Source: a virus
DNA: 30,667 nt
Direction: 5' to 3' (one strand)
IMG/VR virus record: IMGVR_UViG_3300023180_000262
Location: 1 to 30,667 of that record
In this document: piece by piece, positions 1 through 30,667 of the stretch
How positions within the stretch are numbered: position 1 is the stretch's first letter
Layout of the letters: each line of letters starts with the position of its first letter
Program-made: the position numbers and the translations under genes
Notes under the pieces: model-generated
What the model was told of the DNA's origin: nothing
Databases searched by the model: none
What the model saw: only the letters and a program-made list of their open reading frames with translations

Positions 1-763
1 CACCACTAATTGCATTAACAATATCATCTTGAAACTCATTAGGATTTAAGTTATATGTTCTTACAGTAGCTTTCATATTGTCTACAGCAGCAACATATTC
101 TTGTTCTGTCATTCTAAGTGAACCATCTTTTCTCTTTATTCCAGGGTATACTTCTTCCATAAGAGGGTCTGCTCTCATCTCTGCTAAAGCTAAACGTTCA
201 TTTCCTGATTCTGCATATTTATTTAAAAATAATCTAATTAATCTGTCATCTAAATAAGGATATAAGCCTTTAGCCTGTTCAAATGTAGATGGTCCTGTTT
301 GTTTTGTTTCTTCTACTTGTGCTGATTTAGAATAATTACCAAGCAAATCTTCTAATGTACCTGTATCTAACTTTCCTTTTTCACCTGTAGGTGGAGATGT
401 ATTTGTAAAACCTTGTCCTCTATATATACTTTCTTGGTCTGCACTACTGACTAATATTGCAACACCTTCATCATTGTATAAATAAAATGGTGTAAAAGTA
501 ACTTCTTCTACAACTGTTTCATCAACTGTATCATCAACTGTATCATCAGGTTCTTCTGTACTCACATCACTTCCATAAACTAAACCAGTAGTTTTTGTAA
601 CGTTATATAAATTTGGGTCTGCTGCTTCTGCTTCACCTATAGACCTAAAAGTACCTATCTTTGCTTCTGCTGCTGCTCTTGTGTTTGGTCCAATAATTCC
701 ATCAGGTGTTACACCTAATTCTCTTTGTAACGCCTTAATTTCTTCTGTTGTCATGTTTTCCAT
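1..763 (-). CDS. Virion-associated protein with N-terminal peptidoglycan-binding domain (partial, C-terminus off the left edge)
   Basis: An open frame of 254 codons begins at ATG 763 and runs off the window. Residues about 6-30 match the PG_binding_1 repeat: a Leu-Gln pair, then LGVTPDGIIGPNTRAA, the usual helix with the DGIxGPxT turn. An acidic Thr/Asp/Glu-rich linker (TVDDTVDETVVEE) follows near residues 75-90. After it comes a charged helical part with YPYLDDRLIRLFLNKYAE that I do not recognise. It sits two bases after the stop of the 405-residue gene, at the distal end of the virion operon, so a structural protein that touches the cell wall is likely. ATG 754, three codons in, is an alternative start. 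The wall-binding domain is seen directly; the virion role is inferred from position. It could also be an endolysin-type protein, but no catalytic domain is visible in the part present. Confidence 0.75.
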   Translation of the reverse strand, partial: MENMTTEEIKALQRELGVTPDGIIGPNTRAAAEAKIGTFRSIGEAEAADPNLYNVTKTTGLVYGSDVSTEEPDDTVDDTVDETVVEEVTFTPFYLYNDEGVAILVSSADQESIYRGQGFTNTSPPTGEKGKLDTGTLEDLLGNYSKSAQVEETKQTGPSTFEQAKGLYPYLDDRLIRLFLNKYAESGNERLALAEMRADPLMEEVYPGIKRKDGSLRMTEQEYVAAVDNMKATVRTYNLNPNEFQDDIVNAISG

Positions 764-765
764 AA

Positions 766-1983
766 TTAACCTACTAAACTTTGTCCTGTAAATACACCTG
801 ATACATCTTGCTTAAACACACTTGCCATAGCACCTAACGCTTGGTCTTGATATGTAGGGTCATTTTCATATTGTTTTCTTACTTCTCCTGCAAACAATGT
901 CATATCTCCACCGACTTTTTGTGATATAATGTCCACATTCTTTTTGTCTTGATTAGACAATGCACTCTTACCAGTTATAGATTGAAATGTTCTATATAGT
1001 GGTGCTGACCATAGTTCATGTTGACTACCTTCATAATTAGGAAATAATTTATCGTGTGCTTTCTGCAACTGTTCTATAATTACTTCTCTATTTGTAGTGA
1101 CACCTTCACCTTGTGCAGCATCAGCACGTAACATAGCAGCGTATTGTTCTATAACGCCATTATCTTCAAATGCAACTGCTGCATCTACACCAAGATATTT
1201 TGTAACTAAACTTTTAGCATCAGACATACCACTTTTTGTAGGATTAATCTTGTCAATATATCCTATGTAGTCTTGGTTCATAGCACTTACACCACCTGCC
1301 ATAGATAATTTATATGGGTCTATTAAGAAAGATATTGTTTGTGCAGCTTCTGCTGTAGTTAAATTACCTTGTGCAATATCACTTGCTAGTTCTCTAACTA
1401 AATCATCAACACCTTCTCCAGATATACCTAACTGTGCAATCTGTAGCTTTAGTGCTGTGTAGTTATCTTTAACTAGCTCTGCTGCTTTAGTTGGATTTGT
1501 ATATACAAGCTGAATCCAATCTCTTTGTTCTGGTGTGTGGTCTTTAAACCAAGTTAAATTTTCTAAGTATGGAGTTATGTCCTGTCCAGTAATTGCACCA
1601 TATGCAAATAACTGTTGTACTTCATCATCTAAATACCAAGTCTTACCAAATATTGTTGCTTTCTTTTGTAAATCATTTTCTACGTTTTCTAATAACCAAT
1701 CTATATCTGTCTTAGGATTTTCAGGGTCAAGAAGTTTTAGGTCTGATAAGTTGAACATAGGAAAAAATGCATATCCATACTTATCTGTAAATGTTTGTTC
1801 TGTATACGCAACTGCAGTATCTAATGCACCTTCTGCAAAACTTTCTGGTAAATCTACATCTACTACTAATGGCATAACAGCACCACTTGTAGTTGTGTAA
1901 TTATACACAGCATAGTACCTTCCATTAACGAAAATTAATTCATCTGGAACTTGTAGTCTACTACCTTCTTTAAATATTGCCAT
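766..1983 (-). CDS. Unrecognised virion-operon protein, 405 aa
   Basis: This is a complete frame, and its ATG overlaps the stop of the upstream 1661-residue gene by one base, so the two are probably translationally coupled. The N-terminal 60 residues look like a small beta domain (LIFVNGRYYAVYNYTTTSG, then a run of V/D strands). The remainder is largely helical, with Ala-rich helices such as LTTAEAAQTISFLID and AYGAITGQDITPYLENL. No signal peptide or membrane segment is seen. I recognise no family. Its place among giant internal proteins and ahead of a wall-binding protein suggests a minor structural or ejected protein; this is inference only. Confidence 0.7.
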   Translation of the reverse strand: MAIFKEGSRLQVPDELIFVNGRYYAVYNYTTTSGAVMPLVVDVDLPESFAEGALDTAVAYTEQTFTDKYGYAFFPMFNLSDLKLLDPENPKTDIDWLLENVENDLQKKATIFGKTWYLDDEVQQLFAYGAITGQDITPYLENLTWFKDHTPEQRDWIQLVYTNPTKAAELVKDNYTALKLQIAQLGISGEGVDDLVRELASDIAQGNLTTAEAAQTISFLIDPYKLSMAGGVSAMNQDYIGYIDKINPTKSGMSDAKSLVTKYLGVDAAVAFEDNGVIEQYAAMLRADAAQGEGVTTNREVIIEQLQKAHDKLFPNYEGSQHELWSAPLYRTFQSITGKSALSNQDKKNVDIISQKVGGDMTLFAGEVRKQYENDPTYQDQALGAMASVFKQDVSGVFTGQSLVG

Positions 1984-4900
1984 TAGTCATCTCTATTATA
2001 AACATTGTTTGCTAACTTTACAGTCCTATCTATTATCACATTAGCACTAGGGTTATTGTTTAAATACCCTGTAAATACTTTATCATAATCAATAGAGTTC
2101 TGCATAAGGTCTAGTTTTTGGCTATCTGGTATATTACTGTAATAAATATCATTTCTCATATCTATATCACCTACATCTTCTATGTAACTTTCTTCTAAAG
2201 CATCACCATTAGATGCTCTAGTCATAACATCTATAGCTGTACTCCATATTGCATTACCTAATAATTCTGCAGGTGACCTTGAACCTGCTTCTTCTAACAT
2301 TTCTAATAACTCACCACCATAATCTTGCCAAAAAGTTTCTTCAACCAGTTGCTTTTCCCATTCTTCACCATTAGCAAGTATCTCATTTCTACGTGCATAT
2401 ACTTGATATAGTTCAGGTAACGATAGTGCAGCAGTTCCTAACAAGTTAAATATTTCATAAAAAGACCATATTGCTGCTGCAGTTGCAACACCTGTACCAA
2501 GAGTAATAGCACCTGCTGCTGCTGCTACAGTTGCAGCTTTTGAAAACGCTTTGTTAATTAATGTTTCACCTATGTCTAATGTTTTCCAACCTACTCCTAA
2601 AGCCTTACCTACTTTGCTTTGTGCAAATGATTTCATCATCTTACGTAAAGTTGCTACATCAGGTGTTAATCCAGTAGGAACTCTTTCTTGATTATATGGA
2701 ATACCATAATAACCAATATTGTTACTACCACCTACTGCTCTTCCATAAGTATAAGAAGCTCTTACACTATCAATAGTTTCATTACCATACACTACTGGTT
2801 GAACAGGATTTACTACTGCATCATATCTTGGTGCGTTATTAGGATATAATTCCTCAATAGATATGTCGTAATCTAATATATTGTTTAAATTAGTTTCAAT
2901 TATTCCATTTTGAAAATGCTCATCTGGTGCAATAATAGTTATATCTCCAACTATGAAATTTGATGGTATATCTCTTAATTGTTGCCGACTAAGATTAACT
3001 GGTGTTGTACTGCTATCTGGTGCTGTAACATTAAATATAGGTTCTTGACCAGTTCTTTTTATAATTTCTATCTCTGGTCGTGTTGTTCCATCAATAGGAC
3101 TTGGACCACGCAAATTTATCTTTACAGCACCTACTGTTCTATTGTCAACCATATCATATAAATTATCTAATGCAGTATTAAGTTTTTGTACATCAATTCC
3201 CTCATTACTTGCAAACGCTTCTATAGGAGGAGTAATGTTTGCTTGTGAAAATACTGGTTGTGGAGATATATCTCTAGGAGTTCTAGTTTCTGAACTTGTA
3301 TTTCTAACCATTTCTAATTCTTCATCTATAACAAATTGTCTGTTTTGTATTTCTTCATTAGAAGTTTTTCTATTTATATATAAAAAATTATCTGATGCTC
3401 TCAATCTTAAAGAACCATCATTTGATTCATAAGCAACATTAAAAGCAGCACCCACTCTACCAGTAGGATGTATTCTTGAAGATATTGGATTATCTCTTTC
3501 TTGTCCTGAAAAACCATCTCTTACTTCTATTCCTAATTCTTTCATCATATGAATAAAAGAACGATTTATTATATTTGTTGTAATTCCACTTCCTGTTTTT
3601 GTAGATTGCACATTAGAAGTAATAGATGCAACCACATTATTATTTACATCTAAATGATTTGTTACTTCTATAGTTGCATAATGTTTTGTTAATGTTAAAT
3701 CTCCATTTGTATTTTCTACATCATATATAAAACCAACTTCAAAATAATCTTTTGGTCCAAATCTGTCTGATAATGTTTGTCTTGTTCCAACGTGTTCAAT
3801 TTCTACAACTAAAAGATTTCTATCAGCACCACCAAATAAATCTGACTCATTAAATAAAGTTTCTGCACTTCTTGTAAAGTAATGTTTAGCTTTATCAGAT
3901 AATATAACTTTATCTTGAAATGAACCACCATTTATTTTTCTAAATGCTTGATTTAGTTCAGTACCAAAAATATCTTCATTATTAAAATATATACTACTTA
4001 ATACTGCTAATTGACCATCTCCTAATAACTGATTTCTATACCAACCCTGATTTTCAAATAATGGGTCTAAATCCTCAAACATATCATATATAGAAAATGC
4101 ACCTGCTTCGGCATCTAATATATTAATATTGCCTTCACTTATTCTTGCTAATACAGCTCTTTCACTAAGATTATCTTGGTTTAACAACTGTGTTACAGGT
4201 CTACTATCTGTAATTGTTGAACCTCTAGTTGATGGAGATGTTGTTGTATCTGGTGTTGTTGTTTCTGGTGTTGTTGTTTCTGCTGCTTGTCCAAATCTTG
4301 AATCTACCCATTGTAATATACCTTGTGTTTGTATATTTGCTTCTGAACCTGCTAAACCATCTATCTGTGACAATAATGATTCTCTTGTAAACATATTTAG
4401 ATTACTTTCTCTCATTGTGTCCGAAGGATATGTTTCAATTAAATCTTCTAAGAAGTAATACATAGCTTCTCCATTATTATCCATAAAGTTATTTAGTGAA
4501 CCAGTTTTAATAATTCCAGTATCATCAAGTTGAGAATGTACTACTAAATCATTTGTATAGACTAAACCTAAATTTTCAAATATATTTTGTAGCTCTGTTA
4601 CATCTTCCATAGGATTTAAACCTGTAGAAGTTACCATAGCTTCAGTACGCATAAGTAGTTGTGCAAACATTTGTGGGTCTACCTCATATGAAAGTGCATC
4701 AAACAAACCATAAATATCATCTTTTTTTCCGAAGTATTTTATTTTCTCTAGTTTTTCTGGGTTATCGTAGTTATCAGATAAAAACTTAATCATTGGATTG
4801 CCACCAATATTTTTTCTTCCAGTAGCAATATAAAGTAATTCTTGATTAAGTTTACTTCTTTTTACATCAGTCAAATTTTCTAAATCTACTGATGCTAATA

Positions 4901-6968
4901 AATTCAACATAGATACGTGTCTAGGAGATTTTAATATATTGGTTTGCTTTGGTTTAATTGCAAACTCTGCATCAGTACCATCCAAAGGACTACCCCATAA
5001 TGATTGAATTACTCTTGGCAATCTTACTTTAAATTCACCACCTACTCTACGAGTTTTCCATTCATCTACTTTTTTCCACAATGGTCCTGGATATCTCACC
5101 ATAGAACTGTGACTCCAGTTAGTAAATTTTGTATCTACATCTAATTCGGTAAAATATTCACCTGTAAATATAAATCCACCATTTTGATACAAATTAGCAA
5201 CTCTATCATTTATAGGAGAGTTAGTTAATATTACAAAGTCTGCATCAGCTACAGTTAATAAACCATGAAACCATTCTTGGCTTTTTATTACACCTGCTTT
5301 TTTAACTTTTTCAGCTAATGACATTGTAGATTCTCCTGTAAATATAGAATATTCTGATGGCGAAATGACATTAGGATAATATCCAGTTACTGAACCTGGA
5401 TGTGTAGATAAAAAGTTAGTAGTGATACTTGCACTTCTTTGACCTAAAATATCTCTACTACTACGAATACTATTTTCGTACTGTCTAGCATATGCAGAAT
5501 CTGATTCAAAAAAACTAAGTATATGTTTTTTACCATTTACATCTTGATACGTTAAAGCTAGTACATAGCTTGGTTTTTTTTCTAATGTTGTATATCTTTC
5601 TCCAAATGGTTTTGCTAATATTTTTTTAATATAATCTGGAAAACCTTTCCAATGAACTGCCATATTGGTATAGTCACCTTGAACTGGAGATTTCATTTGA
5701 CCTATAATTTCAAAACTATAATCTCCACCTTCAAGAACTGTATCTAAAGCTGCAGCTACTTCTGAATTGTATTTAGCATTTTGAAGTATAGAACCCATTT
5801 TTCTATGGTTTTGTTTATTAGTAGTTAGTAATGGTCCATCTTCTCCATATTGTTTAAATCTTATATCTGTTAAATTTTCAAATCTTCCATCTAAAAATTC
5901 TGCAACTCTTATTTTTAATGCATCTTTATCTTCAGGAAAAATAATTAAATCGTGTGTGATATTGCCTGTAGTGTTATTTAGTACATTTTTTTCAACATCA
6001 CGTATGCTGTTTTGTCTTTTAATTTGGTTTTCATCTTCAAGAAACCCACCTTCTTCATCCATAAATGCAGGTCTTTCTGTATTAGGGTCTAATCCCCTAA
6101 ATACTATAGAGTGTTTGTTATCTTTAGAATATCTTTTTAATATCTCAAAAAACCTCTCTTCAATTTTTTTAAAATATATTCCATCATCAGTAGTAGGATT
6201 ATTATTGACATTAAATTTATCTACATCTATGTCAAACTTATCATATATTCCTTTATATCTTGGTGAGTTCCTAGGTGATGTTGCAACAGATACAACATCA
6301 TCTGTTCTTAAAGATAAAGTTAAAATATCATTATCTACTGCATATTTAAGATAGCTAATCATATCTTCTCTAACACTAATACTTATTGCATCTGACCTAT
6401 TTATATAATCAACTAAACCTTGATACTTAGAAACATTAATATCATACCCTTCTAAAAACTCACCAAATTCTTCTAAGTTTCTTGAACTGTAAGAATTAAG
6501 TATATTTGCATTATCACTACCTACTGAAGTTTGAGTAGGAGTAGCATCAGGAACATCTGGAGTTTCAGTAGTAATTTCTGGTGTACTGTTTGCTTCCCTT
6601 TGAATAGAAGCAATTTGTTCTGGGTTAGTATCTAAACGATTATAGAAAGCACCTAAATCACCTGAATCTATATTTTGAAATAAAAACTCTCCTAAATTAT
6701 CAACTAAACCTTCTGTACTATAACCTGCATTACTAGCGATTGTTGCTATTTTGTCTACTATAGCATCAATTATTTCATCACCCCAAGTAGTAATACTTGA
6801 AGATGGAAATACTTCAGCAACTGATTGTGCTATAGCATTTGATACTGGTCCATCAAATTGTCTAATTCTATCAGCAGGTGTTAAATCTTCTAATCTTGTA
6901 TCAATGTTTTCAGTAACAAAACGTGTAACTAAACCTAATACTTGTGATTTAAAAGCATCAAAGTTCAT
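1983..6968 (-). CDS. Giant virion protein, 1661 aa, two large halves joined by a Thr/Pro hinge and a C-terminal hydrophobic segment
   Basis: This is one uninterrupted frame. Roughly residues 1-880 form a first half, with an early disordered stretch (TPEITTETPDVPDATPTQT near 130-150). A hinge of repeated TTTPE/TTTPD units lies near residue 900 (bases about 4215-4290). The second half reaches an Ala/Gly-rich hydrophobic stretch at about 1465-1510 (GAITLGTGVATAAAIWSFYE) that could span or insert in a membrane. Part of the first half (SIVFRGLDPN about 280-290, then a TTNFLSTHPGSVTGYY block near 515-530) loosely resembles the Arg and STS motifs of ADP-ribosyltransferases. A segment in the second half (TKTGSGITTNIINRSFIHMM, then GIEV) loosely resembles a GNAT acetyl-CoA loop. 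Neither match is secure. Its position next to the lysozyme-like gene and another giant supports an internal or ejected virion protein. Its start overlaps the 59-residue gene by four bases (ATGA). Confidence 0.75.
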   Translation of the reverse strand: MNFDAFKSQVLGLVTRFVTENIDTRLEDLTPADRIRQFDGPVSNAIAQSVAEVFPSSSITTWGDEIIDAIVDKIATIASNAGYSTEGLVDNLGEFLFQNIDSGDLGAFYNRLDTNPEQIASIQREANSTPEITTETPDVPDATPTQTSVGSDNANILNSYSSRNLEEFGEFLEGYDINVSKYQGLVDYINRSDAISISVREDMISYLKYAVDNDILTLSLRTDDVVSVATSPRNSPRYKGIYDKFDIDVDKFNVNNNPTTDDGIYFKKIEERFFEILKRYSKDNKHSIVFRGLDPNTERPAFMDEEGGFLEDENQIKRQNSIRDVEKNVLNNTTGNITHDLIIFPEDKDALKIRVAEFLDGRFENLTDIRFKQYGEDGPLLTTNKQNHRKMGSILQNAKYNSEVAAALDTVLEGGDYSFEIIGQMKSPVQGDYTNMAVHWKGFPDYIKKILAKPFGERYTTLEKKPSYVLALTYQDVNGKKHILSFFESDSAYARQYENSIRSSRDILGQRSASITTNFLSTHPGSVTGYYPNVISPSEYSIFTGESTMSLAEKVKKAGVIKSQEWFHGLLTVADADFVILTNSPINDRVANLYQNGGFIFTGEYFTELDVDTKFTNWSHSSMVRYPGPLWKKVDEWKTRRVGGEFKVRLPRVIQSLWGSPLDGTDAEFAIKPKQTNILKSPRHVSMLNLLASVDLENLTDVKRSKLNQELLYIATGRKNIGGNPMIKFLSDNYDNPEKLEKIKYFGKKDDIYGLFDALSYEVDPQMFAQLLMRTEAMVTSTGLNPMEDVTELQNIFENLGLVYTNDLVVHSQLDDTGIIKTGSLNNFMDNNGEAMYYFLEDLIETYPSDTMRESNLNMFTRESLLSQIDGLAGSEANIQTQGILQWVDSRFGQAAETTTPETTTPDTTTSPSTRGSTITDSRPVTQLLNQDNLSERAVLARISEGNINILDAEAGAFSIYDMFEDLDPLFENQGWYRNQLLGDGQLAVLSSIYFNNEDIFGTELNQAFRKINGGSFQDKVILSDKAKHYFTRSAETLFNESDLFGGADRNLLVVEIEHVGTRQTLSDRFGPKDYFEVGFIYDVENTNGDLTLTKHYATIEVTNHLDVNNNVVASITSNVQSTKTGSGITTNIINRSFIHMMKELGIEVRDGFSGQERDNPISSRIHPTGRVGAAFNVAYESNDGSLRLRASDNFLYINRKTSNEEIQNRQFVIDEELEMVRNTSSETRTPRDISPQPVFSQANITPPIEAFASNEGIDVQKLNTALDNLYDMVDNRTVGAVKINLRGPSPIDGTTRPEIEIIKRTGQEPIFNVTAPDSSTTPVNLSRQQLRDIPSNFIVGDITIIAPDEHFQNGIIETNLNNILDYDISIEELYPNNAPRYDAVVNPVQPVVYGNETIDSVRASYTYGRAVGGSNNIGYYGIPYNQERVPTGLTPDVATLRKMMKSFAQSKVGKALGVGWKTLDIGETLINKAFSKAATVAAAAGAITLGTGVATAAAIWSFYEIFNLLGTAALSLPELYQVYARRNEILANGEEWEKQLVEETFWQDYGGELLEMLEEAGSRSPAELLGNAIWSTAIDVMTRASNGDALEESYIEDVGDIDMRNDIYYSNIPDSQKLDLMQNSIDYDKVFTGYLNNNPSANVIIDRTVKLANNVYNRDD

Positions 6969-7144
6969 AATACATCTTCATAAAGAGTTGCTGATATAAA
7001 CAACTCTGTATCATCTATGTATGTAGAATTAGTCCTTTCTATGTCAATGTTAATATTTAATGAGGACCAATCTATTTCACCATCAACAATGTATTTATTA
7101 AACTCTGGATTATCTTCTAAATATTCTTTTAATTCATCACTCAT
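6965..7144 (-). CDS. Small acidic protein, 59 aa, unknown
   Basis: This complete frame fills what would otherwise be a 175-base gap between two large virion genes. ATG 7144 overlaps the preceding stop by one base, and its TGA overlaps the ATG of the giant downstream gene by four bases. That is the same coupling seen throughout this operon and is the main reason to believe it. The product begins MSDELKEYLEDNPEFNKY and is acidic, with no Cys, no membrane segment and no recognised motif. It could be a small head-tail or chaperone-like accessory of the following giant; the sequence does not say. Confidence 0.7.
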   Translation of the reverse strand: MSDELKEYLEDNPEFNKYIVDGEIDWSSLNINIDIERTNSTYIDDTELFISATLYEDVL

Positions 7145-8538
7145 TATCCACCAAACATACTTCTAAAAGCGTTTCTATCTTTAGGATTTTGTTTTTTAAT
7201 TTTATTACCTTGTGGTTTTACTCTTAATATTTTTTCTAAATTATTTAAAAATGTAGGTGCAGCTTCTTGGGCAGATGCTACAGGATTGTAACCACTTCTT
7301 CTAACTTCATTTTCACCACTAAACATAGAAGGAAAAGGATTGTAACCACTTTCTTTTACTAAATTATTACTACTAGGTGTACTACTTAAAGCATTTGCAG
7401 CATCTTCACTTATTTTTACATAAGGTTCTATTGTTCTAAATAAATATTCATAAACATTATCTATCTGTGCTAATGGTTCGTTTTCATTTTTACTTAAATA
7501 ATATCTGTACATATAGTTTTTTGCAGAGTTCATTCTTTTATTAACTACATCACCTGTGATAACACTACCAGTAGAAGCATCATAAAAATAATCTTGATTG
7601 TTTACATTTTTATTTTGTACTAAATCAACAATATTCCTACCTTCATTTTTCATGTTTACTTTTCTATAAGTAACACCATATGGTAAATATCCACTTAAAT
7701 CTTTTACGTACATATCAACTACTTCTTTAGGCGATAAATCTTTAACTTCTATATTTGCGTACATATTTTTAAAATCATTATTTAAATCAGAACCTACTAC
7801 TTTTCTTATATTGTTTCCTTTGTAAGAAATGTATGTTTCTGGTTTAGAAAAGTATATACCATCTTTTGCAGATTGTAATGCACTCATCATTTGTTTGATT
7901 GTCAAAGGTGTATCTTCCAATATTTTTTCACCTCTATTTACATTTACTGCTAATGGTTCAGCAGGTATTTCTTCAATAGTTCCATCTGGTTTTTGTATCA
8001 TTTCTGGATTTTCTATATAATCAGTATCATACTCTTTTGCTTTTTCTACGAAATTACCAACACCTGCTTTTATTTGAAATGGGTCATCTTCTATGATGAC
8101 TGTTTCTTTAGTATCTGGATTAACTTGTTTATTCATAACTGTTTGCCAATTATTAATACCATATGTTCTATCATCACCTGTTTCAGATTGTGCAATTATT
8201 AATGCAGCAACAGCATTCAAACCAGGGTCATCTAGTGCTGTTTCAATACTGTCATAAGAATTAAATATGTCGTATTTACGTAAAGTTTTTTCCCAAGTAG
8301 GAATATGTATTTGCCATGGTCCTCTTGACTTTTCATTATCTCCTGCTGTATTAGCGGCAAATCCAGATGTAACATCTCCATCTCTATGTTCTGCAAGTGC
8401 TATAGCAATAAGAGTATTAATATCTTCTTCGTTATTAGGATTAACTAATAAGTCACCACTTTTAAATTCAAAATCTTCTGATTCTAAATACTGTTTAGCA
8501 AACTGTATAAATTGATAAAGTTGCTGTGGACTATACAT
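7144..8538 (-). CDS. Virion protein with lysozyme/lytic-transglycosylase-like domain, 464 aa
   Basis: Residues about 40-125 carry the pattern of a goose-lysozyme/SLT fold. A helix has a candidate catalytic Glu (IALAEHRDGD, Glu about 50). The substrate-loop motif SRGPWQIH (about 71-78) stands for the usual GLxQI/GxWQI. A helix NAVAALIIAQSE then leads to a YGINNWQTV turn. Such domains cut peptidoglycan glycan strands, and in podovirus-like particles they sit in ejected proteins that open the wall. The rest (about 130-464) is unrecognised. Its C-terminal 70 residues carry two SGYNP boxes (ESGYNPFPSMF and RSGYNPVASA) and a basic tail. There is no signal peptide, so a virion enzyme is more likely than a secreted endolysin; a separate amidase endolysin also exists in the window. 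Both ends overlap neighbours by one base. Confidence 0.75.
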   Translation of the reverse strand: MYSPQQLYQFIQFAKQYLESEDFEFKSGDLLVNPNNEEDINTLIAIALAEHRDGDVTSGFAANTAGDNEKSRGPWQIHIPTWEKTLRKYDIFNSYDSIETALDDPGLNAVAALIIAQSETGDDRTYGINNWQTVMNKQVNPDTKETVIIEDDPFQIKAGVGNFVEKAKEYDTDYIENPEMIQKPDGTIEEIPAEPLAVNVNRGEKILEDTPLTIKQMMSALQSAKDGIYFSKPETYISYKGNNIRKVVGSDLNNDFKNMYANIEVKDLSPKEVVDMYVKDLSGYLPYGVTYRKVNMKNEGRNIVDLVQNKNVNNQDYFYDASTGSVITGDVVNKRMNSAKNYMYRYYLSKNENEPLAQIDNVYEYLFRTIEPYVKISEDAANALSSTPSSNNLVKESGYNPFPSMFSGENEVRRSGYNPVASAQEAAPTFLNNLEKILRVKPQGNKIKKQNPKDRNAFRSMFGG

Positions 8539-9980
8539 TAAAAGTTCTCCTCAAATTGCATAAAGTTTCTTGTAAACTCTACTGCTGCTGCAGACCTAGC
8601 TGATAATTCTTGACTAGCATCTATTCTACCTGCTTCTAAATCATCTACTATTTTACTTAATTCATATCTTACATCAATAGGTTGTAATAATGGTTTACCT
8701 AATTGCTTTCTTGCTTGTTCAGGAGTTGGTGTCATTAAATTAAAATTACTATATGTATATGGTCCTATTTGTGTAGGTGCAGTTCCTGTATCATTTAATG
8801 TACTTAAACCAATTACTTCTGATAAAGTAGGTTTATTTTTTTCTATCTCTACTTGTCTTGCTGCTGCATCTTTTTGTAAATTAGAAAATATTCCTGCATA
8901 CTTTTCATAATCTCTAGCTGTGGCATATATTCCTTTTTCAGCAAACAACTCATCTACTACAGCTTTTACTTCTGCTTCTGTAGGTGGTACTACTTCACTA
9001 CCATATTGTTCTAAACCTTCAACTAATACATTTGTTCTTTCTAACTTTTCTGCTGCATAAGATAAATAAGGAGTTAACTGACCCCATAAACTTGGTGCAT
9101 TTTTATCTATCAAACCACTACTTGGCATTAAAAAATTATCATCATTTGCTTGTGTCATCAACATAGCAACAAAATCTATTTCGTTTCCTTTAGCAGAAAA
9201 GTTTATAACACCAGGCACAAAGTCGTATGATGATGGGTCTAAACCTAAATTAAATAATTCTTGTTGTATTTCAAATATTGCATTAGATGATAAACCTTCA
9301 AATAAAGCTGCAGCAGACCCTCTTCTAAAATGTGGTCTAATAGGGTTACCATTACTGTCTAGTTTTAGTTCTCCTGTTTTACCATCTACATAAAAATCAT
9401 TTTCATCAATAGGTATATTAGGACCTGTGTAATAGTTTCTTGATTGGAAAAAAAACTCTCCAGTTTCAGGGTCTATTTTTTCTGCAGGTGGAACACTTAA
9501 CCCTAGTACTTTTTGATTTTCTGGACCAAAGGTTTGTGTTTCAGTTGATGTTATATTCCAATTAAATACATTATCTTTTATTTCCCCTACATATCCTAAA
9601 GTAACATCAGGCACAAATAGACTTAAAGTAAAATTACCTTGTGTTCCTGATACCTCTACTTCTCCTGCTAACTCATTTAAAAAGCTAGATAAAGTAGCTG
9701 TATAACTATTCCAATCTGTAGGATTTTCTAGTTCACCTTTATACTTTTCTAATATAGGCTCTAAATCATAACCTAATCTTAATTTAGGATTACTAAGTAA
9801 ATAACTTAATGTATATTCCTCACCTTTTGTACCAAATTCTGCACTTGAAACTCTAATAGGTATTTGTAATATTCTATTTACATCTTTAATAAAATCAGAT
9901 AAAGGCTTTTCATAATCTTGGTTTTTATCAATATCAGCTAATAAATTTTCTATTTGATTTTTTGATTTCTCTGTTGTCAT
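8538..9980 (-). CDS. Unrecognised virion-operon protein, 480 aa
   Basis: This complete frame overlaps the giant upstream gene by four bases (ATGA) and the lysozyme-like gene by one. The first 60 residues are helical and charged. The middle contains Thr/Asn-rich beta stretches (NFTLSLFVPDVTLGYVG, NWNITSTETQTFG). The C-terminus is helical and Ala-rich (ASQELSARSAAAVEFTRNF). I see no enzyme motif, signal peptide or membrane segment. The neighbourhood (2051-residue giant before, wall-cutting protein after) suggests a component of an internal or ejection assembly. Confidence 0.7.
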   Translation of the reverse strand: MTTEKSKNQIENLLADIDKNQDYEKPLSDFIKDVNRILQIPIRVSSAEFGTKGEEYTLSYLLSNPKLRLGYDLEPILEKYKGELENPTDWNSYTATLSSFLNELAGEVEVSGTQGNFTLSLFVPDVTLGYVGEIKDNVFNWNITSTETQTFGPENQKVLGLSVPPAEKIDPETGEFFFQSRNYYTGPNIPIDENDFYVDGKTGELKLDSNGNPIRPHFRRGSAAALFEGLSSNAIFEIQQELFNLGLDPSSYDFVPGVINFSAKGNEIDFVAMLMTQANDDNFLMPSSGLIDKNAPSLWGQLTPYLSYAAEKLERTNVLVEGLEQYGSEVVPPTEAEVKAVVDELFAEKGIYATARDYEKYAGIFSNLQKDAAARQVEIEKNKPTLSEVIGLSTLNDTGTAPTQIGPYTYSNFNLMTPTPEQARKQLGKPLLQPIDVRYELSKIVDDLEAGRIDASQELSARSAAAVEFTRNFMQFEENF

Positions 9981-12900
9981 TTCAAATACCTTCTGTTATC
10001 TAATTCTTTCCAGAAACTTCCTAAATACATATCAATCCAGTTTGTATCTTCATACTCTAACGCTAATTCTCTAGCATAAGCATCTAGTTCTTCACGTATA
10101 TCAGCAATATTACCTGATGTACCACTTAGTGTAGCAGCAACTTTACCCTGAATACCACCTTTAGGAACTCTTATTGATTCTTTTGAAAAACCTTCTATAT
10201 AAAATAAACCACCATTTAATACAGTATCTATAGCTTTATCATATTCTTTAAAGAACTTTTGTAATGGTACAAATTCAGGTGATTCTTTAAGTAATGGTTC
10301 ATTTTCCCAATCTCTTAGTTCTAATATAATCTGGTATTTATCTGCCATAAGTACAGCATCGCCTAAACTACCATAAGCAATAACACCATATTCTTCTTGA
10401 AGTTTTGTTTTCCTAGCAGAGTATGCTTCATTTCTTGCAGTAGGTGTTAATGATTTATCGTTCTTTAGTTCCTCTTTGTATTTTTCTAATTCAAATTGTA
10501 ATAATGATTGTTGTACTGCACGTGAATATGCATTAGGGTCTAATGTTTCTGCACCTGCCATAAATGCAGGTAACGAGAACTCATCATCAACTTTATCAGG
10601 AAATAAATATATAGCTGTATATGGTTTTCTTTCAATCAACTTTTGATTTTCAATTTGCTGCCAAAACATATAAGATTCTTTCTTAACAGGAAATCTACCT
10701 TGTTTTGCACTTGATGATTGTCTTAATGGAATTGGATTTAAACCAAATCTTTTTTCAAATTGTTGTGTTGTTATTGTATAGTCAAACTGATTAGCTTCTA
10801 ACATTTGTTGATACTTTTGTGCTAATACTTGTATTGTCCACCAACCACCATTCTTATCTTGTATTTCATATCTTGGTTGTATTGATGTAGGATAAGCAGC
10901 TTGTGCAGAACCTCTAATTAACCAATGTGTAGCAGCAGCTTTTTCTGCTTCTACCATAGCAAGTTTTATAGATTCTTCATCTTCAGGTGTCCATTTACCT
11001 GCGTAGTAATACAAAGTAAATATATCCATTACTGTTCTTGAATATGATGCATTTATTTCTTCTGTAGCTTCTTGTGATAATGGCATAGCTTTTAATAAAC
11101 CTTTAAACCAAGATGGTAAAAATGGTTCTACCAACAATTCTTGTATGCTAGTAGTTCCTGGTTGTTCAAAATTACCTAATACAAAATCTGTTAAGAATTT
11201 AGGTGCAGTAGCAATTTTTGTTAATACTTTAAATGGAACAGTAACTATTGGTCCAAAACCAGGAGAAAATCCATTAGCAGATATTAAGTTAAGTCCTTCT
11301 AAGAAACCATAAGGTTTTACTCTTACACCTTGTTCAGTTAAATCTTCTCCAAGCAACCCAGTTTGTAATGGTGCAAAACCAAAAGCACCTGGTATTGCTG
11401 ACAAACCAAATGTCATAACATTCATAACATCTACATAATTAAATAACAACTCTCCTGTTATTGGGTCAGATGTAAAAAATGCATTATCTGTATCCCAAGG
11501 TTTAGCTTCTTTACCTCTATCTATTGCTATACGAGTTCTATTAAATTTTTGTGGATTTTCTAATGTTAACTTACCCCAAGTTTTTAATACTTCTTGAAAT
11601 ATTTCAGGGAATGGAACATATGATGCCATAACATCAGATAGTACGTGTCTTTCTTGACTAGCATATAAAAGATTTTGAACTTCTTCCATAGCTTTATATT
11701 TAAGTAATGTTTCTGCTTGTTCTAAAGTTGTAATGCTTCCTTCTGATGCAGGTTCTTTTGCTTTTTTAAGTAAATTTAAATATAGCTCACTACCTTCTGT
11801 CCAAGTCTTTGCACCTATAACAAATTCTTTTTTAACTTCTGGTGTCATAAATGGCATTAATTCTTCAGCTAATGTATAAAATGTCCACCTGAACATTGGG
11901 TCACGATTCAAATAATCAGATGGTTTAGCTAACAAAAGTGAATACATTGAACCTAATGCATCATCCCATTTTTGTATAGCTTGTTCTACAAGTTGACCTG
12001 ATTTACTTAAATTAGGATTATTATTAAAAGCAACATTACGTGGACCTAAATCCATTTTTACAACTTCATCATCAAATATCTTTTTAATTTGGTCATAAAA
12101 TTTTCCAAAGTATCTTTCTGTTTTAGATGCTTGTACTGCATTTTTTTGTGCTAACTCTAACCAATCTTCATCATCAACAAAACCACCATTAGCTATAAAT
12201 TCACGTATTTTAGAAGCACCCATGTTTAAATCTACTTCGTAATCAGGATATACATATTCTCCATTTCCATTTGTTAATAATTCTCTTGCCTCACGTTCTG
12301 TAATTTCTTGACCATTACGTAAAATTTTATTTGTAGGGTTTCCTTGTAACCTACCAATTTCCCATTCAGCAGTTTTTAAATATTTTAACAACTGGTCTTT
12401 ATTTTTTAATACTGCACGTGCATCAGGGTCATCACTTCTTTTAATTAAATCATCTATGTATTTTTTACCTTGTGTAGTATTTGTAAAAAACTCTAATGCT
12501 TTATTAGCACCATCTCTTGCAACTATTACAAACAATGGGTCATTTGCTCTATTTAAAATTTCGTGTATAAACCCTCTCCACCATCTAGGGTCTATTGTTG
12601 CATTACCATCAGCATCAATAATATATTTATCTACATTAATAAAAAAATCATCTACTGCGTTTCTACCTCTGTTTTGTGGTTTTAAAACTTTCAATAATGT
12701 TTGTTCAGACATTGTATTTATATATTGTGGTGTAGTGTTAAAAAACGTTCCTGAAGGTGCAGCTTGTGCATAACCTGTTTTTTTACTTACAATTTTTCTA
12801 GCTGTTTGAAAATTGCTATCAAACAAATACTCCATAACTTCTTTAATTACTGGTGAATCAAAATCAACATTATCTATACGTGGGTCTGGTTGTCCATATA

Positions 12901-15900
12901 CAGGTACTTCTATAAATTGAAAAGCAGGACTTTCATTAGTATTTAATACTTTAGATAATTTTCTAATAGGATGCTCTTTAGGCAATATATCAAGTATTTC
13001 TTTTCTCATGTGTATTTTTGGTTGATGTGCTTTTATAGCAATAGACAAAGCATTTCGTATGTATGTTTCAGCTTGTGCTAATGTTTTGATTTCATCATAA
13101 TCACCAAGATTTACAACAACATCTAATATCAAATTGTTTTCTACAATATTTACAGAAACACCATGATTAGCTTTTAGAAGTTGTGGTTCTATAGATGGAT
13201 TTGTAACATACTGTCTTACTAATTTTCCTACATCTTCTATATTTTCAAACTCTAATATTTGTTTATATTTTTTATTAGGTACTACAGATATAGCACCTCT
13301 TTTAAATCCATTATTAATTCCTGCAGATGGATTTAAAAATGGATGTAAAAAACCACCTGCAACATTAACACTTTGTACATCACCAAATCCCATATCTTCT
13401 AATTTGTTAAAATTTAATAATGATTGTCTTTTTAGTTTTTTTAAATCTCCTACTATTTCATCAAATGCAAAGTCTGTAGCACTATTGCCATCAATAGCAT
13501 ATTGTATAAATGAATCTCCAACTTGACCTGATGCATTTGTATTTAATCTAAGAGTTTTCATTATTTGTTGTATTTGTTCATATTTCAAATTTTCTATTGA
13601 TTTTTTCATATCAACATTTCCAATTAATTCTGCTACGCTATCTATCTCATCAGAGTTAATTCTTGTAGCAAATAATTGTTCTCCTAAATTGTCAAGCATT
13701 TGCACAAATACAGGGTCTGATTTATCTAAATTTAATTTATCTACAACTCTAGGAAATGGTCTTGCTTTCAATGAAGCTAATAACAAAGGGTGTCTAAACA
13801 CACTAGGACCACCATACATAGCAATACGTACAGCTTCTTCTGGTGGTACACGTAATGTTAAAGCAGGTCTAAGCATCCAAACTGGTTTTAATGCACGTTG
13901 CATAATGAAATCAGAATAAATATATTCTAAATAACTCTTAGGTGCTAACGTTGTATTTTTTTTAGCGTAATTAGTTTTTAATCCACGTGTAGGTATTTTT
14001 GCTTGTTGCATAATTTTTTCCATTAAAGAGTAATCTTTTTTACCCCAAGTAGTTGATAAAAACTTTCTTAAACCACTATTACTTGGACCAACCAATCTTC
14101 TAAATTTAGACAATGCTCTAGCGAGTTCGTTGTAGTCTGTTAATGGAACAAAGTTATCAGCAAACTGTCCAATAGAAAAAGCAGTAGGAACTGCAACTTC
14201 AATAGCTTCTAATATGTTTCCTTCTTCATCTACTCTGTCAGGTCTTAATTTATACTTAGTACCTGGAAAAGATAATGGCATACCATCTGAATCATATAAA
14301 TATTTTCTTTTCTCTACTAACTCATTATTAACAAAATCCATAACTTCAGTAATTAATTCTTCATCATCTTTTAAATCAGGATTATCTTTAATTACTTTAT
14401 CTTTCATTTTGTTATTGACTTTTCTAACAATTTTTACAATGTCATCTTGATTTTTAGAATTTAACAATTCATTAATTATAAAATCTCTACCTAGTTGGTC
14501 CTCACCCATAGCTATTAAAACGCCATCTATATTTTCTATTGTTTCTGCAATATAATTAATAGAAGCAAATTTACTTGGTGCTAAATCAAATAGTCTTTTA
14601 ACTCTTTGTGGTAATGCATTTTTTAAAGAACCTCCGATACCGATAATACCTCTAAATGGGTCATTTTTAGGAGTACCAAGTAAAGCACCTATGCTATTTC
14701 TTAATGGTGCTATATCTACTGCTTTACCACCAAACTTATACGCTAATTGATTTGCCATTTCAGCAACAACAGATTGTCGCATAGGTAATTTATTTATAGG
14801 TGTTAATGTAGCTGCTTGTGCAATTTCTTGACCTACAAAAGTACCTGAATAAGGTGCAATCATTAAATCTGATAAATCACCATTTTTAAGTAATGAAGTA
14901 ACTATCTCTTTCATAGATTCTTTATTTTTTACTTTTGCTAATAAATTTAAAACTCTAGTATCTACTTTTGAAAATGTTGGTATGTCTTTTAATCTTGCAA
15001 CAGATTCATTTACAGTTAATGCTTCTATAAATTTATCTCCCCATTTTGAATCTAGAATTTGTTCTGCAGTTTTACCAAAAGTCATTCTTCTAGCTTCTTT
15101 ACCTGCTTTTGTTGGCTTTAATGTATTTAACGCTCTAGTAATAAAAGCAGCATCATCTACGTATTGTGCAACTTCTGCTGCCGATACAACGCTTCTACCT
15201 GCAGTTTTTACTGCACTACCATAACCTAAAAGTAGGTTAATTGGGTCTGCACCTAATCTAAATGCACCATCAATAATTGTAGATGTTAAAGCATATGATA
15301 TTTCTCCTTCTTGTGAAAACTGTGCTGCAACTATACGACCAGGAGATATTGGTATTCTCTCTCCTGTTTTAGTTGTATATTTATATTGGTATTCATCACG
15401 TTCAAATTCTTCTGTTATTGGATTACCATAAACAGCAGCAGCAGCTTCATATGCTTCTGTTGGAGATTTACCTAATTTAATCTGTTTACTATATACATCT
15501 GTATCTTCTAACGCTATTGAATTAGGTAAAATTCCAACACCTAAGTTAAGTGGTTTACCTGCATCTATTTCATTTAATGCTCTACGAAATTCGTTTTCTC
15601 CATATGCTTCTTTTGCTTTGTTGTATGTATCATTAAAATCTTTTCCTAAAGTTGCCTGTCTTGCATTTTCTGTCCATTTTTCTGTAGGTAACAAACCTGA
15701 TATCAAGTTAGCACCAACTGCAAAAGGAACTGGTGTATCTGTTTCTTGTGCAGCTACTACAGATGATTTAAAATTTCTTGATATATTTTGAAATGCACTA
15801 TCCATAGCTAAGAAACCTAACTGTGTTGCTCTCTTAAAACCACCAACATTTGTATTAATTTTTACACGTTGTTTCTTTTCCATAGCTTTTTGTTGTGTCT

Positions 15901-16132
15901 GTGCAATTTTTAGTACATCTTCATCATCTGCTTTTAATCCCATTAATGGCAAATAAGCAACTAATCTTCTATCTAAAGATGGATATGTGTATGCCATATC
16001 ACGCATAGCTTCTACTAGTTCAGGAGATATAGCTCTTTCAAATTGAGATATTTCATCTAAATTTTTAGATGTAGATTCTGCTAAACCTTGTTTGAAATAT
16101 GAAGGTACAAAAAAATTAGATTTGTAATCCAT
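9977..16132 (-). CDS. Giant virion protein, 2051 aa (probable internal/ejected protein)
   Basis: This is the largest gene in the window and has no internal stop. The protein is mostly helical and highly charged, with many Lys/Glu-rich helices. A few hydrophobic patches occur near residues 1560-1640 (VMTFGLSAIPGAFGFAPL, then PIVTVPFKVLTKIATAP). Around residue 750 there is an Arg/Pro-rich core with MLRPALTLRVPPEEAVRIAM and YGGPSVFRHPLL. I recognise no catalytic motif. Proteins of this size between the portal and a lysozyme-like protein are typical of the DNA-ejection (internal core) proteins of podovirus-like phages; that assignment is by context. The start ATG lies one base after the stop of the 138-residue gene. 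It might equally be a tape-measure-like or polyvalent delivered protein. Confidence 0.8.
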   Translation of the reverse strand: MDYKSNFFVPSYFKQGLAESTSKNLDEISQFERAISPELVEAMRDMAYTYPSLDRRLVAYLPLMGLKADDEDVLKIAQTQQKAMEKKQRVKINTNVGGFKRATQLGFLAMDSAFQNISRNFKSSVVAAQETDTPVPFAVGANLISGLLPTEKWTENARQATLGKDFNDTYNKAKEAYGENEFRRALNEIDAGKPLNLGVGILPNSIALEDTDVYSKQIKLGKSPTEAYEAAAAVYGNPITEEFERDEYQYKYTTKTGERIPISPGRIVAAQFSQEGEISYALTSTIIDGAFRLGADPINLLLGYGSAVKTAGRSVVSAAEVAQYVDDAAFITRALNTLKPTKAGKEARRMTFGKTAEQILDSKWGDKFIEALTVNESVARLKDIPTFSKVDTRVLNLLAKVKNKESMKEIVTSLLKNGDLSDLMIAPYSGTFVGQEIAQAATLTPINKLPMRQSVVAEMANQLAYKFGGKAVDIAPLRNSIGALLGTPKNDPFRGIIGIGGSLKNALPQRVKRLFDLAPSKFASINYIAETIENIDGVLIAMGEDQLGRDFIINELLNSKNQDDIVKIVRKVNNKMKDKVIKDNPDLKDDEELITEVMDFVNNELVEKRKYLYDSDGMPLSFPGTKYKLRPDRVDEEGNILEAIEVAVPTAFSIGQFADNFVPLTDYNELARALSKFRRLVGPSNSGLRKFLSTTWGKKDYSLMEKIMQQAKIPTRGLKTNYAKKNTTLAPKSYLEYIYSDFIMQRALKPVWMLRPALTLRVPPEEAVRIAMYGGPSVFRHPLLLASLKARPFPRVVDKLNLDKSDPVFVQMLDNLGEQLFATRINSDEIDSVAELIGNVDMKKSIENLKYEQIQQIMKTLRLNTNASGQVGDSFIQYAIDGNSATDFAFDEIVGDLKKLKRQSLLNFNKLEDMGFGDVQSVNVAGGFLHPFLNPSAGINNGFKRGAISVVPNKKYKQILEFENIEDVGKLVRQYVTNPSIEPQLLKANHGVSVNIVENNLILDVVVNLGDYDEIKTLAQAETYIRNALSIAIKAHQPKIHMRKEILDILPKEHPIRKLSKVLNTNESPAFQFIEVPVYGQPDPRIDNVDFDSPVIKEVMEYLFDSNFQTARKIVSKKTGYAQAAPSGTFFNTTPQYINTMSEQTLLKVLKPQNRGRNAVDDFFINVDKYIIDADGNATIDPRWWRGFIHEILNRANDPLFVIVARDGANKALEFFTNTTQGKKYIDDLIKRSDDPDARAVLKNKDQLLKYLKTAEWEIGRLQGNPTNKILRNGQEITEREARELLTNGNGEYVYPDYEVDLNMGASKIREFIANGGFVDDEDWLELAQKNAVQASKTERYFGKFYDQIKKIFDDEVVKMDLGPRNVAFNNNPNLSKSGQLVEQAIQKWDDALGSMYSLLLAKPSDYLNRDPMFRWTFYTLAEELMPFMTPEVKKEFVIGAKTWTEGSELYLNLLKKAKEPASEGSITTLEQAETLLKYKAMEEVQNLLYASQERHVLSDVMASYVPFPEIFQEVLKTWGKLTLENPQKFNRTRIAIDRGKEAKPWDTDNAFFTSDPITGELLFNYVDVMNVMTFGLSAIPGAFGFAPLQTGLLGEDLTEQGVRVKPYGFLEGLNLISANGFSPGFGPIVTVPFKVLTKIATAPKFLTDFVLGNFEQPGTTSIQELLVEPFLPSWFKGLLKAMPLSQEATEEINASYSRTVMDIFTLYYYAGKWTPEDEESIKLAMVEAEKAAATHWLIRGSAQAAYPTSIQPRYEIQDKNGGWWTIQVLAQKYQQMLEANQFDYTITTQQFEKRFGLNPIPLRQSSSAKQGRFPVKKESYMFWQQIENQKLIERKPYTAIYLFPDKVDDEFSLPAFMAGAETLDPNAYSRAVQQSLLQFELEKYKEELKNDKSLTPTARNEAYSARKTKLQEEYGVIAYGSLGDAVLMADKYQIILELRDWENEPLLKESPEFVPLQKFFKEYDKAIDTVLNGGLFYIEGFSKESIRVPKGGIQGKVAATLSGTSGNIADIREELDAYARELALEYEDTNWIDMYLGSFWKELDNRRYLK

Positions 16133-16133
16133 A

Positions 16134-16550
16134 TTATCCTATGTCTATATCTGCTTCTAATAACTCATCCCATATTGGGTCAGGTAATATTCGTTTAGCT
16201 GCTTTAAAAATATTAGCTACTGTATCAGTAGGTATAGCCATACCACCATTGTCACCAGGTCCATAAGGTATTCCTGATTGTATTGGTTCAAAAGGTTTGT
16301 TTGTTGGTGCAGCTATATTCATAGGTGGCAAGTTAGGAATGCTAGGCATACCTCCTGTAGCACCTACTTCTTGTTGCATTGGACTAATAGCTTCTGCTTG
16401 TTGTTCCAATGCTGTTGTTTGTCCTGTTGGGTCGCCTTCCATTCTAGGTGGTGCAACTATATCTGCAAACGCACCTGATTGTGTTAGGTCAGTAGCTTCC
16501 TCTAATGCTTTACTTTTTCTTCCTCTGTTATATTTAGCCAAAGAAATCAT
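16134..16550 (-). CDS. Pro/Gly-rich 138-aa protein between portal and giant gene (possible scaffold or head-completion role)
   Basis: A basic start (MISLAKYNRGRKSK) leads to a long low-complexity middle rich in Pro, Gly, Gln and Met (GGMPSIPNLPPMNIAAPTN). It ends in a short amphipathic helix, IFKAAKRILPDPIWDELLEA. A disordered body with one terminal helix fits a scaffold, a portal-associated peptide or a virion linker. The slot downstream of the portal is where scaffold or protease genes usually lie. This is weak inference, since no capsid gene follows. The ATG overlaps the end of the 67-residue gene by 17 bases. Confidence 0.65.
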   Translation of the reverse strand: MISLAKYNRGRKSKALEEATDLTQSGAFADIVAPPRMEGDPTGQTTALEQQAEAISPMQQEVGATGGMPSIPNLPPMNIAAPTNKPFEPIQSGIPYGPGDNGGMAIPTDTVANIFKAAKRILPDPIWDELLEADIDIG

Positions 16551-16737
16551 CTCCTAGTCTTGGGTTATATTCGTACTCGAATGTTAAATTAATAAAAAAG
16601 TGTGGATGTGGTGTAGGTATAGTAATAAAGTTTTTCATAACTATCTCTCCCTCATCTGTGCCTGTAAATACATCTTCAGACCAATCTTCTCCATTAATTA
16701 TATTATAAAACTTAGCGATAACTTCTTGTTCATCCAC
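16534..16737 (-). CDS. Small 67-aa protein after the portal gene, unknown
   Basis: This frame overlaps the 3' end of the portal gene by eight bases and the following gene by 17. The product starts MDEQEVIAKFYNIINGEDW and has a beta-like, aromatic C-terminal half (HPHFFINLTFEYEYNP). It has no Cys, membrane helix or known motif. Its short length and packing in the late operon point to a small head or connector accessory. The extended overlaps on both sides make it slightly less certain than its neighbours. Confidence 0.55.
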   Translation of the reverse strand: MDEQEVIAKFYNIINGEDWSEDVFTGTDEGEIVMKNFITIPTPHPHFFINLTFEYEYNPRLGDDFFG

Positions 16738-18514
16738 CAGGTACTCCTTGTGGTTGTGGTGGTTGTTGACCTAATGCACCTAGAACTTGTTCTATTCCTG
16801 GTAATCCACCACCTGGACCTGTAGGTATTTGTGGTCCACCTTGTCCAAGTAAAGCTAATTCTTCTGGTGTAGGTTCTTCACCTTCTGCTGTATAAAATTT
16901 ATCTAGTATCTCTGACATTTTTTGTGGATTTTTTCTAATCTCTATTGCTGCCATTAATGCTTTTTGGTCACCTTGTGCAGCTTGTGACATAAGTGTTTCA
17001 AACAAAACAGTTTCTGCTTTTTCAGAATGTATACGTTGTTGTATTCTACTTATGTTATCCAATCCATCCATATTTTCTTGTAATGTCTGTGTATCAATAA
17101 TTCCTTGTTGTTTTAATTGCAAACCAGTAATAATTTTTTGTGCTTCATCAAACCCTGCCATAACACCATAAACTCTTCTTGTTTCATAGATTTCTGATAT
17201 GTCAGATTCTGGTGTGTAGTTTTCTTTAAAGGATGTTCCTTTATATCTACCTGCCATAGGTTTACGAAGTTTACCAAACATCAACTCATCATATTCAAGT
17301 CTTTTAGCATCCATTTCCTCTAAAGCATCTTTCATAATAGTTTGATACTCTCTAACGTGTAATGATGCAGATTGACCTAACTCCTCTAAACCTCTACCAG
17401 TAACAAAACTGTTAGGAGATTGTCCATCATCAGATACAGGATATGATGCACCAAGTCGCAAGTGTCGTTCAAGTCTATCTACTTGTTGAAATAATTGGTA
17501 TGGTAGATTATTGACTGGCTTTGACACTTGTGAACCTGGAGTTAAATAGTTAACAGCAAATCTGCCTTTTCTATATTTTCCTGATTCAATCTCACCGACT
17601 ATGTTTGTTTCTGTAAATACTGCATCTTCCATAGCAATAGTTCCAAGAATATTAATCTTTGCCATGTTTGCCATAAGACCTGTAATGTGTTGAAACTGTG
17701 ATTGCATTTGGTCAAACGCATATCGTTTAGCTATAACAAAAGCAGGACCAGATTTAAGTATGTTAGGTATAAAATCTATAATCTTTTTATTTTCTGGTAG
17801 GAATACGTATGTTCCTTCTTTGTCATAATACTGAACCACTACTTTTCCATGACCTGTTGAGTTCGCCCAACTACCTGCTCTATCTGTACTATCAAGTAGT
17901 GCAGAGTATGGATTTTGAAAACCTGTGTTATCTTCTTGTTGATATATATATGCTTTAGCTTCTGGATATTGGTCAGCTAATATTCTATGTGGAACTCTAC
18001 GAATAATTGCTAACTCATCAGGTTGTTGGTCATTACCAAATGTTCCTGGATAGCAAGTAAATGAATCTTGTAGTTCAGCATATGGATAGGGAACATTATC
18101 TCTATCCCTTCTATGTGATATTGTCCACACAACAAAACCATAACCAGGTAACCATCTAGCTGCTTGTGGTAATTGTTTATCTAGTTTTTGAAACTTATCA
18201 TAAGATGTAACAATTCTCTCTATTTTCTCTGATTTTCTTTTAGCTCTCTCGCTATCTTTTTGATTAATTACATCAACTTTTAAATCAGGACTTCTACCTA
18301 GTTTTTGTGCAAATCTTTCTAGTGCAGTTAAAAATAAGTTAGGTGCAGGTAACTCGTGGTACTCCACATTAATTGTATTACCTAGCAACGCTTTAACTGC
18401 TGCTTCTCCACCATTCATAATGTCACGAATCCTAGACCTATCAATCATTTGTTCTTGATTAATAACTCTTAGGTAATCTATTCTGTCGTATAATTTTTCA
18501 CTATCTAATGGCAT
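16730..18514 (-). CDS. Portal protein, 594 aa
   Basis: This gene immediately follows the large terminase (adjacent bases 18514/18515), the standard place for the portal, the dodecameric ring through which DNA is packaged. The length is normal for the family. The fold cues are an N-terminal helical region (SEKLYDRIDYLRVINQEQM), a wing-like beta part with YGFVVWTISHRRDRDN and DSFTCYPGTFGNDQQPDE, and a long helical stem-crown part (about 340-530) including SNSFVTGRGLEELGQSASLH. The last 35 residues are a Pro/Gly/Gln-rich tail (PQIPTGPGGGLPGIEQVLGA). I identify it from neighbourhood plus this pattern, which resembles SPP1-type portals, not from a unique signature. Confidence 0.8.
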   Translation of the reverse strand: MPLDSEKLYDRIDYLRVINQEQMIDRSRIRDIMNGGEAAVKALLGNTINVEYHELPAPNLFLTALERFAQKLGRSPDLKVDVINQKDSERAKRKSEKIERIVTSYDKFQKLDKQLPQAARWLPGYGFVVWTISHRRDRDNVPYPYAELQDSFTCYPGTFGNDQQPDELAIIRRVPHRILADQYPEAKAYIYQQEDNTGFQNPYSALLDSTDRAGSWANSTGHGKVVVQYYDKEGTYVFLPENKKIIDFIPNILKSGPAFVIAKRYAFDQMQSQFQHITGLMANMAKINILGTIAMEDAVFTETNIVGEIESGKYRKGRFAVNYLTPGSQVSKPVNNLPYQLFQQVDRLERHLRLGASYPVSDDGQSPNSFVTGRGLEELGQSASLHVREYQTIMKDALEEMDAKRLEYDELMFGKLRKPMAGRYKGTSFKENYTPESDISEIYETRRVYGVMAGFDEAQKIITGLQLKQQGIIDTQTLQENMDGLDNISRIQQRIHSEKAETVLFETLMSQAAQGDQKALMAAIEIRKNPQKMSEILDKFYTAEGEEPTPEELALLGQGGPQIPTGPGGGLPGIEQVLGALGQQPPQPQGVPGG

Positions 18515-20437
18515 TTATCTCCAATTATCTATATCCATGTTACTAGATTCGTACCCTGTAAAGCTAGGATTATAATCATATCCTAGTTCTGCAAAGCGTT
18601 CTTTTTGCATACGCCTAATTGCTCTCATTGGAAACCAACTAGCCATAACAATATCAGTTTTTGTACCCACGCTCTTGCTTTTGTTCCTAGCAGAACTAAA
18701 GTACACTAACTGACTTGTATATAAGTTTACCTTCTCTTGTGCTTCAAAGCTAAGATATGGCAAAGAAATATTTTGTTCTTGAAACATAGGTCGCATAGCT
18801 GTAACACCATAAATTGGGTCAAACTTATTCTTGTGTGTTTCGTGTCCTTCTAAAAATATTCCATGCTTAGATGCAAACTCTCTAATACTTTTATCTTGTC
18901 GTATTGCTTTTTGAAAACCATTTTCCTCAATAACCCAATGTGATAAATTATATTTAACCCACCACTCTTTCATTATCTCTAGTGCTTGTGGAATACCACC
19001 ACCTAAGTTGTTATTCATATCTACCATATGCAACTTGTTAGTTACTGAATCGTATGCCCATAAAAATGCAGCTTGATAACCTGTAGATGCAGGGTCTAAT
19101 CCTGCTATAAGTCTTGTACCTTGTGGTACGTGTCCAATGTCACGTTTTTGGTCACGACATTCCTCTATCTCTACTCTATCAAACAAAGCTAATCCATCAG
19201 GCATAGCTACATTAAGATAAACCATTTCGTATATTGCTCTACCACCTGTAGTTTCTGCTGCTCTCTTTCTATCCATTAACCACTTGTACGTTCTCTTTCC
19301 ACCCCACAACATACAATCTACGTGTTCTTCTTCATTCCAGTCTGGCAAGTTACAAGCTGTGTCATGTGCTTCTTCTACAGTTGTAGTCCAACTTTGGTTC
19401 TCTAAAAGATGTGAATACAAATCATCATAATGCTGTCTTGAACCGATAACGACCATAGCTGTGTGTTCCTCTTTACGACTAGATAGTGTTGTTGTCCACC
19501 AACTTCTAGTGTTTTCTCTTGATGAAGGTTGCATAGTTGAGTTATGGTCCTCAATGTCATCAGCAATAATTATGTCACAGTCACGAGAAAGTATCTTACC
19601 ACCTCTACCAATGCCAACCATTGTCGGTGACTTAATACCAGTAACTGTTCTTGTACCTACAGTAAAACCATTTTGTGACCAAGACTTACCTGTACGAGAT
19701 GTAGGTTTAAATTTTGCACCAGGTCCACATATCTCTTCTATCAGTAACTCGTTACTTTCTAGTTGGTCAAGTACAGAACCTACTGCATTCTTAGCAATCT
19801 CTTCGTTACCACCTACCCATAAAATACGTATGTTTGGATTTTTACAAATAAGCCATACTGCAAAGTGAATTAACAAATCTGTTTTACCATGTCGTGGTGG
19901 AGAAAGTATCATGTGCTGTCCACCATTATCTATAGCATTCATAATCTCACCTATCCATTTGTGATGAAAGTCTGGTGTTTCGTATGCTACACCTTGTTCT
20001 GTCTGGAAATATCTCTGTCTAAAATCATCAAAGTCTGCTAATGACTTTTCTGCTACTTGTGGTAATGACCATTTATCTTGTTCTTGTTTGCTTGTTAAAT
20101 CTTCTATGTATGCAGAGTATGCCATAGATACTGCACCTTGTGTTGTGCCTAATATATCTGCAACTTCTTGCATTGTTATTTTCTTTGTATAGATATCTGC
20201 AGCTAAACCTGATTCGACTATGTCGTTATAGACTTGTCCTCTACGTGCTTGTACATTTGTTTTTTGACTAGGTATATCTAGTACATCATCTTCTTGTGTC
20301 CACTCTTTACCTGCTTTTCTAGCACGTTTCTTTTGCATATTAATTCTGTTAGAACAACGTGTAGAACAAAACTTACGTTTTTTAGGTGGTAGTGGTCTAT
20401 GGCAACCTGCTGCATAACATAACTTTTTATCTACCAT
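18515..20437 (-). CDS. terL: Terminase large subunit with N-terminal zinc finger and HTH, 640 aa
   Basis: This is the packaging motor ATPase and headful/end-cutting nuclease. The Walker A motif is SPPRHGKT at residues 179-186 and Walker B is DIIIADD at 288-294. The RNase H-like nuclease starts with GLDPAS (Asp448), continues with an acidic VIEENG (about 502-507), and ends near TDIVMASW, whose Asp would be the last metal ligand. Ahead of the ATPase are two additions: a Cys/His zinc-finger-like module at 7-28 (C-x4-C, then FCSTRC) and an HTH at about 87-108 (MQEVADILGTTQGAVSMAYS). Both are DNA-recognition modules of the kind a small terminase supplies, and no separate small terminase gene is seen. 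Its ATG lies inside the end of a zinc-ribbon microgene. Identification is secure; the fused-recognition idea is inference. Confidence 0.95.
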   Translation of the reverse strand: MVDKKLCYAAGCHRPLPPKKRKFCSTRCSNRINMQKKRARKAGKEWTQEDDVLDIPSQKTNVQARRGQVYNDIVESGLAADIYTKKITMQEVADILGTTQGAVSMAYSAYIEDLTSKQEQDKWSLPQVAEKSLADFDDFRQRYFQTEQGVAYETPDFHHKWIGEIMNAIDNGGQHMILSPPRHGKTDLLIHFAVWLICKNPNIRILWVGGNEEIAKNAVGSVLDQLESNELLIEEICGPGAKFKPTSRTGKSWSQNGFTVGTRTVTGIKSPTMVGIGRGGKILSRDCDIIIADDIEDHNSTMQPSSRENTRSWWTTTLSSRKEEHTAMVVIGSRQHYDDLYSHLLENQSWTTTVEEAHDTACNLPDWNEEEHVDCMLWGGKRTYKWLMDRKRAAETTGGRAIYEMVYLNVAMPDGLALFDRVEIEECRDQKRDIGHVPQGTRLIAGLDPASTGYQAAFLWAYDSVTNKLHMVDMNNNLGGGIPQALEIMKEWWVKYNLSHWVIEENGFQKAIRQDKSIREFASKHGIFLEGHETHKNKFDPIYGVTAMRPMFQEQNISLPYLSFEAQEKVNLYTSQLVYFSSARNKSKSVGTKTDIVMASWFPMRAIRRMQKERFAELGYDYNPSFTGYESSNMDIDNWR

Positions 20438-20528
20438 AATTACTACACTCTTTATTTTTGCAAACTACTTTGCTATCTACAATATTTAAAACCTTTCCAC
20501 ATACTGGACAGGTTAATTTAATACTCAA
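20427..20528 (-). CDS. Zinc-ribbon microprotein, 33 aa, TTG start
   Basis: The frame opens at TTG 20528, directly after the stop of the 35-residue gene, and closes 11 bases inside terL. It encodes CPVCGKV near the N-terminus and a second Cys pair (CKNKEC), the spacing of a minimal zinc ribbon. Many tiny Cys-pair proteins occur elsewhere in this phage, which supports coding. The non-ATG start and very short length keep confidence moderate. It could bind nucleic acid near the packaging genes. Confidence 0.5.
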   Translation of the reverse strand: MSIKLTCPVCGKVLNIVDSKVVCKNKECSNYGR

Positions 20529-20636
20529 TTATTTTTTCTTATTCTTTGTTTTTGCATAATATGCTTGTACTTGTTTCAGGGTCATCTTTTTACCACTAGG
20601 TGAATAATAATACTTACCTCGTTTAGTAAAAGGCAT
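20529..20636 (-). CDS. Basic microprotein, 35 aa
   Basis: ATG 20636 follows the stop of the first microgene by two bases, and its stop touches the TTG of the zinc-ribbon gene. The product starts MPFTKRGKYYYSPSGKK and ends TKNKKK; it is strongly basic and Tyr-rich. Proteins like this may bind DNA or be packaged in the virion. No family is assigned. The head-to-tail packing of three microgenes before terL is the main argument for coding. Confidence 0.6.
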   Translation of the reverse strand: MPFTKRGKYYYSPSGKKMTLKQVQAYYAKTKNKKK

Positions 20637-20638
20637 AA

Positions 20639-20713
20639 TTACATCTTCTTAGATTTTTTCTTACCACCTTTTTTGGCGTAAGATTTCTTTTTACCATATT
20701 TGTTTATTGGCAT
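20639..20713 (-). CDS. Lys-rich microprotein, 24 aa, first gene of the late operon
   Basis: A clear Shine-Dalgarno AGGAG lies five bases before ATG 20713 (minus strand AGGAGTTATTATG). The product is MPINKYGKKKSYAKKGG followed by another Lys cluster; over 40% of residues are Lys. This charge suggests DNA or RNA binding or virion DNA condensation, but function is unknown. It is the promoter-proximal gene of the terminase-portal operon, just downstream of a UUCG terminator hairpin. Confidence 0.6.
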   Translation of the reverse strand: MPINKYGKKKSYAKKGGKKKSKKM

Positions 20714-20744
20714 AATAACTCCTGTTGTTTATTACCACCCACTA

Positions 20745-20771
20745 TAACACAAAACCCTGCCGAAGCAGGGT
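20745..20771 (-). terminator. Rho-independent terminator (UUCG tetraloop) just upstream of the late operon
   Basis: On the minus strand ACCCTGC-TTCG-GCAGGGT forms a perfect 7-bp stem closed by a C(UUCG)G tetraloop, followed by TTTTGTGTT. It ends about 32 bases before the first late ATG. A terminator here would stop leftward transcripts before they enter the virion genes unless they are made termination-resistant. Confidence 0.75.
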
Positions 20772-20797
20772 CTTGTCGTACAGTCTGTCCATTTACT

Positions 20798-20848
20798 GTG
20801 TGAGTTTTGTAGGCAGTTGTTTCCTCAATTAAAGGTCCTCACACCTAC
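20798..20848. promoter_or_regulatory. Pseudoknot-capable leader segment
   Basis: GTGTGAG (20798-20804) pairs perfectly with CTCACAC (20838-20844). Within its loop GTAG (20809-20812) can pair with CTAC (20845-20848) lying beyond the stem, an H-type pseudoknot topology. A competing short hairpin, AGGT (20833-20836) with ACCT (20843-20846), uses the same bases. It lies 27 bases from the UUCG terminator, so it could be part of an attenuator-like switch on the minus transcript. Function is inferred. Confidence 0.4.
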
Positions 20849-20953
20849 GCTACTCTATGAAAGAAAATGAAAAATCAAACCAACTTTATCTATACACAAC
20901 AATTTCTGCGAACTGTCTTAAATATGATTAAGCTATCTTTCTTTTCATATCTT

Positions 20954-20994
20954 TACGCATACCCCTATGCGTATCTAGGACTTTCCTAGATACG
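20954..20994. repeat. Two overlapping perfect hairpins sharing one arm
   Basis: TACGCATA-CCCC-TATGCGTA (20954-20973, 8 bp) overlaps CGTATCTAGG-ACTTT-CCTAGATACG (20970-20994, 10 bp). Because they share CGTA, the two full stems cannot form together. That layout suits a two-state RNA switch or a protein-binding inverted repeat. Confidence 0.6.
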
Positions 20995-21001
20995 AGTAGT
21001 A

Positions 21002-21050
21002 TAGCTACCCCCCCGAATTAGCTAGTGTGTAAAAAAAATTTTTTTTTAAA
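21002..21050. other. C-run, TAGCTA repeat and A8T9 tract
   Basis: TAGCTA occurs at both sides of a CCCCCCC run (21002-21024), followed shortly by eight A and nine T (21031-21047) and three more A. The A8T9 tract gives T-runs on both strands, so with the flanking hairpins it could terminate transcription either way. It could also be an easily melted origin element. No test is possible from sequence alone. Confidence 0.4.
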
Positions 21051-21083
21051 CAAAGGTTGTCATTATCCAGTTAGATAGAACAT

Positions 21084-21103
21084 ACCCTCTATTGCTAGAG
21101 GGT
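21084..21103. repeat. Perfect 8-bp hairpin upstream of the 26-aa peptide
   Basis: ACCCTCTA-TTGC-TAGAGGGT is a perfect inverted repeat ending 13 bases before the AGAAAGGAG ribosome site of the small plus-strand peptide. No T-run follows on either strand, so a leader structure or operator is more likely than a terminator. Confidence 0.5.
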
Positions 21104-21131
21104 GTTGTTCTCAATCAGAAAGGAGTAAACA

Positions 21132-21212
21132 ATGAAACCTAGAAAGGTTGATGTTTACCTGTTTAGTATAACATACTTAAAATATAATGGGGTTTATGTT
21201 GAATGTTCGTAG
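21132..21212 (+). CDS. 26-aa leader-like peptide
   Basis: ATG 21132 is preceded by AGAAAGGAG at good distance, one of the best ribosome sites in the window. The peptide begins MKPRKVDVYLFSITYLKYNG and ends after six more codons. Its last nine codons run into the 5' arm of the long hairpin at 21186-21250, so translation would disturb that fold. This is the geometry of a leader peptide. I recognise no homologue. It may instead be a chance frame inside a structured RNA. Confidence 0.4.
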   Translation: MKPRKVDVYLFSITYLKYNGVYVECS

Positions 21213-21250
21213 GCGAAAGGAGGAAACTCCTACTATACACAAACCCCATT
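21186..21250 (+). ncRNA. Long hairpin with inner hairpin sequestering GGAGG
   Basis: AATGGGGTTT (21186-21195) pairs perfectly with AAACCCCATT (21241-21250), and after one mismatch TGT/ACA extends the stem. Inside, GTAGG pairs with CCTAC, and AGGAG-GAAA-CTCCT forms a stem with a GAAA loop, burying a strong Shine-Dalgarno-like GGAGG. No start codon follows that site within the hairpin, so its purpose is unclear. It could be a regulatory leader, or a decoy for ribosomes. Confidence 0.45.
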
Positions 21251-21833
21251 AGTTAAATACTACCATTTAAAACAAAAGGTGGTATAGTTACGAAACAAGC
21301 AAGATTTCCTTCCTGCTTTCAGAAAAGGATATTTGATAATAGACATCAATTAAGTGGACTAGCAGGACCATGATAACTAGGGTAAAAGCCTATTACTTCA
21401 CATATTTATTTGTTACTAAACTTTAGTTCATTCTGGTTGGGAGGGAGTGACACAGGGTTAGCTGTACTCTCTATGTTAGTGTTAACTTAATAAAACTTAC
21501 TTTAAAAAAACACCTTACTTACTGTTGTGGTACACCACTATATATAGTACCACCATATTTAGTACCTACTTAACAGCATATTCTTAGAGGGTGTACACAA
21601 TAAAAGAGCGCGCCCCACATTTAACCCCCCTATGTGAAAGCCCACCAAATTATTGCGTGTGTGCGTGGTAGACCTAATCCATATTGCTACACATACTATA
21701 TGTTGTGCATACATTATGTAGTGATACGAGATATAGTGTACCTACTTTGTTTAAATACTAGGGATATATAGTTAACTTAGTTCTTATCGAAGGTAACTCA
21801 ATTAAATCTGTGATAGAAAATCAAACGAAGGCA
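21213..21833. other. Intergenic region with scattered inverted repeats
   Basis: Beyond the long hairpin, no gene of useful length is seen on either strand. Short structures include TACCA/TGGTA around 21257-21283, a 13-base near-palindrome ACTAAACTTTAGT (21415-21427), TGGTAC/GTACCA around 21528-21553, and CACAT/ATGTG around 21618-21637. GC-rich GAGCGCGCCCC at 21607-21617 stands out from the AT-rich surroundings. Origin, packaging site and small RNA are all possible; none is supported strongly. Confidence 0.5.
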
Positions 21834-21866
21834 TAAAAGAAAAGACACCTGCGTTAACAAGTGCCT
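21834..21866 (-). terminator. Rho-independent terminator of the minus-strand early operon
   Basis: On the minus strand AGGCACTTG-TTAACG-CAGGTGTCT forms a 9-bp stem (two G-U pairs) followed by TTTTCTTTT. It lies 26 bases after the stop of the last gene of the operon, exactly where termination is expected. Confidence 0.8.
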
Positions 21867-21891
21867 TCTCTCTGCGTTGGTTGGTTGTGCG

Positions 21892-22173
21892 TTACATAAG
21901 ATTTGTTTTCAACTTAGTGTTATCTTGTTGTAGTTCTGCAATCTTGATTTGCATTGTGCATATATCAATGTTCAATAAACATATATCAATGTTGTTACTA
22001 ATCAACTGCATTTTATTAAATTCAACTGGAGTAAATCTTTTAGTGTTACTCCAATCGACTTCTGCATTGTTGTTAAGCTCTTGTCTTTCTTTTTTGTAAC
22101 GTTCAAGATTTTCTTTCCAACTTTCTTTATGAGATTTCCACGCACTAACATCAACTGTCTTAGCTTTACTCAT
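21892..22173 (-). CDS. Coiled-coil-like 93-aa early protein
   Basis: This is the last gene of the minus early operon; its ATG overlaps the preceding stop by one base. The product is highly charged and helical: a Lys/Glu-rich first half (WKENLERYKKERQELNNN) and a second half with heptad-like Ile/Leu spacing (NNIDICLLNIDICTMQIKIA). A coiled-coil dimer is plausible. No family is recognised. Confidence 0.7.
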   Translation of the reverse strand: MSKAKTVDVSAWKSHKESWKENLERYKKERQELNNNAEVDWSNTKRFTPVEFNKMQLISNNIDICLLNIDICTMQIKIAELQQDNTKLKTNLM

Positions 22174-22481
22174 TATTCACCAACTCTTTCTTTAATCATC
22201 TCAATACGAATTTTTGTATTTTGAATTTGTTTATCCACATAAGTAAACCCACAATCCATACATAGATATTCGCTTTCCATTTTATTAACTTCATAGACTT
22301 TGATTTCATTATCAACATCTCTGTCTGTATAGCTAACTTCACAATCAATACACTCTGTTTCATAAGGTACTGCAACCTTAGGATATGGTGCTTGATTTGT
22401 GCTTTCTACTTCTGCACGTGTGCTTTCTAGTTCTGCTAAACGCAATTCTGCTTTAGCTAAAACATCTTTCCAATCTGTCAT
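22173..22481 (-). CDS. Zinc-ribbon early protein, 102 aa
   Basis: Two Cys pairs, CIDC (about 42-45) and CMDC (about 75-78), lie about 30 residues apart and form a probable four-Cys zinc ribbon. They are flanked by charged helices (ELRLAELESTRAEVEST-like start, IRIEMIKERVGE end). It sits behind the second copy of the duplicated leader, with AGAAAGG as its ribosome site. Such proteins often bind nucleic acid or modify host transcription. The exact role is unknown. Confidence 0.75.
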   Translation of the reverse strand: MTDWKDVLAKAELRLAELESTRAEVESTNQAPYPKVAVPYETECIDCEVSYTDRDVDNEIKVYEVNKMESEYLCMDCGFTYVDKQIQNTKIRIEMIKERVGE

Positions 22482-22486
22482 TTTTA

Positions 22487-22510
22487 ACCAACCTTTCTAA
22501 TTGATATAAC
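22487..22510 (-). repeat. Duplicated leader, copy 2 (upstream of the zinc-ribbon gene)
   Basis: This 24-base block is identical to 22943-22966. On the minus strand it begins GTTATATCAATTAGAAAGG and includes the ribosome site of the following gene. Sequence upstream of both copies shares TTGTAAA and TTGCATA boxes at similar distances, so promoter and leader may have been duplicated together. Confidence 0.75.
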
Positions 22511-22552
22511 TATCTTACCAACTTGTAGTTTTATGCAACACTTATTTACAAA

Positions 22553-22714
22553 TTAATAATCTAGTGTCGGTAGTACATCAATAATTTTGTTTCTTGTTTC
22601 TGCTACTTTCTCTTTAGCAAAATTTCCTAATTCATAAGTGCTATAAAAATTTAAATCAAAAAGACTTTCCTCAACTTCTTGTAAAAGTTTTATAGCTTTT
22701 TCTATATCTGTCAT
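22553..22714 (-). CDS. Small helical early protein, 53 aa
   Basis: ATG 22714 has AGAAAGG six bases upstream, and the frame closes before the second leader copy. The product starts MTDIEKAIKLLQEVEESLF, a regular amphipathic helix, and ends VLPTLDY. It contains no Cys and no membrane helix. Its 5' end lies ten bases after the stop of the 70-residue gene, so the two are probably co-transcribed. Confidence 0.7.
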   Translation of the reverse strand: MTDIEKAIKLLQEVEESLFDLNFYSTYELGNFAKEKVAETRNKIIDVLPTLDY

Positions 22715-22724
22715 TTCTACCTTT

Positions 22725-22937
22725 CTAAATTGTTTCTAGTTCCATTAAGATTTTTCTAAAGTCATCTTGCTTTAAATTGTTCTCTAATAGTTCTAATAAA
22801 ATTCTAATCTCTCTACCAATACCCATGACACTATCTGCTTTAGATGTATCAAGATTATTCTTAGTCGCTTGACTATGTAAGAAAGACCTAACACGTTCTC
22901 TGTGTGCTAGGTATTCTGTCGTGCTACGTACTGTCAT
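22725..22937 (-). CDS. Small early protein, 70 aa
   Basis: Preceded by the first copy of the duplicated leader with AGAAAGG. The sequence is charged and helical: TTEYLAHRERVRSFLHSQ near the start and EIRILLELLENNLKQDDF near the end. It has no recognised domain. Size and placement fit phage host-takeover genes, but no function can be read from it. Confidence 0.7.
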   Translation of the reverse strand: MTVRSTTEYLAHRERVRSFLHSQATKNNLDTSKADSVMGIGREIRILLELLENNLKQDDFRKILMELETI

Positions 22938-22942
22938 TACTT

Positions 22943-22966
22943 ACCAACCTTTCTAATTGATATAAC
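22943..22966 (-). repeat. Duplicated leader, copy 1
   Basis: Identical over 24 bases to 22487-22510, placed immediately before the ATG of the 70-residue gene and carrying its ribosome site. Upstream on the minus strand lie TTGTAAAC and TTTGCATA boxes also partly shared with copy 2. Confidence 0.75.
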
Positions 22967-23012
22967 CACAATAGCATACTCACAATATATGCAAACTATT
23001 GTTTACAAGTTT

Positions 23013-23174
23013 TTATATATTGATTGTATCGATAGTGTGTTTATGTTCTCTTAATCTTTCTGGAATAACTCTTGAATAGTTACACCAGTTACAACAGATA
23101 CCATGAGCAACAGGCATAGCATTATGCTTGTCATCTATCTCTCTAATCGGTTGACTACAAATTACACATTTCAT
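23013..23174 (-). CDS. Cys-rich early protein, 53 aa
   Basis: This is the first gene of the minus early operon. ATG 23174 has AGAAAGG in front, and a promoter lies about 25 bases further up. CVIC at residues 3-6 pairs with CCNWC at about 27-31, a compact four-Cys zinc site; a basic helix (SRVIPERLREHKHT) follows. It could be a small transcription-related zinc protein. It is flanked on both sides by the repeated TATTGTTTAC box. Confidence 0.75.
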   Translation of the reverse strand: MKCVICSQPIREIDDKHNAMPVAHGICCNWCNYSRVIPERLREHKHTIDTINI

Positions 23175-23200
23175 AACGTGCCTTTCTCTAGCTTGATTTA

Positions 23201-23229
23201 AGTATATACGTAAGAATATTTTATGACAA
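23201..23229 (-). promoter_or_regulatory. Early promoter, leftward
   Basis: On the minus strand TTGTCA (23229-23224), a 17-base spacer and TATACT (23206-23201) match the sigma-70 consensus in sequence and spacing. The start would be near 23194, giving a leader of about 20 bases before ATG 23174. Confidence 0.7.
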
Positions 23230-23230
23230 G

Positions 23231-23247
23231 TATTGTTTACTTATAAT
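23231..23247 (+). promoter_or_regulatory. Rightward -10 box and possible operator between divergent early operons
   Basis: TATAAT (23242-23247) lies 36 bases before the first rightward early ATG; no good -35 is visible at the usual distance. TATTGTTTAC (23231-23240) directly precedes it, lies one base from the leftward -35, and recurs exactly at 22997-23006. A protein bound there could control both directions. Confidence 0.45.
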
Positions 23248-23283
23248 TAAGAGTGTAGTAATGTAGTGAAAGGAAAGGAAACA

Positions 23284-23571
23284 ATGAGTAACGTAGATAC
23301 TAAACCAAATGAAAGTTGCCCACGTGTAGAGGACAACTGTATGTTTGGTGATAATTGTTATTGTACAGTACAGGAAGTAAAGGTAAGTTTATCTATTTAT
23401 GATGAACAAACAGACCAAACGTACAGAGTGAAAGTTAGTAATGATTTTTACGATAACACAACAAAAGATTACACAAGCAAATTACAAGATAAAAGAATTG
23501 CAAAACTAATACACGACATTGAAAATGTAGTTTGTGATTTCGCAGGTCTTGATTATAGAAGTGGAGAATAG
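23284..23571 (+). CDS. Cys-rich early protein, 95 aa
   Basis: ATG 23284 is chosen over an in-frame GTG 18 bases earlier because GAAAGGAAAGGAAACAATG places the ribosome site correctly. Four Cys cluster near the N-terminus (CPRVEDNCMFGDNCYC), then a beta-like part (VKVSLSIYDEQTDQTYRVKV) and a helix (RIAKLIHDIENVVCDF). The Cys cluster suggests metal binding. It heads the first rightward early operon, and its stop overlaps the next GTG by one base. Confidence 0.75.
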   Translation: MSNVDTKPNESCPRVEDNCMFGDNCYCTVQEVKVSLSIYDEQTDQTYRVKVSNDFYDNTTKDYTSKLQDKRIAKLIHDIENVVCDFAGLDYRSGE

Positions 23572-23834
23572 TGGAACAATTAATAAAACGAGTTGAGAAA
23601 CTTGAAAGCAGAATGCGTATGTTGGCTACTGGTCAACGTGCAATCATAGAACACTTTAGCGAGGAAAGTAAAGAGTTCTTTATCCATATGATAAGTTCAT
23701 TTATGGCTAACAAAGAAGTTAGACATGACTTTACAGAATACGTAAACGAATATGCAGATGATGACATAAAAATATTTATGACAGAGATGAACGAGATTGC
23801 GTTAGACATAGATAAAGAAGTTGATGATGAATAA
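23571..23834 (+). CDS. Acidic helical early protein, 87 aa, GTG start
   Basis: GTG 23571 overlaps the previous TAG, giving termination-reinitiation. The product begins with a short coiled-coil-like helix (QLIKRVEKLESRMRML) and becomes very acidic (YADDDIKIFMTEMNEIALDI, then DKEVDDE). No Cys and no family. An acidic small phage protein could mimic DNA or bind a host protein; this is speculation. Confidence 0.75.
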   Translation: MEQLIKRVEKLESRMRMLATGQRAIIEHFSEESKEFFIHMISSFMANKEVRHDFTEYVNEYADDDIKIFMTEMNEIALDIDKEVDDE

Positions 23835-23973
23835 GTTAGAGTTGTACTTCTGGATATTACTTCCAGTTTATATTGTAGGTGCATTAACTATTGCTAACTG
23901 GTTGGCTAGTCATGTCAATAGATTTGTTTACATCTACAAAGAAAAAAAATATAAGAAAAAATTAGTTGATTAG
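23827..23973 (+). CDS. Single-pass membrane microprotein, 48 aa
   Basis: ATG 23827 lies inside the end of the previous gene. The product has one hydrophobic span at about 7-28 (YFWILLPVYIVGALTIANWL) followed by a Lys/Tyr-rich tail (YKEKKYKKK), giving a predicted N-out, C-in orientation by the positive-inside rule. It is an early-expressed inner-membrane peptide, possibly for superinfection exclusion or host membrane modulation. Confidence 0.65.
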   Translation: MNKLELYFWILLPVYIVGALTIANWLASHVNRFVYIYKEKKYKKKLVD

Positions 23974-23986
23974 GAGATAATACAAA

Positions 23987-24076
23987 ATGTGTGATTGTGA
24001 AAACATTTACTACAGTAATGAGGGAGATATAGATTATTATTACTGCCAAAATTGTGATATTAGTCAAGTTGGCTAA
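23987..24076 (+). CDS. Cys-pair microprotein, 29 aa
   Basis: ATG 23987 follows GGAG by ten bases. The product starts MCDCENIYYSNEGD and ends with a second Cys pair (YYCQNCD), four Cys in 29 residues, a minimal zinc-binding unit. It ends the first rightward early operon; an A/T-rich stretch and the structured RNA region follow. Confidence 0.5.
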   Translation: MCDCENIYYSNEGDIDYYYCQNCDISQVG

Positions 24077-24106
24077 TATAAAAAAAAATATAAAAAAAAG
24101 ACAACA

Positions 24107-24112
24107 TATAAT
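24107..24112 (+). promoter_or_regulatory. -10 box of the probable structured RNA
   Basis: A perfect TATAAT, preceded by a long A-rich tract (24078-24100) that could act as an UP-like element. A start near 24119 would place it at the edge of the first hairpin of the RNA. Confidence 0.5.
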
Positions 24113-24690
24113 TACAAGTATGGTAAGGTACTTGTAGAAAGGAAATGATGAAAGGAACGCATAAGGTTGGAAACACTATCAATAGCAATAGTGATTTGAA
24201 ATACCATATAAACAATGTAATTCCAGTTTGGTACGCTAACTTTCATCTTTTCTTTAACGTAATCCCCTTATTACGTAAAGCTACTTATGAAAACAAACTA
24301 CTTGACCTCTCGCTTAGACTGGTCAAAGTATGATAACGAACTAAGGCATACACGAAGTCAAGTATCTTGTTCAAATTTGTAGGTAGCTTGTAGCACATAA
24401 AGGTATAAGGTTTGAAATTTGAGAGTACAATACAAAACCTTTGAGGCACTTAGCCAAGATTATACCAACTCTCTGTGTGTTACAAGCTATCTATAACTTA
24501 GATATTGTATCGTGAGATACAAGATAGTCGGACAACGAAGTCTAATTAACTTCGGCTTGTAGTGAGTAAATAGAAACGCAACGACTTCACTACCAAAAGT
24601 TAGTAGATAGCAACACAAGTTAGTTAGTGAGTAGGAGTTCTTTTCAATGCCCTGTTTAGTTCAACCGAAAGCTAACTAACTTTCTTTTTG
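24113..24690 (+). ncRNA. Candidate large ornate non-coding RNA, about 570 nt, with pseudoknot and terminal T-tract
   Basis: About 580 bases hold at least nine perfect or near-perfect helices: TACAAGTA/TACTTGTA (24113/24129), CACTAT/ATAGTG (24174-24193), ACGTAAT/ATTACGT (about 24257-24276), and TACTTGAC/GTCAAGTA (24299/24357). Next is a 16-bp stem, GGTAGCTTGTAGCACA (24382-24397) with 24476-24491. It encloses GGTATAA/TTATACC, GGTTT/AAACC and GAGAGT/ACTCTC, the last crossing the others as a pseudoknot. Further 3' are TTGTATC-GTGA-GATACAA (24505-24522), CGAAGT/ACTTCG (24536/24549), TAGTGA/TCACTA (24560/24587) and an 11-bp AAGTTAGTTAG/CTAACTAACTT (24617/24672) followed by TTTCTTTTTG. A -10 box precedes it and a promoter for the next gene follows. 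Size, phage setting and architecture recall the GOLLD and ROOL classes of giant phage RNAs; class membership is inference. Confidence 0.7.
24148..24333 (+). CDS. Doubtful 61-aa frame within the structured RNA region
   Basis: ATG 24148 has AGAAAGG five bases upstream, like real genes of this phage, which is the only strong argument for coding. The peptide (MKGTHKVGNTINSNSDLKYH at its start) is unlike its acidic or Cys-rich neighbours. Its DNA contains several perfect inverted repeats, one of which (24299-24306 with 24357-24364) pairs across the stop codon. It may be a short gene embedded in the 5' part of the RNA, or chance. Confidence 0.25.
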   Translation: MKGTHKVGNTINSNSDLKYHINNVIPVWYANFHLFFNVIPLLRKATYENKLLDLSLRLVKV

Positions 24691-24710
24691 TACACATATA
24701 TTTACAGATG

Positions 24711-24719
24711 TGATACAAT
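24711..24719 (+). promoter_or_regulatory. Extended -10 promoter of the second rightward early operon
   Basis: TGATACAAT is an extended -10 (TGn then TACAAT). The predicted start lies about 15 bases before ATG 24742. TTGTAC at 24688-24693 is a possible but widely spaced -35. Confidence 0.5.
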
Positions 24720-24741
24720 ATATATTGACAGAAAGGATAAT

Positions 24742-25527
24742 ATGTCAAAAGGAATAGATGAGTTTGACAACTCTTGGTATGAGATTGATGACCAGTTTGA
24801 CACTATTGCAACTAACAATAGTTTTAAAACATCTTGGACACCAATGTCATTTAAGAAATCAAACGTAAACAAACAAGCAAACGTTACCTTTATGGGAGAT
24901 AGTGTGCTTGATTGCAAAGCATATACTGGTACAGGCAAAGGTACTGTTGACTATGTAATCAAACAAGCACATGGTGACTATAAAAATAACACGAGAAATG
25001 TTAACGACATAAGCGTAGATGGTTTTACAATTCCAGATTGTATTGATGTTGTTAATGATGTTTATGGTAAAGCAGTAGTTATTAGTGCAGGTGGTAACGA
25101 CTTACTTGCAAAACTATCTTTACTCAAATCAAGTACAGATAACAATGTAACTATGGGTATTATGAACGCAGAGTTAGACAAGCTAAGTAATGCATACGAA
25201 ACTTTACTACACCAACTAAGACAGGGTGGTAGAAAGTTCTTACTCATTACTTGTTACGAGGGTAACCTAGCTTACAATCCACAACGTTTTCATAACGTAG
25301 ATAATATTGCACTATCAATAGTATCAATGTGGAACGACAGATTATACAGACTAGCTAACGTTCATAACAATAAAAGCAACAGAGTAGGACAGCAGTTTGA
25401 TGTACTAGATACACGTACATTTATGAAACCTAACTGTTTCTATAACGAGATAGAGCCAAACGAAATTGGTGCAAAACGTATAGCAACACAAATCAACAAG
25501 TGGTTGTACGCAAATCAAGTATGGTAA
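24742..25527 (+). CDS. SGNH/GDSL-fold protein with altered catalytic triad, 261 aa
   Basis: ATG 24742, behind AGAAAGG, is preferred to an upstream TTG that would overlap the promoter. The fold shows block I FMGDSVLD (Ser54), block III SAGGNDLL (Gly118, Asn119) and block V EIEPNEIGAKRIA. SGNH esterases normally read DxxHPN in block V. Here the Asp is Asn235 and the catalytic His is Glu238, so the usual Ser-His-Asp triad is incomplete although the nucleophile and oxyanion residues remain. It may be a binding-only relative, or use Glu as base. There is no signal peptide, so it acts in the cytoplasm or is carried in the particle. It leads a long early operon and overlaps the next gene by one base. 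Confidence 0.75.
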   Translation: MSKGIDEFDNSWYEIDDQFDTIATNNSFKTSWTPMSFKKSNVNKQANVTFMGDSVLDCKAYTGTGKGTVDYVIKQAHGDYKNNTRNVNDISVDGFTIPDCIDVVNDVYGKAVVISAGGNDLLAKLSLLKSSTDNNVTMGIMNAELDKLSNAYETLLHQLRQGGRKFLLITCYEGNLAYNPQRFHNVDNIALSIVSMWNDRLYRLANVHNNKSNRVGQQFDVLDTRTFMKPNCFYNEIEPNEIGAKRIATQINKWLYANQVW

Positions 25528-25625
25528 TGTGCGACCACTTAGAATACGTAATAGAAAATGGTAACAAGTGGTGTGTTGATTGTGGCACAGCACTTGGTCA
25601 ACCATTTGAATTAGAAAAGGAATAA
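25527..25625 (+). CDS. Zinc-binding microprotein, 32 aa
   Basis: TA-ATG overlap with the SGNH-like gene. The product carries MCDHLEYV at the start and CVDCG near residues 16-20, a Cys/His plus Cys-Cys arrangement fit for one zinc. AAAAGGAATAAC at its end provides the ribosome site for the next gene. Confidence 0.55.
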   Translation: MCDHLEYVIENGNKWCVDCGTALGQPFELEKE

Positions 25626-25627
25626 CA

Positions 25628-25882
25628 ATGGCAGATGAATTTATAGAATATAAAGTCGAAGTTCGTTTTATGGCAAAAGATTTAGATGATGCAGAAAACT
25701 TTATTCATTCAATGAGTGGTGGAGATTGGATAGAACACTTAGAAACTACATCTGGACTTGATGTTGAGGAAACTAGAAAGAGAAAAGGAATAACAGTTGA
25801 AAGACATAATCCAGAAACTTGTGATGAGTGTATTGTTGCAAGAGAAAATAACGATATGGATAGACAAGGATATGAAAATTAA
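25628..25882 (+). CDS. Small acidic early protein, 84 aa
   Basis: The first 25 residues look like a beta strand and helix (FIEYKVEVRFMAKDLDDAEN) of a ferredoxin-like fold. A later CDEC pair (about 65-68) may bind metal with a nearby His. No family is recognised. Its stop overlaps the next ATG. Confidence 0.7.
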   Translation: MADEFIEYKVEVRFMAKDLDDAENFIHSMSGGDWIEHLETTSGLDVEETRKRKGITVERHNPETCDECIVARENNDMDRQGYEN

Positions 25883-26166
25883 TGGACTATCAATACTTTA
25901 GAAATAAACCAGTTCCTAAACTAAATCAACGAGATACAGTTGAGTGGGTATTAGTAACTGCTAGGCAAAGTGATGAACCATTAGTATCATCTAGCACATT
26001 TGTATATGACTTCGGTATTCCTAGAATATCGGCACACATATTTAATATGCGAGAGGACTTGTGGGAAATCGAAACAATCAAGAAAGGTAGAAAGCATTAC
26101 TATAAGTTATTGCAAACACCTAGAGAAATACTAGAACAAGCAAAGACAGAAAGGTTATTCACATGA
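25882..26166 (+). CDS. Winged-helix DNA-binding protein, 94 aa
   Basis: Residues about 14-75 read as a winged HTH of the type in phage HTH_39-like proteins. There is a first helix (TVEWVLVTARQ), then VYDFGIPRISAHIFNMR as turn and recognition helix, then a wing with WEIETIKKGRKHYYKL. It is a likely early transcription regulator or replication accessory. It overlaps its neighbours by one and four bases, so it belongs to the same operon. Motif assignment is from pattern memory. Confidence 0.7.
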   Translation: MDYQYFRNKPVPKLNQRDTVEWVLVTARQSDEPLVSSSTFVYDFGIPRISAHIFNMREDLWEIETIKKGRKHYYKLLQTPREILEQAKTERLFT

Positions 26167-26411
26167 GTAATACAATTAGACACGATATACCAGTAAGAGA
26201 ATATGGTATAAGAGTGTTTATTAAAACACCAAATCCTATTGACTTAACTGTTGTATGTGATGAAACACAATTCAATGCAAAAGTAAAAGAGTATCAACAA
26301 GACATTATTGATGATGTTGTTGAGCAAGTTAAGAAACAACTTGATGACATAGAGATTGGTAGTGGTATAGCAGTTATTGATAAGAGAGATGTTGATTGGG
26401 ATTTAAAATAA
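26163..26411 (+). CDS. Unrecognised early protein, 82 aa
   Basis: An ATGA-type overlap joins it to the HTH gene. The middle is a long amphipathic, acidic helix (KEYQQDIIDDVVEQVKKQLD) between short strands (YGIRVFIKTPNPIDLTVVCD before, GSGIAVIDKRDVDWD after). No family known to me. Confidence 0.7.
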   Translation: MSNTIRHDIPVREYGIRVFIKTPNPIDLTVVCDETQFNAKVKEYQQDIIDDVVEQVKKQLDDIEIGSGIAVIDKRDVDWDLK

Positions 26412-26527
26412 TGACAGACAGCTTGTGTTTCTGCTGTAATAAAATACCTAAAAATGACTTTTATATTATGGATAGTGTATTAGTTTGTTGTGATTATTGT
26501 CATGACAAATGTTTACCAAAAAAATGA
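26411..26527 (+). CDS. Cys-rich microprotein, 38 aa
   Basis: TA-ATG overlap with the preceding gene. Two Cys clusters, LCFCCNK near the start and VCCDYCHDKC near residues 25-34, give seven Cys and one His in 38 residues, able to bind one or two zinc ions. GAGAAAGG after the stop serves the next gene. Confidence 0.6.
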   Translation: MTDSLCFCCNKIPKNDFYIMDSVLVCCDYCHDKCLPKK

Positions 26528-26539
26528 GAAAGGAAACTG

Positions 26540-26887
26540 ATGAGCGAAAAGCCAACAATAAGTGATACCGATTATGGTTTCAATGGATTGCTTAGAATAT
26601 TTAATGAGCAAGAGATTGATATAACAGAGTGGGTATTTGAAAGACTAGACAAAGAACGTGGTGGAATATCTTTTAATCTACCTATGTGTCATGGAGAAAT
26701 CTATTTGACATGGGGAGATTTATATAGAGCAGACATACAGTTTGTAAGGTCGCAGAAAAAGTATGATGAAGTATTAATGTTAGGACAACTGTACGAAATC
26801 ATAAAAGAACTAGAGAAAACAAGACTTGACTTTAAGAAATCGTTAAGTGAAATGCTAAAGAACGCATTTAAAAGTGAGGAAGAATAA
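26540..26887 (+). CDS. Unrecognised early protein, 115 aa
   Basis: ATG 26540 is behind GAGAAAGGAAACTG. A mixed N-terminal half (YGFNGLLRIFNEQEIDITEW, then GISFNLPMCHGEIYLTWGDL) is followed by a helical, basic/acidic tail (LDFKKSLSEMLKNAFKSEEE). No motif is recognised. It overlaps the HTH gene that follows by one base. Confidence 0.7.
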   Translation: MSEKPTISDTDYGFNGLLRIFNEQEIDITEWVFERLDKERGGISFNLPMCHGEIYLTWGDLYRADIQFVRSQKKYDEVLMLGQLYEIIKELEKTRLDFKKSLSEMLKNAFKSEEE

Positions 26888-27084
26888 TGGATAGTAAATG
26901 GAATAAGATAGTTAAGGGTTTGTTAAATGAGGAAGATTACTTAGAAAAACAAATCAAAGCATTTAGAAAGACCAGACTTACAGTAATAAAACAAATGCAA
27001 GAGGAACTTTCTATACAAGAGATTGCAAAACTTTTTAAGATATCAAGACAAAGAGTGTATAAAATAATAGAGAAAGGACAATAA
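26887..27084 (+). CDS. HTH protein, 65 aa
   Basis: A basic N-terminal helical part (LEKQIKAFRKTRLTVIKQMQ) leads into a clear helix-turn-helix at about 41-64: LSIQEIAKLFKISRQRVYKI, similar to sigma-region-4 and resolvase-type HTHs. A small DNA-binding regulator is likely. Overlaps both neighbours by one base, ahead of the recombination-type gene. Confidence 0.75.
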   Translation: MDSKWNKIVKGLLNEEDYLEKQIKAFRKTRLTVIKQMQEELSIQEIAKLFKISRQRVYKIIEKGQ

Positions 27085-27971
27085 TGCCTAAGTTTAATTT
27101 AGATAATTACGAAACAGTAGAGGACAGACTTAAAGTATTCTGGACAGATAATCCAAATGGTCGTGTGTTTACAGAAGTAGTACACGAAACTGATGATGGA
27201 AGTTGTGTAACTATTAGAGCATTTGTATATAAAGATGAGAGCGACACAAATCCAGTAGCTACTGGTATAGCACAAGAAACTAAAGGACAGGGTGGTTTCG
27301 CAAATACTGATGCATGGGTAGAGAACTGCGAAACATCTGCTATTGGTAGAGCATTAGCTAACTGGAAATATCAAGGTAGCAACAAAGCAAGACCTAGCCG
27401 AGAGGAAATGTCTAAGGTAGGTAATCAAGATAACGTTGAAGTTACTAAGGTAAGAACACCTAGAACAACTAAAGCACAACAAGAACAGATGAATAAAGTT
27501 GTTGATGAAATGGTAGCCGAGCCAAAGACTACAACAGTAGCTAGTCAACTTAAAACTATCATGCAAACAATGGTAGATGATGAGAAAAAACTTGTTGAGT
27601 ACCAACGTGAAGCCTACGTTAAATGTGTAAGCGAACACAACACACCAGAACAAGTTGAAAGTTGGAACGAAGAACACATGGATATATTCCTTAGTGAGTT
27701 TGAAAAGCAAATACCTAATGGAAGTATTGAAAACGTAAGTGAAGTTTTTGATACAGAGGAAATAACAGAAGGAGGTGATGACATGGGAGATGAATGGAAG
27801 AGCAATCCTGCAACAGAAAACCAACTCAAATGGTGTAAAGATATTGTTGCAAAAGCTACAGATAAAAACATTGAAGGACTATCCGAACTAAAAGAGTTGT
27901 GGAATGGTGGAAATATCAATGGACAAACTGCTAGTGATATCATATCTAACTGGAACGATAAGGTTAAGTAA
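27084..27971 (+). CDS. Probable ssDNA-annealing/recombination-type protein, 295 aa
   Basis: The first 110 residues form a compact domain with NGRVFTEVVHETDDGSCVTI, a strand VATGIAQETKGQGG, and the helix AWVENCETSAIGRALANW (77-94). The E-x-TSAIGRALA helix is a hallmark I know from phage proteins grouped with single-strand annealing (ERF/Sak-like) factors. A charged linker (about 115-250) precedes a C-terminal helical module, NPATENQLKWCKDIV, ending IISNWND, as seen at the end of several phage ssDNA-binding proteins. It would act in phage DNA replication or repair. Assignment to a named subfamily is not secure. Confidence 0.6.
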   Translation: MPKFNLDNYETVEDRLKVFWTDNPNGRVFTEVVHETDDGSCVTIRAFVYKDESDTNPVATGIAQETKGQGGFANTDAWVENCETSAIGRALANWKYQGSNKARPSREEMSKVGNQDNVEVTKVRTPRTTKAQQEQMNKVVDEMVAEPKTTTVASQLKTIMQTMVDDEKKLVEYQREAYVKCVSEHNTPEQVESWNEEHMDIFLSEFEKQIPNGSIENVSEVFDTEEITEGGDDMGDEWKSNPATENQLKWCKDIVAKATDKNIEGLSELKELWNGGNINGQTASDIISNWNDKVK

Positions 27972-28276
27972 TGAGTGAACTAGAGCCAATAAGCTATAAT
28001 GTGCAGAAGTTGGTTGAAAGATTACAGAAACGTTTTCCTGATTATGACTTCAACCAACCTGCAAAGCTAGATAGAAGATGTAAGAAAAGTTATACAGGTC
28101 AATGCCCAGTTGTAAAACATTCTAGTTACGCAACTGATATGGAGGGTAATGACTTCTGTATAAAGCAAATTAAAGTAGCACTTGAAGATAATCCTTATGC
28201 ACATAATGTGATTACTTGTAATGCAATATTAAGAACTAAGCAAGAAAAAGAACTTGCAGAGAAAGGAAACTTTTAA
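27971..28276 (+). CDS. Unrecognised Cys-containing early protein, 101 aa
   Basis: Follows the recombination-type gene with a one-base overlap. A helical start (YNVQKLVERLQKRFPDYDF) is followed by Cys residues at CKKSYTGQC, DFC and ITC, spaced so that four could bind a metal. Ends with a basic helix ahead of GAGAAAGG, the ribosome site for the next gene. No family recognised. Confidence 0.7.
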   Translation: MSELEPISYNVQKLVERLQKRFPDYDFNQPAKLDRRCKKSYTGQCPVVKHSSYATDMEGNDFCIKQIKVALEDNPYAHNVITCNAILRTKQEKELAEKGNF

Positions 28277-28494
28277 TGCCAAATATATTTGATGAGCCAA
28301 AGATGTTAAAAGCGTGGGCAATAAAGTTAGCTAATGCTTGTGGTGGACAAAAGGTAGAGAAAACTATGTTTCTTACAAAGTTAAACACTAAAAGAATTGG
28401 AGAACTGTTAGATGAATTTGTTAATGACCACAACGACAACACTTTAAAGGTAGCTGAACAGCTTGGACAGATAGAGAAAACAGAGGAAGAGTAA
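28276..28494 (+). CDS. Small helical early protein, 72 aa
   Basis: Begins MPNIFDEPKMLKAWAIKLAN and continues as helices (IGELLDEFVNDHNDNTLKVA) with an acidic tail. It overlaps the next gene by one base. No recognised family; possibly a partner of the preceding recombination-type protein since they are co-transcribed. Confidence 0.65.
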   Translation: MPNIFDEPKMLKAWAIKLANACGGQKVEKTMFLTKLNTKRIGELLDEFVNDHNDNTLKVAEQLGQIEKTEEE

Positions 28495-28628
28495 TGTCAT
28501 TTGATAGTGGAGATGTAATAACATATTGTTACGATTGTTTGACTTACAAGTGTTGTTCGGTACAGAAAAATGATAAATCACAATGCTGTAGTAAGCTAAC
28601 GTGTGATGAATATAGGGAGATAAAATGA
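28494..28628 (+). CDS. Cys-rich microprotein, 44 aa
   Basis: One-base overlap with the gene before and four-base ATGA overlap with the one after. Seven Cys are arranged as CYDC, KCCS, QCCS and LTC, a dense metal-binding pattern. No homologue known to me. Confidence 0.6.
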   Translation: MSFDSGDVITYCYDCLTYKCCSVQKNDKSQCCSKLTCDEYREIK

Positions 28629-28738
28629 GTAGTCCAGATGCAAAAGATTATCCTGTTTGTGTAAAGTGTAATCAAGTACCAGAGATACCATTAGATACAA
28701 AAGACACCTGTTATGACTGTAACAGAGGAAACATTTAA
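28625..28738 (+). CDS. Zinc-ribbon microprotein, 37 aa
   Basis: Contains CVKC (12-15) and CYDC (29-32), a canonical minimal zinc ribbon with a 13-residue loop. It is the last gene of the rightward early operon, and its TAA shares two bases with the stop codon of the converging metallophosphoesterase gene. Confidence 0.6.
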   Translation: MSSPDAKDYPVCVKCNQVPEIPLDTKDTCYDCNRGNI

Positions 28739-29913
28739 AGCAGTTCTAAGTTAGCCCAACCTTTATTGTTAACTGTGAAAGTGAGAACAGCAGGGTGCGA
28801 CCATAGTCCAGACCTTTCTGTAAAATCAATAGACTTATCTAAACTTGGAGATTGAAACCAAGCACGATTACCTTGATACTTACTACGCAAATGGTGGTAA
28901 TGTCCTGTTACTAATATCTCTGCCTGTCCACTAGGTAGGTGTCCATACATCTGACCTTTCCACCAATTCTCTATCTTAGCTTCTGGATTAGAGCCACCAC
29001 CTGTCATATGACCATGTGTCCAAGCACAAGTCTTACCTTTAATTTTCATAACTTGATGAAATCCATCTGGTATTTCAACTGATACTTTTCCATATCGTTC
29101 TGGATTAGCATTCATAATCTCTTGACATATCTGCAAGTGCATTGTATCGCTGTTATCTAATCTATTTGTATAGACTTGACCTTTACTGGACCTAGACATT
29201 TCGCCATGATTACCTGGAACACCTGCAAGAACAAGTTTATCTGCTAAAGGTAAGAAGGTTTCAACAGTTTTCATAATCATAGAACGTGCAAGAGCATATT
29301 GTTCAATGAGAGAGAGCGAAACATTGAAGGGTTGACTGTCGTAAAAAGCTGCTGTACAGTTTTCTGTGAGGTCACCAAGTCCTATCATATAAATTTCATC
29401 TATCTCCACACCAATCCTACGCAAATCTTTTATACGATTAACTGCATCTTGTAAAGCAACATCATATCTTTTAATTGTATTCTCTACACCAAAATCTTTC
29501 TTACCTAATTGCCAATCTGCCATAAAGAATAAGAATGCTGTATCTCCACCTAGTGTTTTCTTTTTTATAGGTGGTTTTTTCTTAGCTTGTTTAAATAATT
29601 CTTGAAAATACTTGTCGTGTCCTGGATTTTTCTTTCGTACAACGCCTTTAAATGCGTAAAACGTTTCAGTTTTACCACCTTTTAGCTGAACATTCCACGA
29701 AGATGCACGTACAGAGCCTTCAATGTAATATAATTCAGGGTCAAATCCCCATTCTTTTAATATAGAATCGAACTTATTTCTGTAATCAGGGTCTATACCA
29801 ACGTGAGTTATCTCACCTAGCCCTGTCTGTTCGTTGACTTCTAGTCCTGGTTGCCAACCTGATTTGTAAAAGTTATTACCCCATTCATCAGGTATAAGTT
29901 TTTTCTTTGTGAT
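28735..29913 (-). CDS. Metallophosphoesterase with N-terminal extension, 392 aa, apparent ATC start
   Basis: The phosphoesterase core carries ADWQLGK (Asp133; the usual DxH has Gln135), GLGDLTEN (Asp181), GNHGE (Asn235, His236), THGH (about 299-302) and TGHYHH (about 336-341), the metal ligands of calcineurin-like enzymes. An ATG at 29523 would start inside the first beta strand (FLFFMADWQ) and lose it. The frame stays open for 130 more codons, encoding EWGFDPELYYIEGSVRAS and other sequence typical of the N-terminal domain of phage metallophosphoesterases. It contains no ATG, GTG or TTG, and a TGA stops it at 29928-29926. AGGAGG at 29924-29919 lies five bases before ATC 29913, the most likely start. 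The substrate is unknown, perhaps DNA. It follows the holin gene and converges on the early operon. Confidence 0.75.
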   Translation of the reverse strand: MTKKKLIPDEWGNNFYKSGWQPGLEVNEQTGLGEITHVGIDPDYRNKFDSILKEWGFDPELYYIEGSVRASSWNVQLKGGKTETFYAFKGVVRKKNPGHDKYFQELFKQAKKKPPIKKKTLGGDTAFLFFMADWQLGKKDFGVENTIKRYDVALQDAVNRIKDLRRIGVEIDEIYMIGLGDLTENCTAAFYDSQPFNVSLSLIEQYALARSMIMKTVETFLPLADKLVLAGVPGNHGEMSRSSKGQVYTNRLDNSDTMHLQICQEIMNANPERYGKVSVEIPDGFHQVMKIKGKTCAWTHGHMTGGGSNPEAKIENWWKGQMYGHLPSGQAEILVTGHYHHLRSKYQGNRAWFQSPSLDKSIDFTERSGLWSHPAVLTFTVNNKGWANLELL

Positions 29914-29922
29914 ACTTTCCTC

Positions 29923-29941
29923 CTGTCAATATAAGTGTACA
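29923..29941 (-). promoter_or_regulatory. Conserved leader box before the metallophosphoesterase
   Basis: Minus-strand TGTACACTTATATTGACAG matches TGTACACATATATTTACAG at 24689-24707 (plus strand) in 17 of 19 positions. Its last 11 bases, TATATTGACAG, recur exactly at 24721-24731 next to the SGNH-like start. It may contain a promoter; TACACT is a candidate -10. Confidence 0.4.
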
Positions 29942-29961
29942 GGATTATTAGTAATATTTAA

Positions 29962-30171
29962 TTATTTAGAAACTTTTTTTGGTTGTGGACTTACTTTCTT
30001 TTTAGCAAAAGATTTCAATACTGACAATACAGCAGCACCACCAGACAAAGCAGCAACTTCAAGTGTGCTTATATCTACTCCAAGTGCAGGTGTAATGACA
30101 AGTGTTGAAGCAAATGTTTCCACAAATGTCCATAGACATCTCTCCAATAAGTCTTTATATTCTTCACTCAT
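29962..30171 (-). CDS. Holin, r1t-like, 69 aa
   Basis: Two hydrophobic stretches, LWTFVETFASTLVITPAL (about 13-30) and LEVAALSGGAAVLSVLKSFA (about 37-56), are separated by a short acidic turn (GVDIST) and followed by a Lys-rich tail (KKKVSPQPKKVSK). The length, the charged N-terminus ending in RCLWTFVETF and the basic tail are typical of two-span holins that open the membrane for the endolysin. Its ATG overlaps the endolysin TGA by four bases, a normal lysis cassette. Confidence 0.85.
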   Translation of the reverse strand: MSEEYKDLLERCLWTFVETFASTLVITPALGVDISTLEVAALSGGAAVLSVLKSFAKKKVSPQPKKVSK

Positions 30172-30667
30172 TGTATTAGCTTTCCTAACTTTAACTTGTT
30201 TTCTATATTCTCTAGTTTAGCAATAATAATATCAAGTTTCTTTTGAAATGCTTGTGGATGTATCATATCTGGACCACTTGCATTTGATAAATCTTCTGCT
30301 GTTATGTTTGTAGATTTTTTTAGTGATTCAGTATCTACTTTATCCCATTCAATAATGAATTGTCGCCAAGCATCACCAGGACAAGATGTTTGTTTAAACG
30401 AAGAGTGTGGTCTTAGTTCTCCTTTGACCTGTGAGTAGAGCCACTTAACAGATTCAACAGCTTTATCTGAAGGTTTGTCGGTAGGTTTGCTACCACCAAG
30501 CCAACACACAGCAACATAATGCTTGTTATTGTAGTTAATTTCTTGCCTACTGTTGCCACCTTGTGCTGCACTTCTGTTTCCCCAACCTCTGCCTTCATAA
30601 ATCTGTCCTGTATCTCCTACTAAAAAGTTATATGCTACATCATTCCAACCTCTGTCAACTTGATGTA
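30168..30667 (-). CDS. N-acetylmuramoyl-L-alanine amidase endolysin (partial, N-terminus off the right edge)
   Basis: The window holds the last 165 codons. HQVDRGWNDVAYNFLVGDTG followed by QIYEGRGWG is the core of the PGRP/amidase_2 family, and SFKQTSCPGDAW supplies the C-terminal zinc Cys in the expected TxCPG context. The enzyme cuts the bond between MurNAc and L-Ala in peptidoglycan. After the catalytic domain comes a helical tail (FQKKLDIIIAKLENIENKLK) that may be a coiled coil rather than a known wall-binding repeat. The first zinc His lies outside the window. The stop overlaps the holin start. Confidence 0.9.
   Translation of the reverse strand, partial: HQVDRGWNDVAYNFLVGDTGQIYEGRGWGNRSAAQGGNSRQEINYNNKHYVAVCWLGGSKPTDKPSDKAVESVKWLYSQVKGELRPHSSFKQTSCPGDAWRQFIIEWDKVDTESLKKSTNITAEDLSNASGPDMIHPQAFQKKLDIIIAKLENIENKLKLGKLIQ

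Follow-up and report, generated by a model that had tools for sequence, protein, structure and literature searches.

The described systems nearest in kind to the RNA reported here are GOLLD, ROOL and OLE, which resemble it in size, ornateness and phage origin, according to the excerpted text of the source (PMC12286853). In those excerpts GOLLD is likewise a large, many-stemmed, pseudoknotted phage RNA, known from marine metagenomes among other sources and variable in its 5' part, and ROOL and OLE are large ornate bacterial or phage RNAs of unclear function; no combinatorial cassette layout is described there for ROOL or OLE (PMC12286853). GOLLD has one conserved 3' region, whereas the RNA studied here has cassettes on a repeated common handle. 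This cassette architecture is found neither in Rfam nor in the literature that we searched, the open-access PMC, where such arrays are undescribed.

Two other systems share part of this layout. ToxI, the RNA of the type III toxin-antitoxin system ToxIN, consists of small pseudoknots repeated in tandem along a single transcript, which bind their target; its repeats are near-identical and adjoin the toxin gene. The arrays described below would likewise line up small pseudoknots along a single transcript, but their inserts belong to more than 100 sequence families held in a common helix, and the repeats of an array come from different families, which speaks against a type III antitoxin RNA. The neighbouring genes scanned with general Pfam and PHROGs profiles showed no toxin domain. 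In the gene-cassette arrays of integrons, variable cassettes are exchanged at common boundary sequences. The likeness is one of analogy only, because here the cassettes are RNA domains rather than genes and the boundaries are the arms of an RNA helix.

A structured region upstream of an early phage gene

The window, that is, the whole stretch of DNA analysed, is a viral record of 30,667 bases from IMG/VR, from an uncultured, apparently marine phage. The region studied (24107-24690) forms a unit with a high degree of structure and essentially no coding content; upstream of it lie small early-type genes that end at about 24076. Its plus strand folds at -147.8 kcal/mol, against a mean of -120.7 for shuffled sequences (z -3.95), and 0 of 100 dinucleotide shuffles are as low, as the initial annotation had expected of a structured RNA. 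The minus strand is equally stable (z -4.93), so the strand cannot be chosen from energy alone. Along the plus strand, a promoter-like block is followed by module M1, a CCCCTT hairpin, module M2, a handle helix with its insert M3, and modules M4 and M5:

about 24099-24117, plus strand: promoter-like block AGACAACATATAATTACA, 18 nt, with the -10 hexamer TATAAT at 24107-24112
24145-24333, plus strand: 62-aa ORF, ATGATG after the SD-like AGAAAGGA; overlaps the 5' module and is not required by the model
24147-24247, plus strand: 5' module M1, an H-type pseudoknot in the closing stem GATGAAAG/CTTTCATC (24147-24154/24240-24247)
24168-24172/24221-24225, plus strand: M1 helix H2, crossing H3; compensatory changes in relatives
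24174-24179/24188-24193, plus strand: M1 helix H1; compensatory changes in relatives
24202-24206/24229-24233, plus strand: M1 helix H3, crossing H2; compensatory changes in relatives
24257-24276, plus strand: hairpin ACGTAAT-CCCCTT-ATTACGT, from the sequence; CCCCTT-loop hairpins with other stems lie in first slots of other arrays
24278-24288, plus strand: first B handle 5' arm, AAGCTACTTAT, able to pair with 24380-24389
24289-24379, plus strand: linker (B-slot) module M2, with stem ACTTGAC/GTCAAGT, hairpin GTATG/CATAC and the self-complementary octamer GACTGGTC
24380-24397, plus strand: A handle 5' arm, TAGGTAGCTT+GTAGCACA, pairing with 24476-24493; covariation
24398-24475, plus strand: A-slot module M3, with GGTAT/ATACC, AAGGTTT/AAACCTT and a crossing GAGAG/CTCTC
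24476-24493, plus strand: A handle 3' arm, TGTGTTAC+AAGCTATCTA; covariation and right-arm search
24494-24603, plus strand: linker (B-slot) module M4, with three covarying helices including a GUGA-capped hairpin
24604-24613, plus strand: second B3 arm variant, TAGATAGCAA, from the sequence
24617-24689, plus strand: 3' module M5, with stem AAGTTAGTTAG/CTAACTAACTT around a conserved AGTAGG...GCCCTG...ACCGAAAG core, then TCTTTTT (terminator-like)
24742-25527, plus strand: downstream early gene, GDSL-like hydrolase (Pfam PF13472, sub-threshold, E 3.6e-4)

The inverted repeats reported in the initial annotation are present: the central stem (24380-24397/24476-24493) has 18 bp including G-U pairs, the 16-nt stem (24139-24154/24240-24255) is 88% complementary, and there are 8-bp stems besides the perfect 11-bp outer stem of M5 (24617-24627/24672-24682). 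The first hairpin listed there (24113-24136) is not conserved in relatives and overlies the probable start site, and it was dropped. The -10 box claimed for the 5' end falls inside the 18-nt block, which recurs as an exact 18-mer in 26 viral contigs, mostly 5' of arrays that differ in their next module; no canonical -35 element matches this TATAAT. At the other end, the M5 stem runs into a T-tract (24683-24689), which recovers the 3' stem and T-tract of the earlier description, and the promoter that had been placed directly afterwards corresponds to a promoter-like site of the GDSL-like gene's own (24691-24719).

It is exceedingly improbable that the region is coding sequence or a set of decayed genes. 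The 62-aa ORF has an SD-like leader, and its seven distinct copies are all in frame, with domain lengths (94, 97, 103 and 106) that preserve the frame. Against this, its codon changes are nonsynonymous in 17 cases and synonymous in 7, the ORF is missing at 11 of the 22 places that carry the same promoter block, and no long ORF crosses the remainder of 24107-24690.

The window gave no Rfam match at the gathering score and nothing meaningful at E ≤ 10, the GOLLD, ROOL and OLE models included, and 14 related loci gave no matches. The top weak matches in the window are to eukaryotic snoRNA or miRNA models and are therefore ascribed to chance. There are no tRNA genes in the window or in 21 array loci. 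Membership of GOLLD was thus rejected for want of both a covariance-model match and nearby tRNA genes, and membership of ROOL or OLE for want of a model match in the window or related loci. The compensatory changes expected of any structured noncoding RNA are present in the proposed helices. The proposal of a large ornate noncoding phage RNA is supported, with covariation now added; its placement in GOLLD, ROOL or OLE fails on the Rfam results, the tRNA context and the architecture, and the description as a new relative of that class is fair only loosely, in the sense of another large phage RNA.

Covariation and strand of the handle helix

Relatives were retrieved by protein-guided searches that led to loci with the same downstream genes. 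When the region is compared with these relatives by blastn, the ends are conserved, the middle is a mosaic, and short sequences are repeated several times per locus. Read side by side, the relatives prove to be chains of cassettes, each delimited by TAGGTAGCTT-GTAGCACA ... TGTGTTAC-AAGCTATCTA. Each cassette is a handle helix of about 18 bp (TAGGTAGCTT+X8 ... X8'+AAGCTATCTA) capped by a structured insert that varies; the outer 10 bp are constant and the inner 8 bp covary freely.

The pairing of the arms is supported by several comparisons. Arm pairs that were not filtered for pairing are complementary at 8 of 8 inner positions in 177 of 202 cases. Among the unique non-canonical arm pairs, 33 of 49 match at 7 or more of the 8 positions, whereas 1000 re-pairings gave 4.8 such pairs on average and 11 at most. 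In an alignment of 50 distinct handles, which was preselected for pairing, unlike the 202 arm pairs, 14 of the 18 pairs are changed on both sides, double-change cells number 158 versus 36.5 when shuffled, and the signal is lost if the partner is slid by 1-3 columns. Covariation in relatives, one of the checks proposed in the initial annotation, is strong for both the handle and the module helices.

Strand-asymmetric G-U pairs occur at handle pairs 3, 4 and 14, and several handle positions exchange G-U, A-U and G-C with the G on the 5' arm. The RNA sense is therefore the plus strand, and a DNA palindrome is disfavoured, which agrees with the earlier reading of the G-U pairs as marks of RNA rather than of DNA-binding palindromes. 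A DNA-level element (a recombination, replication or packaging site), with palindromes that only resemble RNA, is very unlikely: the handle repeats do resemble recombination boundaries (L010/L020, see below), but the asymmetry and exchanges just described, the pseudoknots, the flanking promoter- and terminator-like signals and the coding-strand position all argue against it.

Each half of a handle is also able to pair with the half across the linker, in a second register. The observed covariation is reached by 0 of 500 shuffles for pairing around inserts and by 3 of 500 for pairing around linkers, where the effect is much smaller. The B-type helices (AAGCTA.. with the next TAGGTAGCTT) were considered as the main handle and, because their covariation is much weaker than that of the A-type, they were kept only as an alternative register, which may form too, particularly in the first slots.

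Modules and cassette exchange

The crossing helix of the earlier description is the H2 x H3 pseudoknot of M1, and it is supported by covariation. H2 occurs as TGGAA/TTCCA, AGGAA/TTCCT and CAGGAA/TTCCTG, and H3 as TACCA/TGGTA, AACCA/TGGTT, GTGCA/TGCAC, GGCAG/CTGCC, GGCGA/TCGCC and ACCTAG/CTAGGT. These helices were located in each sequence separately because the MAFFT alignment misplaces helices of unequal length. M1 also occupies A-slots in four other loci (L090, L092, L098 and L150). M2 (family F2) is present in 12-14 loci, in A and B slots alike, with an outer stem that varies compensatorily; its octamer GACTGGTC has the variants GAGTACTC, GACTAGTC and ACGTACGT, all self-complementary (window; L146, L188, L204), a pattern that could be expected of an intermolecular kissing contact. 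Near-identical copies of M3 are found in L020, L026 and L145, that of L020 with a compensatory change from G-C to A-U. The 19 pairs of M4 are 100% paired and 11 are changed on both sides, in a set of five sequences only. The M5 core occurs 42 times, as a terminal or internal module, and its internal stem has 25 distinct versions; the stem of the GCCCTG module is formed in 26 of 34 cases (shuffled mean 10.7, maximum 18).

Some motifs recur across modules. CCCCTT(T) loops are frequent in first-slot hairpins (window 24257-24276; L102, L155, L187) and form the complement of Shine-Dalgarno sites of the AAGGGG type. A UGCA loop caps hairpins with differing stems in 7 unrelated A-slot insert families (e.g., L175, L197, L078), against 0.64 expected from shuffled inserts. 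Related modules in L109 (3228-3362) and L123 (reverse strand, near 3898) end in a hairpin resembling a tRNA T-arm (GTAGGTTCAAATCCTAC in L109); ARAGORN and Rfam detected no tRNA or tmRNA in the arrays, these hairpins included.

The four compensatory variants of the M2 octamer and the over-represented UGCA loops could mediate kissing contacts, which the excerpted source describes in the cages of GOLLD and ROOL (PMC12286853). They would suit a homo-oligomeric structural RNA in which the cassettes serve as the units of a large assembly made of RNA alone. We consider this unlikely: the number and identity of modules vary freely between loci, unlike those of a cage of fixed stoichiometry, and there is no sequence relation to GOLLD, ROOL or OLE.

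Across the 145 non-redundant viral loci we counted 273 handle slots, with 1-5 at each locus. Their inner handles comprise 56 distinct pairs, and their inserts, of which 239 are unique, are 27-221 nt long and fall into 110 sequence families. Modules also make up the linkers between handles, and about ten families serve both as inserts and as linkers. An exact search for the 17-mer of the handle left arm retrieved at least 119 IMG/VR stretches, and the right arm, searched for independently, turned up 73, many of them new. In 22 longer phage contigs the matches lie mostly at one or two places per genome (reversed-pattern control, 0). The same 17-mer has one match in 257 Gb of cellular genomes, on a contig whose surrounding genes are of the same phage-like kind; a first scan of cellular genomes with a 21-mer gave none. 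The sole cellular match (L216:5389-5480) belongs to a MAG labelled Gammaproteobacteria, and since the contig resembles these phages it was probably mis-binned.

Comparison of the loci points to exchange of cassettes. One clean indel separates L010 from L020; it comprises a single unit of handle plus linker and lies between direct copies of the handle. The M3 insert of the window is one base off (99% identical to) those of L026 and L145, whose GDSL protein is only 62% identical, yet L116, with a GDSL gene 94% identical to that of the window, has a different insert. The movement of cassettes is therefore not tied to that of the genes next to them. Judged from these products, homologous recombination at the handles would be the simplest explanation. 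A caveat is that the loci are metagenome assemblies, although the 21-nt repeats are shorter than the reads.

Genomic setting and proposed function

The arrays sit on the coding strand, upstream of genes that are GDSL-like in 23 loci and that precede an AAA+ ATPase (PF07728) in about 43. This position would suit cis-acting leaders, in which the cassettes are 5' UTR elements controlling translation, processing or stability of the downstream early operon and the modules are regulatory domains of the riboswitch or protein-binding type. In 47 of 158 arrays the last cassette ends within 60 nt of an SD sequence plus an ORF of at least 40 codons, and L174 has a lone cassette between a promoter-like sequence and a gene. 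However, in the clade of the window the gene has a promoter-like site to itself, downstream of the stem and T-tract, a terminator-like hairpin lies within 200 nt in 22 arrays, and modules are common to phages whose downstream genes differ. A leader function is possible, and only a little less likely than the decoy or scaffold favoured below.

The host may be actinobacterial, a weak suggestion that comes from the closest named relatives of the terminase, mostly Streptomyces phages, and of the AAA+ protein, phages of Gordonia, Brevibacterium and another actinobacterium, at 24-30% identity. The actinophage marker WhiB was found in 0 of 22 contigs, and a nucleotide search of named phages gave chance-level matches only.

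It is well supported, from comparative sequence analysis, that the plus strand of the region specifies a structured noncoding RNA, about 570 nt long and composed of interchangeable cassettes, and we hold this architecture on its own with high confidence. Each handle helix would present one variable structured insert, the linkers being modules too. Handles differ very little in sequence, whether compared within one phage or across phages, so that recombination between them could add, delete or swap cassettes and leave the rest of the fold undisturbed. Transcription would start early, from the RNA's own promoter, and stop at the 3' stem and T-tract. The modules may together offer host factors a multivalent set of binding units, as decoys or as docking sites; counter-defence or host takeover would be the most plausible role, and cassette exchange would diversify the repertoire. 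Taken as a whole (architecture, early transcription and multivalent decoy or docking function), this statement is one towards which we lean slightly.

Any account of the function has to cover an early locus that is fixed in place and has a very high turnover of modules, a shared helix that presents folds unrelated to one another, and arrays that either end in a terminator or abut a gene. We favour, tentatively, a recombination-diversified multivalent decoy or scaffold RNA acting early in infection, since a repertoire shaped by an arms race would be expected to show a high turnover of modules at one constant early position. No module was matched to a host target in the Rfam, tRNA and tmRNA searches. 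More speculatively, phages might draw on a common stock of over 100 RNA modules that pass between genomes by way of the shared handle, each disarming or recruiting a different host factor; such a stock would be to RNA what gene-cassette or anti-defence islands are to genes.

Proteins and genes are well known to be put together combinatorially from independent domains, RNAs hardly so. If more than 100 structured RNA modules are indeed swapped naturally on a common helix, they would supply natural folds as a ready-made library, might represent a new layer of conflict between phages and their hosts, and would serve as a model for the evolution of large RNAs. Because only the short handles recur, such elements are missed by whole-RNA covariance-model searches.

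Elsewhere in the window, the minus (late) strand has two very large ORFs, one of 1661 aa (1983-6968; no PHROGs match) and one of 2051 aa (9977-16132).

Follow-up and report, generated by a model that had tools for sequence, protein, structure and literature searches.

We found that a viral DNA record of 30,667 nt (IMG/VR record IMGVR_UViG_3300023180_000262; "the window" below means this whole record) very probably encodes a modular structured RNA. A common helix on the transcribed strand carries an exchangeable insert of about 60 nt, and one phage lineage strings one to several of these cassettes together with covarying linker hairpins. Near-identical inserts with unrelated neighbors, together with the occurrence of the same module on different stems, argue for this modularity. 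The explanation that we consider best as a whole, to which we assign a probability of about 35%, is that the RNA carries exchangeable binding modules that act as decoys.

A preliminary description of this DNA had singled out a pseudoknot enclosed by a 16-bp stem. That closing stem is real, with GGTAGCTTGTAGCACA (24382-24397) and TGTGTTACAAGCTATC (24476-24491) forming 16 consecutive pairs, two of them G-U, and it is longer than was claimed: counting its inward continuation it has 18 pairs, and on the outer side it reaches 24377/24496, giving a full closing stem of 23 bp with 4 G-U pairs. We refer to the unit at 24377-24496 on the + strand as module B. Folding, pair probabilities and a covariance model search describe it as the common stem GTAGGTAGCTTGTAGCACATA/TGTGTGTTACAAGCTATCTAT carrying a predicted pseudoknotted insert (24402-24473, + strand) that is near-invariant in relatives. 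Both nested helices that had been reported inside the stem, GGTATAA (24402-24408) with TTATACC (24460-24466; seven pairs) and GGTTT (24409-24413) with AAACC (24435-24439; five pairs), were present, and the sequence also contains the reported pairing that crosses them both, GAGAGT (24421-24426) with ACTCTC (24468-24473; six pairs). We agree that this is more order than chance would give, because the inner 7/5/6 crossing topology was recovered in 2 of 5000 dinucleotide shuffles. Relaxed crossing topologies were commoner, at 75/2000 shuffles for 5/5/5 and 666/2000 for 4/4/5, and thus it is the lengths of the helices, not the topology, that make module B unusual. The folding energy of the 110-nt module (24382-24491; pseudoknots not counted) was -36.7 kcal/mol compared with a shuffle mean of -20.5 (z = -5.3; 0/200).

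Although the view of this region as a well-defined module of a structured RNA with a true long-stem helix was upheld, it proved a poor seed for a covariance model, as the module was nearly invariant across the contigs that have it. Six contigs contain it, either complete or truncated at a contig end: the window, L006, L010, L066, L139 and L140 (L015 repeats L010 and was not counted separately). A covariance model of the 110-nt module, run as had been suggested, was searched against 100 sequence sources and returned six matches at 117-153 bits, followed by matches of 53 bits or less in which the common stem alone matches. The widespread part is the common stem, not the pseudoknot. Because GAGAGT/ACTCTC is invariant in all copies, covariation neither supports nor refutes the crossing helix, which is a plausible predicted pairing. 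The nested helices showed one compensatory change, from G-C to A-U in GGTTT/AAACC of L006, and uncompensated drift at one position, the sixth pair of GGTATAA/TTATACC, which is lost in the other five contigs (GATGATACC). Nor is module B fixed in its RNA, since close relatives lack it or carry it elsewhere: together with the following module it lies at a different position in L006, and it is missing from L002-L005 and L007. We conclude that 24382-24491 does not stand alone but forms one removable module within a predicted noncoding RNA some 570 nt long.

This predicted multi-module RNA runs from about 24119 to 24690 on the + strand, with inferred ends and a terminator-like hairpin at its close. 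The region 24070-24700 folded with an energy of -153.7 compared with a shuffle mean of -124.1 (z = -4.3; 0/20), and in relatives the 5' and 3' parts are conserved and the middle is variable. The predicted start near 24119 follows a weak putative -10 box, TATAAT (24107-24112, +). At this box ACAACATATAATTACA is conserved in all the relatives listed, and a promoter scan gave no -35 match and no + strand promoter match at 24107-24112. The 5' domain (24137-24255, +) is predicted to consist of a stem (24137-24154/24240-24255) around a pseudoknot module, PK1 (24164-24239). It is followed by a linker hairpin with a C-rich loop (24257-24276, +), read from the sequence as ACGTAA-TCCCCTTA-TTACGT, and by module A (24280-24387, +), which is closed by GCTACTTA (24280-24287) and TAGGTAGC (24380-24387) with a pair probability of 0.87 and is mounted on other stems in L002, L006 and L035. 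Module C (24486-24611, +) overlaps the module B stem at 24486-24491. It is closed by GCTATCTA (24486-24493) and TAGATAGC (24604-24611) with a pair probability of 0.81-0.87, and it also occurs in L006, L011 and L014. The terminator-like hairpin (24617-24690, +) is formed by AAGTTAGTTAG/CTAACTAACTT, followed by TCTTTTTG; its apical part is a copy of a linker element that we call L1 (24630-24670, +; AGTAGGAG..GCCCTGTT..CCGAAA). A terminator scan called nothing at 24617-24690, where the hairpin loop exceeds the scan's rule.

Beyond the RNA, a promoter-like site for the next gene (24691-24719, +; TACACA-17-TACAAT, with TG before the second box) precedes a coding sequence at 24742-25527 (+) for an SGNH/GDSL-hydrolase-like protein, whose match to Pfam Lipase_GDSL_2 (E = 3.6e-4) falls short of the curated cut-off. 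The region has two promoter-like sites against a shuffle mean of 4.4, which is not significant alone. A possible 62-codon ORF (24145-24333, +) overlaps the 5' domain, with AGAAAGGA and its ATG lying within the 5' stem; the AGAAAGGA before this ATG resembles the start of the next gene. The frame is open through FHL codons in 10/10 distinct relatives with the same 5' stem, which have four domain lengths, all in phase, whereas most PK1 copies that sit on other stems have it closed. From these patterns, the 5' domain may be both structure and coding.

Relatives were gathered stepwise: the next gene (24742-25527) gave six contigs, a pattern from the 3' part gave six new contigs, and a third search took its pattern from the stem's 5' arm. 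The 5' arm of the module B stem, GTAGCTTGTAGCACATA, matched at least 119 viral contig stretches, many of which hold two to four copies, and among the matches listed a matching 3' arm follows most 5' arms at a variable distance. Contig numbers from these exact-arm searches are lower bounds, and selection by exact arms makes the stem look more uniform. Neither a 20-base version of the 5' arm nor the PK1 pattern had any match in 84,980 species genomes, and we dropped a cellular origin.

The common helix has the base GTAGRTAGC/GCTATCTAT and an inner part that exists in many perfectly pairing versions. For 200 stems collected by a looser rule from 125 contig stretches, the folded strand showed 3558 Watson-Crick, 754 G-U and 18 A-C oppositions; the strand of each stem was taken as the better-pairing one, which favors G-U over A-C but cannot alone yield 754 versus 18. 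Where an ORF of at least 80 codons lies downstream, 158/177 stems sit on that ORF's strand. Stop codons interrupt each of the three frames of the 5' arm as written, and only 2/200 stems fall within an ORF of at least 80 codons; therefore, the stem is not coding. Across 104 distinct arm pairs, the inner positions 4-16 were paired in at least 82/104 with 4-41 double changes each; the four central positions TAGC/GCTA are invariant, since the search required them. Examples of covarying arm pairs are TAGCTTGTAGCAC/GTGTTACAAGCTA, TAGCGTGGTGTGT/ACACACCACGCTA and TAGCTCGTACTAC/GTAGTACGAGCTA.

The inserts on this stem are numerous and mobile. We identified 185 canonical stems in 128 contigs, carrying 145 distinct inserts with a median length of 62 nt that fall into 85 families; this count excludes nine loci brought in by coding-region matches (L131-L138 and L141) and takes contigs seen twice once. 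Of the families, 45/85 were seen in one contig, and the Chao1 estimate is about 135 families. We then have 211 pairs of inserts that are at least 85% identical in different contigs: the flanks were unrelated on both sides in 138, related on both sides in 37 and related on one side in 35, and one pair was cut. The 66 linkers between consecutive stems, 11-211 nt long, are modular too. Arrays with a single stem were commonest (71/128), and 57/128 had 2-5 stems lying no more than 600 bases apart. One module, GTCGACCATTTGG, occurs in two roles, as an insert in L025, L057 and L120 and as a linker in L045, and PK1 is mounted on two stems, the 24137 stem and the common stem. Two further observations concern individual arrays. 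Inserts with a hairpin like a tRNA T arm were seen in L040 (e.g. GTAGGTTCAAATCCTACC), L053, L019, L039, L048 and L079, and no tRNA was called there. In L075 (1670-3800, +), TGTAACCTTTT followed by GTCTAA is repeated four times before arrays and genes, and maybe represents a common promoter or 5' leader of that phage.

Covariation was assessed in PK1. In an alignment of 17 sequences (16 of 17 distinct copies, with L076 left out, plus L007), pairing of the helix 24202-24205/24230-24233 was 100%, and each of its 4 pairs had double changes. For the crossing helix 24168-24172/24221-24225 pairing was 98.8%, and 4 sequences carried a single double change there, from U-A to A-U. Including the hairpin 24174-24179/24188-24193, double changes were found at 9/15 pairs, and the covariation score was 0.448 compared with 0.151 for shuffled and at most 0.118 for slid alignments. 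We conclude that PK1, in the same RNA as module B, is a pseudoknot supported by covariation. The linker L1 gave a similar picture: in 38 distinct copies from 38 contigs, 172/190 cells were paired compared with a shuffle mean of 126 (0/1000). Its consensus over these contigs (24630-24670 in the window) is AGTA[AG]GAG-helix-GCCCTGTT-helix-NNC[CT]GAA, in which the GA beside the helix and the GA after the bulge presumably resemble a kink-turn. Taken together, the stem, PK1 and L1 all show compensatory base changes beyond control, as expected of a structured RNA. Pseudoknots are not a feature of every stem: crossing helices reached p 0.05 in 9.9% of 81 family representatives, slightly above shuffles, and folding energy did so in 11% (4 of the 85 families, longer than 130 nt, were left out). 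The crossing helix of module C0 was unsupported, at 70.7% paired.

The carriers are related viruses. An Mre11/calcineurin-like exonuclease family is shared by 75/125 contigs, and the window copy has its nearest counterparts, about 33% identical, in Streptomyces phage R4 and other actinophages; a terminase family is present in 26/125 contigs, and the window copy is 24-25% identical to the terminase of Streptomyces phages. The carrier is a dsDNA phage, and from these protein similarities we infer an actinobacterial host. Searches for similar DNA in cultured phages gave either nothing or short chance-like matches. Twenty records (17 of 36-47 kb) had 1-3 canonical 5' arms each, allowing up to 3 mismatches, and the opposite-strand matches are 3' arms. 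Both ends of the window (1-763 and 30168-30667, - strand) lie in endolysin-like frames (phrog_1493) that agree across the ends. The window may thus represent a complete genome, either circular or permuted.

The modules in the window RNA are predicted to compete. A partition function calculated for 24110-24690 gave a probability of about 0.13 for the outer pairs of the module B stem (24382-24387/24486-24491), about 0.87 for each of the closings of modules A and C, and about 1.0 for the inner pairs of the module B stem (24390-24398/24475-24483). The value for the outer pairs is low because both of their strands have a second partner: GGTAGC takes part in closing the upstream module, and GCTATC in closing the downstream module. 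Each 3' arm is able to pair with the 5' arm before or after it. This modeled competition could act as a switch or could simply result from the repetition of the arms. The strongest rival to the decoy reading, though a rather unlikely one, takes it as a switch: the RNA would be a leader or attenuator in which each GCTATCTAT pairs with either the preceding or the following GTAGGTAGC, and the chain thereby switches transcription or translation of the next gene. The two exclusive states (0.13 versus 0.87) would fit such a leader, as would the possible 62-codon ORF, whose ribosome site falls within the 5' stem, the position of arrays close before ORFs and on their strand, and L003, where by eye the last 3' arm CTATCTAG doubles as the 5' half of a terminator-like hairpin. 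However, the downstream genes vary, with the two commonest, a 165-aa family and an SGNH-like gene, lying 3' of 24 and 23 of 128 arrays, respectively. Further, the window RNA ends before a separate promoter-like site, its terminator arms differ from the common arms, and a switch leaves 85 interchangeable inserts unexplained. Riboswitches and attenuators are structured RNAs before genes with alternative pairings, and the arrays share these properties, but they differ in having dozens of unrelated inserts on one platform and varied genes downstream.

An architectural RNA, in which a self-assembling particle would carry the inserts as tolerated decoration, is improbable. PMC12286853 outlines GOLLD and ROOL as large phage RNAs of unknown role that have several domains and contain pseudoknots; the 5' part of GOLLD is variable. 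On that outline the window RNA is alike in being large (a similar size, about 570 nt), multi-domain, pseudoknotted and phage-borne, with at least one supported pseudoknot and with conserved and variable parts. It differs in that discrete inserts are exchanged on one common stem, in having no tRNA genes in the window or 22 related loci, and in having no Rfam match at gathering scores in the window or 16 related loci. Single-stem arrays, the commonest kind, would also be small for a cage. Across the Rfam 15 covariance models, nothing reached the gathering score in the window, in L002, L003, L006 and L007, or in 13 loci, and the weak matches up to E 10 in 23901-24800 were to chance-like snoRNA and miRNA models, none to the GOLLD/ROOL families. 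We therefore dropped membership of a known RNA family, and likewise a tRNA or tmRNA identity, as neither was called in the window or in 22 related loci.

Processing or stability cassettes are less probable again. Here the long duplexes would be cut by an RNase III-like enzyme or would block exonucleases, setting the mRNA ends of an early operon. Duplexes of 20-23 bp that are intergenic and on the transcribed strand suit this role, but RNase III needs neither a strongly conserved stem base nor specific recurring inserts, and the stability of most inserts is unremarkable. Type III toxin-antitoxin RNAs (ToxI and its kin) are arrays of small pseudoknotted units, tandem near-identical repeats beside a ToxN-like gene. 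The window RNA also arrays small RNA units, but these are unlike each other rather than tandem copies: direct repeats in the window region amount to 2 families of 14-16 nt, and no toxin gene was recognized among nine proteins beside the array searched with PADLOC.

Weakest, and very improbable, is a set of DNA-level recombination sites shuffled by a recombinase, like the attC sites of integrons, which have a shared near-palindromic stem with a variable top and are exchanged between genomes; the common stem here is likewise near-palindromic with a variable terminal insert and exchange between genomes, but tyrosine recombinase PF00589 was found in 0/30 records of the group (which are possibly incomplete; control 14/14 genomes), the stems are G-U rich and on the transcribed strand with covariation inside inserts, and the modules are not gene cassettes, following one another in multi-stem arrays across the short linkers with no gene cassette between.

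We return to the decoy reading, whose steps remain conditional. Cassettes would be swapped via homologous recombination in the shared stem sequence, and each insert would most likely be a small aptamer-like binding module on a rigid stem. The whole RNA could then present a series of decoys or inhibitors directed against host proteins, and conflict with varied hosts would keep the insert repertoire large and fast-changing. Several results weigh against this reading. The predicted insert turnover is equally expected of any recombining neutral module, most inserts are not strong folds (the 11% at p 0.05 given above), and nine neighboring proteins had no PADLOC match and no defense-related family. 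In addition, many arrays end near a start codon (median gap 89 nt), which fits a leader equally well. A decoy function as such is doubtful. The 165-aa family (L024:9497-9994 and 30 other contigs), which has no PADLOC match, is a candidate partner or target.

To our knowledge, no known RNA has one conserved helix that mounts dozens of unrelated inserts moving between genomes as units, and none turned up in our searches of Rfam and of listings and abstracts of open-licence PMC papers. If real, this architecture would supply many small natural RNA modules in a form ready for testing, with the stem constant and the insert variable, and a direct route to asking what phage RNAs of unknown purpose bind. 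The boldest form of the decoy reading, which we consider unlikely, is a natural combinatorial RNA library: a lineage-wide stock of small binding modules, numbering at least 85 and probably more than 130, that share a standard socket, are traded by recombination and are used against host defense or metabolism. If true, such a library would be the RNA counterpart of the variable receptor-binding proteins.
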